DNA from: Verrucomicrobiota bacterium
GTDB lineage: Bacteria > Verrucomicrobiota > Verrucomicrobiia > Opitutales > UBA2995
DNA length: 64,000 bases
Direction: 5' to 3'
Assembly (NCBI GenBank): GCA_027622555.1
Contig: JAQBYJ010000009.1
Coordinates: forward strand, 1-64,000
The position numbers and the translations under genes were made by a program. Positions within the stretch are counted from its first letter, which is position 1, and every line of letters begins with the position of its first letter. The notes below the pieces were generated by a model that was given only the letters and a program-made list of their open reading frames with translations, was not told the DNA's origin and ran no database searches. Shown piece after piece: positions 1 through 64,000 of the stretch.

Positions 1-252
1 CGAGGGCAAGTTTATTTATCAATCCCTGTAACCATACGCATTATACGCTCTAAATAATTATACCGTGATAAGGGAATCCCCCAGCTGATTTTAGGATAAG
101 AATATAATTATCAGAATGCTTTCTAATAAAGGCGTTTTTTTTCCAAAATTGCCAGGTTTTGATTAACTTGTTCTCGATTAAATACCCGAAGAGTATTATC
201 TTCTCTCACATCCTAATAAACGGTTGTTAAGGCCGTTCAATCCCGGAGTTAG

Positions 253-792
253 ATGGCGAAATCACCCTTAAAAGTTGATCTAGGAGATTCTCAAAATCTC
301 GAAGATAATCATCTTTCTGTTTTCAGAACGATGCCCGTATTTAAAGGCATTAATGTCAGCGTATTGAATTCGCTATTAGATGCTGGAACCGATCGAATTG
401 TCTTGGGTGGAAATTATATTTTCAAGCAGGACGAATGTGGGTCGAGCTTGATTTTCTTTTATAAAGGATTGGCTGTGGAATCGAAACGTTCTGATGGTAC
501 AGATTGTTTGCTCGGCTATTATTCCGGTCCTTCTATTTTGGGCGAGTCAAGTTTCTTGGAATCTTGCCATCGATCTACGTCCCTTTATGCCAATGAAGAC
601 TGTTGGATAACTGAAATTGATAATCGGGAGTTGGAAAAATTAGCCGCAACATCGCCATCTCAATTCGAGATCTTATATTCAAATCTGGGAACGGAGCTCG
701 GGAAAAAAGTATCCAATATTAATTCTAGAATGAATCACGTTAGTCGGAATCCGTTTTATCGGGACTATGGTGTTTCCTGGTATCGATATTAG
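253..792 (+). CDS. Cyclic-nucleotide-binding-domain protein, no HTH
   Basis: A 179-residue soluble protein. Residues about 25-140 have the Crp/EAL-regulator type beta-roll: a PVFKG-like entry helix, a long beta-rich segment, and GESSF at the place of the phosphate-binding cassette. The Arg normally found shortly after that Glu is not clear, so cNMP binding is uncertain. After the roll there are only about 40 residues, too few for the winged helix of Crp/Fnr regulators, so it probably does not bind DNA itself. It is a stand-alone gene, ending before a bidirectional terminator that it shares with the convergent YceI gene. The partner is unknown. The fold call is fairly firm; the role is not. 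Confidence 0.7.
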   Translation: MAKSPLKVDLGDSQNLEDNHLSVFRTMPVFKGINVSVLNSLLDAGTDRIVLGGNYIFKQDECGSSLIFFYKGLAVESKRSDGTDCLLGYYSGPSILGESSFLESCHRSTSLYANEDCWITEIDNRELEKLAATSPSQFEILYSNLGTELGKKVSNINSRMNHVSRNPFYRDYGVSWYRY

Positions 793-907
793 GCTTTTTT
801 AGACCAGGTCGTCTCACTCCTTTCGTTTTCATTTCATAAACAGCAATCTTTATTCGAATACTTCTCATTTTGAAGAGCGAGTAGGAGAGTTGTTTTCTTT
901 GACCGTA

Positions 908-936
908 AAAAAGGCCCAGTTGAACTGAGCCTTTTT
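908..936. terminator. Bidirectional intrinsic terminator between cNMP protein and yceI
   Basis: A 13-bp stem (908-920 with 924-936) with a 3-nt loop. It starts with A5 and ends in T5, so it works in both directions. The single C/A mismatch on the plus strand becomes a G-U wobble on the minus strand, so the fold is better for the YceI transcript. Confidence 0.8.
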
Positions 937-958
937 CTGAAATGATTTAGTTCGATTC

Positions 959-1585
959 TCAATATAACGACTGACCTGCGAGGCTAAGTGATATTTCAAT
1001 TTCTTCAGCGACTTTCTCTGTAATATCTTCTGTGCCTATTCCAAAATCTGAGCGGAAAATTGAAAACTTGGTGCGAATAACAAGTAGATCCCCATCCGGG
1101 CCTCGGGGACCCATGCGTGCTTTCAATTTACCTTTTAAATAGGTCAGGGTTGCATTGGCAGTGATTTGTCTGGTGACTCCTTTGACTGTAAGCTCACCGA
1201 CAATTTCTGCAGACGTAATATTTCCTGTTGTTTCTACATTTTGTAGGCTCGCTACTTTAAATTGGATGTCTGGATGATTTTTTACATCCATCCATTGATT
1301 TCCCAGCATGTGGCCATTCATGGTTGGGTTTGCCACGTGTAGCGAATTTGTATCAAGCTCAATGGTGCCAGTTGTTTTACCGGGGGCGCGTGGATCGAAT
1401 TGCACGCGGCCTGACACGCCCTTGCCGTTGCCGTTTATGGATTCGAGCGGAGCATCCATATTAAAGTTGATCGTGTTGACCCCCTTTGGATCGGCGAAAT
1501 CAAAGGATAGGGTTTCTGCGGATAAGCTAACTATTCCTGGAGTAACTAATATAAAAAGAAAAAGTACCTTCATGGTAATTGTCAT
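959..1585 (-). CDS. YceI-family periplasmic lipid-binding-like protein
   Basis: This 208-residue protein has an N-terminal signal peptide (hydrophobic residues 6-20, likely cut after LSA). The body is the YceI lipocalin-like barrel: repeated beta strands with the family pattern GHMLGNQWMDVKNHPDIQF and GELTVKGVTR. YceI proteins bind isoprenoid-type lipids in the periplasm; the ligand here is unknown. The start at 1585 is supported by a 4-nt ATGA overlap with the upstream membrane-protein gene, so the two are translationally coupled. A second ATG four codons later (1573) would give the same mature protein. Confidence 0.88.
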   Translation of the reverse strand: MTITMKVLFLFILVTPGIVSLSAETLSFDFADPKGVNTINFNMDAPLESINGNGKGVSGRVQFDPRAPGKTTGTIELDTNSLHVANPTMNGHMLGNQWMDVKNHPDIQFKVASLQNVETTGNITSAEIVGELTVKGVTRQITANATLTYLKGKLKARMGPRGPDGDLLVIRTKFSIFRSDFGIGTEDITEKVAEEIEISLSLAGQSLY

Positions 1586-1842
1586 GGATTTGAGTTAACT
1601 ATTTTTGAAATTAGAAACGAACCAAGGAAAAATGATCCAGCCAAAACGCCGGCAACCAGTAAGGGCTCGATTCCGGGTAAAAACTTGGGATGCCATACTC
1701 CGCCTTCTATTTCGGCAATCGGGTCAAAAACTGAAATATATTCTTTAGTTACAAAGAACCCAACTTTTGCTCCTCCGATGAGCCACATAAAAACGCCAGC
1801 CATTGCTAAAAGCAGTGCTGTTCTTTGCATTATGTCTCTCAT
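1582..1842 (-). CDS. Small two-helix membrane protein
   Basis: An 86-residue protein with two hydrophobic segments (about residues 7-28 and 58-80) joined by a short loop containing acidic and Pro residues. I do not recognise the family. It overlaps the following YceI gene by 4 nt (ATGA) and is therefore almost certainly real and expressed with it. YceI genes often sit next to membrane cytochrome b561 genes. This protein is far too short for that and has no paired heme His, so a cytochrome role is not supported. Confidence 0.65.
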   Translation of the reverse strand: MRDIMQRTALLLAMAGVFMWLIGGAKVGFFVTKEYISVFDPIAEIEGGVWHPKFLPGIEPLLVAGVLAGSFFLGSFLISKIVNSNP

Positions 1843-1934
1843 GGATATAAAATAAACCGTACCTTGAGCGTGGATATTTAAAGGTCAACGAGTTTGCCCT
1901 TGGCCTGGTTACTGTTTTTGCTCATTTAGAACTT

Positions 1935-2312
1935 ATGATTAAATTCCTTCACACCCGAATTCGTGTCAGCAATCTAGATAAGACCATTAGCTGGTACTGT
2001 GATAACCTCGGCTTTGTCTGCACCAAGCGTACCGACAAGTCTCCTGCGGGCAACCAGCTCGCTTTCCTTGAATTGGAAGGGAATGAGCACTTTTTGGAAT
2101 TATGTTATTCGCCTGATTATGAGGTGAAGGTTCCTGAAGATTTGATGCATACCTGTATCGGCGTGGATGACATCATTAGTTTTTGCGATGAACTTGAAAA
2201 GAAAGGTCAGGATGTGTGGCCGGAAAACTGGAGGGAAATTTTTCCTGAAGGTAAGAAGATGGCCTTCCTGACGGATCCTGACGGTTACGAGGTTGAGATT
2301 CTCGAAACCTAA
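1935..2312 (+). CDS. gloA: Glyoxalase I-type VOC protein (lactoylglutathione lyase)
   Basis: A 125-residue vicinal-oxygen-chelate protein. The opening LHTRIRV, DPDGYEVEI near the C-terminus, and the metal ligands H6, E55, H72 and E121 line up with H5/E56/H74/E122 of E. coli GloA, so metal-dependent glyoxalase I activity (isomerising the methylglyoxal-glutathione hemithioacetal) is the simplest call. It is a single-domain enzyme of normal length, monocistronic, ending just before a strong hairpin. Substrate thiol is not determined by sequence; another VOC isomerase remains possible. Confidence 0.78.
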   Translation: MIKFLHTRIRVSNLDKTISWYCDNLGFVCTKRTDKSPAGNQLAFLELEGNEHFLELCYSPDYEVKVPEDLMHTCIGVDDIISFCDELEKKGQDVWPENWREIFPEGKKMAFLTDPDGYEVEILET

Positions 2313-2321
2313 CCCTTATTT

Positions 2322-2359
2322 AACTAAAACGACCGCTCTTCCAAGCGGCCGTTTTAGTT
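2322..2359. terminator. Bidirectional terminator, gloA / sucCD
   Basis: Two 16-nt arms (2322-2337 and 2344-2359) around a 6-nt loop, starting AACTAAAAC and ending GTTTTAGTT. One A/C mismatch on the plus strand is a G-U pair on the minus strand. It lies between two convergent genes and should serve both. Confidence 0.88.
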
Positions 2360-2382
2360 AAAAGTTTTATGTGAACCACTGA

Positions 2383-3258
2383 TTATGGATGGTAAATACG
2401 CAGTAGTGCGTCCGCCATTTCTGAAGGTGTTTCAGCCACTTCGATTCCTGCGGCTTTCAAGGCTGCGATTTTACCTTCGGCGCTTCCACTGTTTCCTGAG
2501 ACTATAGCACCCGCGTGACCCATGCGGCGTCCGGGAGGAGCTGTTGTTCCCGCAATAAATGCGGCAACCGGTTTTTTAACATGCTCTTTTATGTACGAGG
2601 CAGCTTCTTCTTCGGCCGATCCACCGATCTCGCCAATCATGATGATCGCGTCTGTATCAGGGTCGTCATTGAACAGTTTCAAAGCGTCGGTGTGACTTGT
2701 TCCGTTGATTGGGTCGCCCCCAATGCCGATGCAGGTAGATTGACCATGACCACGAACGGTGAGTTGCCATACGGCTTCATAGGTCAATGTTCCCGAGCGT
2801 GAGATAACTCCGACTCGACCGGGTTTGTGGATATAACCTGGCATGATGCCAATACGGCACTGATCCGGGGTAATGATGCCGGGGCAATTGGGACCTATCA
2901 GGCGGCAATTGCTGTTTTTAAGAGCAGCTTTTACTTCGGCCATATCACGGACGGGAACTCCTTCGGTAATAGCGACGATGAGTGGAATCTCTGCATCAAT
3001 CGCCTCAAGAATGGAATCTGCAGCAAAGGGTGGTGGCACGAAAATCGCAGTGGCATTGATGCCCTCATTTTCAACCGCCTCTTTAACCGTGTTAAATATC
3101 GGTACCTGATTTTCCCAGATCATACCTCCTTTGCCAGGAGTAACACCTGCGGCGACTGTGGTTCCGTATTCGAGAGAAAGTTTGGCATGAAAACCACCGA
3201 ACTTTCCGGTTATTCCTTGGATAAGAAGGCGTGTGTTTTTGTCGACTAGAACACTCAT
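2383..3258 (-). CDS. sucD: Succinyl-CoA synthetase alpha subunit
   Basis: 291 residues, the usual length. The N-terminal CoA-binding Rossmann domain begins with [11 protein letters not shown]. The phosphohistidine is H248 in GHAGAIVSG near the C-terminus, followed by GSAEGK. With SucC it interconverts succinyl-CoA and succinate with ATP or GTP formation in the TCA cycle. It follows sucC by 2 nt in the same transcript and is followed by a strong terminator. No 2-oxoglutarate dehydrogenase genes are nearby. Confidence 0.97.
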
Positions 3259-3260
3259 AG

Positions 3261-4451
3261 TTAGGCTTCCTTAACTAAATTTACGATTTTCTCCGCTGCA
3301 TCAGTGAGGGAGTCTGCGGCTGTAAGGTCCAGGCCACTTTCGTCGAGCAGCTTTTTACCTAGCTCAACATTGGTGCCTTCGAGGCGAACTACTAAAGGAA
3401 CAGTGATATCCACATTCTTGGCAGCTTCAATAATTCCCTGTGCAATAATATCGCACTTCATGATACCTCCAAAAATATTGACCAAAATTCCTTTTACATT
3501 GGGATCGCTTAGAATGATCTTGAACGCTGCTGTTACTTGCTCAGCGGTAGCTCCTCCTCCCACATCGAGGAAATTAGCCGGATCACCTCCAAAGTGTTTG
3601 ATGATATCCATGGTAGCCATGGCTAAACCGGCTCCATTAACCAGGCAGGCAATATTTCCATCGAGAGCAATATAACTGAGGCTAAATTTCGATGCTTCGA
3701 TTTCTTTATCATCTTCTTCGTTTAAATCGCGAAGTGCCACAATGTCCGGATGACGGAAAAGCGCATTGTCATCAAAGCCTACCTTCGCATCGAGTGCTAT
3801 GACTCCACCTTCCTCTGTAAGAATGAGTGGATTTACTTCGACCATGGAAGCATCCTTTTCCCAGAAAAACTGGTAGAGACCGTTCAGCGTCTTGACCATA
3901 TCTTTGAACGCTTGGCCGGTAAATCCTAAGCCAAATGCAACCTGGCGCATTTGGAACGGCTGAATACCCAGTGTTGGGTCAACAAACACCTTTGTTATTT
4001 TCTCCGGTCTGTTTTCGGCGACCTCTTCAATGTCAACACCCCCTTCAGTGGAAGCGATGATGACTGGTTTGGAGGTTTCGCGATCCATTAAAATCGCCAG
4101 GTAATACTCATGGGCTATCGACTCCGCGCCTGTAAAAAATATGGTCTGAACTTTTCGTCCAGCTGGCCCTGTCTGGTGAGTGACCAAGGTGTTGCCCAGC
4201 ATTTTTGAGGCGACTTCTTTGGCCTCAGCGCGTGAACGGGTTAACTTGACTCCGCCTTGATATCCGTCTGTGAAAGTTCCTTTACCACGTCCCCCTGCAT
4301 GGATTTGAGATTTGACGACTATCATGCCGTCTTCAGGGAACTGATTTAATGCATCGTCAAACGCGTCTTCAGTTTGGACAGCCACGCCTGGTGAGACGGG
4401 TACTCCATAAGTGGCAAATAACTCCTTTGCCTGGTATTCGTGAATATTCAT
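3261..4451 (-). CDS. sucC: Succinyl-CoA synthetase beta subunit
   Basis: 396 residues. It opens with [17 protein letters not shown], the family start, followed by the ATP-grasp fold ([11 protein letters not shown]) and the C-terminal ligase domain with GGGA and NIFGGI motifs. It is the first gene of the sucCD pair. The subunit binds nucleotide and succinate and accepts phosphate from His of SucD. Nucleotide preference (ATP or GTP) cannot be read from what I see. Confidence 0.97.
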
Positions 4452-4483
4452 GAACGAGTGTTGCTAAGAAAACAAAGCCCAAA

Positions 4484-4512
4484 AATAAAACTGGAGAATT
4501 TATCAATAGCAA
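4484..4512 (-). promoter_or_regulatory. Possible sigma-70 promoter of sucCD
   Basis: On the minus strand TTGCTA (4512-4507), 17 nt, then TTTATT (4489-4484), each 4 of 6 to consensus, ending 32 nt before the sucC ATG. It is a weak match and its spacing is its best point. Confidence 0.3.
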
Positions 4513-4640
4513 GTGCTTATAGGAGGGTTGGATTTATTTAAGGGATGCTGAGTAAAATACTTCTAATTTGAAATGATGGATTGGCAGGAATTGGCTCCTT
4601 TTACCTTGAAGGCGGGTCGCACTTATTTGGTAATTTAAAC

Positions 4641-5342
4641 ATGCCCCGTCCTCGCTATAAGTTCATCCTTTTTGATTTGGATGACACGCTTTTGGATTTC
4701 AAAGCTTCTGAAACGCATGCTCTGAAAACCTGTTGGGAAACGTTTTTCAAAGATGCGATTTCCTTGGAGGTATACACCAGCACCTTTCACTTTATAAACA
4801 AAGGCGTTTGGCGCGAAGTGGAGTCCGGAAAACTAAAACCGTCTCATGTAAGTTATGAGCGCGCCCGTCGTACCTTGAAGCATGTAGGCTTGCCTGTTAG
4901 AAATGCTGATGAACTAGGAGCTCTATTTGCTTTTTGTCTCGGCCAGGTTGCCCAGTGGCTTCCAAATGCGGAGGATAGTTTTCGTAACATCGCTTCACGA
5001 TTCGATGTTGGGCTCATTACGAATGGTCTTACTGTAGTGCAATACCCTCGGGTCGATTCTATGGGAATTCGACCCGTGATAAAGGCATTCCAGATATCCG
5101 AAGAAGCGGGAACAATGAAACCCAAAGCGAAGTTGTTTGAGCGAGCATTAGCGGAAGCGGGTCATTCCAATGAAGATACTTTGATGGTTGGAGACTCTGT
5201 GTCCTCGGATTTTCAGGGAGCCCTCAACGCGAAAATGGATTTTTGCTGGGTAAAGCAGAATGCGCATCCATTGCCGTTAGGGTTTCCGAAACCAAGATTT
5301 CACGTTTCGAGTTTAAATGAACTCGATTCAATTTTGGCTTAG
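4641..5342 (+). CDS. HAD-family phosphatase, YjjG type (pyrimidine 5'-nucleotidase-like)
   Basis: 233 residues from the ATG at 4641. A TTG 20 codons upstream is open but would add a tail before the conserved FILFDLDDTLLDF motif I, so I prefer the ATG. Motif I gives nucleophile DxD, motif II is LITNG, the Lys motif is TMKPK, and MVGDSVSSDFQGA is motif IV. The helical cap following motif I resembles YjjG, which removes phosphate from non-canonical pyrimidine nucleotides. The real substrate is unproven. Its stop overlaps the stop of the convergent rhomboid gene by 4 nt. Confidence 0.85.
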   Translation: MPRPRYKFILFDLDDTLLDFKASETHALKTCWETFFKDAISLEVYTSTFHFINKGVWREVESGKLKPSHVSYERARRTLKHVGLPVRNADELGALFAFCLGQVAQWLPNAEDSFRNIASRFDVGLITNGLTVVQYPRVDSMGIRPVIKAFQISEEAGTMKPKAKLFERALAEAGHSNEDTLMVGDSVSSDFQGALNAKMDFCWVKQNAHPLPLGFPKPRFHVSSLNELDSILA

Positions 5343-6268
5343 CCGGTTAATGCAAAAATCCAGCATCCAATGATGATAATCCAAGTAGTGATTAAGAGAT
5401 TAAGTTGACCCGTTTTAGTTACGACTGCTTGCCAATTGAGTTTTGAGATTCCGCTGGCAAGCATAAGACCGAATATAAAACTCCACAAATGTGCGGCGAC
5501 GTCTGTTCGAGCGTCTCCGCTTCCGAGCCAAGCCAATAACATGACGCCTCCTGCTAAAGGGATTATCCATTGACGCTTTGTAATTTTTTCTCCGGTTCTA
5601 AAAAAGCTTCCTATTGGAAATCCCGTGACAAGGCCAAGTGCACCGAACACTGCGGTTGAAGCTCCCAATGAATAGAATGTAGAATCCAAGTGCAGGATGT
5701 TATTTGTTAGATTAGCCGAAACCGCGGTTGTCAGTATGCTGAGCCACCCCAAGCCATTGCCAAGATATCTGGCTGTAAGGTAACCGAACAAACCCATTCC
5801 AAATAGGTTGCCCATCAGGTGACCTACGTCCGCATGTAGAGTTACGGCTGTTACAATTCTCCACCATTCACGGTTTTCCCAGAAACCGGAGCTGCTGTTC
5901 ATTCCCAGATCATCTAGCTTCGCTATAGATCCCTGGAAGAAGAATACCACCACCAGCATCATTAAAAAAAGGTAGGAAGGGATGACGCTGATTTGTTTTT
6001 CCGACAGGCTAGGGGAGACAGCTGGCCAAAACCGATTCTTTAATCCAAAAATACGTACCTCGTAGGAGAGTCTTCGAGCTTCCTTCTCGGCGACCACTAG
6101 TGCAAATTGACCTGCGTAGGGATACACCCAATAAGCGCTTCCTGCTGCCAATACTGCCAACCCGGCTTCGTGAGCTTTTCGGATAGTTGGAAACAAAGCG
6201 ATAATAGATCTGTCGGCAGCAATCTTTAGAGAATCCTCACTTTCGGACTGAGAAAAGTCGTTTTGCAT
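5339..6268 (-). CDS. Rhomboid-family intramembrane serine protease
   Basis: 309 residues. The catalytic Ser is in GASTAVFG and the His is in the last-but-one helix (VAAHLWSF). The helix with HADVGHLMGN carries the oxyanion His/Asn. Six or so transmembrane segments span residues 100-309. Residues 1-95 form a soluble N-terminal domain that may be a DUF2007-like cytoplasmic domain, a weak call. It cleaves unknown membrane proteins. The start lies 32 nt inside the end of the upstream amidohydrolase gene, so the two are co-transcribed and possibly coupled. Confidence 0.88.
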   Translation of the reverse strand: MQNDFSQSESEDSLKIAADRSIIALFPTIRKAHEAGLAVLAAGSAYWVYPYAGQFALVVAEKEARRLSYEVRIFGLKNRFWPAVSPSLSEKQISVIPSYLFLMMLVVVFFFQGSIAKLDDLGMNSSSGFWENREWWRIVTAVTLHADVGHLMGNLFGMGLFGYLTARYLGNGLGWLSILTTAVSANLTNNILHLDSTFYSLGASTAVFGALGLVTGFPIGSFFRTGEKITKRQWIIPLAGGVMLLAWLGSGDARTDVAAHLWSFIFGLMLASGISKLNWQAVVTKTGQLNLLITTWIIIIGCWIFALTG

Positions 6269-7130
6269 TTGATGAAAGCACGCGTTCCAAATCCTTTTCT
6301 GTCAATCCAGAGTCTCTGATGAATTGCACGCTTTTCGAGAATTCCGGAATCTTTTGCTCTCTTGGGAAAACTCTAAGGGGATAGTCTGATCCGAAGAGGA
6401 TTTGTGCTATTCCGACTTCCTCAGCTATCTCTTTTAAAAGTTCAGGCTTATATAGAAGCGGTGTAGCTGCAGTGTCGTAGTAAATGTTTTTAAGTGAGCT
6501 AACCGATCCGATCTCCTTTTGCTTCAAAGGAATTCGGCCACCCAGGTGAGCAAGAATAACCACTTGGTCAGGCCAGCTGGTAGCCATTTGGACATAGTCT
6601 TCTAGAGGTGTATCTATTTTTCCCGGATGCGGTTTCGAGTCGGGTTCGGTCACGTGGAGGTTAATCGGAAATGATTTATCTTTTATGAAATTGAGGATTT
6701 TCTGCCAACAGTCGTCTCTTAAAGAGAACCCTTGAGCTTGCGGGTGGATTTCACCGAGGCCGAGAAAGCCTGTATCAATTGCCCAACTAATTTCCTCAAT
6801 CGCTGCATCTGAGTTCTGCGGTTGGACCGTTACGAACGCTTTTAACCTATTGGGATATTTCTTAATCAGCTTAGCGTAAAAACGATTGTGCATCTGGCAT
6901 GTTTGATGATTTTCCCAATACCAGCCTAGGAGGACGACGGTTTCAATTTCTGCCATATCCATTGAATTTAGAAGTTGTTCTTCTGTTGCCCATCCTTGGA
7001 TCGAAGGCCGATCAGATGGCGCAACACAGGCCTTCCAAATGGGTTCATTCGATGAGTCAGCCCAAATCGCGGGCGACTTTTGCATTTCCTCCGGAAATAG
7101 ATGGATGTGGCTGTCCCAGTTACGATTCAT
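6237..7130 (-). CDS. Amidohydrolase-2 (ACMSD-like TIM-barrel) family protein
   Basis: 297 residues. It begins WDSHIHLFPE, the HxH metal motif of the amidohydrolase superfamily, and carries LHVTEP, ILAHLGGR and LFGSDYPL, the downstream His and Asp metal ligands. This is the amidohydrolase-related (ACMSD/ o-pyrocatechuate decarboxylase-like) group: hydrolases or non-oxidative decarboxylases acting on small carboxylates or lactones. Substrate is unknown. It overlaps the rhomboid gene by 32 nt. It is divergent from the histidine kinase gene with a 145-bp A/T-rich spacer. Confidence 0.82.
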   Translation of the reverse strand: MNRNWDSHIHLFPEEMQKSPAIWADSSNEPIWKACVAPSDRPSIQGWATEEQLLNSMDMAEIETVVLLGWYWENHQTCQMHNRFYAKLIKKYPNRLKAFVTVQPQNSDAAIEEISWAIDTGFLGLGEIHPQAQGFSLRDDCWQKILNFIKDKSFPINLHVTEPDSKPHPGKIDTPLEDYVQMATSWPDQVVILAHLGGRIPLKQKEIGSVSSLKNIYYDTAATPLLYKPELLKEIAEEVGIAQILFGSDYPLRVFPREQKIPEFSKSVQFIRDSGLTEKDLERVLSSNAKRLFSVRK

Positions 7131-7275
7131 TGAATTTTAATAAAATAAAATAATCAAAATTAAAGAAATGTCTCGGAATTTATAACAATGTCCTAATTAG
7201 TATTCCCCCAGCCAGACATTCTGTTTTCGGCTTATGTTCATCCCATTTAACTAGTTAGCGTATCAAATATACCGC

Positions 7276-8367
7276 ATGGAGATTCGTAAACACCCATTCG
7301 TAACCAAATTTCCTAAAACAGAAGCTGAGCAGATCGTCGCTTCTTCAAAAATCCAAGTCTATAAGGCCGGAACTGTAATATTTGAAGAAGACAGCATTTC
7401 AAACCTGCTCTACCTCTTGCTTGAAGGAGATGTTGATTTTCTTAAGAAAACCAACACCGGAAAATACAGTCCCGTAAGTTCTGCGGAAGCAGGTTCTTTT
7501 TTTGGTGAGCTAGGTATCCTTACCGGAGAAAGTCGGAAGCTCAGAGCTAAGGCGCGAAATGACGTTCGTGTGGGTGAAGTGCCGGGGGCGCTCCTTTTGG
7601 ATTTTCTAAAGAAAAGTTCACCATTCCTTTTGGAAGTTTTGAATAATGTTACCACGCACCTCAAGACAACTACGGATCATTATCTGCAGGAACGGATTCA
7701 AAAAGAAAAGCTTCAGGCTGTGGGGCAAATGGTTCGGTCTATTGTCCATGATTTGAGAAATCCCTTTTCCATCATTTCCCTCGCCACCTACATGATTGGT
7801 CAGGAGCACGATGATAAGAAAACACAGGAGCAATGTGACCTTATTAAGGATCAGACCAATTACGTGATGGCGTTGGCTGAAGATATCACTGCCTTTTCGG
7901 AAGGTTATAAAAGCCTTAAGAAAATTACAGTTTCCATGAAAGACATGTTCGCGAAATTTCAAACGAAGCATGAGCATATTCTTAAAACCTCTACCTGCCC
8001 GATTGAATTTATTGATAACGATCTTTCGGCCAATTTGGATCAGGAAAAAATGATTCGGGTGCTCAAGAATCTTGTTGAAAATGCCATTGAATCGGTAGAC
8101 ACGAAATCCAACGGTCGTATACGTGTTCTGGCGCGCGCAAAAGATGGAGAACTGTCGCTTTCTGTTGCCGATAATGGTCGTGGAATTCCTGAAGATATCA
8201 GAGAATATTTATTCGAACCATTTGCTGCTCCTCCAGGTGGTAAGGAGGGTTCTGGACTCGGAGCTGCCATCGCAAAATCTGTGGTTGAAGCACACAATGG
8301 ACGTCTGACTTACGCGTCGGAAACGGGTAAAGGTACCACCTTTACAATACGTATTCCGATCGAGTAA
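7276..8367 (+). CDS. Soluble histidine kinase with N-terminal cyclic-nucleotide-binding domain
   Basis: 363 residues with no transmembrane segment. Residues about 8-125 form a cNMP-binding roll (AGTVIFEEDS, GSFFGELGILTGESRKLRA, where R88/R90 follow the GE motif). A helix leads into the DHp domain with phospho-acceptor H158 in IVHDLRNPF, then the ATPase: N box with N266 and N269, G1 D299-N-G, F box FEPF at 313-316 and G2 GSGLG at 325-329. It is complete, so it should autophosphorylate in response to a cytosolic ligand. No response regulator is next to it, so it is an orphan kinase. The stand-alone Hpt protein at 19,517 is a possible but unproven relay partner. Confidence 0.9.
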   Translation: MEIRKHPFVTKFPKTEAEQIVASSKIQVYKAGTVIFEEDSISNLLYLLLEGDVDFLKKTNTGKYSPVSSAEAGSFFGELGILTGESRKLRAKARNDVRVGEVPGALLLDFLKKSSPFLLEVLNNVTTHLKTTTDHYLQERIQKEKLQAVGQMVRSIVHDLRNPFSIISLATYMIGQEHDDKKTQEQCDLIKDQTNYVMALAEDITAFSEGYKSLKKITVSMKDMFAKFQTKHEHILKTSTCPIEFIDNDLSANLDQEKMIRVLKNLVENAIESVDTKSNGRIRVLARAKDGELSLSVADNGRGIPEDIREYLFEPFAAPPGGKEGSGLGAAIAKSVVEAHNGRLTYASETGKGTTFTIRIPIE

Positions 8368-8494
8368 TCCTACTTTGGCATTTATGGGGAGACAGATGGA
8401 CGAAAATCCAGCTGATCATTTTGTTTCCATTTTTAATATTGGCTTCAGGAAATGCTTTTTAGGCTCTGAGCAAACTGTTTAATTCTCAATAATT

Positions 8495-9715
8495 ATGGCT
8501 GTTAAAAAAGTTGCACTACTCACTGCAGGCGGACTCGCTCCCTGCTTATCTTCTGCCGTTGGTGGATTGATTGAACGTTACACAGAATTGGCACCTGATG
8601 TTGAAATCATTTGTTATCGAAGTGGTTATAAGGGCCTGCTCCTGGGTGATAGTTTTTCAGTGACCTATTCGATGCGCGAACAGGCTGGAATTCTTCATCG
8701 GCATGGTGGAAGCCCCATTGGGAATAGCCGTGTCAAGTTAACCAATGTCGAAGATTGTATTAAACGTGGACTTATTAAAGAAGGTCAAAACCCATTGGAA
8801 GTTGCCGCTGAACGTTTGGAAAAGGATGGGGTTGATGTTTTACACACTATTGGAGGTGACGACACAAACACCACGGCAGCTGATTTAGCTGCTTTCCTGG
8901 CGAAAAACAACTATGACCTCACCGTCGTGGGTCTACCTAAAACTATTGATAACGATGTAATTCCTATAAGGCAAAGTTTAGGTGCCTGGACAGCTGCTGA
9001 GCATGGCGCGCGATTTTTTGACAACGTGGTTGCTGAACATAATGCAAATCCACGCATGCTCATTATCCACGAAGTTATGGGCCGCCACTGTGGCTGGTTA
9101 ACGGCAGCAACCGCTGTTGAGTATCGCAAGGGGCTGGATCAAATGGATTTTGTTCCGGACATCGGATTATCGAAAGCACGAAAGGACGTACATGCAGTGT
9201 TTGTTCCTGAAATGAGCCTCGATATCGACGCCGAGGCAAAACGCCTGCGCGCTATCATGGATGAAATCGACAACGTTAATATCTTTATCAGCGAAGGCGC
9301 AGGTGTTGATTCCATCATTGCAGAAATGGAAGCGAGCGGTCAGGAAGTGCCCAGAGATGCCTTTGGTCATGCGAAACTCGATGCCGTAAATCCCGGTCAA
9401 TGGTTTGCAAAGCAATTTGCCGCCAAACTAAATGCTGAAAAAGTCCTCGTTCAAAAGAGCGGGTACTATAGCCGTGCTGCTCCTGCCAATGCAGAAGATC
9501 TTCGTTTAATAAAATCCTGTACCGACCTCGCAGTCGATTGCGCGATGCGTCGTGAAGGAGGAGTCATTGGTCACGACGAAGATCAAGGAAACATCCTTCG
9601 TGCCATCGAGTTCGAAAGAATAAAAGGAGGAAAACCATTCGATACCGAGCAAGCTTGGTTCGGAGACCTGCTCTCAGCTATCGGCCAAGCTAAAGGTTCC
9701 AAGCTTAGTCATTAA
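8495..9715 (+). CDS. pfp: Pyrophosphate-dependent 6-phosphofructokinase
   Basis: 406 residues of PfkA superfamily. The nucleotide-loop signature is IGGDDTNTTAA, with Asp in place of the Gly used by ATP enzymes, and PKTIDNDV carries the Lys typical of PPi enzymes, so PPi is the expected phosphoryl donor. It catalyses reversible fructose-6-phosphate to fructose-1,6-bisphosphate conversion. The ATG at 8495 has an A/T-rich leader with no Shine-Dalgarno. It stands alone between a kinase and convergent trxA. Confidence 0.93.
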   Translation: MAVKKVALLTAGGLAPCLSSAVGGLIERYTELAPDVEIICYRSGYKGLLLGDSFSVTYSMREQAGILHRHGGSPIGNSRVKLTNVEDCIKRGLIKEGQNPLEVAAERLEKDGVDVLHTIGGDDTNTTAADLAAFLAKNNYDLTVVGLPKTIDNDVIPIRQSLGAWTAAEHGARFFDNVVAEHNANPRMLIIHEVMGRHCGWLTAATAVEYRKGLDQMDFVPDIGLSKARKDVHAVFVPEMSLDIDAEAKRLRAIMDEIDNVNIFISEGAGVDSIIAEMEASGQEVPRDAFGHAKLDAVNPGQWFAKQFAAKLNAEKVLVQKSGYYSRAAPANAEDLRLIKSCTDLAVDCAMRREGGVIGHDEDQGNILRAIEFERIKGGKPFDTEQAWFGDLLSAIGQAKGSKLSH

Positions 9716-9738
9716 ACAGCCTTGGATATTTTGAGAAA

Positions 9739-9768
9739 AAAGCCCCAGCGTTAAATGCTGACGGCTTT
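9739..9768 (-). terminator. Probable trxA terminator
   Basis: Read on the minus strand, AAAGCC pairs with GGCTTT, then an internal loop, then AGC with GCT around a 7-nt loop, followed by a T-run. It lies about 35 nt past the trxA stop and 24 nt past the convergent pfp stop. Confidence 0.5.
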
Positions 9769-9802
9769 CTCGATTTAACTATTACGATAATTTAAGAGCT
9801 TT

Positions 9803-10132
9803 CTAGGTACTGGCTGCGAGCTGGTTTTCAATCCATTCTTTTAGTATTGGCTCTGGTAGAGCTCCCACTTGTTCGCTAACGGGTTCACCGTTTACAAAAA
9901 GCTTCAGGTTTGGGATTCCGCGAATCTGGTATCGTGCTGCAATGTCCTGATTCTCATCGGTGTTGACTTTGACTAGCGACCATTTGCCTTCTGCCTCAGA
10001 GGCCAGTTTTTCAATAACGGGTCCAAGCATGCGACAAGGTCCACACCAAGGTGCCCAAAAGTCTACTACAACCGGTTCCCTGTGGCTGCGTGCGATTACA
10101 TCTGTTTCAAAATTAGTTACTTCGTATGACAT
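9803..10132 (-). CDS. trxA: Thioredoxin
   Basis: 109 residues, the classical thioredoxin length. The active site is WCGPCR with C30 and C33, VVVDFWAPWC precedes it, and the cis-Pro is in IRGIPNLKLF. It is a cytosolic disulfide reductant recycled by thioredoxin reductase (not in this window). The start codon follows an A/T-rich leader (AAATTAAATATC) without Shine-Dalgarno. It is divergent from the uracil-DNA glycosylase gene with a 62-bp spacer that must hold both promoters. Confidence 0.96.
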   Translation of the reverse strand: MSYEVTNFETDVIARSHREPVVVDFWAPWCGPCRMLGPVIEKLASEAEGKWSLVKVNTDENQDIAARYQIRGIPNLKLFVNGEPVSEQVGALPEPILKEWIENQLAAST

Positions 10133-10194
10133 GATATTTAATTTGGTTTTGCAGGGTTAGTGTATGATGAGCAGCATTCCTTTCACAAACACCT

Positions 10195-10821
10195 ATGAAT
10201 CAAAAAAATCTCGATAAACACCTGCTCAAATTAAAAGCCTGTCACCGCTGTCCCAAGATGCATAAACCAGTAGTGGTTGGAGAGGCAGCTTTGAGTAAGG
10301 TGATACTGGTGGGGCAGGCACCTGGAGTGAAAGAGCCTGTATTGCAGCGTCCGTTTGGATGGACTGCAGGCAAAACTTTATTTCGGTGGTTTAAAGAAGG
10401 AGTTGGTATTGAGGAACCAGCATTTCGTGAATGGGTCTATATGGCGGCGGTGTGTCGCTGTTATCCTGGAAAAAATCCCAAAGGGGGTGATCGTGTTCCC
10501 GATCCAGAAGAAATAGAAAACTGCGCTGGCTGGTTGAAGGATGAGCTGCAACTATTGAAACCGGAATTAGTGATTCCCGTTGGTAAGCTGGCTATTCAAC
10601 AATTTGTATCTTTTGGAAAACTTACCGATGCAATCGGCGAAACATTCAGGATAAAGAGGTGGGGTGTGTCGTTCGATATGATACCTTTGCCTCATCCCTC
10701 GGGTGCGTCGACTTGGCATCGAATGGAACCCGGAAAAGCGCTTACACAAAAGGCTCTAAAGAAACTAAAAAATCATCCATCCTTTAAGGCAGTTTTAGCT
10801 CAAGCAAAAATCCAGGATTGA
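10195..10821 (+). CDS. Uracil-DNA glycosylase family protein with Fe-S cysteines
   Basis: 208 residues. Motif A is GQAPGVKE, followed by RPFGWTAGKTL, like the family-4 PFxGxAGxLL; motif B is PHPSGAS. Cysteines C16, C19, C87/C89 and C110 fit the [4Fe-4S] ligands of family 4/5 enzymes. It should remove uracil from DNA after cytosine deamination. The acidic/Asn activation residue of motif A differs from textbook family 4, so the exact UDG family (4, 5 or another clade) is open. It ends 10 bp from the convergent recD stop. Confidence 0.8.
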   Translation: MNQKNLDKHLLKLKACHRCPKMHKPVVVGEAALSKVILVGQAPGVKEPVLQRPFGWTAGKTLFRWFKEGVGIEEPAFREWVYMAAVCRCYPGKNPKGGDRVPDPEEIENCAGWLKDELQLLKPELVIPVGKLAIQQFVSFGKLTDAIGETFRIKRWGVSFDMIPLPHPSGASTWHRMEPGKALTQKALKKLKNHPSFKAVLAQAKIQD

Positions 10822-10831
10822 GTTCAATTTT

Positions 10832-12550
10832 CTAACCAGACATCGCGTCAAGGATTCCGGATGTTCTTATGGTTTGGCTTTCAATCGCAAGTGATAAGTC
10901 TTCTTTGCTCCCCCAGATTTCTACGGATTCACGACTTCGAGAAATGGCGGTGTAAATTAGTTCTCGAGTAAGTAGCGGAGATTTTCCTGGAGGAATAATA
11001 AAGGTTACTTTAATGTATTCAGATCCCTGCGACTTATGAACCGTTAATGCGTAGGCTAGTTCGAAATTTGGAAGTACTGATATCGGGAACCGTTTTAGTT
11101 CCTCTTCCTTACTGTCTTTGAAATAAGCGAATAAGTCATCCGGTCGATCGGGAGATGCGAAGAGTATGCCGAGATCACCGTTAAACAGTCGTTGAGAATA
11201 ACTATTTTCTGTAATGAGGATGGGTTGTCCTGAGAAGTATGTAGTGTGTGGTGGTATTTTAAATTTGGAGCGAATAAGTGATTCTATGGCCATATTTAGT
11301 CTTTCCACGCCGAAGCTTCCATTTCGGATGGGTGTCAGAATCGTTTGATGTTCTACAAGCTTGAGGGCTTCCTCCGGTGACTCCGCCATTGATACATTAA
11401 TGAAATGAGACGTTACCGAGGACTCCAATGCCTGGGATAGCTTTTGAGGAGCTGGCAAAGGCAATAGTCGAAGTTCGTTGTTGCCTGGTTCCACAATCGA
11501 CAAGGTTTCTGCAGAATTTCCTTCTTTAATAGCCTCGCATGCCAGGAATAACGGACTGTCGTTTCCAAACCGAAAATTCTGGTTGAGCTCAATGACTCTC
11601 AAGGCCAAAGCTTTGTTGCTGACGCTTGCCTGAATCAAATCTCCAAAAATAGATCCCGCTTCAACACTGGCTAACTGATGACGGTCGCCAAGTAGGATAA
11701 GCTTGGAAGTAGGCTTAAGCGCTTCCAGGAGCTTTGAAAACATCAGCAAATCCAACATCGATGCTTCATCTACAATTACAACATCAAAGGGGAGGGGAGT
11801 CTTTCTATTGTGTTTAAATTCCGTGCTGTTTTTTTGATATCCAAGTAGTCGATGAAGTGTTGAGGCTTCAGTAGGGATCTTTGCTTTTTCTTCTGAAGAG
11901 AGATAGAGGTTTTGAATACCGGACTCTAGCGAATTCTGGATTCTTTGAGCCGCTTTCCCGGTGGGCGCTGCGAGGCCGATCCTTAAAGGTGTAACGCGTT
12001 CCTGTGCCATTAAAAAAGCCAGGATATAAAGCACAGTGGTTGTTTTGCCTGTTCCGGGACCGCCAGATATTAGAGTGAGTTGGGATTGAATTGCCAGTGT
12101 GATCGCTGCTTTTTGGTCCGCCCCAAGAGATGCATTTGAATCTAGGAAATTCGCAAATTCTTTTTGCTTGATTGGACTTAGCGGGCTTCTGAATCGTTCC
12201 TCTAAGATAGTAAGTAAATATTGTTCGTAGTGCCAATATCGGTGTAAGTACAGCTTACCTTTACTGGTTAAAATAAGTGGCTGGGATGATTCCGTTTCCG
12301 ATCCTACGAGGTCCTTTGTTTCTAAATGTGTTATTGGGGCTTCGAGGAACTCCGGATCGAAGTATTCAGAAAAATCGCCATTTTTTAGCTCATTTAGATC
12401 CTGGCAAACATGACCTTGGCGAAGAGCATAACTAACCAATGCAGCAACGATTCCCAGGTTGCTGTCATTTGACTCAGATTTTCGGTCTATCAAATGACCC
12501 AACGCACGATCGAGCGTATTGAGTTGGGGAATGTTATCAATTGTGGACAT
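10832..12550 (-). CDS. recD: Exodeoxyribonuclease V alpha subunit (RecD helicase)
   Basis: 572 residues, close to E. coli RecD (608). The N-terminal RecC-contacting domain covers about 1-115. Walker A GGPGTGKT is at 163-170, Walker B VIVDEASML is near 258, and the C-terminal UvrD-like motif VI region has YTAISRSRE. RecD is the 5'-3' motor of the RecBCD helicase-nuclease. It is the last gene of recC-recB-recD, starting 9 nt after recB. Confidence 0.95.
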   Translation of the reverse strand: MSTIDNIPQLNTLDRALGHLIDRKSESNDSNLGIVAALVSYALRQGHVCQDLNELKNGDFSEYFDPEFLEAPITHLETKDLVGSETESSQPLILTSKGKLYLHRYWHYEQYLLTILEERFRSPLSPIKQKEFANFLDSNASLGADQKAAITLAIQSQLTLISGGPGTGKTTTVLYILAFLMAQERVTPLRIGLAAPTGKAAQRIQNSLESGIQNLYLSSEEKAKIPTEASTLHRLLGYQKNSTEFKHNRKTPLPFDVVIVDEASMLDLLMFSKLLEALKPTSKLILLGDRHQLASVEAGSIFGDLIQASVSNKALALRVIELNQNFRFGNDSPLFLACEAIKEGNSAETLSIVEPGNNELRLLPLPAPQKLSQALESSVTSHFINVSMAESPEEALKLVEHQTILTPIRNGSFGVERLNMAIESLIRSKFKIPPHTTYFSGQPILITENSYSQRLFNGDLGILFASPDRPDDLFAYFKDSKEEELKRFPISVLPNFELAYALTVHKSQGSEYIKVTFIIPPGKSPLLTRELIYTAISRSRESVEIWGSKEDLSLAIESQTIRTSGILDAMSG

Positions 12551-12559
12551 TGTTTTGGA

Positions 12560-15500
12560 TTATCGAAATATTTTATCCATCTTTTGAATCGCCTCAAAAG
12601 GCGGACGATCAAAGTAAACACCACTTCCTGGGTGATCTTTATGAACACCGCGGATAAACAAGTAGTAGATCCCGCCGAATTGCGTTTCATAGTCAAAGTG
12701 CTTATCTCTAAATTTCAGGTATCTTACTGTGGCCAGGGTGTAGAGGTAGTATTGTAGAAAATAGGCATGGTGGGACATGGCTTGGCTTATGGAATCCTTC
12801 CCGTAATCCTCTATGTTATTTCCAAGCCAATTAGATTTCCAATCCAACAGGTAAATGCGACCTTTCCACTCGAAGGTCAGATCGATAAACCCACGCAAAT
12901 ATCCGTTCAATCGCTGTTCTTTCCAGTTTTCAAGATTGGGCAATTCAGATTCAAAATGCTCAGTTGCAATTTCTTTAAAAACCTTAAGCAATGCTCTTGT
13001 TGAGGTATTGCGGGTGGGAAAATGAAATTCTGCTTCCTTTAAACAACTACCTGGCTTCAATTGATTGAGGGTGAGTGATTGATCAGTGGATAACGGGCAT
13101 TTCAGGAGTTGTATTAAGTGATTTTGGAGTGTTGGAATCCAGTGGTTATCTAATACAGATTGTTTCACCATACTTTCCACAATGTCCTTCAGGGACATTG
13201 AATTACTGAAGTCTGTATTTTCCAGAACATCATGTATCAGATTTCCTGTGGCAGTTCCTTTGGGTAGTGAAAATATCGTTTTTTCAATTTCTGTTTCAAG
13301 GTGCTGAATCGCAGTATCCTCGTCCTCAACCACCATTTCTTCGTAGGCTTCCTTGAACCCTGATGCCAGAGAAGAAAAACTGGAAATGTAGAATCCACGT
13401 TCTGGAATTCGACTGATGGAGCGGCTCGCCAACTCACCAAATCCATGAAATCGATTATAACAACTTTCGACTCTTTCACTCATTGAAATGGTATCTAAAA
13501 ATCGGACACCCTTTAGGTCGGCAGTTTTCAATGCTTCCATCACTTCTTGTGTTGAGCGGATGAAGCTTTGTGAAGAAAATTTTGACATACCAAACAGGCG
13601 GCCTATGGAAGAATGCTCCTGGTCTTTGTAGTCACCCCAGAATAAATAGCAGGAATGCTGTGCTCGGGTGAGAGCAACATAGAGCAGCCGTAAAGCATCC
13701 GATAAGCTTTCTTTATAAAACTGTTGGTCGGCTTCTTCATCGGGATTGGTGCGATTGTCATAAACCAATTGATTATCGACGTCAGTTCTGTGATAGATCC
13801 GGTCATCGGTGGATCGACTGGTCATTGATCCCCAGGCAAACGGGACGAATACGATCGGGTATTGAAGGCCCTTGCTTTTGTGGATTGTGACAATCTGGAT
13901 GGCTAGATCATCGCTTTCGAGTCGAGTTATGAAATCGTCCCGTTCACGATCGGGTTTTTCGATTGAATGGTTTAGCCATTGAATGAGCGCCAGTGGAGTA
14001 AGCTTAAGTTCGGTTTCTGCCTGACTGAGCAGCTCGACCAAATGCAAAATGTTTGTAGCGCTTCTTTCTCCACCTGCTTTTGCCAACAGCTTCTGTTTAA
14101 TTCCACTCCAGCGAATCCACTCGTCCAAACAACAGGAAATTCCCTCGGTAAGCCATTGCTCATGGAGACTTTGCATTTTTTCCTGAATTTCACTCCAGCC
14201 GTGAGAGGAATCATTGAGGGAGTGAATTATTTCAGCTGTCCATGAAAACCATTCCGACGCATAAAACCCTCTTAACCAATCCAATCGATTGGGTTCAAGG
14301 AGGATATTTAATAAGCTAAGCAATTGTTTAACTTCGAGTGTTTCAAAGACGGTTTCGTCCGAATAGAGCACAGAGGGTAGGCTATACTCCGCCAAATTCT
14401 CACGAACCATTTGTGCTTCTTTGTTTGATCTTGTGAGGATGGCGATGTCCGATGGTTTTACAGCTTTTCCATCAAGTTTGTAATCACCCTTTAACAGACT
14501 AATAATTTCGAGCGTCAGTGCCGTTCGAATTTTCTCACGTGCTTCTGTGCTTCCAATGGGTTTTTCATTTGTAGAACTTTGAAAGCACAGGCTTAGTGGC
14601 TTTTTCAACCTGTTTCCTTCAAATGTGAAATTGGTATTTCCCAATGCGGAGGTTGAAGGCAGGAATGGTATTTCTTCGAAAAGGAAAGGAGCCGTGTTCA
14701 GTGTGAACAAACTATTTACGGCATCTACCAATAATGCTGAGGAACGCCAATTGGTCGATAAGGTATGCCTCCGTTTTGCCAAATCACGCGCCTTCAAGTA
14801 ACTGAATATATCAGCGCCACGGAATTTATAGATAGCTTGTTTGGGATCTCCAATGAAGAAGAGATAGTGATCCGGTGTGATAAAGAGTCTTCTAAATAAT
14901 TCAGTTTGCTGGGAGTCAGTGTCCTGGAATTCATCCACCAAGATCGCTTTGTAAGTTAGCTGTATTTTCTCCTGTAACCGTGGCCCAGATGCAGATTCCA
15001 AGGTTTCTAATATTGAGGGAAGTAGGTCGTCGAATGTTAGTAGGTTATCAAGCTGCTTTTTTTTGTGCAGCGCTTCCTTCACTTTTCCAAAACAATAAAA
15101 CGTATGTTGATGAAGAAAGTGCTCCAATGCTTTCTGCCATTGGCTTACATGACCAAAAAACGTTGTTGGAATGGGAGTATCCTCAAACTTTTTAATAAAT
15201 TGATTCTGGAGATTGTCAGGCACAAGATTACCAAGAATCGAAAGAAAATTATAGGAAGGCTTTTCCGGGAATTCTCCTGCCAGGATGTTTCGAATGTTTG
15301 GTAGTAAGTCTCTCAGCGGTTTTTTGAAGAGAGATTCGTTCTCCAAAAAATTGAAAATCTCTTTCTTTTCGTTCAAAAGGCATTCGTGAAGCTTCTTCCA
15401 TGCATTCTTCGTTTCGGAAATTGATTCCGAATAAAGATCTTCAGAAACGGCAGGTAGAATCTCGATGATTGGATATCGAATGATTTTTAAAAATCTATCC

Positions 15501-16045
15501 AGCAGCGCTTCTGGTGAATGTCCGCGAAAACTTAAAATAGAGGTAATGAAATGTTCGCCTTGATAGTGATGGGCTCGCCAGAAGTCCCGGATAGCTTCGA
15601 GCCAGAGCGGACGTTGTTCTTTAATTAAAGTGGGTTCGAAGAGCCGATTGCTTTCAAAAGCAAATTCTTTGAGGACACGGTTGCAAAATCCGTGAATAGT
15701 GAAAATGGCTGCCTCATCGAAAGTCGCTAACGCTGCCCGCAAACGATTTGCTGCCTGTGGCTTTGCCGTTTTGTACTGAATGGCCAATTCGTCCGATGGA
15801 TTCGACAGCGACATTCCTTGAAGTGTTTCCTGTAGGGCTGTCCTGATTCTTGCATTCAACTCTTTGGTTGCCGCTTCCGTAAACGTCATTACCAGGATGC
15901 TTGAGATCGGGACATTCTGTTCGGCGATCAAACGGACCACTATTTTGGAGATCGTATATGTTTTTCCGGTTCCTGCGCTTGCCTCGAGAAAAGTGACTCC
16001 TTGCACTATGGGAGTTGTTGATATCTGGAATTCGCTGGTACTCAC
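12560..16045 (-). CDS. recB: Exodeoxyribonuclease V beta subunit (RecB helicase-nuclease)
   Basis: 1161 residues (E. coli 1180). Walker A ASAGTGKT is at 22-29, ILVDEFQDTD is motif II, and LLYVALTRAQ is motif VI. The C-terminal nuclease has GNLIHDVLE, then GFIDLTFEW and LLDWKSN, the catalytic D...DxK pair, so the nuclease looks intact. It is the 3'-5' motor and only nuclease of RecBCD. The start is a GTG that overlaps the recC stop (GTGA), showing translational coupling. Confidence 0.96.
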   Translation of the reverse strand: MSTSEFQISTTPIVQGVTFLEASAGTGKTYTISKIVVRLIAEQNVPISSILVMTFTEAATKELNARIRTALQETLQGMSLSNPSDELAIQYKTAKPQAANRLRAALATFDEAAIFTIHGFCNRVLKEFAFESNRLFEPTLIKEQRPLWLEAIRDFWRAHHYQGEHFITSILSFRGHSPEALLDRFLKIIRYPIIEILPAVSEDLYSESISETKNAWKKLHECLLNEKKEIFNFLENESLFKKPLRDLLPNIRNILAGEFPEKPSYNFLSILGNLVPDNLQNQFIKKFEDTPIPTTFFGHVSQWQKALEHFLHQHTFYCFGKVKEALHKKKQLDNLLTFDDLLPSILETLESASGPRLQEKIQLTYKAILVDEFQDTDSQQTELFRRLFITPDHYLFFIGDPKQAIYKFRGADIFSYLKARDLAKRRHTLSTNWRSSALLVDAVNSLFTLNTAPFLFEEIPFLPSTSALGNTNFTFEGNRLKKPLSLCFQSSTNEKPIGSTEAREKIRTALTLEIISLLKGDYKLDGKAVKPSDIAILTRSNKEAQMVRENLAEYSLPSVLYSDETVFETLEVKQLLSLLNILLEPNRLDWLRGFYASEWFSWTAEIIHSLNDSSHGWSEIQEKMQSLHEQWLTEGISCCLDEWIRWSGIKQKLLAKAGGERSATNILHLVELLSQAETELKLTPLALIQWLNHSIEKPDRERDDFITRLESDDLAIQIVTIHKSKGLQYPIVFVPFAWGSMTSRSTDDRIYHRTDVDNQLVYDNRTNPDEEADQQFYKESLSDALRLLYVALTRAQHSCYLFWGDYKDQEHSSIGRLFGMSKFSSQSFIRSTQEVMEALKTADLKGVRFLDTISMSERVESCYNRFHGFGELASRSISRIPERGFYISSFSSLASGFKEAYEEMVVEDEDTAIQHLETEIEKTIFSLPKGTATGNLIHDVLENTDFSNSMSLKDIVESMVKQSVLDNHWIPTLQNHLIQLLKCPLSTDQSLTLNQLKPGSCLKEAEFHFPTRNTSTRALLKVFKEIATEHFESELPNLENWKEQRLNGYLRGFIDLTFEWKGRIYLLDWKSNWLGNNIEDYGKDSISQAMSHHAYFLQYYLYTLATVRYLKFRDKHFDYETQFGGIYYLFIRGVHKDHPGSGVYFDRPPFEAIQKMDKIFR

Positions 16046-19000
16046 AAACTGCCTTTCTGCAAATGACCATACAAAGGCCTAAACAAAATTAATGCGGTCT
16101 CTTCAAATGATTTTGACAGAGCTGCATCCGACTCCGGAAAACATAATGCGATGAATTCATTAAAAGCTTCTCCTGGTGGTCCGAATTGCCCATCCGGGTT
16201 TTTGGTAAATTCTTTTTTGGCTATTTCTAACGGTGTTTGTTTTATCCGAGAATTAGGGCAAAGAGTCTCTTTGGCAAACAGGTGGGTCGTTTCGCAAAAT
16301 AATGGAAGAGCAGATTTATGACCCTGGATAAACAGCGAAAATAATTCTTCAAGGTGTTTTTTTGAATCGTGTGCGTAGTCAAAAATTATGTGTTCTTCTT
16401 TTCCGATCAGGTACGTCTTGAACCCGTTGTTTGAACTTTGTGCGCAGAGGCACAAGTGTTCAATCCATGTCGCAATCAGATCGATGCCTCGTATTTTTCC
16501 AAATCTTATTCTTTGGTGATGCTCTTCGGTGACAGCATCGATACTTCCCTGTAACCGATGTCCTTCAAATTCCAACTCTACAACGGATGAAGGTAGACTC
16601 TCTATCGGATTATGTCCGAGAATGCTGAGCAATTTCTCCACTTCAGGTTGGACTTTTTCGAGTGCGCCTTGTTGTAAGGCTCCTATAGGTAACAGATCAT
16701 TCAATAAGTACCCATTTTGACCGGACAGTATTTCTGGATGCTGAATCAGGAGACTTCCTTTTTTATATTCGAGCAATCCATTGGTTTCAATAGGTTCGGA
16801 ATCTTCGAGGACCCGATCTTGATATGGGAAGTTCAGCTCAAGACTTTGGTTCAGCCAAAACCTTGAGGGATTTGCGAAAAATCTTTGAAAAGTACTCAGG
16901 AGTACTTCATCAGGTATTTCCAGGGCCACCTCAATTGGACTCATGAATTGAGGTGAAATATTGCCTGAGGATTCAATAAGCGAACGAGCTGCTTTCAGAT
17001 TTTCATTCGAAAAACTGATGGGTTGATCCTTGTCGAAATAATATGGGCTAAATCCTTGGAGGGGCTCGTGTATTAAGAGTGTGCTTCGAGCGCTTGTTTC
17101 GTTTGGAAACTGGTAGTAGTCATCCAGGGTATCAAGAAGTTCTTCTACCACGATGGATGAAGGTTGCACTTTTAGCGTCTGACTTTCTATCCCTGTATAG
17201 GATATATAAAGATGCCGCCTGGCTCCCAAAATGGATTCGAGGAATAAATAGCGATCATCCTCACGGATCGACCGATCTCCTGTTCGCTTCCCATCGGGAA
17301 ACTGTGTGAATTCGGAACGTATATCTCTCCTGGGGAATGCACTTTCGTTCATTCCAATTAACCCGATGAATTGGGCTGGGATGTTTCGCATGGGTTTCAA
17401 TGAGCAGAAGGTAATAGTGCCACTGAAAAAGCTCCCGGCTTGATAGTCCTGTGTCAGCCTCGCCTCGAGTATCTGGCTTATTACCTTCATCGTCATCGGT
17501 TCATCCGACTTTACGTTGTTGGATTCTTTTTTGAGTTCCTCGATTAAAGCCAATATCCCTTGTGCATCGTCCAGGTAGCTTTCCTGGTCGGAGAATAAGT
17601 AATCGACGATCTCTCGTAGTTTTTCCAGCCACTCTGATGTTTTTAAAATACTGGATGCAACTTCCTGGTATTGCTCTAAAAATGACCAAGCGTCCAATAC
17701 CTGGTTCAGCAAAGTGGTTGCATTTCCTTCCAGGTCAGAAAAAGGATTTTTATCATCCCAAATAGATGTCTCCGTCGGGTGGATGCAATATCCTGCTACC
17801 AAACGTTCTATGCCTTGCTCCCACGAATATTCTTCAAATGTAGAGCCTGTAGTCTGCTTTCTATGGTTTGAATTGATTCCCCATCGAATGGCTGTCATTT
17901 CAATCCAGGTTCTTATGCTTTCCCAGTCCGATTGTTTTAAATGAAATCGATTTGCGATGACAGGAATGCTCCAGAAATTTAAAACTTCGTTTGCGGTAAA
18001 CCTACTCTGGAGGAGATCAAGAAGTTCGAGTAATGCATGTGCGACAGGACTTGAAGAACGCGTAGTATTGTCCGCGATCGAAAAGGGCAAAAAGCCTGAA
18101 CCCTTGTCGGAGCCACCAAATACACTTCTAATAGCCGAAGAGTACTCTTCTATGTTGGGAGCCATGATAATAACCTGATCTGGCGTCAGGTTTGGATCAG
18201 ATTCGAAACAACGATGAAGTTCGTCCTTAAGAACTTCAATTTCCCTGCGCGACGTATGGCAAACGTGGACTTGTATTCCGGCCACGCTTTTGATCTGGAG
18301 CTTTGAATTCGGTGGAGCGTTTAGTTCATAAAGGTCTTTTTGTAATGCTCCAAGCAGGTTTGTGGATTCGGGAATTGAGAAATATTCTGACTCATCCGTT
18401 GCGAACACATCTGCATCGATAAGCGTATTCAGGAAATCCTGACCTTGTTTCCCCAGGTTTCCGATGAGGCCATGGCCTTTATTTAAAAAGTCATCTTCTT
18501 CCGCTTTCAGTTGTCTCTTTCGCGTAGCCTGGTCACCCCAGTAGAGTGGCGAAGGTTGGGTGAGAAACAATGAAACCGGCATCCAGGTAGATGCTTTCCT
18601 CAAGATTTCTACGTAGACGGGTGGAAGAGAGGATATTCCAAATATAAACAATCTATCAGGCCAATTATTGGGTGGGGCATTCAAGGACGGCACTATTTTA
18701 TTAAATGCAGCGAGTATTTCCGGAAATGCCTCCTTGGGTCTTTTGAGTAGTAACGATTGCCAAACTATCGACTTCCAGTCTGTAGCTGTCCTTTCCTCGC
18801 TCCAACTCGAAAGCAGCTCTGGCCTAAAGGTCTGAAGCTGGTCCATGAGTTGAGCGATTTTTACAGCCAATTGATAACGTCTGAGATATCTGGTGGATTG
18901 AGATTCTGACTCCAAATAACGCCTTAAAACATAGGCTTCCTTTTTGTCCGCCCAATTAGGTAGCTGTTGGTAGATTCGCCAAAATAACGCATTCGATGAA

Positions 19001-19278
19001 AATGAAGCCAATGAATCGGAATCACTGTTTTTGACAACTGCTTCTAATAATTGATCGATGAGAGCTCTTGGATACAGGTACTGGATATTCATCTGAATTC
19101 CTGTTCGATCAGCTATCCGAAGATTCAGCCATCGGGCCATCCCTCGGCTTTGAACCAGAATCGTATCCGTTGCTAATAGTGATCGATTGGAACTTGCAAG
19201 CTGACGGATTAGTGCATCGGCAAGGTTTTCCAATCGATTGGATAGGAATAATTGAATGTCAGCTTGCTTGGATTCCAT
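16042..19278 (-). CDS. recC: Exodeoxyribonuclease V gamma subunit (RecC)
   Basis: 1078 residues (E. coli 1122). The start region (LFLSNRLENLADALIRQL), DTILVQSRGMARWLNL and GLIGMNESAFPRRD are RecC family features. RecC is an inactivated helicase/nuclease fold that splits the duplex and scans for Chi. It is the first gene of the operon; the order C-B-D resembles recC-(ptrA)-recB-recD of Proteobacteria without ptrA between. The Chi sequence of this organism cannot be read from one window. Confidence 0.95.
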   Translation of the reverse strand: MESKQADIQLFLSNRLENLADALIRQLASSNRSLLATDTILVQSRGMARWLNLRIADRTGIQMNIQYLYPRALIDQLLEAVVKNSDSDSLASFSSNALFWRIYQQLPNWADKKEAYVLRRYLESESQSTRYLRRYQLAVKIAQLMDQLQTFRPELLSSWSEERTATDWKSIVWQSLLLKRPKEAFPEILAAFNKIVPSLNAPPNNWPDRLFIFGISSLPPVYVEILRKASTWMPVSLFLTQPSPLYWGDQATRKRQLKAEEDDFLNKGHGLIGNLGKQGQDFLNTLIDADVFATDESEYFSIPESTNLLGALQKDLYELNAPPNSKLQIKSVAGIQVHVCHTSRREIEVLKDELHRCFESDPNLTPDQVIIMAPNIEEYSSAIRSVFGGSDKGSGFLPFSIADNTTRSSSPVAHALLELLDLLQSRFTANEVLNFWSIPVIANRFHLKQSDWESIRTWIEMTAIRWGINSNHRKQTTGSTFEEYSWEQGIERLVAGYCIHPTETSIWDDKNPFSDLEGNATTLLNQVLDAWSFLEQYQEVASSILKTSEWLEKLREIVDYLFSDQESYLDDAQGILALIEELKKESNNVKSDEPMTMKVISQILEARLTQDYQAGSFFSGTITFCSLKPMRNIPAQFIGLIGMNESAFPRRDIRSEFTQFPDGKRTGDRSIREDDRYLFLESILGARRHLYISYTGIESQTLKVQPSSIVVEELLDTLDDYYQFPNETSARSTLLIHEPLQGFSPYYFDKDQPISFSNENLKAARSLIESSGNISPQFMSPIEVALEIPDEVLLSTFQRFFANPSRFWLNQSLELNFPYQDRVLEDSEPIETNGLLEYKKGSLLIQHPEILSGQNGYLLNDLLPIGALQQGALEKVQPEVEKLLSILGHNPIESLPSSVVELEFEGHRLQGSIDAVTEEHHQRIRFGKIRGIDLIATWIEHLCLCAQSSNNGFKTYLIGKEEHIIFDYAHDSKKHLEELFSLFIQGHKSALPLFCETTHLFAKETLCPNSRIKQTPLEIAKKEFTKNPDGQFGPPGEAFNEFIALCFPESDAALSKSFEETALILFRPLYGHLQKGSL

Positions 19279-19516
19279 CTAATAAAACGCTCAATCTAAC
19301 GCGAGTACCAGTCTTGGTATTTCCTGATGGATGAGAACGTTAAAATTTACTATTAATACTTGCGGATGGGGGAATTGTTTTCATCTACGAATTTTCGGCC
19401 CTGTTAATCATTAGTAAATAAAGTTTTTGTGGGCGTTGAACGGCTTGTCGGTATGCTAGGACTGTGGTTTTTAAGTATTTATCTCAACTCAAACAATCAT
19501 TTTTGAAAGAGAATCT

Positions 19517-19903
19517 ATGATCACAATAAACGCCTCTGAAATAATAAGTCTCGCCGAATTTGAACAGTTTCTTGAAGAAGTCTGTGTCGGTGAAATGGAA
19601 ATCGTTGAAGAACTTGTAGGAGATTTAAAACGAGAAGGACAAGAGCTGGTTGATACCATCCTCAGCTCCTTCAAAAATGAAGATCTTCCCTTGCTGCAGC
19701 GTGCGGCTCACACCTTGAAATCGTCCACGAAAATATTCGGAGGTGTGCAAATAAGTAATCAGTCTGCTGAAATAGAATTTCTGGCCAATCCAGCAGCGCC
19801 CGGTGATTTTGGAACGGTATCAAATGCGGTTAGTCAGATTCAGGAAAACTTTAATATTTTTCTGTTTCACCTGAATGCGACTGTTGCTTCCAAAAAGAAC
19901 TGA
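19517..19903 (+). CDS. Stand-alone histidine phosphotransfer (Hpt) protein
   Basis: A 128-residue, all-helical acidic protein. The phospho-accepting motif is AAHTLKSSTKIFGG (canonical HxLKGSxxxxG), with the His near residue 69, flanked by helices of an Hpt bundle. It should pass phosphoryl groups between receiver domains of a hybrid kinase and a response regulator. No kinase or regulator is adjacent, so it is an orphan relay. The 239-bp space upstream holds no gene I can support. Confidence 0.85.
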   Translation: MITINASEIISLAEFEQFLEEVCVGEMEIVEELVGDLKREGQELVDTILSSFKNEDLPLLQRAAHTLKSSTKIFGGVQISNQSAEIEFLANPAAPGDFGTVSNAVSQIQENFNIFLFHLNATVASKKN

Positions 19904-19945
19904 GTTTTTCGAGCTCTTCAATAAATCGTGAGTAGGTAATTTTCG

Positions 19946-20704
19946 TTACTTATCCTCTTTTTTATCTTTCGAACCACCGAACAGACCGCCCAGTTTTTCG
20001 AGCGCATTGCCTCCTGATTCTCCAACATTTTTAAGGAGATCGCCTCCACCTTTCAGAATGACGTCTGGATTCTTTGCAATGGCTGCGATGACCTGAGAAG
20101 TTACCTCAGTCAATAAAACGCTTATCACCTCAGCACCAGTGATTCCTTCTTCACCTTCTCCCAGACCGTTAATTTCAATGGTTGGAATAGTTATGCTGAT
20201 GGGTTTGGTACCCAAGCCGACACCTACTTTGGCATCCTTAAGAATAAATCGTTTGATTTCCAGTTTCTTACCTCCTGAAGCTTCCTCCTCTGCTTCTTCT
20301 GGGGATCCGGCAAACGCCTGAACATTATCCAGGATTTGCTTTAAATTGCTCGATCCAAGTTTTTGTTCAAATTGGATATCAGGTCCGATAATGAGGATCT
20401 CCTCTATGACAATCTTATCACTCAAAACCGACATCGGCTTGAGATCCAGCGCCAGGTGTTCCGCATAAAATGCGTGTTCTCCGCTAAAGCCTTCTGGATT
20501 GTGGATTTTAAGACCTTCCAAACCACCTGCTCCTGAAAGGAAAGAAATATTAACTTTTTTCAGTTCAATGTCCACTTGGGCTATTTCAGGTCCCAATCTG
20601 ACTACTGCTGTCTGAATTATTTTCCCTGCTGACTTAGCCAATACAAACATGCCAATACCTACTATGATGACTAAAACTGCTATGATTCCTAATAATTTTT
20701 TCAT
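19946..20704 (-). CDS. AsmA-like envelope protein, membrane-anchored
   Basis: 252 residues. An uncleaved N-terminal membrane anchor (residues 3-23) is followed by AsmA/DUF748-like text: GLKIHNPEGF, HLALDLKPMSVLSDKIVIEE and a second half with ITIPTIEINGLG. It is far shorter than AsmA/YhdP and ends in a Gly-rich, then Lys/Asp-rich tail (GGLFGGSKDKKEDK). Similar short proteins are common in PVC bacteria. The role may concern outer-membrane biogenesis, but that is family-level guesswork. Convergent with hpt; no clear terminator between them. Confidence 0.6.
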   Translation of the reverse strand: MKKLLGIIAVLVIIVGIGMFVLAKSAGKIIQTAVVRLGPEIAQVDIELKKVNISFLSGAGGLEGLKIHNPEGFSGEHAFYAEHLALDLKPMSVLSDKIVIEEILIIGPDIQFEQKLGSSNLKQILDNVQAFAGSPEEAEEEASGGKKLEIKRFILKDAKVGVGLGTKPISITIPTIEINGLGEGEEGITGAEVISVLLTEVTSQVIAAIAKNPDVILKGGGDLLKNVGESGGNALEKLGGLFGGSKDKKEDK

Positions 20705-20839
20705 GAGATTATTTGCATGGATTGAAGTGACTTTACTGACGTTTGGATTAATCCTCCCGTACTAGGAAATGAAAATTCTATGATTGTGGGCTCTCTTGTA
20801 AATCTCAACCTTAGAGAAATCACCTTTTTAAAGCTTAAT

Positions 20840-23218
20840 CTAAAAAGTGTTTCGATTATCTAAAATTGTTTCGAGAAACGCGGTTGGGGAAAGAGGAGGA
20901 TCTTCAGCAAGGGCTTGATGAAAAATCACTGTGGACGGAGTTAAGCCTGGAATGGAATTCGCCTCAATCACGAGAATATCCCCTGAATCGATTTGCAGAA
21001 ATGCATCTATCCGCGCAAATCCATTGATTCCGAGTTTCTCAACCACGAATTCAATTTTGTTTTGAGCCTTTTGCCATGCTTCCTGTGATACCCATGGAGA
21101 AGGTGGCGGCGTAATATTTACACCGGTTCCACCTTGGAATTTTTCTTCTAATGACAGAATCTCTCCGCTGGCCACTGTGATGCTTGGTTTGAGTGCCCGC
21201 ATTTCACCTCGTCGACCGATAACTCCCACAGTCACCTCAACCCAACCAGAGTTTTTCTCCCAATTGAGTTCGTTTCCTTTGATGACGGGTTTGTCGCTGT
21301 TGATGAAACTTTCAAAAAGCAAAAATGCAGGCGGACTTTGAGGTAGCTCAACGAGGGATTTAACAAAACTCAATTCACCTGGAATTATTCGAGGTCTACC
21401 ACTTTTCAACAAATTGAGATAAAGTTGAAGGTCGTTCTCATTGGCGAGTCGAACGATTCCAGATGAGCAACCATCGGATAGTGGCTTAACTATCAAGGTA
21501 GGTGTTTTGAGTTCTTTCGTCAGGCTTTCCCACAGGAACTTTAGTTTATCCGATGAAAGTTGCTGAAGAATTTTGGTATCGAGCTTCTTCTTGGCCGCGA
21601 TAAATATTCCGTGTTTTCCGTAGCTTTTCAGGGCTTTTCCGGTTTCGTATTTATCCATACACAGTTTCGCTGAAGCTGATAAGGATCCGGTAAATGGAAC
21701 GCCTGACTTGCTTAAGGTGGATTGAAGTTCTCCATTTTCGCCTATGCCGCCATGGATCGCCAAGAAGACGGTTGTATTATCCTGGATGAAATCTTCCAGA
21801 GTCATGCAGTTGGGCATGATCAGTGGCTGAAGTTCAAAATCTGAATCCACAGTCAAACGACTTTCGATGTCCGTGCGATACATATCCAGGCGTTCCTTTT
21901 CTTCTAGGATCTGGTGGCAAGCTGCCCCAACTTCTTCAACCGTATGTCGCAAGGTGGCTGCATAAGGGAGTTTCCATATGAATCCATCACTATCGAGCAA
22001 GTAAGGCACCGGAGAGAAGCGATCGGATTTTCGCAGTTTCAACCAAACATTGGTGCCACTCATTAGCGACACTTGCCTTTCAGAGCTATCACCTCCGAAT
22101 AGAATACGAATCGGTTCTTTGTCGGCAAAAGTATCCTCTTCCGGTGGAGGCGGACAGGGAAGTCCTCTTCGTGCACAAGCACCATGCACAATGAAATGAA
22201 GGATCTCTGAATGAGTCCAACCCAGGTAAGCTGCTTGTAGAAAAAAGAAACTGTTTTGCTCCAATCCGCTCGCCAGGTTGATGTCGGAATACCAGATGCT
22301 TCCATCATCAAGCAGCCATCCATCCATTCGCACCACATCTTTTAAATCCAATGCTGTGAATATTGATTCAGCTTGTTTCTGAATGTCCGTTATGGATTCG
22401 TCGGGAAACCTCGGCGGCATGTGGTAGGCCACCTGTCGGGTTGGGAGGTATTTTAATCGATAATCAAAAAGTGATTGGGATGAATCGGTGATTTCAATTT
22501 CTGTGGGTAGGAGTGCAACGGGTTCCCCTTTTAAATTCTGTACGACAATGACCGTAAATTCTTTTCCGGAAACGAAAGGTTCTAAAACAAAACGCGTGTC
22601 TATCTTATCCGCATGCATTGACCGAAATGCATTCAAGCAAGCTTCCGGATTTCGAACTTCGGTCACTCCAATGCTTGATCCCGAACATGCAGGTTTTAAA
22701 ACCCCGCGACTTAATCCATTGTTTTTGAAAAACGACTCAATGCGACCCAGGCATTCTTCTTCCTCTAAATCATCCAGTAACATGCTTGGTACGGAGTAGA
22801 ACCCCTTACGTTCCAATTGCCATCCAGCATCAAACTTATCAAACGCTACCGCAGACGCTCGGCTAGAACTTCCAATAAATGGGATTTGATTTTCTTCTAG
22901 AAATTTTCCCAGTTCTCCCCCTTCACCAAATGCTCCGTGAATTACTGGAAAGGTGATTGAGGCCGATTTTAGCAGCTCGACCAGTTCTGCATCGTTTAGC
23001 GCTTTGCCTAAAGAATCTATTTTGAAATCAAAGTCGGAAGGCGTGTTTGAATAGAGCTGATTTCGATCAATCAGAAATGCCTCTTTTCGTAAATTATAAT
23101 AGATAGGAATGATGTTGAAGTCATCCAGATGATCTATAACTGATCTCGCAGAATTCAGCGAAATACCTCGCTCAGCGGAAGGTCCACCAAAGATGAGCGC
23201 TACACAAAATTTACTCAT
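20840..23218 (-). CDS. ddl: Tandem D-alanine--D-alanine ligase (two Ddl modules in one chain)
   Basis: 792 residues, twice the normal Ddl. Module 1 (about 1-355) opens FGGPSAERGISL and has HGAFGEGGELGKFLE; module 2 (about 369-792) opens FGGDSSERQVSL and has HGGIGENGELQSTL. Both keep the D-Ala-binding Glu (E17, E380). Module 2 has the standard metal and substrate end EANSIPGLTPS (E752, N754). Module 1 has SDINLASGLEQNS (D312, N314), so Glu is Asp and the GLTPS part is lost. Module 2 is therefore the likely active D-Ala-D-Ala ligase for peptidoglycan; module 1 may be regulatory, weakly active or specific for another substrate. The gene overlaps the upstream acetyltransferase by ATGA. Its reading frame is unbroken, so it is not an artefact of two neighbouring genes. 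Confidence 0.9.
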   Translation of the reverse strand: MSKFCVALIFGGPSAERGISLNSARSVIDHLDDFNIIPIYYNLRKEAFLIDRNQLYSNTPSDFDFKIDSLGKALNDAELVELLKSASITFPVIHGAFGEGGELGKFLEENQIPFIGSSSRASAVAFDKFDAGWQLERKGFYSVPSMLLDDLEEEECLGRIESFFKNNGLSRGVLKPACSGSSIGVTEVRNPEACLNAFRSMHADKIDTRFVLEPFVSGKEFTVIVVQNLKGEPVALLPTEIEITDSSQSLFDYRLKYLPTRQVAYHMPPRFPDESITDIQKQAESIFTALDLKDVVRMDGWLLDDGSIWYSDINLASGLEQNSFFFLQAAYLGWTHSEILHFIVHGACARRGLPCPPPPEEDTFADKEPIRILFGGDSSERQVSLMSGTNVWLKLRKSDRFSPVPYLLDSDGFIWKLPYAATLRHTVEEVGAACHQILEEKERLDMYRTDIESRLTVDSDFELQPLIMPNCMTLEDFIQDNTTVFLAIHGGIGENGELQSTLSKSGVPFTGSLSASAKLCMDKYETGKALKSYGKHGIFIAAKKKLDTKILQQLSSDKLKFLWESLTKELKTPTLIVKPLSDGCSSGIVRLANENDLQLYLNLLKSGRPRIIPGELSFVKSLVELPQSPPAFLLFESFINSDKPVIKGNELNWEKNSGWVEVTVGVIGRRGEMRALKPSITVASGEILSLEEKFQGGTGVNITPPPSPWVSQEAWQKAQNKIEFVVEKLGINGFARIDAFLQIDSGDILVIEANSIPGLTPSTVIFHQALAEDPPLSPTAFLETILDNRNTF

Positions 23219-23694
23219 GCGTTCCCAAGATTCTTAAGGGCATCTCCAGTAGCACGAAAGAGTTCCCATTCAGGCAACATTTCCGCTCCTAGTGAAAAGT
23301 AAAAATCGTGGGCGGGTGTATTCCAGTCGAGTGCCAACCATTCCATGCGGCCGCAGTCTTTTTCGTTGGCTTCCTTTGCCAAGGTAAGAAGCAATGCTTT
23401 ACCAATTCCTTTACCTCGAAATTCTGGATGTACAAAGAGGTCCTCGAGGTGGATTCCTGGTTTCGCCAGAAATGTTGAAAAATTGAAAAAGTAAAGTGCG
23501 TAGCCTGCTAGCTGTTCATCCGAATAAGCCAGGTAGCAATAGGCGTATGGCTTTTCGCCGAACATGTTTTTTCGAATCAGCTCCTCAGTTGCTGTTACTT
23601 CATGAGTTAGCTTTTCATACTCTGCGATTCCCTTAATTAAACCAAGGATGGCACCTGTATCGTTTTCTGTGGCTTTTCGGATCTCAAAAGACAT
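23215..23694 (-). CDS. GNAT acetyltransferase, SAT1-like
   Basis: 159 residues. The GNAT acetyl-CoA loop is EFRGKGIGKALL. The order IRKATENDTGAILGLIKGIAEYEKL, HLEDLFVHPEFRG and LDWNTPAHDFYFSLGAE follows the diamine/spermidine N-acetyltransferase (SAT1) group rather than RimI. The substrate could be a polyamine or a thialysine-like amine; not proven. It overlaps the tandem ddl by 4 nt, so the two are one transcript. It lies 77 nt downstream of purN in the same direction? No: it is transcribed away from and after purN, so read-through from the pur operon is possible. Confidence 0.8.
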   Translation of the reverse strand: MSFEIRKATENDTGAILGLIKGIAEYEKLTHEVTATEELIRKNMFGEKPYAYCYLAYSDEQLAGYALYFFNFSTFLAKPGIHLEDLFVHPEFRGKGIGKALLLTLAKEANEKDCGRMEWLALDWNTPAHDFYFSLGAEMLPEWELFRATGDALKNLGNA

Positions 23695-23771
23695 GAAGAG
23701 AAATCATTCTTGAGGGATAACCAGATGCAACAGGATTGTTCTTAAAATTGACCCTCGTTACTGGAGAAACC

Positions 23772-24383
23772 CTATGAAGTGAAGCGATCCTGGGGAATAG
23801 CTTTCATCGGCCATTGTTTAATTAGCTGAACGAATGCTCTGCCTTCCATGGGTTGAACTTTGGCCTTCAATGATTCAGCGGTGTCTTCCTTGGCGACTGC
23901 TACTTTCAATTGTATTAAAATGGGCCCGGAATCTATGCCTTCATCGATGAGGTGGACGGTGCAGCCCGTTTCGGTATCGCCCGCATCCAACACGGCCTGA
24001 TGTACCTCCAGATCCATTAATCCAGGATGTTTAGGAAGTAGGGAAGGGTGTACATTGGTTACTTTACCGTGCCATTTGTTGACGAACTCTTTTGATAAAA
24101 ACCGCATGTAACCGATGCACAGAATCAGGTCCGCTTTCTCTTCTATTAAAACCTTTGATACCTCTCTATCGAACTCTTCTCTCTCCTTATCCTTAGCAGA
24201 AATAAAATAGTCCTTGAGGTAGTGTGTTCGGGCGCGTTCAAGAATGCCGGACTTTTTTCGATTACTGATAACACTGACAATGGTGGCATTCAGTTCACCT
24301 GCTTCGATGGCCTCAATAACGGGCTGTAGAGACGAACCCCGTGTTGATCCCAATACGGCAACTCTTACCGGTGCCTGACTCAT
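23772..24383 (-). CDS. purN: Phosphoribosylglycinamide formyltransferase
   Basis: 203 residues. It has VAVLGSTRGSSLQ, the phosphate-binding start, and NVHPSLLPKHPG plus TGCTVHLIDEGIDSGPI, the catalytic Asn-His-Asp set of 10-formyl-THF transferases. It formylates GAR to FGAR in step 3 of purine synthesis. It directly abuts purD: the purD TAA is followed at once by the purN ATG. It is the last pur gene of the operon. Confidence 0.95.
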   Translation of the reverse strand: MSQAPVRVAVLGSTRGSSLQPVIEAIEAGELNATIVSVISNRKKSGILERARTHYLKDYFISAKDKEREEFDREVSKVLIEEKADLILCIGYMRFLSKEFVNKWHGKVTNVHPSLLPKHPGLMDLEVHQAVLDAGDTETGCTVHLIDEGIDSGPILIQLKVAVAKEDTAESLKAKVQPMEGRAFVQLIKQWPMKAIPQDRFTS

Positions 24384-25709
24384 TTAACCACGTAACGCTT
24401 TCATGTGCGTTACTCGTTTTTCAATTAACTCGATTGTACCTATGTCTGGTCGATGGAACAGATCGCCTTTGATTTGATTCACTAATCTTTCAGCTTCTTG
24501 TTCGGCTTCTTCAATGGTGGGGGCTACACCAACCACCGCAGCTGTTCGCGAACCTGTTGCTACAAGCTTGTTTTCTTTTTGATCTACAGCCCCAAGGAAT
24601 AGTTGGTGCGGTTTTTCGAACTGACTAAGATCAACCTCAAATCCCTTTTCCGGATTATCCGGATAGCCTGTTGGGACAACATACTTGCACACACTGGCAA
24701 GCTTCTTAAATGAAACATCAAGTTGGTCCAGGGTTTCACTACAAATGGCTTCAAAGATATCGATAATATCTGTGTCCAGAAGTGTAAGTAAGTTCATGAC
24801 CTCGGGATCTCCAAAGCGGGCGTTAAATTCTATAACTTTAACTCCTTTTGCCGTGGCCATGTAACCCCCGTACAAAATTCCTTTGTATCCTTCTCCCGTT
24901 TTTTTCCTTAGTGCTTCTACCACCAGCCTGTTTATTTCCTGCGCTTCTTCAATGTCTGTTTGAGTGATAAATGGTAAACGGTGATTCGCGTCACTATAGC
25001 TTCCCATGCCGCCTGTGTTTGGGCCTTTGTCATCCACATATGCGCGCTTATGGTCTTGAATGGGCGGCATATGCTTCAAGGTCGTACCGTCGCAAAAACT
25101 GAAAAGAGAGAATTCTTCTCCGATGCACTTTTCTTCTATGACGTAGGTGGATCCGGCATCGCAAAGTTCCTGGCAGTATTCAAGTGCTTCATTATGAGAA
25201 TGGAGATGATCACCAGCTACCTTTACGCCCTTACCGCCCATCAACCCATCGGCTTTGACAACGTAGTTGTCCATGAGAGTTCCGAGGAAGTCCCCAGCTC
25301 CATCCAGGTCCGAGAAATACTTAAACTTTGGGCAACCAGGCACGTCATAATCTGCCATCAGATTTCTGGTAAACTGTTTGCTCGTTTCTAGCATGGCCAA
25401 TTGCATCTTGGGTCCGACAACCGGAATTCCCAGGCTCCAAAGTTTGTCAGCCACCCCCGCTTCAAGCGGAGCTTCCGGGCCGACCACCGCCAGGTTGGCA
25501 TGGTTCGATTTTGCGTAATCGGCTACGGCTTCGGGGTCATTTATATTTCCCGAAATATAGGTATCGGCAAGAGCTGCAATTCCGGGATTCATACTAGAAC
25601 CAAAGACTATCAATTTGAAGGGTCTCTTGGATTTGCTTATAGATTTAGCCATCGCGTGCTCTCGTGCACCGGAACCAACGAGCAAAATAGTGAAGTTCTG
25701 ATTATCCAT
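24384..25709 (-). CDS. purD: Phosphoribosylamine--glycine ligase
   Basis: 441 residues. LLVGSGAREHAMA is the family start; ATP-grasp motifs follow (VVKADGLMGGKGVKV, GPNTGGMGSYS, EFNARFGDPE). It makes GAR from phosphoribosylamine, glycine and ATP, step 2 of the pathway. It starts 8 nt after purF. Confidence 0.97.
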   Translation of the reverse strand: MDNQNFTILLVGSGAREHAMAKSISKSKRPFKLIVFGSSMNPGIAALADTYISGNINDPEAVADYAKSNHANLAVVGPEAPLEAGVADKLWSLGIPVVGPKMQLAMLETSKQFTRNLMADYDVPGCPKFKYFSDLDGAGDFLGTLMDNYVVKADGLMGGKGVKVAGDHLHSHNEALEYCQELCDAGSTYVIEEKCIGEEFSLFSFCDGTTLKHMPPIQDHKRAYVDDKGPNTGGMGSYSDANHRLPFITQTDIEEAQEINRLVVEALRKKTGEGYKGILYGGYMATAKGVKVIEFNARFGDPEVMNLLTLLDTDIIDIFEAICSETLDQLDVSFKKLASVCKYVVPTGYPDNPEKGFEVDLSQFEKPHQLFLGAVDQKENKLVATGSRTAAVVGVAPTIEEAEQEAERLVNQIKGDLFHRPDIGTIELIEKRVTHMKALRG

Positions 25710-25717
25710 GCGGGTTT

Positions 25718-27634
25718 TTAATAGCTTCTCTCTTCACGCTCTTCGTAGTAATTGATGAACGCTGTGTTCAAGGCACGGAAGCCTCCCGGCGTAGGGTAAT
25801 TGCCAGTGAAATACCAATCGCCTTTATGGTGGGGTAAAGATTCATGCAGGTTGTGGATATTTTGAAAAATAATCGTTAACTTGCCATTCCAATAATCCAG
25901 TTCCGGTCTAACTTTCTGACTAATCTTAACCGAGATCTCTTCCGGCGTGAAACTATCGTAGATCCGTTTGACCTTATTGCCCATTAGGTCGATCGGTTGT
26001 TTTGCCTGTTCAACGCATTCAAGGTATACATCGCGAATCAATTGCTCCCGTCCCTGGTCTTTCAACAGCTCAATGGCAGCTTCGAACGCAATGAACTTGT
26101 GGAGTTGGGACATATCGATGCCATAACAATCCGGGTAACGAATCTGTGGGGCGGTTGATACAATTATAATTTGCTTTGGTTTCAAGCGCGCCAGGATCTT
26201 AATGATGGATTGTTTAAGCGTTGTGCCGCGAACAATCGAATCATCCAGGCAGATTAGATTATCTGTTTGGGAAACACTACCGTAAGAGATATCGTAAACA
26301 TGAGAAGCAAGGTTGGTTCGAGTTTTTTCCTGACTTATGAAGGTTCGAAGCTTGATGTCCTTCAGTGCGACTTTCTCAGATCGAGGCCAATTACTCATGA
26401 TGACACGATCCAGGAAATCCGAGTCTAACTTTCCGGTTTCCGCTTGTGCCAGTATTTCTTCCTTTACCGCTTTTCTTCGTTCTTCACGCAAACCGTCCAT
26501 GAGGCCATAATAAGCGACTTCAGCGGTATTGGGAATGAAACTGAATACCGAATTTTCAAGGTCATTGTTTATGGTTTTTAAGACTGAGCCGACCAGGGCT
26601 TTGCCCAAGGCTTTTCTTTCCAGATATATATCGTGGTCGTTTCCACGGGAAAAATAGATTCGCTCGAAGCTGCAAGATACCCGTTCTTGTTGGTCACGGA
26701 TTTGCTTTCTAATTAGCGTTCCATTTTTCTTAATAATGATAGCTTCGCCCGGATTGATTTCCTGAATCTCTTCAACCTCTTTCGAGAAAACAGTCATCAG
26801 CGGCGCTCGTTCTGAAGCAATTGCAACCACCTCATCATCTTCGAAAAAGTGGAAGGGCCTTATTCCCCATGGATCACGAGTCGCAAAACAGTCACCGTTT
26901 CCTATCATCCCTGCTATCGAGTATCCGCCGTCCCATCCTTTACTGGATTCCTTAAGAATTTCACCCACATCGAGTTTTTCAGAAATTGCTTTTGCATTGT
27001 CCATACCGGATAGATCTTTTACGTCGCGATTCTCGTGGTAAAGACGGCGATGCTCCTCATCCAGGTGATAACCGATTTCTTCTAAAATGGTCTGGGTATC
27101 CGTATCGAATACCGGGTGTTGTCCACGATCAATAAGACGTCTGTTCAACTCGTCTGTGTTGGTCATATTGAAATTTCCAGCGACCATTAAATTGCGGGTT
27201 GGCCAGTTGTTTCTTCGGAAATATGGATGGCAACTTGCTTCTGAATAACCGCCGGATGTGCCGTACCTCAGATGGCCTAAAAATATTTCAGCACCAAAAT
27301 CAAAATGATCTTTCACGGTTGTTGCAAACTCAGGATGAATCGTACCCTCATCGACCTTGGAATTATAGTCGTCCAAGAGGCTGCTGAAAATGCGACTCAT
27401 CGAGTTAGCTTCTGCGCTTCGTTTCCGAAACATATAAGGCTTCCCGACTTCCACGTCCAGTTTTAGAGCACCCACTCCCGAGCCATCTTGACCTCGGTTA
27501 TGTTGTTTCTCCATTAGGAGAAATAATTGATTAAAACCCCAAAGGGCCGAATCATATTTTATTTGGTAATACGATAGTGGTTTTTTGAGCCTCACCAGGG
27601 CAATGCCACATTCGTGTTTAATCGAGTCACTCAT
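25718..27634 (-). CDS. purF: Amidophosphoribosyltransferase (long form)
   Basis: 638 residues, much longer than the 470-510 of E. coli and B. subtilis PurF. The Ntn nucleophile is C9 in HECGIAL after a short leader that would need removal. The glutaminase half has HNRGQDGSG and GHLRYGTSGGYSE. The PRPP loop is LICLDDSIVRGTTL in the C-terminal half. The extra length is spread as insertions (about residues 185-225 and 370-420) plus a C-terminal tail, as in the long PurF of some Bacteroidota, as I recall. It commits PRPP to purine synthesis. Confidence 0.93.
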   Translation of the reverse strand: MSDSIKHECGIALVRLKKPLSYYQIKYDSALWGFNQLFLLMEKQHNRGQDGSGVGALKLDVEVGKPYMFRKRSAEANSMSRIFSSLLDDYNSKVDEGTIHPEFATTVKDHFDFGAEIFLGHLRYGTSGGYSEASCHPYFRRNNWPTRNLMVAGNFNMTNTDELNRRLIDRGQHPVFDTDTQTILEEIGYHLDEEHRRLYHENRDVKDLSGMDNAKAISEKLDVGEILKESSKGWDGGYSIAGMIGNGDCFATRDPWGIRPFHFFEDDEVVAIASERAPLMTVFSKEVEEIQEINPGEAIIIKKNGTLIRKQIRDQQERVSCSFERIYFSRGNDHDIYLERKALGKALVGSVLKTINNDLENSVFSFIPNTAEVAYYGLMDGLREERRKAVKEEILAQAETGKLDSDFLDRVIMSNWPRSEKVALKDIKLRTFISQEKTRTNLASHVYDISYGSVSQTDNLICLDDSIVRGTTLKQSIIKILARLKPKQIIIVSTAPQIRYPDCYGIDMSQLHKFIAFEAAIELLKDQGREQLIRDVYLECVEQAKQPIDLMGNKVKRIYDSFTPEEISVKISQKVRPELDYWNGKLTIIFQNIHNLHESLPHHKGDWYFTGNYPTPGGFRALNTAFINYYEEREERSY

Positions 27635-27636
27635 TC

Positions 27637-28596
27637 TTAAAGGTAAGCCTTTAAGTTTTTTTCTATTCTTTCGGATGCAGGAGTATTCAGATCGCCGATG
27701 GGAAACGTTTCTCCGGTGATCATCTCGAAAAGCTGCATGTAGCGACTTGCTAATTCGACAATCAGGTCATCCGGAGCCTTGGGAAGGATCTCATCTTTGT
27801 AAGGATCGCAGTGATCCCGAAACCAAAGACGAATAAATTCTTTATCAATATTTTCAGGATTTTCTCCGTTTGCAAAACGTTCCTCGTATGAACTAGCCAG
27901 CCAGTAACGACTGGAATCAGGTGTATGGATTTCGTCAATCAGACGAATGACCCCGTCCTTGTCTTTTCCAAATTCATATTTTGTATCTACCAGAATGAGT
28001 CCATGTTCTTTAGCTACCTCCTGACCGTATGCGAAAAGCTCAAGTGCTGCTTTAGAACAGATATCCAGGTCCTCTTTATTCATGAGCCCCATCTCAAGTA
28101 TTTGATCAAGACTCACTGGTTCGTCGTGTTCGGATTTGGTAGTGGGTGTCAGAATGTTTTTCGAAAGTTTTTGGCTTTTAATCAACCCTTCAGGCAATTC
28201 GTTGCCGCAATAGTTTCGACTGCCATTGTTGTAATGGGTCAAAAGCGATGTGCTCGTGGATCCGGTCATGTAACCTCGCACCACAAATTCTACCATAAAA
28301 ACTTCGCACTTTTTGCCAATCGTCACGGCTGGATCCGGAGTGTCCAGTAAGTGATTCGGAATGATGTGTTTGGTTTTTTCAAACCACCATTTGCTTGTTA
28401 AATTCAGAACTTGGCCTTTGAACGGAATGGCCGCCAGCACACGATCAAAAGCGCTCAATCGGTCGGTGCAAACGAATGCAATCGAGTCCTCCATGGGATA
28501 CACGTCCCGAACCTTGCCCTGAATCTTTTGGCCAGGCAGGTTAGTTTTTACTACACAGTTATTTATTTGAGATCGGATTATTTCTCGTCGGTCCAT
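27637..28596 (-). CDS. purC: SAICAR synthetase
   Basis: 319 residues, the long form. KIQGKVRDVY and the SAICAR signature LVDTKYEFG are present, with VEFVVRGYMTGS. It joins aspartate to CAIR. The 2-nt gap to purF and 6-nt gap from purQ place it in the middle of the operon. PurE/PurK, which make CAIR, are not in the window. Confidence 0.96.
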   Translation of the reverse strand: MDRREIIRSQINNCVVKTNLPGQKIQGKVRDVYPMEDSIAFVCTDRLSAFDRVLAAIPFKGQVLNLTSKWWFEKTKHIIPNHLLDTPDPAVTIGKKCEVFMVEFVVRGYMTGSTSTSLLTHYNNGSRNYCGNELPEGLIKSQKLSKNILTPTTKSEHDEPVSLDQILEMGLMNKEDLDICSKAALELFAYGQEVAKEHGLILVDTKYEFGKDKDGVIRLIDEIHTPDSSRYWLASSYEERFANGENPENIDKEFIRLWFRDHCDPYKDEILPKAPDDLIVELASRYMQLFEMITGETFPIGDLNTPASERIEKNLKAYL

Positions 28597-28602
28597 GGTC
28601 TA

Positions 28603-29859
28603 TTAAGAATAATATACAGCGTCTTGGAAAAAAGGATTCCAGAGTATGTGAGTGTTAAAAATTTGGTTTAGTGTTTCTTGGTCTTCAGGGTCTGCGAGTT
28701 CAATTTCCCAAAGGGTAGAGCGTTTGATTTCTTTGATTCCTGAAATGTGAAATCGATCTTTTAAAGTATCGAGTTTTTGTTTTCCAACAAAGTCATCTTT
28801 GTCGTGAACAAGGATTCTGATTTTAGAATCGTCCGTGGGGATTTCGGTTATATATTCTTTGTTCGAGTTGAACAGTTCCCCTGTTTGGATGATGTCTTCC
28901 TTTACCGTTCCATTGGCATCGCCAAGGTCAACTTCCCAGTGAGTCTTGCGCGTTATGTTGGCTTTTATTCCTGCAACCTCCAGCGCTTTTTGAACCGTGT
29001 GGGCAGTATTGTCTGTTATAAGCAGATTAATTGGGATTTCAAATCCGTTAAGCTTGGCCTTGTATTTGCCGACCGTCGCTTTTGGAGGATTAAATGCACA
29101 GGACTTCGATTCTTTTACTTGTTTCTCTTCAATGTATTCACGCATTGAAGTAAAGATTGGATCGCCGGCTGGAACTCTCTCCGGATGAGGCATGATGGCC
29201 ATTACATTTCCGGCAGGATTGGTAACTGCCGCAAGGTTATGGACCGATCCATTGGGATTAATTGGAAACCCCTCGGAAATTTCTCCTTCCGCATCGCTGT
29301 ATTGAAACGGCGTCTGTCCTGATGCGATCATTTCGGAAAGTAATTCGTCGGGGATAACAAATCGACCTTCTGCGTGTGCCAAAGGAATATGAATCGTGCT
29401 GCCTTCTTCGAGGTGACGTGTGAAGGCTGTTTTATTGGAAGCACCATTCATTCTCAAATGAGCAAACACATTATAGAATCCTGTGCCCAGAATATGCCCG
29501 TCTTTTTCCCGACGATTTGGGGCAAGAGCCATTCCTACGCGGTAGTCTCTTAATCCCGGTACCAGTCCGGTCTCGACCAGGATTTGAGCACCGTTGCAAA
29601 TTCCTAACACAGGTTTTCCTGTCTCGGATTGTTGCCGGATTATTTTCATTACGGGATCGAGTGAAGCAATTACACCGGCTCTGGATCGATCTTCATAAGA
29701 AAATCCTCCTACGATTACGTATCCATCAAACGCTTCGAGTAATTCGTAGGACTGGTTCCATAAAAACTCTACCGGTTCCATTCCAGCACGGCGAATAGCG
29801 GCGATGGATTCCGTTTCGCAATTGCTTCCGGGAAACTGAATAATGGCGACTCTAATCAT
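28603..29859 (-). CDS. purQ: FGAM synthase glutaminase PurQ with C-terminal PurS-like extension
   Basis: 418 residues from ATG 29859, whose ATGA overlaps the purM stop. An ATG seven codons upstream is open but less likely. Residues 1 to about 255 are PurQ: QFPGSNCE, nucleophile Cys in GICNGAQIL, and MPHPERV. The last 150 residues have no place in PurQ. They contain two segments of about 70-75 residues, each with the PurS layout of beta strand, helix (QKALEVAGI / LKDRFHISGI), WEVDL or WEIEL strand, and acidic linker to an end helix. The final NTHILWNPFFQDA resembles the PurS end. So PurS seems fused in duplicate behind PurQ. No separate purS is seen. It supplies ammonia to PurL. Confidence 0.88.
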   Translation of the reverse strand: MIRVAIIQFPGSNCETESIAAIRRAGMEPVEFLWNQSYELLEAFDGYVIVGGFSYEDRSRAGVIASLDPVMKIIRQQSETGKPVLGICNGAQILVETGLVPGLRDYRVGMALAPNRREKDGHILGTGFYNVFAHLRMNGASNKTAFTRHLEEGSTIHIPLAHAEGRFVIPDELLSEMIASGQTPFQYSDAEGEISEGFPINPNGSVHNLAAVTNPAGNVMAIMPHPERVPAGDPIFTSMREYIEEKQVKESKSCAFNPPKATVGKYKAKLNGFEIPINLLITDNTAHTVQKALEVAGIKANITRKTHWEVDLGDANGTVKEDIIQTGELFNSNKEYITEIPTDDSKIRILVHDKDDFVGKQKLDTLKDRFHISGIKEIKRSTLWEIELADPEDQETLNQIFNTHILWNPFFQDAVYYS

Positions 29860-30902
29860 TTGTGAAGATGTACGTCGCAAGGTCCTTCAATAATTTTTCC
29901 GATTTCGTATGAAGGAATATTCTTGAATTTTTTTAGGATTTCCAAAGCAGCTTTCTTGGAATCCTGGCGCACAATGATTACATAGCCGATACCCATATTG
30001 AAGGTTCGGAACATTTCGTGAGTATCAACCCTGCCGATATTTTGTATAACATCAAAGACTGGCAAACTTGGCCAAGACTTGATATCGATTTCTGCACGAC
30101 AGTTTACCGGGAGAACTCGAGGCACGTTTTCAATAAAACCACCGCCTGTAAGGTGAGCCATACCGTGAACGACAACTTCGGATTCAAGTAAAGCAAAAAC
30201 CGGATTCTTGTAATTTACGTGTGGAACTAACAGAGCATTGCCCACTGATGTTCCCAATTCAGGAATATTGCTTTCGGTTGTGTATCCACCAATATCAAAG
30301 AAAACTTTACGTGCGAGTGAGTAGCCATTGGTTTGCAGGCCCGATGAGGCGAGACCGATGATACAATCGCCAGCTTCGATGGTTGACCCGTTGATAAGTT
30401 TATCCTTTTCAACGAGACCGGTAACACAACCTACGATATCATGTTCATGGAGGTTGTAAGTGCTTGGCATTTCAGCCGTCTCTCCGCCAACTAATGAAAT
30501 TCCGTTCTCTCTGCAGGTATCTGTCATTCCGCGAACAATCTCTTCAACGATTTCTGGAACGAGTTTTTGATTTGCTACGTAATCGAGGAAGGTAAGGGGG
30601 GTGGCTCCGTGAACAATAATGTCGTTGCTCGTTGCGCTGACTACATCGATTCCAAGACCGTAAAACTTACCGGCCATTTTCCCCACAGAAACTTTGGTGC
30701 CAACTCCATCGATACTTTGGATGAGCACCGGTTTTTCGTAACCCTTGATGAGTTCAGTGAGATCGAACATCGAGCCGAAGCTCCCAAGTCCGGTAAGCAC
30801 ATGCGGAGAAAATGTGCTTTTAACGTGATCCTTGATGCGCATTACCGCTTCGTTTCCAGCGTCAATATCGACCCCGGCAGATTTATAATCAATTTTGCTC
30901 AT
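29856..30902 (-). CDS. purM: Phosphoribosylformylglycinamidine cyclo-ligase (AIR synthetase)
   Basis: 348 residues. It starts YKSAGVDIDAGNEAV, then QSIDGVGTK, LVGGETAEMP and HLTGGGFIEN, all AIR synthetase landmarks. It closes the imidazole ring in step 5. It overlaps purL by 4 nt and purQ by 4 nt, so all three are translationally coupled. Confidence 0.97.
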   Translation of the reverse strand: MSKIDYKSAGVDIDAGNEAVMRIKDHVKSTFSPHVLTGLGSFGSMFDLTELIKGYEKPVLIQSIDGVGTKVSVGKMAGKFYGLGIDVVSATSNDIIVHGATPLTFLDYVANQKLVPEIVEEIVRGMTDTCRENGISLVGGETAEMPSTYNLHEHDIVGCVTGLVEKDKLINGSTIEAGDCIIGLASSGLQTNGYSLARKVFFDIGGYTTESNIPELGTSVGNALLVPHVNYKNPVFALLESEVVVHGMAHLTGGGFIENVPRVLPVNCRAEIDIKSWPSLPVFDVIQNIGRVDTHEMFRTFNMGIGYVIIVRQDSKKAALEILKKFKNIPSYEIGKIIEGPCDVHLHK

Positions 30903-33238
30903 AATAATTTTTCACGTAACCCGTTTTCCCAGCGCTCCTTTGCCTGGGAGAGATCGAGGTCTATGGTGTTGTTTAGGTTGATACGTTTGTTCGTGGAAGT
31001 AGTTCCTATGTGTTCGTAATAAAGATTTCTTTCGCTCAAAAGCGTTGTAACTGCAGCAAAATTGTCAGGGGTTATTTCAAGAATGAATCCCCCTGTTTCT
31101 GAGAAAAGGCTTTGCAAATCGGATAGCTCGGAATCGATTTCAACTTTAAACCCGATTTTGTTTTCGAAGCTCATTTCTGCCAAAGCTACTGCCAGACCTC
31201 CGTCCGAGATATCATGCGATGCTTCAATCAGGCTTGAATCAATCAAGTCGATCACGGCGTACAGCTGAGCTTGAACTTCTTCCAGGTCGGGGCAGGGCAC
31301 GTTTGCTCCGAGCTCGCCATTGAGGTCGTAATATACCGATCCGCCAAGCTCATTCTTTCGAGCACCTATCATTATTATGGCTGAATCTTCGTGCTTGAAA
31401 GATAAAGAAACAGCTTTCGAAACGTCCGGCAGTTTCCCCACGCAGCCTATCATTGGACTTGCTGGAATACTTCCAGTTCGAGATTCGTTATAAAGAGAAA
31501 CATTTCCGGCTACGATCGGAACGGGGAATCCGGGATGTTCTTTCAAGTGGATTGCTTTACAGGCGTCTGCCACACCGTGGATACTTGCTACAAAAATTCC
31601 CATTTGACTCTCCTTCTCCGGATTACCGAAACATAGGCAATCAGTGACAGCTTGCGGTGAGCCACCAACTGCTGCGATATTTCGAAAAGCTTCCACGACC
31701 GCATTGATAGCTCCCTGGCGCGCATCAATCAACCCATAACGTGGATTTTGATCCATGGTAACTGCTATTCCGATGTTGCGAATCTCTTCCGGATATTCAT
31801 CGCCTTGAAATGGTTTAATCACTCCTGCATCGGCTTTCCCTGCTTCGATGACCGTATTGCCTTGAACCTGCTTGTCGTAAGTTTCGAAAACTGGGGCTCG
31901 TGATGCAATGTTCTCATGGGCCAGGAGGTCTAGCAACAGCTGAGAAAGATCCTCCGGTTCGCTTAGATTTGGCTCTGAAAGTTCGGGTTTTTGATATTTG
32001 TAGGGGCGATTATAAACGAGACCTTCGGTAACTTCTTTCGCTTTTGCGTCGACTAAGATTTTACCTTTATAAGTCACTTTAAATTGGCCATCACCTCTGA
32101 TTTTTCCGACTACACATGCCGCAGCGCCCTTTGAGATATTTGGGAAATCAAAGGTTTTATTGTAGTGATCCAGAATGAGCTGAGTAACTTCTGGTGGGGA
32201 TGCCCACATGAATCTTTCCTGGGTTTCCGAGCAGAGGATAACAGCCGGGGCCAGATTTTCCATACCGAGGTGGACATCATCAAGAAATACATCTGCGCCA
32301 TAGCCGGCTGCGTCTGCAATTTCCACACTAGCGCAAGCAATCCCGCCTGCTCCAAGGTCTTTGAAACCAACTTTATCGATAAGATTTTTCTCTTTGAGAA
32401 TTTTGCACAACTCGTAGGTCGACTTTAAAATGTGTCGTTCAAGAAATGCATTTGGGTCTTGAACGGCTCCCTTGTTTTTCTCTTTTTCCTCTTCTTCCAA
32501 TTCTAAAGAAGCAAAGGAAGCTCCACCAAAGCCACTGTTATCAGTTGGTTTACCGATTAAAATCAAGTCGTGCCCCTCAGCATTTGCGGGGGCGTAGGAG
32601 TGAATAATGTCCTCCTCGCATATGGCTCCCAGTGTTAGCACCGTGACCAAACAATTCTCATTGTAGCCGGGGTGGTAATAAAGATCTCCGCAAACATTCG
32701 GAACGCCGAGCGGATTTCCGTAACCGGCGATTCCGGCGACGACCCCTTCATGAATCCACTTGGACTTGGGTTGTTTGATATCTCCGAATCTCAGGCCATC
32801 ACCGATCGCAATAACTTTGGCTCCCATACAGCAGACATCCCTTACATTTCCGCCCACGCCGGTCGCCGCACCTTCGTAGGGCACGATCTGGCTTGGGTGA
32901 TTGTGAGACTCGTGAGAAAGCGCAATTCCGTATCGTTTGCCAGCATTGTCAGTAGCTACACCGACAATCCCAGCGTCTTCTTTGGGTCCCAGAATCACGT
33001 TTGGACCATTCGTAACAAATGCTCCAAGGTGGACACGGCTGCTTTTGTAAGAGCAATGCTCAGATCCTTGAATCGACCATAGCACGCATTCCGCCAGGGT
33101 AGGGGGACGCTCCAGGATTTCGTTCTGAATTTTCAGAGCTTCGTCCGGTGTCAGTGCCAGATTGTAATTTTTCAGCAGTTGCTGAATCTGGTCGTTAGTT
33201 TTATTATTGAAGTCCAGGGTCTCGTCTTTAAGGGACAT
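30899..33238 (-). CDS. purL: FGAM synthase subunit PurL (small type)
   Basis: 779 residues from the ATG at 33238. The frame stays open for 23 more codons but the conserved family start follows this Met. EHCSYKSSR holds the catalytic His; SHNHPSQIVPYEGAATGVGG is the nucleotide loop. There is no PurS-like domain in front and no glutaminase behind, so this is the small PurL that needs PurS and PurQ, here both provided by the fused gene two places downstream. It is the first gene of the purine operon. Confidence 0.96.
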   Translation of the reverse strand: MSLKDETLDFNNKTNDQIQQLLKNYNLALTPDEALKIQNEILERPPTLAECVLWSIQGSEHCSYKSSRVHLGAFVTNGPNVILGPKEDAGIVGVATDNAGKRYGIALSHESHNHPSQIVPYEGAATGVGGNVRDVCCMGAKVIAIGDGLRFGDIKQPKSKWIHEGVVAGIAGYGNPLGVPNVCGDLYYHPGYNENCLVTVLTLGAICEEDIIHSYAPANAEGHDLILIGKPTDNSGFGGASFASLELEEEEKEKNKGAVQDPNAFLERHILKSTYELCKILKEKNLIDKVGFKDLGAGGIACASVEIADAAGYGADVFLDDVHLGMENLAPAVILCSETQERFMWASPPEVTQLILDHYNKTFDFPNISKGAAACVVGKIRGDGQFKVTYKGKILVDAKAKEVTEGLVYNRPYKYQKPELSEPNLSEPEDLSQLLLDLLAHENIASRAPVFETYDKQVQGNTVIEAGKADAGVIKPFQGDEYPEEIRNIGIAVTMDQNPRYGLIDARQGAINAVVEAFRNIAAVGGSPQAVTDCLCFGNPEKESQMGIFVASIHGVADACKAIHLKEHPGFPVPIVAGNVSLYNESRTGSIPASPMIGCVGKLPDVSKAVSLSFKHEDSAIIMIGARKNELGGSVYYDLNGELGANVPCPDLEEVQAQLYAVIDLIDSSLIEASHDISDGGLAVALAEMSFENKIGFKVEIDSELSDLQSLFSETGGFILEITPDNFAAVTTLLSERNLYYEHIGTTSTNKRINLNNTIDLDLSQAKERWENGLREKLL

Positions 33239-33293
33239 TAATGGCGGCGGATTGGATGGATGGACGAGTAAAATAAGTTTTGTTCCAGAAAGG

Positions 33294-33351
33294 ATTCCCC
33301 AGTGCAAGACAGATGTTAAACAATGTTTCAGTTTTGTGCTATCTGGGGAAT
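33294..33351. promoter_or_regulatory. Nested inverted repeat in the purine operon leader
   Basis: Perfect 9-bp arms ATTCCCCAG (33294-33302) and CTGGGGAAT (33343-33351) enclose a second palindrome AAACA-A-TGTTT (33318-33328) centred on nearly the same point. It lies 56-113 nt before the purL ATG, in the spacer after the HAD gene. It could be an operator for a dimeric repressor or an RNA hairpin. No known purine riboswitch core is visible. Function is inference. Confidence 0.4.
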
Positions 33352-33367
33352 ATCTGACAGCTTTTGC

Positions 33368-34054
33368 TTAGCCTGCTCGGACAGAACGGCGAATTTTACC
33401 TTCAACCAAACGAAGGTCTTTAAAATCTCGAATGCCTTCAACACCCCAAATATTGGCCTGGGTATATTGGTCCCCCCGACCTAAAAATTCGTAACCCAGT
33501 TCGTTGGCAAAGCGCATATCGGACCTTGAGTCACCGATATACACGACTGAATCGAAATCTGAACCGTGCTTTTGTCTGGCCTCCCTATGAGCGGCTTTCG
33601 TGGCCTCTTTTTTGTATTCGTAATCGCAACACGAATACAGGATCCAATTATCGAAATCAAAACCTGCTGCGGTTAACTTCAATTCAGATGTAAAACGCCA
33701 ACTGGCGGTCGCTACGGCAAACATGTAATGGTCGCTGTCTTCCAGGTATTCAATGAACTTGTGTGCCCCAGCAATTGGCGGAACTGCGGCCGGATCCTCG
33801 TCCAGATGGGTGCTGAAGAGTTCAATGAATCGAGTTCTGCAGCGCTCGATATCGTCAGGGTGGCAGAGTTGTCCGAGTTCTTCCCTCATGACTTCTCGAA
33901 TAATGCCACTGTCCGTCGGGTTGGAATACGCATCCCAATTTGTTTTTATTTGGGGTAAACCCAGGCTTTCGCAAACAGCTTGAGGAAAGTATTTGTTCTC
34001 CAGGTGGAGTGAATCCACCAGAGTGCCGTCAATATCGAGGAGGATGAGGATCAT
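33368..34054 (-). CDS. HAD-superfamily phosphatase
   Basis: 228 residues. Motif I is LILLDIDGTLVDS (nucleophile D8, acid D10), ATAS is motif II, the Lys is in EYKKEATK, and YIGDSRSDMRFA is motif IV. A helical type-1 cap (residues 15-85) is present, giving a phosphoglycolate phosphatase-like shape. Substrate unknown. It lies 35 nt after ffh and could share its transcript; purL starts 129 nt further on. Confidence 0.85.
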   Translation of the reverse strand: MILILLDIDGTLVDSLHLENKYFPQAVCESLGLPQIKTNWDAYSNPTDSGIIREVMREELGQLCHPDDIERCRTRFIELFSTHLDEDPAAVPPIAGAHKFIEYLEDSDHYMFAVATASWRFTSELKLTAAGFDFDNWILYSCCDYEYKKEATKAAHREARQKHGSDFDSVVYIGDSRSDMRFANELGYEFLGRGDQYTQANIWGVEGIRDFKDLRLVEGKIRRSVRAG

Positions 34055-34089
34055 GGCAGGTAGTTAAATTTTCCAATGTCGTGAATTGA

Positions 34090-35451
34090 TTAAAAACCAC
34101 CGGGAAGACCACCGGGGAATCCTCCCATGCCGCCACCTTTTTTACCCATCATCTTTTGCATGCGTTTCATTTTGCCGCCGCGCATCATTTTCATCATTTT
34201 TTTCATCTGGGTAAATTGTTTTAAAAGTTGGTTTACATCGGCAACCCGAGTGCCTGAACCATTGGCTATACGAACCCGACGGCTTCCGTTAATTAGCCCG
34301 GGGCGACTCCGTTCCTTTAGGGTCATTGAAAGAATAATGGCTTCTGTCTGTCCCATTTGCTTGGTTTCTTTGTCACCTACTTGTATGCCGTTCAAACCCG
34401 GCATCATGCCCATGATTTTATCCAATGAACCCAGTTTCTTTACCTGGCGCATTTGGGAGAGAAAGTCGTTCAGATCGAAATCCGCACTCTTCATTTTCTC
34501 CGCCATTCGCTCGGCTTCGTCCTGGTCGATTTTTTCTTGGGCCTGCTCAACCAGGGTAACGACGTCGCCCATCCCTAAAATTCGCCCAGCCATCCGATCA
34601 GGGTGGAAGACCTCAAAGTCGTCCATTTTCTCGCCCGTCCCTGCAAATTTTATAGGGACCTGGGTGATGGACTTCATGGAAAGGGCGGCACCGCCTCGGG
34701 CATCGCCGTCGAGCTTGGTAAGGATTATCCCAGTGAGGCCAACCTCATCGTTAAAATGGCTGGCTACGTTGACCGCCTCCTGACCCAGGGCGGAATCAGC
34801 GACCAGAATGATTTCGTCTGGCTTGATGGTGTCCCGGAGTTTTTTTAGTTCTCCTACCAGATCGGTATCGATTTGCAAACGTCCGGCAGTATCAAAAAGT
34901 AATACATTGGCGTCCTCATCCTGGGCATAACGCAGGGCGCGTTTACCAATAAAAGGGACATCTTTTGTGCTTCGATCGGAAAAGAAAAGTAGTTCTTCCT
35001 GTTTTGCCAGAGTCTCCAGCTGATCGATTGCGGCTGGACGGTACACATCGCAACCAACCACCAGGGGTTTAAGGCCCTGTTTTTTAAGATGACGGGCCAA
35101 TTTTGCGGTCGAAGTTGTCTTTCCAGCGCCATGGAGACCTATCATCATGATCTTTAGCGGGCGGTTCTCCGACAATTCTGCAGTGCCTTCCCCGAGCAGC
35201 TTCGTCAGTTCATCATTGATGATTTTAACTACCTGCTGTCCTGGAGTAACCGAAGAAAGCACGTCCTGGCCAATACAAGCCTCCTGGACCTGATCCACAA
35301 ATTGCCTGGCTACTTTAAAATGAACATCGGCAGACAGAAGGGCCGTACGAACCTCCTTAAGGGCTTCCGCCATGTTTTCTTCGCTTAGTTTTCCAACGCC
35401 GCGTAAATTGCGGATGGTTTTTCCAATTCTATCGGTCAGGTTATCGAACAT
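34090..35451 (-). CDS. ffh: Signal recognition particle protein Ffh
   Basis: 453 residues from ATG 35451, where the conserved [10 protein letters not shown] start lies. A GTG 17 codons upstream is open but gives an unconserved tail. The N domain covers 1-90; the G domain has [16 protein letters not shown] and [10 protein letters not shown]. The M domain carries the RNA-binding [11 protein letters not shown], and the end is rich in Met and Gly-Gly. With 4.5S RNA (not seen here) it targets membrane proteins to FtsY. Confidence 0.96.
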
Positions 35452-35576
35452 ATGAGCTTTGGGGGAAAGGTTGGGAATTAAGAGAATCGTTTCCATAGAC
35501 ACAATTAATTTCGCGGAAAAAGAAACAGGTTATCGTTTTTCGTTGATTGAACGACCAACGAAGCAATGGTTCCGGT

Positions 35577-36605
35577 ATGATATTGGGGATTGAAAGTTCC
35601 TGTGACGAATCGGCCCTGGCGGTATTTCATCCGGACCGAGGACTTTTGGTAGATCTGGTCTACTCGCAGATTCAGACACACCAAGAGTACGGTGGAATTG
35701 TACCTGATCTTGCAAGTCGTGAACACCTGGAAGCATTTGTTCCGCTTCTGGATAAGCTTAAAACTAAAGTTGATATAAATGAGCTTTCAAAAATTGCGGT
35801 CACGACTGGACCTGGCCTTGCCAGTTGCCTTGCCCTTGGGCTTGCGTTAGGTCGAAGCTTGGCGCTTGCGCTGGATATCCCTATTGTCGGAGTTAACCAT
35901 TTGCGCGGACATGTTTTTTCTCCTTTTATTTCGCTTCACAATGATGATCCCCGGAATTTTCACACCGCCTATCAGGATTTGCTACCTCATCTGGGCCTGA
36001 TCGTTTCGGGAGGAAATACGGTATTGTTTGAGATCAATTCAGATATGGAGGTAGTTGTGCTGGGAGAAACTATTGACGACGCAGCAGGAGAAGCACTTGA
36101 CAAAGGAGCCAAACTTTTAGGCATGCCATACCCGGGCGGTCCGCTGATAGAAAAGGCGGCCATGGGTGGTCGACCGAATCAATTCGATTTTCCTCGCGGC
36201 ATGGTTCATTCGTCGGAGGTTAAATTCAGTTTTTCCGGCTTGAAAACAAGTCTTCGTTACCGGCTTGAAAAACTGTCAGATGCAGAACTTGCGAAACATC
36301 TTCCTGGCCTGTGTGCGAGTTACCAACAAGCAGTGGTTGACGCCTTAACTAAAAAGACAGGCTCGGTGTTGAAATGGGGGCGATTTAAGAGCCTTGGCTT
36401 GTCAGGTGGTGTAGCAAATAATCAGGCACTTCGCCAATCTTTCTCCGGGTTGGCGGATGAAGAAGGAGTTCCTCTACTGGTAGCTAAACCAAATCAAACA
36501 GGTGATAATGCAGGTATGATTGCTTTTGCTGCATTTCTGGATTCGGCTGGAACGGTTTTAGACGAATCCCGGCTTTGCGTTGAACCTGGTTGGAGAATTA
36601 CCTAA
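35577..36605 (+). CDS. tsaD: tRNA N6-threonylcarbamoyladenosine synthase subunit TsaD
   Basis: 342 residues from ATG 35577; a TTG ten codons upstream only adds a non-conserved tail before ILGIESSCDE. The metal His pair is in NHLRGH, and SGGNT, GEALDKGAK and SGGVANN are ASKHA nucleotide-binding motifs. It transfers threonylcarbamoyl to A37 of ANN-decoding tRNAs. Divergent from ffh across 125 bp. Confidence 0.96.
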   Translation: MILGIESSCDESALAVFHPDRGLLVDLVYSQIQTHQEYGGIVPDLASREHLEAFVPLLDKLKTKVDINELSKIAVTTGPGLASCLALGLALGRSLALALDIPIVGVNHLRGHVFSPFISLHNDDPRNFHTAYQDLLPHLGLIVSGGNTVLFEINSDMEVVVLGETIDDAAGEALDKGAKLLGMPYPGGPLIEKAAMGGRPNQFDFPRGMVHSSEVKFSFSGLKTSLRYRLEKLSDAELAKHLPGLCASYQQAVVDALTKKTGSVLKWGRFKSLGLSGGVANNQALRQSFSGLADEEGVPLLVAKPNQTGDNAGMIAFAAFLDSAGTVLDESRLCVEPGWRIT

Positions 36606-36766
36606 GGATCGCGAATGTTGTCCTATGAAAAATCTGTTAAAGCCAATTCTCAACCGAAATTCCCTTTAGAACAGGCTTTTGAACGCCAAATTTAATGTAA
36701 GTTTGGGATATTTTACTTTCATGAAAAAAACCTGTATTACTGTTAATATTTCGAAATCACCTATCT

Positions 36767-37738
36767 ATGTCTTCTTCTTCTCTCAAATTGTCAGCTCGCG
36801 AAGTGCAAAAACTATCTGCTGATCTAAAGAATAATATTAATCAGGTTATAAAGGGGAAGGAAGACGTTGTTGAAAACGCGGTAATTTGTTTCCTTTGTGG
36901 AGGGCATCTACTCATTGAAGATCTACCTGGTGTCGGTAAAACCACCTTGGCCTACTCACTGGCCAAATCCTTGGATTGCGATTTTTCAAGAATCCAATTT
37001 ACCAGTGATTTGTTACCAAGCGATGTAACGGGTGTAAGTGTTTTCGATGATCAAACGCGTGGCTTCATTTTTAAAAAGGGACCCATCTTTTCAAATATTG
37101 TGCTGGCTGACGAAATTAATCGGACCACCCCAAAAACTCAATCGAGTCTTTTGGAGGTGATGGATAGAGGTAAACTCTCGGTCGATGGAGAAACCTACGA
37201 TGTGGGTAGTCCGTTCATGGTAATCGCCACTCAAAATCCTGTAGATTACGAAGGCACTTTCCCGTTGCCCGATTCTCAGATGGACCGGTTTTTTATGCGT
37301 CTCCACATGGGATATCCGGACTTTGAAAGTGAGTTGGAGATCCTTTCGGCAAAGGACAATAACTATGACAATCTGGACATCAAACCGGTTCTGTCTCCAG
37401 AGGATGTAAATGCCTGTCAGGCTCATGTCAGGGAAGTTTTTGTTGAAGATACTGTGCTCCACTATTTGGTAAAGATCGTAGAAGCTACGAGAACAGACAC
37501 CGAGTTCCGGCATGGTATCAGCCCCCGGGGAGCTATAGCTCTCAAGGCTGCCTCTCAGGCGCGGGCGTTGTATTATGGCCGTGATTTTGTTATTCCTGAG
37601 GATGTCTTCTCCATGGTTATTCCGGTGTTTGTTCATCGGTTGGCGCTAAAAAGGAGTACCTCTGATCCTCTTGAAGAACGACGTGTAGTTACTTCCTTAT
37701 TACGCAGTATTTGTGATGCCGTAACCCAGCCGATATGA
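36767..37738 (+). CDS. MoxR-family AAA+ ATPase
   Basis: 323 residues. [14 protein letters not shown] is Walker [14 protein letters not shown] is Walker [24 protein letters not shown] is the MoxR sensor-1 segment. MoxR ATPases act as chaperones for VWA or DUF58 partners; the partner here is the next gene, overlapping by ATGA. With the transglutaminase behind it, this is the common MoxR-DUF58-TgpA set. Confidence 0.94.
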
Positions 37739-38868
37739 TCCAATCACAGGCAGATCCCAGGACTTTGGGCTCAGCCGGGAACGAGAGTAAACGGCCTAGG
37801 AGTAAATCTTTTTTATTAAAGATTTATCGTCTAATTGTTCCACCAAAAGGGCACAAAACCATACCAACTATCTCTGGCTATGTTCTTATCTTTGTGAGCT
37901 TGGCTATTGGTGTGGCGGCCTACAATACTTCGAGTAACATTTTATTCATCACCGTTTCATTTCTGCTAGCCAGTCTGGTGTTGAGTGGTGTTCTGTCCTC
38001 ATTGAATTTCGCGAGACTTAGTTGGCGATTGATTGCTCAATTTCCTTACCGGGTGAATCGAAAGGCATTCGTAAGGCTTGAGGCGTCCAATTCAAAACGA
38101 TTTCTCACGACCTACTCAATCTGGTTCGACCTGATTGCCGAAATGAATGGAATAAAAGGTCGGTTACCACTGGCGAGAAGACTAAACCCTGAAAGAACCG
38201 TATCTTTAGAGTGGTCTTTTTTGCCTAACAAACGCGGATTGGAAACACTATCTATCACCAGTATTGGTTCTCAATTTCCTTTTGGTTTTTTGTCCAAATT
38301 CATGCCCGCAAACAGAGAAGTGAGCTTCCATGTTTGGCCAGAACGGATCGATTATTCTTTTAACCAAATCGGAGGCACAAAAATTCATTTCCAGGGAAGC
38401 ACTTTAAAACGTAAAGGTGTGGGTGAAGATATAATTGGAATACGGGACTATCAAATTGGTGATCCTCAAAAGCACATAAACTGGAAGGCCACAGCTCGGA
38501 GACAAAAGTTGATGGTCAAAGAAATGGCCGAAGATAGCCAGCCAGGGTTCATTGTATGTGTTGATACTTCTCACACTGCCTGGAAGGAGGAAAAAAACCT
38601 TAACCATCTTTGTCGATTTGCCGCCTCACTGGCTGAAGATCTTTTTATCCAGAATCAGTTAAGCTCAACCATCATCAATGGCAGAAAGTCATTGAATATC
38701 CGTAGTGCTGCTGATCTTGAAGAATTTCTTAATGATTTGTCCGTTGTACAAGCTACCGAATATTCGGTGGATGTTGGAGTACATAGGAAAAATGTCATTT
38801 CGTTTGAACCCGTATTTCCAGGAGGTGTGCATGCATTGGTTGGCTTACAAAAGGCAGGACAGGCTTAA
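37735..38868 (+). CDS. DUF58 domain membrane protein
   Basis: 377 residues. Two transmembrane helices lie near residues 43-85. DUF58 itself is marked by [27 protein letters not shown]. It overlaps moxR by 4 nt at its start and the transglutaminase gene by 38 nt at its end. A VWA-like C-terminal part follows the signature ([12 protein letters not shown]). The function is unknown; it is thought to work with the MoxR ATPase. Confidence 0.9.
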
Positions 38869-41077
38869 TAGAAGCGACGTTTCTGCGATTGCGTGGTTTT
38901 TGGGTAATTTCCTGGCCTTGTTATCGCTGAGTTCTGTTCTCTCTTTGGAAAACGCTTCGAATATTGTGCCTGGGTTTTCACTGCTATTATGCGGCGCTGT
39001 TTTTCTTTTCCCGCGACTACCGGGAAAAATTCCCCCATGGTTTTGGAAGCTAAGCAATGTGTTGTTGGTTGGATTTTTGGTGATCGATTTTCTTCGATCA
39101 GAATTTGTCGCTGCGCTTATCAATTTGAATGTCTTATTAATTCTTTTTCGGAGTCTTTCCTATCGGAAGAAACGGGAAGATATGCAGCTCATTCTCCTAT
39201 GCATGTTTGTGATAGTGATCTGTGGTGTCTTATCCATGTCCCTCTCATTTGGAGTGCACATAATTTTGTTTTCGTGCTGTGCGATGGCTTTGTTATTCGT
39301 GATCAATTTGCGTGAAAATGGTATGGAGATGGAGGCCAACGCTGAGACGTTTATTGGTTTTAGTTGGATTCGGTTTGTTTACACTGTTTGGAGAAAATTT
39401 GACCTTCGACACCTTGGTTTTGGACTATTTCTTTTTGGAATTCTCATTTGTTTCACGGTCGTTATTTTCGTTTCATTTCCGCGATTTCATCTTGGGAAAA
39501 TAATCCCTTTTTTGCAATTTAAGTCCGCCACCTCTTACAGTGGTTTCAGTGAAAATGTGAAATTCGGAGAAGTTACTGAAATTAAGGATGACAACTCTAT
39601 TGCCATGCGGATCGATATTCCGGATGTGGCTAATTTCCCGTCAGCTCCTTATTGGCGTATGCTTGTTTTGGATTCTTACGAAGACGGTCATTTCAGCGTA
39701 TCTGAAGATGCCATGTCCCGGAGAGAGCAACAAAGGGAAACCAATAGGTTTGGTTACCGTCCAAATTTTATTCGACAAAATTTTCCTGAGCTTGGAGATG
39801 ACCGGTGGACATTTTATTTGGAAGGCGGGGTAAGCCGTTTTTTGCCAACCACGGGTGTTTACCATGAAATGCTTTTTCAGAAGCAAGAATCATTCTTTTT
39901 TAATCCGTATCATCATACGCTAAACACTGAAGAAGTTAGTCCCTCGGTTCAGTTTTATCAAGTCACCGGTATGTCCTTCGGTGATAAGATTCCTGATAAT
40001 TTTGCACCTTCATCACGAACTCCCATAACAAAAAGGTTATTAGATAACCCGGAAGCTTTTGAACCGACAGAATATCCGAGGACAACTTTGTCAGTTCCTG
40101 TTAACGATTCTGACAAATTATTTTTGATTGAAACGGCTCAAATGATAATGAGGAAGGTGTCCGACAGAGATCCGGTTCAGTTTGCTTATGCAGCAAGCCA
40201 GTGGCTCGGTCTCGGACACAATTACTCAACATCTTTATCAAAGCATAGCGGCGATAGCGATCCGGTGGTTCGCTGGATACAGGAAGAGGATGGAGGGCAT
40301 TGTGAATATTTTTCCGCTGCGCTTGTTTTACTGTGCCGAGCTGCAGGTATTCCGGCCCGTGTGGTTACCGGATTCCATGGAGGAAGCTGGAATGGATTTG
40401 AGGATTACTTTATGGTCAAGAACGCCGACGCTCATGCTTGGGTTGAAGTATTCGATGGGGAAAAATTCTGGGTGCGCGTGGATCCAACTCCAGGAGGGAA
40501 TTTGGCCGTTCTGGGTCTCGATGAGGCAACCGGGAATGCGAGTTCTTTTGTGGATTCCAGTGTAACTGCCTACTTCGATAGTTTGAAAATTTTGTGGTAT
40601 CGTCGTGTTATAAATTTCGATAACTTGGATCAAGTGGCAATCGTTGATGGGGTTTCCAGTTCCTTCATGGAGCTTGTGGATGCGGTTAAAGGAAGCGTGA
40701 TTTCGTCTATTGAGGAATTCAAAGCGTTGATCTCCGACCCGTTTAATAAGGAGCGGTTAACTTTGTTTGGAATAGCTTTCGCAGCCTTTTTTGGTGGCTA
40801 CCTCGTAGTTCGTGTTTTGTTATCGCGTATGCGTGCTCGCGCCTATTTTAAATTTTTTGGCACCAGAAAGAGAAAAAGGATTAATCAGCTCAAGGAACGA
40901 GTTTTGGCGGGACAGCTTCTAGATCGTTTTAGAAGAAAATTGTCTAAAAACGTTTCGAATGAATCCGTTGAACTTAGCATGAACCAACTATTGCTGATTC
41001 GATTCGGTTCGGTGGAATCGTGGCCAACCGTGTCGCTCGAGCTGCGACGCGCAAAGAAATTAATAAAGTCCCTTTAA
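38831..41077 (+). CDS. TgpA-type membrane transglutaminase-like protein
   Basis: 748 residues from ATG 38831, which has a clear GGAGG 5 nt upstream (38821-38825), one of the few real Shine-Dalgarno sites here. A longer frame to 38705 has no support. Several transmembrane helices lie in residues 15-225. The periplasmic transglutaminase-like core has the Cys in GGHCEYFSAALVLLCRAAGIPAR, the His in DAHAWVEVF and the Asp in RVDPTPGG. One more helix (about 650-675) and a basic cytoplasmic tail follow. It may act as a cysteine protease or cross-linker in the envelope; activity unknown. It ends 1 nt from the convergent mrdA stop. Confidence 0.9.
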   Translation: MHWLAYKRQDRLNRSDVSAIAWFLGNFLALLSLSSVLSLENASNIVPGFSLLLCGAVFLFPRLPGKIPPWFWKLSNVLLVGFLVIDFLRSEFVAALINLNVLLILFRSLSYRKKREDMQLILLCMFVIVICGVLSMSLSFGVHIILFSCCAMALLFVINLRENGMEMEANAETFIGFSWIRFVYTVWRKFDLRHLGFGLFLFGILICFTVVIFVSFPRFHLGKIIPFLQFKSATSYSGFSENVKFGEVTEIKDDNSIAMRIDIPDVANFPSAPYWRMLVLDSYEDGHFSVSEDAMSRREQQRETNRFGYRPNFIRQNFPELGDDRWTFYLEGGVSRFLPTTGVYHEMLFQKQESFFFNPYHHTLNTEEVSPSVQFYQVTGMSFGDKIPDNFAPSSRTPITKRLLDNPEAFEPTEYPRTTLSVPVNDSDKLFLIETAQMIMRKVSDRDPVQFAYAASQWLGLGHNYSTSLSKHSGDSDPVVRWIQEEDGGHCEYFSAALVLLCRAAGIPARVVTGFHGGSWNGFEDYFMVKNADAHAWVEVFDGEKFWVRVDPTPGGNLAVLGLDEATGNASSFVDSSVTAYFDSLKILWYRRVINFDNLDQVAIVDGVSSSFMELVDAVKGSVISSIEEFKALISDPFNKERLTLFGIAFAAFFGGYLVVRVLLSRMRARAYFKFFGTRKRKRINQLKERVLAGQLLDRFRRKLSKNVSNESVELSMNQLLLIRFGSVESWPTVSLELRRAKKLIKSL

Positions 41078-41078
41078 A

Positions 41079-42965
41079 TTAGCGGGCGGCTAGATGTCCC
41101 ATCTTTTCAAAAAACCGTTGGAGTATGGGTTGTGCGATGGGGACAGATGTTGATCCTCCGCCTAAGGAGTCTCCTCGCCCGCCTTCAACTAAAACAGCTA
41201 TCGCAATTTCCGGATCCTCAATGGGAGCAAAACAGATTGCCCAAGCCAGTTGGGTCATCCCCTCAGGAGTCTGGACTTGAGCGGTTCCAGTTTTTGCAGC
41301 GATTCGTACTCCGGCTACATGAATCAATTTCGCTGTTCCATCAATTGCGACTGACTCCATTCCATCGAGGACTTTTTGGTAATCCGTTTCGAGCAGACCC
41401 ATGTCTCTTTGGCTTGGTATTGTTTGCCGATATGGATCGAATAGGATGGTGGGTGTAAATTGGGTTTCTTTACGTGCGAAGGCGGCCGTGAAACATGCCA
41501 TTTGCAAGGGAGTAACACCCAAATAGCCTTGACCGATCGATAGGTGAGCCGTGTTTCCCGGATACCATGGTTCGCCTATATTCTTTTCCTTCCATGCTTT
41601 GGTTGGAACCAACATATTGTTAGTTTCATAAGGCAATTCAATCCCTGTAGGTTCATCAAGGTGAAATCGTTTCGCCTCATTGCTAATTAAATCGACTCCG
41701 ATTTCCTGGCTGAATTGATAGAAAAACACATTGCAGCTCATTCGGATGGCTTCATGCAGGTCAACGTCACCATGGCCGAATAGATTATGGCACCGTAGTT
41801 TAGTTCGTCCAATATTGAAACTTCCGCCGCAAAATGTTTGCGAAGTATCGTCTAAAATACCTGCCCGAAGCCCTGCCATGGCTGTTACTATTTTAAACGT
41901 GGATCCTGGAGCATACACTCCTTGCAAGGGACGATTTAGCCACGCCCCTCGCTCGTTTATATCATTGGCAACAACGTTTGAAATAAATGGGCTAAGGTTG
42001 TTTAGATCAAAATCCGGTTTACTAGCCATAACGAGGAGGTCTCCTCTTTTTGCGTCGAGCGCAACGACAGCGCCTTTTTGATCTCCCAATCCCATTTCAG
42101 CAATGTCCTGCAATTCTGAATCAAGAGTTAATGTAAGATCATTTCCCTGAACGGGAGATTTTTGAACTTTAGGTTGGAATTGGAAACCAGATGGATCGAC
42201 CACCCAGATCTCCAAACCACTTTCACCCTGTAATTTTGTATTAAACTCCTTTTCAATTCCCGTTTTGCCTTCGTAGCCTCTTGCCTGAAAAGTCATGAGA
42301 TCATCCCCCGGCAAATTTTCTGTATTCATTTCCTCGGTGTTTCCTACGTAACCAATGGTATGAGCAGCTAGACTTCCATAGGGATAGTAACGGGCATTGG
42401 ATGTATAAATTTGGATGGCTGAATGGACCGGAATCTGTTCCAGAAGGAGCGCGTATTCTTCTGGCTCCATATCGGTAATAAGAGGAAAGGGTAACAATAG
42501 TTGTTGGCCAAAATGACGCTCAATGTCGCGCGAATTAATCTCAAGGTTCCGTCCAATAGCTTTTCCGACTTCATTAATGTACCGACGAACAACATTTCTT
42601 CGTGCTTCGATTTGGATATCTCCTCTACCAGGTACCTGTTCTTTCGGCTGAGATTCATAGTGTTGTTTCAACATACTGAACTCCTCTCGAAACTCAGGTC
42701 TTAATTGATTGAGAAAGACCACTGCGGAATATCTGGCTCTATTGCCTACCAGGAGTCGCCCATCACGGTCATAAATATTACCACGTGGACCGGGAATGAT
42801 GATACGCCTCAAGGTTTGTCGCTCACCTTTTTCTGAGTATTCGGAAGCCATAAAGACCTGGCGATAGGCCAATCCGCTAAATAGTAATGCCAGGACTAAA
42901 ATGAGTGAAAATGCGAGTACGCGCAGTCTGATATTATAATTACGAAATATCTCTACTATGTTCAT
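41079..42965 (-). CDS. mrdA: Penicillin-binding protein 2 (elongasome transpeptidase)
   Basis: 628 residues. One N-terminal transmembrane anchor (15-35), the PBP dimerisation domain beginning IPGPRGNIYDRDGR, and the transpeptidase with S355-x-x-K358 in APGSTFK, SCN, and AAKTGTAQ. It cross-links peptidoglycan during side-wall growth with RodA and MreBCD. It overlaps mreD by ATGA and ends the cluster. RodA, often next in line, is not present here. Confidence 0.95.
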   Translation of the reverse strand: MNIVEIFRNYNIRLRVLAFSLILVLALLFSGLAYRQVFMASEYSEKGERQTLRRIIIPGPRGNIYDRDGRLLVGNRARYSAVVFLNQLRPEFREEFSMLKQHYESQPKEQVPGRGDIQIEARRNVVRRYINEVGKAIGRNLEINSRDIERHFGQQLLLPFPLITDMEPEEYALLLEQIPVHSAIQIYTSNARYYPYGSLAAHTIGYVGNTEEMNTENLPGDDLMTFQARGYEGKTGIEKEFNTKLQGESGLEIWVVDPSGFQFQPKVQKSPVQGNDLTLTLDSELQDIAEMGLGDQKGAVVALDAKRGDLLVMASKPDFDLNNLSPFISNVVANDINERGAWLNRPLQGVYAPGSTFKIVTAMAGLRAGILDDTSQTFCGGSFNIGRTKLRCHNLFGHGDVDLHEAIRMSCNVFFYQFSQEIGVDLISNEAKRFHLDEPTGIELPYETNNMLVPTKAWKEKNIGEPWYPGNTAHLSIGQGYLGVTPLQMACFTAAFARKETQFTPTILFDPYRQTIPSQRDMGLLETDYQKVLDGMESVAIDGTAKLIHVAGVRIAAKTGTAQVQTPEGMTQLAWAICFAPIEDPEIAIAVLVEGGRGDSLGGGSTSVPIAQPILQRFFEKMGHLAAR

Positions 42966-43501
42966 TTTTCAGTTCCGTAGTTGGCCCTCGAGTCGATGTT
43001 GAACATCAACAAGACATAATTGTGATAGGATATCAACCACCCTGCCACTATCAGTAACACCAATTGAGACACTACAAGGTGCACCAGGTTCAAGAATATG
43101 AATTGAGATGTGAGATCATAACGCAGGGAGGCTAAAATGGTGTAATACAGGAATAGGCCGAGGTTAATGAGTAATGTGACGGGTTTAATTACACTTTTCC
43201 GTTTGTGACCTATGCGGCTTCGCAGGTAGTAAACTAAAATAAAGATTAATAGGTTGGGGATCAGACTTGTGCCAATGTTCCAAGATTCACCTGAATCGTA
43301 AAAAAGTGAAAATAGCGTAACCAGTCCGATTCCCTGGCCCAACGGAAGGAAAAGTGCGGGGAAAGCGATGAACAGTCCGTTTATGAAAATAAATAAAGAA
43401 ACGGTAGCTAAAGAATGGTTCAACTGGCTAAGCAAAATTAGCCCAATAGCTTGTACTAGGAAGAGAATTAGCCACTGGTATAAATCTGGCCGTTTATCCA
43501 T
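42962..43501 (-). CDS. mreD: Rod-shape protein MreD (by position and topology)
   Basis: 179 residues with about five transmembrane helices and little else. MreD is poorly conserved, so the call rests on size, topology and its place between mreC and mrdA, overlapping mreC by 8 nt and mrdA by 4 nt. It connects MreC to the membrane synthetic complex. Confidence 0.8.
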   Translation of the reverse strand: MDKRPDLYQWLILFLVQAIGLILLSQLNHSLATVSLFIFINGLFIAFPALFLPLGQGIGLVTLFSLFYDSGESWNIGTSLIPNLLIFILVYYLRSRIGHKRKSVIKPVTLLINLGLFLYYTILASLRYDLTSQFIFLNLVHLVVSQLVLLIVAGWLISYHNYVLLMFNIDSRANYGTEK

Positions 43502-44327
43502 CGCTTTTTAGTTTTCTTAATATTGCTACTTCTCTTAATTCATTCAGATCTTTTGAGAGAATGACTTCTCCGCTTTGGAACAATCCATCACTCGATGCAT
43601 CGAGCTTTTGAACCCAACCAATGGTTAATCCTGCGGGGAAAACACCGCCTAGTCCTGAAGTAACAAGCCTCCTTGGATAGTCTCTGTTAATCTGAATATC
43701 AGTTGGGACATTCTGCACCGATCCTTTGGGACCTGTAAAAGGTCCCGAGATCTTTCCTTGGTAAAGAACAGGTCGCTTGTCACCCTCAAATACAGCCGCC
43801 AATCGAATGCTTGGCGATGTAATGAGGTCGATAATGGTAGTGGTGAGATTTACCTCCCGGACCTTTCCTACCACTCCACCAGAAAATACCACCGGTGCGC
43901 CTTTTGGAATTTCGAAATTTTTCCCCTTCACTATGGTTATTTCCTGCCACCATCCATTTGTGTCTCTGCGGGCGATTCTAGCAACTTCCGCTTGATAACT
44001 TGGTAGGGAAGGGAGGTTGAACAAATCCTCAAATCGATCAATCTGGGCATTTAGCGAATTCATCGCTTGAATCTGGTACTGTAGTGTCGCGTTTAATCGA
44101 GCCAGATCCCTGCCTTCTTCAATAAGCTCTTTCTTCGACTCCATCTTGCCCGTCCAAAACTTTTGACCGTTTCTTACGAAGGATCCTCCAATCCATGCGG
44201 GTGCCTGGAATTCGTATAAAAATGTTTCCGTAAAGGTCTTAAGGAAGGGCGGTGTTATAGTCCAAAAGAGCAAGACCAGACCCAATAAAATGAGCGGTTT
44301 GAACTTTGGGTTACGCTCCTTGGGCAA
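43494..44327 (-). CDS. mreC: Rod-shape protein MreC
   Basis: 277 residues. An N-terminal transmembrane helix (about 11-31), a helical coiled-coil segment (60-95), then the periplasmic beta domain with EIPKGAPVVFSGGVVGKV, a typical MreC pattern. The only usable start is TTG at 44327: an in-frame TAG lies five codons upstream and no other start intervenes. It lies 29 nt after mreB. Confidence 0.92.
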   Translation of the reverse strand: MPKERNPKFKPLILLGLVLLFWTITPPFLKTFTETFLYEFQAPAWIGGSFVRNGQKFWTGKMESKKELIEEGRDLARLNATLQYQIQAMNSLNAQIDRFEDLFNLPSLPSYQAEVARIARRDTNGWWQEITIVKGKNFEIPKGAPVVFSGGVVGKVREVNLTTTIIDLITSPSIRLAAVFEGDKRPVLYQGKISGPFTGPKGSVQNVPTDIQINRDYPRRLVTSGLGGVFPAGLTIGWVQKLDASSDGLFQSGEVILSKDLNELREVAILRKLKSDG

Positions 44328-44356
44328 TGGACGAAACGGCTAATGTGTTAGAGCTA

Positions 44357-45406
<1,050 letters not shown>

Positions 45407-45458
45407 TTAGATGATGAAATTGGGATAGATAGTGGGAGTATAGAAAGGTAAGCGACCT

Positions 45459-45734
45459 TTATTTCTCCGACTCAGCGGATGTAGGTTCGGTTTCCGCAGT
45501 TTTGGCGACTTTGGGTCGGGGAGCTGGTTCCGGTTCTTCGTCCATAGCAGTCCTTAGATCTTCTTCTACATCTTTGGTGGCCTTTTTAAATTCCTTCATG
45601 GCCTTTCCCATTCCCCGGGCTAGTTCTGGGAGCTTTTTCGCTCCGAAAAGAAGTAATACCAGAAAAACTATAATGAAGATTTCTGGTGCACCGAGGGACT
45701 GTAAAAAACCAAGTGATGGGATGGGTAATGTCAT
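45459..45734 (-). CDS. tatA: Twin-arginine translocase subunit TatA/TatE
   Basis: 91 residues. The short N-terminal transmembrane helix (EIFIIVFLVLLLFGAKKLPEL, with the FG hinge) is followed by an amphipathic helix (RGMGKAMKEFKKA) and an acidic/Pro-rich tail. This is a full TatA. TatB and TatC are not adjacent, so the translocase genes are dispersed. The start follows an A/T-rich leader ending AAATATT. Confidence 0.93.
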   Translation of the reverse strand: MTLPIPSLGFLQSLGAPEIFIIVFLVLLLFGAKKLPELARGMGKAMKEFKKATKDVEEDLRTAMDEEPEPAPRPKVAKTAETEPTSAESEK

Positions 45735-45840
45735 AATATTTAATGTATAAATGTGATTAATGCGGTATGGCTAGGGATTGTGCAAGAAAAGAGCTTGAAA
45801 GACTTTTAAATGATGTGGGATTTAATTTTAGAAGTTTAAT

Positions 45841-46212
45841 TCAATATTTTTCAATCTCTTTACTGGGTAAATTTCTCTCATATACTTCTTCTCCAAGTTT
45901 TGGATCTCCCCTGAGTACAACCATTCCCACGCTGAGGCCGGTTTTCAATCCTGACGGTTTTAATAGAGCGGTGATCTTCAATTGGGTATTTCGGACATAA
46001 AGTTCCGTTCTTAGCTCCTTCCTGTTTTTATCAAGGCGGACAATCACTGTTCCGGACCCTTTATCAATCTGGGTTATCGAACCAACCTTTAGAAATGGGG
46101 AGGGCTGTATTTGTGGCGTATCGTGATGGCGATTAGTTTTGGTGGTCTCACAACTAATAAGCAACACTCCTATTAGCCAGGCGAAAGCACAAAGTCGCCA
46201 TCTTGATTTCAC
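45841..46212 (-). CDS. Small lipoprotein downstream of rpoD
   Basis: 123 residues, GTG start. The signal peptide ends with the lipobox LLISC (Cys about residue 20), so it is a predicted lipoprotein. The mature part is a short beta-rich domain (VGSITQIDKGSGTVIVRL, LSVGMVVLRGDPKLGEEVY) of the kind often seen after lipoprotein signals in PVC genomes. I know of no function. It starts 3 nt after rpoD, so it is the last gene of that operon. Confidence 0.7.
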   Translation of the reverse strand: MKSRWRLCAFAWLIGVLLISCETTKTNRHHDTPQIQPSPFLKVGSITQIDKGSGTVIVRLDKNRKELRTELYVRNTQLKITALLKPSGLKTGLSVGMVVLRGDPKLGEEVYERNLPSKEIEKY

Positions 46213-46215
46213 CGG

Positions 46216-48324
46216 CTAGCCTACCTGGTTTTCGTTTTTTGCGATTCCGAGGTTAGATTCAACATGATCACCATCAAAGAAACCATACAGCTGACGAATC
46301 CGGGTTGGGTGACGCATTTTTCTTAGAGCTTTCGCTTCGATTTGACGAATACGTTCACGTGTTACATTAAACTGTCGTCCAACTTCCTCCAAAGTTCTGC
46401 TATACCCGTCCACTAGCCCAAATCGAAGAGACAATACCCGGCGTTCACGTTCCGTTAGGCTATCGAGCACGTCGACAATCTTCTCTCTGAGTAAACTGTA
46501 AGCCGTCATGTCGTAAGGATTTTCTGCCCCTTTATCCTCAATGAAATCACCAAAGTTGGTATCGTCACTATCACCAACCGGACTCTGCAAACTAATTGGT
46601 TGCTGAGCCATCTTCATGATGGATTGAACGCGTTCGACTGGTAGCTGCATTTCATCTGCGACTTCCTCAGCGGTTGGTTCATGTCCAAGTTCTTGATACA
46701 ACTGTTTCTGAACCTGCATCACCTTATTTAAGGTTTCGATCATGTGGACAGGTATCCGAATGGTCCTTGCTTGATCGGCGATTGAGCGAGTGATGGCTTG
46801 CCGGATCCACCAAGTTGCGTAAGTGGAGAACTTATAGCCACGACGGTATTCAAACTTTTCTACCGCCTTCATTAAGCCCATGTTGCCTTCTTGAATCAAA
46901 TCAAGGAAAGAGAGTCCACGGTTCGTGTATTTTTTCGCAATGGAAATTACAAGACGTAGATTGGCTTCGACCATTTCAGTCTTTGCTCGGTGCCCTAGTC
47001 GCATAGCAATTCGAACATCTCTAACTAAGCCTACCAATTCGTAAGCGTCTATTCGATTGTCGGTTCGGAAAATACTAAGCTCTTCGAGCATGGCATTTTT
47101 CAAAGGTGTTGCTATTTTTTTAGTCTTCGAACGTTCATCCAAATTGAGTTCTGATTCAATTTCATCGATCCGCTTGATCAGTGGACCAAGATTATTTAGG
47201 AATTCTTCGAATACTTTTAACTTGAAACAGAATTTTTTAAAATTTGAGGAGAGTTGCCCTTCGTATTTTTTAAAGCGATTATGTGCGCGTTTAACCGCCG
47301 CAGGATCAGTTGCTGCTAGGGTTTCAGTCCAAGCCTTCAGCGTTCGTGCTTCGAGGTCCTCAACGGTTTCAAGGAGCTTCGGTAGCATCTTAAAATAGTT
47401 CTCTCGGCTATCGACTTTCTTATCCAGGACTACCCGATCAAAACGCTCTTCTCTGTTGATGAGTTTATGGGCCAGGGTGATATGAAACTCACTTGTCATC
47501 CCTACTGAAAATAGGATGCCTTGTGCTTTTAATTCGGCGCGTTCAATCCGTTTGGAGATCTCGACTTCTTGTTCACGAGTCAGTAAAGGAACCTGACCCA
47601 TTTGCTTCAGGTACATCCGAACAGGATCGTCCAGAATATCGTACTGAGATGCTTTTACCTCTTCTTCCTCGTTTTCTTCGGCTCTTTGTTTGTAACTTTC
47701 AACTTCTTCTGAATCGATAATGTCGATCTCGAGGTTTTCCAAAATTGAAATTACATTTTCGATCTCATCCGGGCTATCAATTGTTTCAGGCAAAGCCTCG
47801 TTGATGTTTGCGAACGTAAGGTAACCTTGTTCTTTGGACTGACGGATCAGAAGGCGAATCTTTTCATTGATATCTGCGTCTAAGTTGCTGGAGGTATCGG
47901 ATTTATCTTCCTTCATGGAGGCGACTGCCTTTACAACTTTTTCCACGATTGCCTTTGTAGCTTCATTATCATCACTACCTTCGTCTGAGGCTTTCTTTTT
48001 TCGCCCCCTTTTCACCGGAGGCACTTTTTCAGTCTTTGGCTCTTTGGGAGCCTTCTTTATTTCTGAAGCCTTAGGTGCCTTGATTTTTTTAGCCTCAGTC
48101 TTATTAGGCTCCACTTTTTTAACTGTAGCCTTTGCAACTTTTGGTTCCTTGGCGGTCTTCTTTTTTGCTGAAGCTTTATCTACTTTCGGTTCTTTGACCG
48201 CTTTTTTAGTAGGAGCTTTCGCTGCTGTCTTCGGTTTTTTGGCCACGTTTTTAGGAGCGGTTTTTTTTACCGGTGTGCTTTTGGCCACTTTTTTGGCGAT
48301 CTTCTTTGTCGTTTTGGCAGGCAT
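46216..48324 (-). CDS. rpoD: Primary sigma factor RpoD with basic N-terminal tail
   Basis: 702 residues. Residues 1-112 are a Lys/Ala/Pro tail; then region 1.1 (about 150-215), 1.2 ([17 protein letters not shown]), a non-conserved insert, region 2 ([37 protein letters not shown] in shorter runs), region 3, and region 4 ending in [28 protein letters not shown]. Regions 2.4 and 4.2 look standard, so it should read ordinary -10/-35 promoters. It follows dnaG by 10 nt. Confidence 0.97.
47989..48324 (-). repeat. Lys/Ala/Pro low-complexity repeats encoding the RpoD tail
   Basis: This stretch encodes residues 1-112 of RpoD. Imperfect units such as [13 protein letters not shown] and [12 protein letters not shown] recur, and the tail ends KRGRKKK. 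The composition is that of histone H1-like or AlgP-like tails. Confidence 0.8.
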
Positions 48325-48334
48325 GTTGATTAGT

Positions 48335-50200
48335 TTAAAAGTCGGATGGTAATTTTAAAGCTGGTGTGGTGGATAAGGAGCGATTGAGCTTAATACGTTC
48401 TTTTTGAAGTTTTAGCTGTTCCTCAAAAGGAAGTGATGCGGATTTTGTAAGTTCGCTGTCGATTGTGTTTAATTGTTTGTGTATAAAGCGTTTAAATAAT
48501 TTGACGACAGATTCCTCTGCTCCTCTTACCAAGTTATCAGCCTGGATTTCTTTTGAGCGTAGATCGTAATAATAGTTCCTCTCCTCCTCAGTTTCTACAA
48601 TTTCTTCCATTTGACTGATGCCTTGCCAAGTCCCATGCTCAGCTTCTGCCAAGATCCTGTTGAGGATGCGGCCACTGGCTTGGGAATCATCAATCCATTC
48701 ATTATCAACAACTTGAAAGAGGTGCTTGCCAAGGTCTGGAAATTCAAAAAGAGCCAAAATTAGGTCTTCTTCTGCGTTTGTCAACTTCGACTTTGGTTCA
48801 AAGAAATTCCCAGATTTTTTGGGCTCTTCAGCGTTTTCAGAGATGTATGTTCGTCTCGCTTTTGTAGTCTGGTAACTTTTGAAATCGGTGGAGAGTATAT
48901 CTTCTCTTATTCCAAGTAATCTAGTCAGCTCTCCGAGGTATTCCATTCTCAACAATTCAGAGTCTAAATGGGTCAACAATTCAAAAATGGCATTTGCGGT
49001 TCGATTCTTTTCTCGTGGCTCTGCAGAGTGTGGTTCCGGAAGTAAGGCATGAATAGCAAATGGGAGTGCACCAGTGGCTTCCTTTAGGATTTCATTTTTA
49101 AAGGAAATCCCTTTTTGGGTAATTATATCATCTGGATCTGCGCCTTCGGGAAGTGAATAAAACTGAATGTCCAAGCCAGCTTTCCAAGCCATCGGTAAAA
49201 CGCGAATCGCAGCCTTCCGACCGGCTTGATCTCCATCCAGTAAGCATATGACTCGTTCACTAAATCGCTTTAGCAACAAAAGCTGGCCCTCCGTTATTGA
49301 AGTACCCTGGGGTGAAATTGCGGGGAGGCCTATGCTCCAGCAGCGAATCGCGTCTAATTGACCTTCGACCAAAACAAAGGGCAAGTCTTCAGAAACTTCG
49401 GTTTTGGCTTTATCCAAACCAAATAGAACGTTGCTTTTATTGAAGAGAGGAGTTTCCGGAGAATTTACATATTTGGCCTCTCTTGATCTGTCGTCTTGAG
49501 GCGTGATCTCGAGTTGCCTTGCTGTAAATGCAATTACTCTCTTATTTGCGTGTTCCCTTATTGGAATCATTAACCTTCCTCTAAAACGCGGATAAAGAGC
49601 TTGTTCCGATTCTGGGTTTCTGGATGGAAAGAAAAGTCCGCATTTTTCCAATGCTTCGTGGGTGAATCCCTTATCTTTTAATTGGTGGAAGAACTTTTGG
49701 TCGTTCGGCAGGGATAGGCCGATCTTATGTTCTTTGGCTATTTCGAGAGAAAATTTTCTATTACTTAGCCAATATTCACGGATGAAATCTCCCGGTTCGG
49801 AATCTGCGAAAAAGTTTGAATGAAAGTACTCGGTAGCGAAGTCGTGAATATCAAGAATTTCCTTCCTTAAGGAAGGTTTGAGACCTACAGGTGCTTGGCC
49901 TTTTTCATACTCGACCGTAATGTTGAATCTAGCAGCAATGGCCTCCACTGCCTCTTGGAAATTTAACCTTTCGGTTAGTTGAATGAACTTATAAATATCC
50001 CCGGCTTCACCACTTGAAAAATCTTTAAAGATGTTTTTATCAGGTAGAATATAAAAGGATGGGGTCTTCTCATTATTGAAAGGGCTCAATCCGCGATAAT
50101 TAGCACCCACTCTTTTGAGGCCTACCACGGGAGACACCAAATCGTAAATATTTACTTTATGGCGAATATCCTCAATACATGATCGGGAGATTATTGGCAT
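48335..50200 (-). CDS. dnaG: DNA primase DnaG lacking the zinc ligands
   Basis: 621 residues. The CHC2-type N-terminal fold is recognisable ([15 protein letters not shown], then [13 protein letters not shown]), but the ligands C/H/C/C are replaced by S39, N42, D60 and S63. The RNA polymerase core and TOPRIM follow, with VEGQLDAI and [12 protein letters not shown], so catalysis should be intact. A C-terminal helicase-binding domain of about 140 residues is present. The primase starts lagging-strand synthesis; how it finds start sites without zinc is unclear. It is 35 nt after the TPR lipoprotein gene. Confidence 0.94.
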
Positions 50201-50235
50201 AAACCAGAATGCTTTAGCTGAACGTTTCGGTTGAA

Positions 50236-51663
50236 CTAAATTCCGCGAACTTCGTAGCGAGCTCGGTCGATCTCGGGATGGTTAGGGGCAGTTTCAAAAA
50301 AGAGGTCGTAAAGTCCTCTCGCTGCATTGGCATCTCCGCCAGGTTCGGCGTAAATTCGAGCCAGCATTAAAATCAGGTCGCTATTTTTAGGGTAGAGTTG
50401 TCGGTATTTACGGATCTCCTCCACTACATCCGGCTTGGCTTTGGTTTTCCGTATGACGGTTAGGTAGGTCATTAAATATTGATTGTTTTTGGTACCACGG
50501 CGTAAGGCTTCCAGAGAAGTCATTTCCGCTTCTGTAAATTGGCCCCTACTATAATAGACACGAGCCAGCTCGTGAAATGCGACTCCGCTTTCGTCGCCCA
50601 AATTAATTGCGTCCCAATATTTTGCAATCGCGGTTTCAGAATTTGTTGGCGCGATTTGTCTGGCTGAAGATAGGGCGGTATCAAATGGAGACTGGTTGTT
50701 CCTTCTTTCAGGGGGAGGTTGTGAGGTACCTGTGGTCGTCTCTTGTTTTTCTTCCTCCGTCATTGCCAGCTGACTCGGAGCTCTTTCATTGTTATCTTTT
50801 TTTTCGACTGCCGGTTTTAACGCTGCTAGCCTGGCTGCAGCCAATGCTTCGGCGCGTTGACGCTGCTGCTCAATGAGCCGTTGCCTCTCCTCCTCTTGTT
50901 TCTTGATAGCATCTTCTTCCTTTTGTTTAGCCTTCTTAATCTCTTCGTAATCGGCTTTTACGTTATCCAGCTCGGGGGAGTTGATAGCTTGAGGAAAGTC
51001 TTTTTCTACTGCTGACATCAACTTTGCCATTTCATCCCACTGCCTTCTTTTATGTTTTATCTGAATTAGACCAACATGAGCTTGCTGAGCGACTGTCGTA
51101 TCCTCCACTACCAAAAGTCTTTCAAACCCGGCTTCAGCTTGCCTTAAGTTCCCGGTTTCGTTTGCGAGCAAAGCGGCTTTTAATTCCAGCTTAGGATTGA
51201 ATCGTATTTGGCTACTGTTCGAGTAGGCATGTATTGCCTTGGATGTTTGATTTGTGTCTAGATAACGATCACCAATTTGCTGCCATGTATTCCAGTCACT
51301 TTTATTATCCAAAAGGTATGCTTCGTAGTTTTTGATAGCCGATTCCAAATCGCCTGCTTTTACCCACGCTTGAGCTGAATACAAAAAATAATCCTTTTTC
51401 TCCGGAAATTTTTTGGCCAGGTCATTGAAGTAAAAAGCACCCGTAAAGTAATCCTCCGTTTGAATGAAGGCGAATGCCAAATTCTCAAGTAGCAATGGTT
51501 CATTTGGGAAATCCTCTTTGAGATCTTCCAGAATCTGGATGGCTCTTTGGACTTCTCCTTTTTCCAAATTAACGTTTGCTTGCTCAATTTTTTCAGCAAA
51601 CCTTTCTTCAGTTGAGGAACAACCCACAAGAATTAGACATCCTATCAAAAGCGCTCCTCGCAT
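50236..51663 (-). CDS. TPR-repeat lipoprotein
   Basis: 475 residues from ATG 51663. A GTG 11 codons upstream would place extra residues before the signal peptide and overlap the divergent gene's start. The signal peptide ends in the lipobox LVGC (C15). TPR-like helical pairs fill residues 20-215 (RAIQILEDLKEDFPNEPLLLENLAFA and repeats). A charged Glu/Lys/Gln/Arg coiled-coil segment (about 230-280) and a Pro/Ser linker follow, then a second TPR block to the end. It resembles envelope assembly or scaffold lipoproteins. It is first in the dnaG-rpoD transcript. Confidence 0.82.
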   Translation of the reverse strand: MRGALLIGCLILVGCSSTEERFAEKIEQANVNLEKGEVQRAIQILEDLKEDFPNEPLLLENLAFAFIQTEDYFTGAFYFNDLAKKFPEKKDYFLYSAQAWVKAGDLESAIKNYEAYLLDNKSDWNTWQQIGDRYLDTNQTSKAIHAYSNSSQIRFNPKLELKAALLANETGNLRQAEAGFERLLVVEDTTVAQQAHVGLIQIKHKRRQWDEMAKLMSAVEKDFPQAINSPELDNVKADYEEIKKAKQKEEDAIKKQEEERQRLIEQQRQRAEALAAARLAALKPAVEKKDNNERAPSQLAMTEEEKQETTTGTSQPPPERRNNQSPFDTALSSARQIAPTNSETAIAKYWDAINLGDESGVAFHELARVYYSRGQFTEAEMTSLEALRRGTKNNQYLMTYLTVIRKTKAKPDVVEEIRKYRQLYPKNSDLILMLARIYAEPGGDANAARGLYDLFFETAPNHPEIDRARYEVRGI

Positions 51664-51678
51664 ACAGACTATAAACAC

Positions 51679-52767
51679 ATGAAGTTGACGACCCACTTTT
51701 TAAATGTCTTGAGCAGATTCTTTAGTGTCAAGACCCATAAAGAACGATTGGTATTCGTCTGTTTGGTTTTTGGATTCTTTGTAAATCCATTGTCCGCTCA
51801 GCTAGATCCCATCTGGGAGTATTCGCTTAAGAATTTTGAACTAAGGACTTACAAAGAGGCAGTAGACGCTCTTTTCCTTGAATGGGAGAAAAATTCTGGC
51901 GGATCGATAGAGCCTGGCGAAAAAAATAAGGTTGGCTTAAAGGTATATACAGCATCTGGGCCAGGACTTGCTACCTCCAAGGATCTTGTCCGTGCTGTAA
52001 TTGGATCTCTGGTTGACCGTGGTTATTCACCAAGGGATATTTTTATTATAGATTATAATAAAGAGTGGCTTCGGGCCTGTGGATTTTTACCTCCTTTAAG
52101 TGAGAGAGGTGTTACGTTTTATGGTCATGAGGTAAAAATCATTAATTCAGGGGGCCTTTTCGACGAACTTTGGTACTACGACAGCCCTGTGCCTCCTCGG
52201 GAGTATTACTTACCTGGGATTACTCCAATGGTGCAGGGACTTGTTGAGGATGATCCTGATGCAGAATCCAAATTACCTGAGGATAGAAAAAGTTTTTTAC
52301 CAGCTCCATTGATCGAAGAGGTCGACTTTTGGATCAACCTTCCAGCCGTTAGCGATCATGAAGTGCTCGAGCTGAATGGAGCTTTGGTAAATGCAACCCT
52401 TTGGAACGCAACCAATACGCTTCGGTTTTTTCATTCTCCTTCCAACGCTCCTGTAGCCATTGCCGAAATGGCAGCGATTCCTGAATTTTTGGAAACGTGG
52501 GGTATGAACATTGTGAGCCTTGAAAAGTATCAGTTTATTGGCGGTCCTCAATTCAACAGCTTGTATACTGTTTCGGAAAAAATTTTAGTTATGAGTGCCG
52601 ACCCGGTTTCTATAGACGCTTACATGGTTTCAAAGATGAACTCTTGGCGTGAACGTTACGGATTTCCTCTTCTTTCGAAAGACATACCCATGCTTGTTTA
52701 TGCTGAACAACTTGGGGTTGGATCAGCCAGTCAGGATCCCAGAAGAATTGTTGTTTTAGGTGAATAA
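51679..52767 (+). CDS. Exported DUF362-like protein
   Basis: 362 residues. A signal peptide (hydrophobic about 24-38, cut after LSA) makes it extracytoplasmic. The body follows DUF362: VGLKVYTASGPGLATSKDLVRAVIGSL, the aspartate-bearing strand IFIIDYN, FWINLPAV, and ILVMSADPVSIDAYMVSKM. DUF362 proteins often have an Fe-S ferredoxin part; here the mature protein has one Cys only, so none. The function is unknown. The ATG is just 15 nt from the divergent TPR gene's ATG, so each promoter must lie within the other gene. Confidence 0.75.
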   Translation: MKLTTHFLNVLSRFFSVKTHKERLVFVCLVFGFFVNPLSAQLDPIWEYSLKNFELRTYKEAVDALFLEWEKNSGGSIEPGEKNKVGLKVYTASGPGLATSKDLVRAVIGSLVDRGYSPRDIFIIDYNKEWLRACGFLPPLSERGVTFYGHEVKIINSGGLFDELWYYDSPVPPREYYLPGITPMVQGLVEDDPDAESKLPEDRKSFLPAPLIEEVDFWINLPAVSDHEVLELNGALVNATLWNATNTLRFFHSPSNAPVAIAEMAAIPEFLETWGMNIVSLEKYQFIGGPQFNSLYTVSEKILVMSADPVSIDAYMVSKMNSWRERYGFPLLSKDIPMLVYAEQLGVGSASQDPRRIVVLGE

Positions 52768-52846
52768 GCATAGTTTTTGCTAAATTCTCATCCTTCAACA
52801 AAAACAGCTTGAAAACAGCCAGCATCCCATCTTGAAACTGTAAGCC

Positions 52847-53224
52847 ATGTCGCTTGAATCCTTTCTCCCCATATTAATCCAGGCAACACTTGCACTTGTA
52901 ATTGCCGTTTCTGTAATCGCTGCAAGTCATTTGTTTGGGCAAAGAATTCGGCAAAAGTCTGCGCTCAAGGGTACTCCTTATGAATGCGGAGTGCCTTCGG
53001 AAGGTTTGGCGCATACTCGGTTCTCCGTTAAATTTTATGTCACGGCAATGCTCTTCATACTATTTGATATTGAAATAGTTTTTCTCATTCCATGGGCGGT
53101 TGTTTATCGTGACTTCATTCACAATAGTATCCCTATTTTACTTCCCGTCTTGTTTTTCCTTGTGGTGCTCATTGTGGGCCTTTTTTACGAAATGAAAAAA
53201 GGTGCTCTTGAGTGGGAGAAGTAA
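52847..53224 (+). CDS. nuoA: NADH-quinone oxidoreductase subunit A
   Basis: 125 residues, three transmembrane helices. The family signature YECGVPSEGLAHTRFSVKFYVTAMLFILFDIE is complete in pieces (YECG, RFSVKFY, FDIE). It sits in the membrane arm of complex I. No nuoB-N follows: the next gene begins 44 nt later and is a signalling protein. The rest of complex I must lie elsewhere, or this is an extra copy. Confidence 0.95.
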   Translation: MSLESFLPILIQATLALVIAVSVIAASHLFGQRIRQKSALKGTPYECGVPSEGLAHTRFSVKFYVTAMLFILFDIEIVFLIPWAVVYRDFIHNSIPILLPVLFFLVVLIVGLFYEMKKGALEWEK

Positions 53225-53268
53225 ATTGATTTAGTCTCCTATTTATAGGGAGCTTCGAAAATACCATT

Positions 53269-54621
53269 ATGAAGCTTGAGCGTTATATTTCAGAAGATCG
53301 GATCCTGGATCTGAAAGGCCAGGACCTAAAAAGTGTTTTGGCCGAGCTTCTTGATGTCATCTGTGAGAAAAAATCCAAACTGAGTAAACGAAGCTTATTG
53401 AAGGAACTCCTAAATCGTGAGAATGCGATGACCACCTACTTGGGTCGGGGAGTTATACTGCCTCACATTCGCGTTAATATGAGGTCTCGGTTTGTTTTTG
53501 CTGTGGGTCGTTCCAGGAATGGTGTCGATTATGATGGGTATTCAGGGAAGGAAAAAGTGCAGTTGGTTTTCATATTACTGGCTAGCGAAAAAGAACGCAG
53601 TTATTTGCAGGTTCTATCCTCCATTGCGCGCGCTTTTCGAGATGACGCTTTCGTAGAAAAATTGATTTCTGCTCCAGACCATGAGACCTTTAAGGAGTTG
53701 CTGCTCGCTGGATTTTCCGGAGTGCAATCCCAACAAAGTTCGAGGCAGACAAAGCTTAACAAGTTGCTGTTTCGACACGCCGCTCGTCTAGCCAAAGGGA
53801 CAGGAGCCTCCACTATTTTGTTTTTTTCCGACACTATGATAGGTGGAGTTGAGGAGATTCCCGATTTTGGTGACACCCCTACCGTACTTATTTCTTCCAA
53901 ACTGTTAGATGCGCCGGTGTTGGCCCAAGGTAGGCCGACCCTTCATATTCAGGCATTCTCAAGTAAACGGTTTTCCCAACTTCGCAGCGCTGCTTTAATT
54001 GGATTAGGTCGAGGATTATTTAAATTCACCGATAAAATATGTTGTGTGGGAGGGATTGCTGACAGCAACCAGTTTGACAGTGTTGTCATCATCAATGTGC
54101 AGCAGGAGTTCCAATCCATTTTGTCTAATAAAGGGAACATTCTTCCTGGAAGTGTGAAGCCCGAGGTGATTGAAAGGGTAATTGCGATAGCCACAGAATT
54201 AACTGTTGAAGGCCGAGAAGGAAAAAATATCGGCGCTCTTTTTGTCATAGGAGATTCGGAAAAAGTGGAATCGTTTACCAAGCCTCTCGTATTAAATCCA
54301 TTCTTCGGATATAAACCTGAGGATCGGAATATCCTGAATCCTTTCATGGATGAAACCGTTAAAGAGTTTTCGAGTATTGACGGTGCATTTATTATAAAAG
54401 GTGACGGAGTTATTCTTTCCGCGGGTTCCCTCATTCACGTTCCCAATTATGAACATAAGCTTCCGTCTGGGCTAGGATCTAGGCATGCCGCGGCTTTTGC
54501 GATTTCTTTGGCAACTCAATGTGTATCGATAGTGATATCGTCAAGTTCGGGTCAGGTGACTCTTTTTAGAAACGGAGTTATGTTGCCATTGATTGAAAAA
54601 GGAATCTCCGGAGGATTTTAA
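53269..54621 (+). CDS. PTS EIIA-Ntr-like domain fused to CdaZ-like diadenylate cyclase
   Basis: 450 residues, no membrane segment. Residues 1-150 are a PTS EIIA type-2 domain: NRENAMTTYLGRGVILPHIR, with phospho-acceptor H66, is near the EIIA-Ntr signature. Residues about 160-285 match the pyruvate-kinase-C-like middle part of archaeal CdaZ-type proteins (ARLAKGTGASTILFFSD; RSAALIGLGRGLFK). Residues 295-445 are the DAC (DisA_N) domain: EGREGKNIGALFVIGD, LNPFFGY, DGA at 371-373 and RHAAA at 405-409 (usually RHRAA). It should make c-di-AMP from two ATP, perhaps controlled by phosphorylation of H66. It follows nuoA by 44 nt and precedes rpmG. Domain calls are firm; regulation is inferred. Confidence 0.88.
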   Translation: MKLERYISEDRILDLKGQDLKSVLAELLDVICEKKSKLSKRSLLKELLNRENAMTTYLGRGVILPHIRVNMRSRFVFAVGRSRNGVDYDGYSGKEKVQLVFILLASEKERSYLQVLSSIARAFRDDAFVEKLISAPDHETFKELLLAGFSGVQSQQSSRQTKLNKLLFRHAARLAKGTGASTILFFSDTMIGGVEEIPDFGDTPTVLISSKLLDAPVLAQGRPTLHIQAFSSKRFSQLRSAALIGLGRGLFKFTDKICCVGGIADSNQFDSVVIINVQQEFQSILSNKGNILPGSVKPEVIERVIAIATELTVEGREGKNIGALFVIGDSEKVESFTKPLVLNPFFGYKPEDRNILNPFMDETVKEFSSIDGAFIIKGDGVILSAGSLIHVPNYEHKLPSGLGSRHAAAFAISLATQCVSIVISSSSGQVTLFRNGVMLPLIEKGISGGF

Positions 54622-54683
54622 TTGATATCGCCGAGTTTTTCCTTCTTTGTGCTGCGCTTAATTCTTAACCCGAACAATTTATT

Positions 54684-54851
54684 ATGCCTAGAGATATCGT
54701 AATCCTTGAATGCACTGAAGCAAAAGCCGAAGGTAAACCGCCTTCGCGCTACATGACTACGCGCAATAAGAAGCTGCAAACCGAACGGGTTGAGAAAAAG
54801 AAGTATAATCCTAATTTGAAACGTCACACCGTTCACAAGGAAAAGAAATAA
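54684..54851 (+). CDS. rpmG: 50S ribosomal protein L33
   Basis: 55 residues, missed by a 60-residue cut-off. It reads [20 protein letters not shown] and continues with [10 protein letters not shown] and [15 protein letters not shown], the L33 pattern. Only one Cys (C10) is present, so it is the non-zinc (C-minus) form. A strong terminator follows directly. Confidence 0.97.
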
Positions 54852-54871
54852 TTTTTCAATTTGAATAAGGG

Positions 54872-54907
54872 AAAGGCGCTCCTTCAACGGGAGCGCCTTT
54901 TTTTTAA
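54872..54907 (+). terminator. rpmG terminator
   Basis: An 11-bp perfect stem, AAAGGCGCTCC (54872-54882) with GGAGCGCCTTT (54890-54900), 7-nt loop, then a run of T. It lies 20 nt past the rpmG stop. Confidence 0.93.
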
Positions 54908-54912
54908 AAAAA

Positions 54913-55125
54913 TCAATCTTTTCGACTAGCTCGCCACTTGTCGCGGTGTTTTCGGATCCAATCCAGGAGCGCACGTTCAAAACCTACATCGAAACCGGCT
55001 TTCTCGGATTCAAGCCATTTGTGTTTCAGGATCTCCTCACGTTCAGCCAGAAATTCTTGATAGAGGCTGGAACGGGCTATGATCGTTGAATTTTGCATCG
55101 GGTCATTTTGACTTTCACTAGTCAT
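54913..55125 (-). CDS. Small conserved-looking charged protein
   Basis: 70 residues from ATG 55125 (the frame extends 20 codons further to a non-ATG start with hydrophobic, unlikely residues). It is highly charged: AEREEILKHKWLESEKAGFDVGFERALLDWIRKHRDKW. This well-ordered, aromatic-rich, amphipathic text looks like a real small protein, but I do not recognise a named family. It is downstream of mrp on the same strand (127 nt gap) and convergent with rpmG. Confidence 0.6.
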   Translation of the reverse strand: MTSESQNDPMQNSTIIARSSLYQEFLAEREEILKHKWLESEKAGFDVGFERALLDWIRKHRDKWRASRKD

Positions 55126-55252
55126 ATAGGGGTAGCAGAAAAATTGGTATCTATCCACATATGGAGATTTCAAAGCAAAAATCAAAAAAATAAATAGGTT
55201 GGTAGTGAAATTTAGGGGTTTCCATTACGGGGTTGTCGGGAACCCAGACAAT

Positions 55253-56326
55253 TTAACTCAACTTTTCCAGTATTTTCTCCGCAATCCGATAGAATGCCTG
55301 CGCCGTTTCTGAATTTGGCGCACTCTTGACAATGGGTATTCCCATGTCTCCGCCTGTCCGGATTGCCGGATCTAATGGGATTTTTCCGAGAAGCTCTGTA
55401 TTGAGTTCAGCCGCCGCTTTTTCTCCGCCGCCGGTGCCGAAAATATATTCCTTCTCTCCACTGGCCGGGTTGAGGTAATAGCTCATGTTTTCGGCAACAC
55501 CCAAAATTGGTATATTCACTTTATCAAACATTCTAGCACCTCTTGTGGTGACAGAAACCGCCGCCTCTTGGGGGGTTGTGACAATGACCGCCCCATTTAA
55601 GGGAATATTTTGGGCCAGTGAAAGTTGTGCATCACCTGTTCCAGGTGGGAGATCGACAACCAATACGTCCAGGTTCCCCCAGTTCACGTTTTGGGCAAAT
55701 TGCTGAATGGTTTTGTTCACCATCGGTCCACGCCATATCACAGGTGTATTGCTATCTACCAATAACCCCATCGACATGGTTTTTATTCCTAGATTTTCTA
55801 CGGGAACCAAAGATTCCCCAACAATGGAAGGTCGGCCTCTCACTCCCATCATGAGAGGTATGCTTGGCCCGTACACATCGCAATCCATAATTCCAACGGC
55901 GCTGGAACCAAGTGCTTCGTTTAAAACATGATCGAAAGCACAGGCGAGATTGACTGAAAAAGTGGACTTTCCAACACCTCCTTTTCCGCTAGCTACGGCA
56001 ATGATTTTTTTAACACCACTTATTAGGGAGGGCTTTTGTTGATTATCTCCACCGCCTGCTTGTGATGGAGGTGTAGACTTCGGTTTGCTGACAGCGATTT
56101 CCACCTCGACGTTCGTGACCTCCTCCAAATTTCCAAGGACGGTTTCAACCTCCTTTTTAAGATCTACGGGTATCCGTGGATCCGAGGTAGTTATAGCAAG
56201 TTGAATGCTTGCATTACCTTCATTGAGTGTGGCTGCACGCACCAAACCAAAGGAAACAATGTCCCGGCTGAAGCCAGGATACTTAATAGTAGAAAGCGCT
56301 TTTAGAAGCGAATTATCAGATGACAT
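55253..56326 (-). CDS. mrp: Mrp/ApbC-type P-loop ATPase, CxxC absent
   Basis: 357 residues. The DUF59 (MIP18-like) domain covers about 1-80; the deviant Walker A is GKGGVGKST, with DCDVYGPSIP and VVDLPPGTGDAQLS after it. Mrp proteins load or carry Fe-S clusters, usually through a CPxC pair following NMSYF. Here that site reads NMSYYLNPASGEKEYIF, so both Cys are replaced (Asn, Ser). It may still act as an ATPase with a partner, or carry clusters by other residues. Confidence 0.92.
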   Translation of the reverse strand: MSSDNSLLKALSTIKYPGFSRDIVSFGLVRAATLNEGNASIQLAITTSDPRIPVDLKKEVETVLGNLEEVTNVEVEIAVSKPKSTPPSQAGGGDNQQKPSLISGVKKIIAVASGKGGVGKSTFSVNLACAFDHVLNEALGSSAVGIMDCDVYGPSIPLMMGVRGRPSIVGESLVPVENLGIKTMSMGLLVDSNTPVIWRGPMVNKTIQQFAQNVNWGNLDVLVVDLPPGTGDAQLSLAQNIPLNGAVIVTTPQEAAVSVTTRGARMFDKVNIPILGVAENMSYYLNPASGEKEYIFGTGGGEKAAAELNTELLGKIPLDPAIRTGGDMGIPIVKSAPNSETAQAFYRIAEKILEKLS

Positions 56327-56462
56327 AGGAATTTTTCCGTTTTTTCTGAGGACTTAAAAATTCCCCAAATATTTTAGTTGTCGATAGTGAATTGGTATTC
56401 GTTTATTAGACGAGAAAATAAGATGAACTTTTGCAGGCCATGCTTTTCTGATTAATTCCATT

Positions 56463-57662
56463 ATGCGATTTCCGACATTATTTTTTTTCACTCTTCTCTA
56501 TATTTCCTCCGGTTTCTCGTTTGCCCAAAATGAGGATATTATTGTAACAACCCAGACCGATTCCCGGATATTTCGTGTTTCAATCGAGAGTGCGGATACA
56601 TCTGATAATTCATTGCTGGGAAGGGCGTTCGGTGCCCATGGAGCCTATAAAGTGGTTGCTGCCAATCAATCTGAATTCCACTTTCAGTTTACACGTAAAT
56701 CTGACAACGCCGTTGAATGTGCTATTTTATCAGGTCGACCAGCGCGTGAATTGAAACGCTTTGTTGAAAATGGAAACTCAGTTCGAAATAGTTTATTCCG
56801 TGCCGCGGACAGAGCGGTCCGCCTCACTTCAGGAGAAGAAGGTTTCTTTGCTTCAAGACTGGCGTTTATTGGTGAGAGGGGTGGAAACTTTCAGGAAGTC
56901 TACACCTCAGACCTCTTCTTCGATGAGATTCGTTACCACACGGCAGACAAATCTCAGTCGGTAAATCCGCGGTGGGCTCCCGATGGTTCGAAGATTATCT
57001 ACACGGGATATTTCGGATCAGGGTTTCCTGATATTTTTGTAATCGATCCTAACACATCTCGTCGTTCTCAATTTGCTTCCTACAAAGGAACGAACTCTGG
57101 AGCTCGTTTCAGTCCCAACGGTTCGGCTGTCGCTATGGTTCTTTCTGCTACTGGAAATTCGGAATTATTTATCTCAAATTCGGCAGGAGGTAGTGCAAAG
57201 CGTTTGACCCGTAATAACAGTCTGGAGGCATCGCCTTCCTGGAAAGCTGATGGTTCGGAGCTTGTATTTACTTCCGACACGGCTGGGAAACCTCAATTGT
57301 ACACCATTTCGACTCAAGGCGGAAAAATGAACCGAATTGCCACTCAGATTAGTAACTATTGTGCTGAGCCGGATTGGAATCCGGTTGATTCAAACAAAAT
57401 AGTATTCACGGCCGTTTTTGGGGAAGGGTTTCAAATCGTTTTGTGGGACTTTAAGTTGAACAAAAGCTCAATCCTGACGCGAGGTGCTCGTGATTCCATC
57501 GAACCGATTTGGTTAAACGACGGACGCCATATTGTATTTACACGGAGAGTCGGTGCCTCAAAGCAACTCATGATTATCGATTCCGTGACCCTTCAAGAGA
57601 GCCCTATCAGTAGCAGGCAATTTGGAAATGTTTCTCAAGCGGATGCAGTTTACTTGAGATAA
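56463..57662 (+). CDS. TolB-like periplasmic beta-propeller protein
   Basis: 399 residues. Signal peptide cut after SFA. Residues 20-145 match the TolB N-terminal domain in layout. Residues 170-399 are PD40/WD-like blades with repeated NPRWAPDGSKIIYTG, GARFSPNGSAVAM, SPSWKADGSELVFTSD, EPDWNP. It could be the Tol-Pal TolB, but tolQRA and pal are not near, so the name is left off. It probably works at the outer membrane/peptidoglycan interface. Confidence 0.82.
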   Translation: MRFPTLFFFTLLYISSGFSFAQNEDIIVTTQTDSRIFRVSIESADTSDNSLLGRAFGAHGAYKVVAANQSEFHFQFTRKSDNAVECAILSGRPARELKRFVENGNSVRNSLFRAADRAVRLTSGEEGFFASRLAFIGERGGNFQEVYTSDLFFDEIRYHTADKSQSVNPRWAPDGSKIIYTGYFGSGFPDIFVIDPNTSRRSQFASYKGTNSGARFSPNGSAVAMVLSATGNSELFISNSAGGSAKRLTRNNSLEASPSWKADGSELVFTSDTAGKPQLYTISTQGGKMNRIATQISNYCAEPDWNPVDSNKIVFTAVFGEGFQIVLWDFKLNKSSILTRGARDSIEPIWLNDGRHIVFTRRVGASKQLMIIDSVTLQESPISSRQFGNVSQADAVYLR

Positions 57663-57663
57663 A

Positions 57664-57699
57664 AAAACACCGGCCAGGTAAGGTCCCGACCGGTATTTT
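57664..57699. terminator. Weak hairpin after the TolB-like gene
   Basis: A 12-nt stem with two mismatches (AAAACACCGGCC with GACCGGTATTTT) and a 12-nt loop, A-run at left and T-run at right. It begins right after the stop. It could end transcription in both directions. Confidence 0.45.
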
Positions 57700-57858
57700 A
57701 GAGTTATAATACACTTTGGATATAGGATGTATTATTTGGGAGTCAGTTGATAGGAAATGTGTGTTCGGATTGCTCGAATTTATAATGAGACATTGCGAGA
57801 AGTATGCGGGGCAATCGAGTTCACCTTAAGTCTTTTTATTTATTTTACGACCTGTTTA

Positions 57859-57889
57859 CAAAAAAGGCCACCCTGGGACGGGTGGCCTT
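57859..57889 (-). terminator. sodA terminator
   Basis: A perfect 10-bp stem AAGGCCACCC / GGGTGGCCTT with a 6-nt loop. On the minus strand it is followed by T6. It starts 27 nt past the sodA stop. Confidence 0.9.
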
Positions 57890-57915
57890 GAAAGTATCGA
57901 AAGAATTGAGATTTC

Positions 57916-58527
57916 TTAGGCCGTAGCTGCGGCGAAGTTTTCCTCGGCTTGAGACCAATTTACGACGTTCCAAAATGCGGCAATGTAATCGGGACGACGG
58001 TTCTGGTAGTTGAGATAGTAAGCATGCTCCCAAACGTCCAAGCCAATTATAGGAGCTCCGCCTTCCATTAATGGCGAGTCCTGATTGGCAGTAGAATGAA
58101 CAACAAGTTTGCCATTCTTGACGCTCAACCATGCCCAACCGCTTCCAAAACGGGTTGCTCCCGCTTTGCCGAATGCCTCTTTGAGCGAATCAAGGCCGCC
58201 TAATTCTGAATCAATCGCTGCAGCTAAGCCACCAATGGGAGAGTCACTTCCTCCAGGTGCAATGATTTTCCAAAAAAATGAGTGATTACTGTGACCACCG
58301 GCGTTGTTCCGAAGAGCTGTGCGAGCTGCCTCGGGTATTGAATCAAGATCGGAAATCAGTTCTTCAACTGATTTGGCGGCAAGGTCAGGATTGTTGTTTA
58401 GGACACCATTAGCGTTCGTGATGTACGCCTGATGATGTTTCGAGTGGTGGATTTCCATAGTGCGAGCATCTATATGGGGCTCCAATGCATCGTATGCATA
58501 TCCAAGGCTGGGAAGTTCGAATGCCAT
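57916..58527 (-). CDS. sodA: Superoxide dismutase, Mn type
   Basis: 203 residues. Metal ligands are H27 (HHSKHHQAY), the His of NHSFFWK, and D/H in DVWEHAYY. The Mn-type markers are [10 protein letters not shown] and the Gln in STANQDSPL. It converts superoxide to oxygen and peroxide in the cytosol. The ATG follows ATAAATATC without Shine-Dalgarno. Monocistronic, with a strong terminator. Mn against Fe is judged from motifs only. Confidence 0.95.
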
Positions 58528-58643
58528 GATATTTATGTTTTATTTGATTATTGTTGATTAGATTAGAAATATTCAACGGAAAGGACTTTGCGAATGATAT
58601 TTTCTTTAGAAATAGCGTTCAGGCGTCAACTCCTTACGATTTA

Positions 58644-59159
58644 TTACTTTCGTTTTTCTTCAAAAAATTGGGTTAAAAGAGCCTTGCATTCATATTCCAG
58701 AACCCCAGACGAAACATTCACTTGGTGATTCAGCGATTGAACTTTTGTGATGTCCAGTGCTCCGCCCAAAAAACCCATTTTGGGATCTGACGCAGCGAAT
58801 ACAATTCGCCCCAATCTCGCCATAATCAAGGCACCTGAACACATGGGGCATGGTTCTTTTGTAACGAACAAGGTGCATTCGTTTAAACGCCAGTCTTTGA
58901 GTTTCTGGGTGGCCTGAGTGATTGCGAGGATTTCTGCGTGGGCAGTAGGATCGCCTGTGAGTTCTACTTGATTGTGGGAGGAGGCAACGATTTCTCCTTG
59001 GTGGGTAATGATGGCGCCCACTGGAACTTCATTCGCTTTGTAGGCATCTATCGCTGCATTGTAAGCGAGCTGCATGAAAAATTTATCATCCTTTTTAAGT
59101 TGGGATGGAAAGACCTTATCAAAAGGACAATGAATCTTGGAGATTTGCTGGGATTCCAC
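58644..59159 (-). CDS. tadA: tRNA-specific adenosine deaminase
   Basis: 171 residues from a GTG at 59159. The zinc site is H74-A-E76 in PTAHAEILAI and C104/C107 in PCPMCSGAL, with catalytic E76. An unusual N-terminal extension of about 24 residues precedes the usual KDDKFFMQLA start; the true start could be nearer to it, though no ATG lies before M29. TadA edits A34 to inosine in tRNA-Arg(ACG). Divergent from infA. Confidence 0.9.
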   Translation of the reverse strand: MESQQISKIHCPFDKVFPSQLKKDDKFFMQLAYNAAIDAYKANEVPVGAIITHQGEIVASSHNQVELTGDPTAHAEILAITQATQKLKDWRLNECTLFVTKEPCPMCSGALIMARLGRIVFAASDPKMGFLGGALDITKVQSLNHQVNVSSGVLEYECKALLTQFFEEKRK

Positions 59160-59271
59160 GGTGAAATGCTGATTCTTAATCCTTGACTCGAAGTAAGCTA
59201 TGAAGCTTTCTACACCTTCTTTTTTGGCTTATTATACAAGCTCAAAAATACTGACAAACACATGGAAATTT

Positions 59272-59547
59272 ATGGCAGCTGAAAATGTAATTGAAGTAGA
59301 AGGCAAAATATCGGCGGTATTACCAGGTACGATGTTTCGCGTAGAACTTCAAAATGGGCACCAGGTGTTAGCGCACATTTCCGGAAAGCTCAGAAAGAAC
59401 TTCATCAAAATCACCACGGGTGATATGGTAAAAATGGAGATGAGTCCTTACGATATCGATAAAGCACGAATCGTTTACCGGTTGAGAAACAAGCAAGTTA
59501 CTCGTAATACGCCGATTCGAAGTTTCGGACCAAAACGTAAGCGCTAG
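59272..59547 (+). CDS. infA: Translation initiation factor IF-1 with C-terminal tail
   Basis: 91 residues from ATG 59272. A longer frame to 59200 is open but its text is not IF-1. The OB fold is standard ([54 protein letters not shown]). IF-1 normally ends there at about 72 residues; here about 20 more basic residues follow ([19 protein letters not shown]). It occupies the ribosomal A site during initiation. Confidence 0.94.
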
Positions 59548-59580
59548 GTTTGAATTCACCTCAGGTTTTCAATCAAACCT
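59546..59580 (+). terminator. Probable infA terminator with two alternative stems
   Basis: AGGTTTGA (59546-59553, overlapping the stop) can pair with TCAAACCT (59573-59580), or AGGTTT (59563-59568) can pair with AAACCT (59575-59580). GTTTTT follows in both cases. Confidence 0.55.
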
Positions 59581-59672
59581 GTTTTTCCTCTTTCACTAAT
59601 TGGAGATTGTATCTAGTTCATAAGTTCAAGCTTCTCCACGTACCCCATTCACATCGATAGGTAAAATTGACC

Positions 59673-60620
59673 ATGACTCATTTCGCAAACGACATCACCC
59701 AATCCATTGGTAATACCCCGCTCATTAAACTGAATCGGATTACTGCAGATTTACCCGCGAACATTTTTTTAAAGTGCGAGTTTTTTAATCCTCTTTCTAG
59801 TGTGAAAGACAGGATCGGCAATGCGATGATCAAAGCAGGTGAAGCTTCTGGCGAATTGAAGAAGAATTCCGTTATTATCGAACCGACATCAGGCAACACG
59901 GGTATTGCTTTAGCGTTTGTTGCTGCGGCCAAAGGTTACCGGCTTATTCTTACTATGCCAGAGACTATGTCCATGGAGCGTCGAGTGCTTCTAAGAATGC
60001 TCGGCGCTGAACTGGTGCTTACACCCGGCCCAAAAGGAATGGGAGGAGCGATTGCGCGCGCCAAGGAGCTTGTTGAGGAAAACCGGGATTTAGCGTGGAT
60101 GCCTCAACAATTTGAAAATCCGGCCAATCCCGAAATTCACAGACAGACTACTGCCGAGGAAATTTGGAACGCCCTGGAAGGAAAGATTGATGTCTTTGTC
60201 GCTGGAGTGGGTACAGGAGGAACCATTAGCGGGGTTTCTGAGGTGATAAAAGGTCGAAAGGATTTATTCGTAGTGGCAGTTGAACCAAGCGGTTCTCCAG
60301 TCATTTCCGGCGGTCAACCTGGGCCTCACAAAATCCAGGGAATCGGGGCGGGATTTATCCCAATTAATTGCAACACTGCGATAATCGATGATGTAGTTCA
60401 GGTCTCCAATGAAGACGCATTTGAAACAGCCAGGCAACTCTCTCTTCAAGAAGGATTATTTGTTGGTATTTCTACCGGGGCAAATACTTGGGCGGCTATG
60501 GAAGTTGCTAAACGCCCCGAGATGGCTGGAAAAAATATTGTGACAGTCGCGTGCAGTGCAGGCGAGCGCTACATATCTACGCCGTTAGGTGAAAAGGCAC
60601 GGTTAGAAGTCGCAAATTAA
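59673..60620 (+). CDS. cysK: Cysteine synthase A
   Basis: 315 residues from ATG 59673 (a TTG two codons upstream is open). [12 protein letters not shown], the PLP lysine in [18 protein letters not shown], and the GTGGTISG phosphate loop are present. It makes cysteine from O-acetylserine and sulfide. No cysE is nearby. Upstream is the infA terminator. Confidence 0.96.
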
Positions 60621-60717
60621 CAGGCGGACAGATTATTTTTTTATCCCCGAATGTTTACACGCATTGGAGTTTCTTCCTCGTTTTGAAAGAGATATACGCT
60701 AAATAATAATTTTTTCG

Positions 60718-62103
60718 ATGGCTAGTCATCTATACTCCTACGAATCCAACATTTCCGCGCCGGCCGCAGACGTATTCGCGTATCATGAGCGATTGGGTGC
60801 ACTTCAAAGGTTGATCCCTCCTTGGGAATCGGTGCGAGTCGTATCAAGCAAAGGAAGCATCCAGAATGACGATAGTATAACTATCAAGATGAACCTCGGG
60901 CCTTTCAAAACGCTCTGGAAAGCTAAGCACCAGGATTATCAAAAGAATCGCCAATTTGTAGACGTTCAAGTCAAAGGTCCATTTAAATACTGGAAACACA
61001 CTCATTCGTTTAGATCTCTGGATCCACATCGAACAAACCTCAAAGACACCATTCAGCTCGAACTACCTTTCGGGCTTATCGGGCGAAGATTTGTTTATCC
61101 CAAAGTTCTGAAACAATTGAACAAGTTGTTCACTTATCGACACGCGATTACGCAAAACGATTTAAAGGATTGGATGCAGCTTAAATCGTTTCCGGTTTCA
61201 AAAGTCGCTATTACCGGCGGCAACGGCTTAATTGGCTCCGAGCTCGCGGTTTTTTTAAAAGCTCAGGGACATGAAGTCGTTATCTTGAGTCGGAGCGGGA
61301 AGAGTAAAGTGTATGGAGTGCCAGGAGTTCGTTGGGATCCAGGCAAGCAATTTATCGATGCAAAGTCACTTTCAGATGTAGATTGTTGGATACATCTTGC
61401 AGGGGAAAATGTGTCAAAAAAGAGATGGACAAAGAAGCGGATCAAAAAGCTCAAAGATAGCCGTGTAAATAGTACCAAATTCCTTGTTGATTTTATCTTA
61501 AAACAAAAAAACGCCCCCAAGGTTTTTATCACCGCATCGGGTGCTGGATATTATCCTTCGAGTTCTGAGGTGATGACAGAGGACTCTGCTAAAGGATCAG
61601 GAATATTGGCTGGAATATGCTCTGAATGGGAAGATGCCTCGGCTCCACTCATGGGTACCGCTATACGTCGGGTCGTTTTGAGAACCGGTATTGTATTGAG
61701 TGAAAAAGGCGGAGCGCTTGAGAAACTTTTACCCATTTTCAATTTTGGACTTGGAGGCCCAGTTGGAACTGGAAAACAATTTTGGAGCTGGATCGCTATG
61801 GAAGACTTGATACGGATTTACAATTTAGCTGCAAAAGATCCAAGAATTGAAGGAATCTATAACGCAGTCGCTCCAATTGCTTCCACGAATAAAAAATTTA
61901 CTGATGTGCTTGGTTCAGCTCTTCGTCGTCCAACACTGATACGAACACCATCGTGGGTTCTTAAGATTGCTTTGGGTCGAATGGCCGACGATGCACTTCT
62001 CGCGAGTCAAAATATTGCACCCAATCGTTTGAATGAGTCGGATTTCAATTTCAATTTTCCTGACTTGGAGTTAGCTGTCAGTCATTGTTTGGGTACTTAT
62101 TGA
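60718..62103 (+). CDS. SRPBCC domain fused to TIGR01777-family epimerase
   Basis: 461 residues. Residues 1-155 resemble an SRPBCC lipid/ligand-binding cavity protein (SYESNISAPAADVFAYHERLGALQRLIPPWE). Residues 160-461 are an NAD(P)-dependent SDR of the TIGR01777/YfcH type: VAITGGNGLIGSELA, IHLAGENVSKKRW, VFITASGAGYY, and the C-terminal DUF1731 (RRPTLIRTPSWVLKIALG). Substrate unknown. The SRPBCC part may bind the substrate. Such fusions occur in other bacteria, as I recall. Confidence 0.87.
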   Translation: MASHLYSYESNISAPAADVFAYHERLGALQRLIPPWESVRVVSSKGSIQNDDSITIKMNLGPFKTLWKAKHQDYQKNRQFVDVQVKGPFKYWKHTHSFRSLDPHRTNLKDTIQLELPFGLIGRRFVYPKVLKQLNKLFTYRHAITQNDLKDWMQLKSFPVSKVAITGGNGLIGSELAVFLKAQGHEVVILSRSGKSKVYGVPGVRWDPGKQFIDAKSLSDVDCWIHLAGENVSKKRWTKKRIKKLKDSRVNSTKFLVDFILKQKNAPKVFITASGAGYYPSSSEVMTEDSAKGSGILAGICSEWEDASAPLMGTAIRRVVLRTGIVLSEKGGALEKLLPIFNFGLGGPVGTGKQFWSWIAMEDLIRIYNLAAKDPRIEGIYNAVAPIASTNKKFTDVLGSALRRPTLIRTPSWVLKIALGRMADDALLASQNIAPNRLNESDFNFNFPDLELAVSHCLGTY

Positions 62104-62173
62104 GAAGTCATCAGACCAGTTACGTCTTGCCAGAGAAATTTTTCTATTCCACCTTCTCTTCAATTTCTGATCT

Positions 62174-63247
62174 ATGAAATATATACCTCTATTTGTTATC
62201 CCGCTGGCGTTATTGATTCATGGCTGTTCACAGAAGAAGTCTTCTTCTGGCGGCGACGAAACCACAAATACAAAGAAGCGAAACTTGCGTCTGGTATCAC
62301 TTCATAATACGGCCTCTCCTATTGTTGGAGAACAAGTGATTTGGTTGGCTGACAGTATTAGTCAGATGACAGCTGGAAATTTGAATATCAAGGTATACGA
62401 TCCTGATAAACTAGTAGGGGCTCTTGAAGTGTTAGATGCTGTTTCTTCTGGTAAGGTGGACATGGGTTATAGTGCTTCTGGATTCTGGATGGGAAAGATT
62501 CCGGCGTCTCCTTTGTTTTGTTCAATTCCTTTCGGACCAAATGCGAGTGAATATCAAGCCTGGTTCTATCACGGTAATGGAATGAAATTGTACCAAGAAA
62601 TGTATGACACATACAATTTCAATGTTAAGGTGCTGATTTGCGGGATGATTCCACCTGAGACAAGTGGGTGGTTTGCAAAAGAGATAAATAGTTTGGACGA
62701 TCTTCAAGGATTAAAGATGCGCTTCTTTGGTTTGGGAGGTGAGGTCATGAAAAAGTTGGGTGTGGCTGTTCGTTTGCTCCCTCCAGGGGAAATATATCCC
62801 GCATTGGAAAAAGGGGTTATTGATGCTACGGAATTTGCTTTGCCCAACATCGACGAACAACTTGGATTTTATAAGGTTGCCAAATATAATTATTTCCCCG
62901 GCTGGCATCAGCAAACAACCACCTTCGAACTGCTTATAAATAAGGATGTGTGGAATTCACTTCCTCAGCACCAGCAAGCAATCATTGAAAATGCTTGCCA
63001 AGCGAATATTGTTCGGGGGATCGCGGCAGGCGAGGGGAGTCAAGGCCCGGCTATGAAGAGAAATACTGAACGCGGTGTTGAGCAAGTAACTTGGCCACCT
63101 GAAATGATTGAAGCATTTCGTACTACATGGCTCGAAGTGGTTGAAGAGAAATCTGCAGCAGATCCGTTTTTCAACAAAGTCTGGGATGATTTACAGCAGT
63201 TCCGCGCCGACTATAAAGTTTGGGGTGATCGAGCCTACGTAAAATAA
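62174..63247 (+). CDS. dctP: TRAP transporter substrate-binding lipoprotein DctP
   Basis: 357 residues. Signal peptide with lipobox IHGC (C18), so it is membrane-tethered. The DctP fold follows, with KMRFFGLGGEVMKKLGV, the Arg-bearing strand that binds the substrate carboxylate, and GVIDATEFALPNID. Length, the WHQQTTTFELLINKDVW pattern and the TAXI-free layout place it with TRAP transporters of the mannitol/haloacid/keto acid type. Substrate unknown. First of dctPQM. Confidence 0.93.
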   Translation: MKYIPLFVIPLALLIHGCSQKKSSSGGDETTNTKKRNLRLVSLHNTASPIVGEQVIWLADSISQMTAGNLNIKVYDPDKLVGALEVLDAVSSGKVDMGYSASGFWMGKIPASPLFCSIPFGPNASEYQAWFYHGNGMKLYQEMYDTYNFNVKVLICGMIPPETSGWFAKEINSLDDLQGLKMRFFGLGGEVMKKLGVAVRLLPPGEIYPALEKGVIDATEFALPNIDEQLGFYKVAKYNYFPGWHQQTTTFELLINKDVWNSLPQHQQAIIENACQANIVRGIAAGEGSQGPAMKRNTERGVEQVTWPPEMIEAFRTTWLEVVEEKSAADPFFNKVWDDLQQFRADYKVWGDRAYVK

Positions 63248-63272
63248 ACGTCGTTCGTGACGAGGAATCTTT

Positions 63273-63791
63273 ATGCGATTGGCTGAAAAATTTGAATTGA
63301 TCCTTCAGAAGTTCGGAAAGGCATGTGCATGGATACTTTTGGTGCTCCTGGTATCGATCATTGTTCAGGTGTGTTTAAACTTCTTTAGTAGCTCAATCAC
63401 TTGGATGGAAGAGCTTCAATGGTATCTGTATGGTATATCATCTTTGATTGCGATGTCTTACACGATGACCGGGAATGGTCATGTACGAGTTGACTTGTTT
63501 CACCGGAAATTTTCAGTTCTCACGAAACAGGTTTTGGAATCCATTTGGATTCTTATAGCTTTAACTCCTCTTTACATCGTCACTCTTTTTTACGGATGGG
63601 ATTTTGCTTTTGAATCGTTCAAGATAATGGAAGGTAGTGCTGATCCGGGTGGCTTACCTTTTCGTTGGTTGGTGAAGGCGTTTATTCCTATTTCTAGTAT
63701 TCTACTAATTGTAACCGCTGTTCTTCGAGGAATCTTGATTTGGTCAAAGCCAGAGTTACTTGAAGAAACCTCTCTTATCCATGGCGATTGA
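63273..63791 (+). CDS. dctQ: TRAP transporter small permease DctQ
   Basis: 172 residues, four transmembrane helices. ITWMEELQWYLYGISSLIAMSYT and GHVRVDLF match the DctQ family. A Shine-Dalgarno-like GAGGA lies 6 nt before the ATG. It overlaps dctM by 11 nt. Confidence 0.92.
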   Translation: MRLAEKFELILQKFGKACAWILLVLLVSIIVQVCLNFFSSSITWMEELQWYLYGISSLIAMSYTMTGNGHVRVDLFHRKFSVLTKQVLESIWILIALTPLYIVTLFYGWDFAFESFKIMEGSADPGGLPFRWLVKAFIPISSILLIVTAVLRGILIWSKPELLEETSLIHGD

Positions 63792-64000
63792 AAGTGTACT
63801 ACTTCTAGTTTTAACCTTTAGTTTTATTGCGTTCCTTCTTCTGGGAGTTCCGGTAGGATTCTCTTTAGGAGGATCGTCGGTAATAACTACTGTTGTTGCA
63901 ATTACCTTAGATTCGCTGTTTGGCTCATTTTCAGGACTAGACTTCCAGGTTTTTTCTTTGGTGGTGAACAGAATCTTTGGCCTCATGGGAAACTGGGTAT
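63781..64000 (+). CDS. dctM: TRAP transporter large permease DctM (partial, cut at window end)
   Basis: The frame runs from ATG 63781 to the edge with no stop. The 73 visible residues are strongly hydrophobic with LLLGVPVGFSLGG and the next helix, as in DctM. The full gene should be near 430 residues. It moves the substrate with Na+ across the inner membrane. Confidence 0.88.
   Translation, partial: MAIESVLLLVLTFSFIAFLLLGVPVGFSLGGSSVITTVVAITLDSLFGSFSGLDFQVFSLVVNRIFGLMGNWV

Follow-up and report, generated by a model that had tools for sequence, protein, structure and literature searches.

The cyclase gene and its domains

The window, which is the whole stretch of 64,000 nucleotides that was analysed, contains on its forward strand a single ATG-to-stop frame of 450 aa (53269-54621), as seen in an ORF analysis, and the antisense strand of this interval is riddled with stops. 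Three domains lie in this frame, each exceeding its Pfam gathering score, a curated cut-off: PTS_EIIA_2, DacZ_P and DAC. The features of the locus are listed below, with residues numbered along the 450-aa chain.

52847..53224, + strand: nuoA (NADH-quinone oxidoreductase subunit A; Pfam Oxidored_q4, 2e-31)
53269..54621, + strand: EIIA-DacZ_P-DAC fusion, 450 aa, predicted diadenylate cyclase, most likely of the DacD type (Pfam, NCBIfam, homologues)
53302..53703, + strand: PTS_EIIA_2 domain, residues 12-145 (Pfam 1e-25, 90.8 bits against a cut-off of 27)
53464..53466, + strand: codon of H66, the predicted phospho-acceptor, in LPHIR (His in 50/55 diverse fusions)
53764..54111, + strand: DacZ_P or pyruvate-kinase-C-like (PK-C-like) domain, residues 166-281 (Pfam 2e-9, 37.8 bits against 27.4)
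54202..54579, + strand: DAC catalytic domain, residues 312-437 (Pfam 5e-21, 75 bits against 27)
54379..54387, + strand: DGA motif, D371 G372 A373 (D and G invariant, A in 54/55 fusions)
54481..54495, + strand: RHAAA motif, residues 405-409 (R405 and H406 invariant in 55 fusions)

The nuoA gene ends 44 nt upstream of the cyclase gene on the same strand; it lies away from nuoB and forms a pair with the cyclase gene. Upstream of nuoA lies a gene for a DUF362 protein (51679-52767), which recurs at many related loci. Rfam matches, including c-di-AMP riboswitches, are absent from the window, and promoters and terminators around the cyclase gene show no excess over shuffled sequence.

By profile score together with its DGA and RHxxA motifs, the chain is classified as a diadenylate cyclase (PF02457), and by profile score together with the phospho-acceptor His H66, it is also a PTS EIIA type 2 (PF00359). 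Its PK-C-like sensor domain lies N-terminal of the DAC domain, which is the layout of DacZ/CdaZ. The original prediction, which had proposed EIIA, PK-C-like and DAC domains in one unbroken frame, is thus confirmed by the Pfam search, and H66, DGA (371-373) and RHAAA (405-409) all lie where it had placed them. Neither of two NCBIfam equivalog cut-offs is reached by the chain. On the DAC side, the top model is archaeal DacZ (NF041371), at 113 bits against a cut-off of 430, while on the EIIA side, the PtsN model (TIGR01419) gives 50.4 bits against 138.7 and is exceeded by the fruA model (64.6 bits), both being far under their cut-offs. Archaeal DacZ/DacY (CdaZ) proteins share the order of a PK-C-like sensor domain followed by DAC, but as described, they lack the EIIA domain that is attached here.

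Remote homology and structure prediction agree with this assignment. A sequence search of the PDB leads from the N-terminus to PtsN/EIIA-Ntr structures and from the C-terminus to CdaA structures, and with a profile of 55 fusions, residues 153-263 match the C-terminal domain in solved structures of pyruvate kinase (E 6e-4). Because the fusion profile reaches this domain, in addition to the DacZ_P match in Pfam, the description of the middle domain as pyruvate-kinase-C-like was apt. An AlphaFold2 model computed from the alignment of the 55 fusions has a mean pLDDT of 86 and a pTM of 0.54, and hence its individual domains can be trusted, while their arrangement relative to one another is uncertain. 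The model superposes on EIIA-Ntr (1a6j) with a Z of 20.7 over 147 residues (rmsd 1.9) and on the DAC domains of CdaA and DisA with a Z of 14-16, and a whole-chain fold search returned EIIA and DAC domains. The fusion thus has the fold and the LPH-x-R phospho-acceptor site of EIIA-Ntr (PtsN), from which it differs in its attached cyclase, in a Tyr at the second active-site His, in its sub-cut-off score, and in that no other PTS gene is found in its window.

Distribution and class of the fusion

In a sample of the phylum (388 genomes), full-length homologues with 37-56% identity are found in most Opitutales genomes, and homologues with 45-56% identity over all 450 residues are seen across the order. 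Within the same sample, the other orders drawn from the class yielded no fusion homologues, and full-length relatives with 31-35% identity occur in a few further families of the phylum. Scanning one genome per species recovers at least 524 relatives, the best 80 of which come from Opitutia and Kiritimatiellae (Verrucomicrobiota), many Spirochaetota, Chitinivibrionales/Fibrobacter, Planctomycetota/Brocadiaceae, Hydrogenedentes, Wallbacteria, and one Deltaproteobacterium. The fusion is present in about seven phylum-level groups, at least six of them beyond the order's own. Chance or mis-assembly is ruled out by the domain scores and by full-length homologues across the order and in other phyla: since homologues align over all 450 residues across the order, the fusion is real and no assembly accident, and since these wide homologues are joined by catalytic Asp, Gly, Arg and His residues that are invariant in 55 fusions, the architecture is not a product of chance.

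A tree was built by a quick method, with an arbitrary root, from 128 sequences (123 fusions and five relatives that lack a matching EIIA domain or are cut short). In this tree, EIIA-less DacZ-like proteins of bacteria (L045, L044, L057 and L003) cluster separately from the fusions, as expected from a single origin of the fusion. L003 (1477-2370, - strand) is a second DacZ-like cyclase of the same genome, with the domain order DacZ_P-DAC and without EIIA, and its relative L057 is found in another genome of the order.

Braun et al. 2019 uses the classes DacA-DacE and DacV-DacZ, taking the DacD class after Corrigan and Gründling 2013, and gives five DacD representatives, all from Verrucomicrobia, of which four are Opitutales-type: Lacunisphaera, Coraliomargarita, Puniceicoccaceae and Opitutae (PMC6741144). 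Like DacD, the fusion occurs in Verrucomicrobia/Opitutales, where it is neither CdaA nor plain DacZ. Because the DacD representatives are Opitutales-type, nearly every Opitutales genome has the fusion, and the other DACs there are CdaA or DacZ-like, the fusion most likely is DacD, which we take to be the PTS-EIIA class of diadenylate cyclases; the assignment is by occurrence. The architecture had been put forward as novel, and this does not hold: it most likely is a catalogued but uncharacterised class, and one found in several phyla. In the literature searched, no functional study of DacD was found. What is new in this analysis is the property of being the sole EIIA, the conserved pair with nuoA, and the natural losses of H66.

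The PTS of the genome and the order

The messenger c-di-AMP is essential in many bacteria, and in other bacteria it controls K+ and osmolyte traffic. To our knowledge, what sets its level in gram-negative lineages is largely open. Whole-genome profile searches of the assembly (95.8% complete) find exactly one EIIA-2, inside the cyclase fusion, as well as one HPr (contig 29), EI genes on contigs 105 and 200, and one HPr kinase gene, and so the components of a phosphorelay are encoded. The earlier remark that no other PTS gene is nearby holds for the window, given the contigs on which HPr and EI lie. The active-site His of both EI and HPr stands in its canonical context, as read by eye. No PTS_EIIC permease was detected in the genome by a search that lay outside the glucitol, lactose and ascorbate EIIC types, nor was EIIA-man, by a search that lay outside the glucose, lactose and glucitol EIIA types.

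The nitrogen type that had been ascribed to this PTS is not borne out, as the secure EI is plain (583 aa, without GAF), HPr carries both His and Ser-46-type sites and coexists with an HPr kinase, and the contig with the other EI is doubtful. The features of this contig are as follows.

Contig 200 (L054), 1067-5641: gene for a CPA2 cation/proton antiporter that carries two TrkA_C domains and, 12 nt after it, the gene for GAF-EI (PtsP)

The contig is 5.9 kb long, and its genes have a GC3 of 0.50-0.57 versus 0.39-0.43 for the measured genes of the window, while its tetranucleotide match (0.87) is within the range of window pieces. No EI as long as the GAF-EI was found in the other genomes of the order that were searched. 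This locus is possibly a contaminant or a recent transfer, with contamination not established. A module of GAF-EI and TrkA_C antiporter as PTS-Ntr and c-di-AMP target was set aside due to the doubtful origin of the contig, and because of its short length, higher GC3, and the lack of a same-length EI in the order, we do not use contig 200 as evidence.

Across the order, 57 of 70 genomes have an EIIA-2, and 39 have exactly one. In 37 of these 39, the single EIIA-2 is the fusion (with one of the 37 cut by a contig end), the two exceptions being G102, with a stand-alone protein, and G395, with a contig-edge fragment. PTS_EIIC is absent from 44 of the 50 order genomes searched and EIIA-man from 55 of 56. 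Outside the order, 39 fusion-bearing genomes hold 2-12 EIIA domains each, and thus the exclusivity of the fusion as EIIA is local to the order.

Position 66 and the proposed control of the cyclase

The best reading of these data, to which we assign an even chance, is that HPr~P phosphorylates H66 and thereby sets how much c-di-AMP the enzyme makes. It retains the original proposal that the phospho-state of a PTS chain sets c-di-AMP, with EI, HPr and HPr kinase all present, and gives up the nitrogen type. The EIIA domain of the cyclase would stand at the end of a PTS that lacks a permease and would accept its phosphate, which passes from PEP to EI and HPr and from HPr~P to H66. The phospho-state of EIIA would then act through the PK-C-like domain to alter DAC activity, whether by activating or by inhibiting it, and HPr kinase would withdraw HPr from the chain by Ser-phosphorylation. 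Wired in this way, the cyclase would report the PEP/pyruvate balance (glycolytic flux) as c-di-AMP. We infer phosphorylation of H66 from homology and from the co-occurring EI/HPr chain, for which no other acceptor was detected in the genome. There are precedents for such logic, though not for an EIIA-DAC protein: in Caulobacter, (p)ppGpp is under the control of EIIA-Ntr~P, which binds SpoT (PMC4848567), and in E. coli, unphosphorylated PtsN binds and inhibits a K+/H+ antiporter (PMC11808508).

Several observations support the phospho-switch. All domains are above cut-off, the catalytic residues are invariant, and the fusion is the sole EIIA-2 in a genome with EI, HPr and HPr kinase. Further support comes from gene order: EI lies beside the fusion in one Pontiellaceae genome (L091), and in a reduced 1.0-Mb Opitutales genome (G428; L141, contig 43), where HPr is present and EI was not found, the HPr kinase gene lies directly downstream of the fusion on the same strand. 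Of 55 diverse fusions, 50 have His66 itself, as do 110 of the 123 fusion rows in the larger set, and P65, R50, E51 and G61 near it are also conserved. Finally, of the three genomes of family f4 in which the EIIA domain of the cyclase has decayed, two also encode a separate EIIA of the PtsN type, with LPHGR.

The same position also supplies evidence against this reading. While the cyclase motifs remain intact, H66 has been lost in at least four lineages (six changes by parsimony on the quick tree), where Tyr, Gln, Ser or Cys replaces it; the residue is thus not universal. G428 and each of the four members of family f10 that were sampled have Tyr66, and four of six Fibrobacterota fusions have Gln66. 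Three f4 genomes have Ser or Cys at this position, and their decayed EIIA domain scores 23.9 bits in one genome and is undetected in another. In family f4 (loci L049, L050, L051, L170 and L171), the EIIA site of the cyclase reads LPS.C or LACCR. In H66-less lineages, the EIIA domain would have to work without phosphate, if at all. Loss of EI as the cause of H66 loss was tested and is not seen: among genomes checked for both, there is no association, with 25 His and 7 non-His fusions where EI is present and 5 His and 1 non-His where it is absent, calls of absence that may partly reflect incomplete MAGs. The simplest claim of a phospho-switch therefore gains no support from that test. In addition, the second active-site His, which matters in EIIA-Ntr/Mtl, is a Tyr here (Y112); among the rows seen, most from Opitutales share this Tyr, and most from Spirochaetota have His. 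The H66 losses with intact cyclase, the lack of co-variation with EI, Y112, the plurality of EIIA domains outside the order, and the pTM of 0.54 together weaken the phospho-switch.

These losses would also fit an active c-di-AMP synthase in which EIIA serves for docking or as a structural module. Such an EIIA would need no phosphate on H66, would bind to HPr, to a transporter or to some other partner, and would retain H66 mostly by ancestry. Such a module would explain why DAC motifs stay intact through at least four independent losses, why all sampled f10 members lack H66 yet keep EI, HPr and HPr kinase (where tested), and why five genomes without detected EI retain H66 in the absence of any H66-EI link. 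It would also have a parallel in E. coli, where the antiporter-binding form of PtsN is the unphosphorylated one (PMC11808508). Nevertheless, His at this position in 110 of 123 fusion rows, spread over about seven phylum-level groups, is more than expected for a useless residue, and the residues around the site (P65, R50, E51 and G61) are conserved too. We consider this alternative rather unlikely, but it is the strongest that we weighed.

A second alternative concerns the catalytic domain, which could be degenerate, so that the protein senses c-di-AMP or ATP while CdaA makes the c-di-AMP of the genome. The genome has three DAC genes, encoding CdaA, the plain DacZ-like protein and the EIIA-DAC fusion, and thus has two cyclases besides the fusion; moreover, Ala takes the third place of RHRAA in the fusion. 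The original prediction had counted this Ala as the fourth residue, whereas it is the third (position 407), and had noted that it may affect activity. Among 55 diverse fusions, Ala is the majority residue at 407 (41), followed by Thr (6), Glu (3) and Arg (2). The same RHAAA is carried by the genome's own CdaA, which is the top DAC match (112 bits), has a DHH-family neighbour, and is unlike the fusion in having a transmembrane CdaA_N domain and neither EIIA nor PK-C domain. As the family norm, shared by CdaA, Ala at 407 is no mark of a dead enzyme. With D371, G372, R405 and H406 invariant in the alignment of the 55 fusions, the DAC part forming the best-conserved stretch of the chain, and the nearest characterised relatives, archaeal DacZ/CdaZ, being active (PMC6741144), degeneracy is improbable. 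The fusion is predicted, from its sequence, to encode an active, soluble c-di-AMP synthase. The remaining alternative, that the EIIA domain belongs to a sugar-transport PTS and the fusion merely couples uptake to c-di-AMP, has very little to commend it: EIIA type 2 does include fructose/mannitol uptake domains and fruA does outscore PtsN (both far below cut-off), but no match to PTS_EIIC, a family apart from the glucitol, lactose and ascorbate types, was found in this genome or in 44 of 50 genomes of the order.

Returning to the phospho-switch, the fusion, as the sole PTS receiver found in the genome, may turn the energy state of the cell into a second messenger. The regulatory input would be built into the enzyme itself, in a chain of four proteins (EI, HPr, HPr kinase and the cyclase). 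Among the 71 Opitutales loci whose sequence extends far enough upstream to be assessed, 67 have nuoA paired with the cyclase gene, with gaps of 8-228 nt. More tentatively, and with somewhat less than even confidence, we propose that in most of the order, a PTS of EI, HPr and HPr kinase without sugar permeases keeps a single output, the c-di-AMP synthase, such that the PEP-to-pyruvate relay is covalently wired to a K+/osmolyte messenger, possibly together with complex I via the nuoA pair. If true, the "orphan" PTS of Opitutales would have a function, and two global regulators, PTS and c-di-AMP, would be joined. The natural variants with Tyr, Gln, Ser or Cys in place of H66 are ready controls.

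Beyond the Opitutales, the surroundings of the fusion vary. Near it in Pontiellaceae (L075 and L091) are an EIIA-C4 zinc ribbon protein and an amino-acid permease with a C-terminal EIIA. At one planctomycete locus, the fusion is followed by genes for a CNNM/CBS protein and an Na+/H+ exchanger, which are plausible c-di-AMP targets at this single locus. Fibrobacterota fusions (L101 and L107) precede a phosphoglucose isomerase gene, and an acyltransferase gene precedes the fusion at L101 by Pfam and at related loci by clustering.
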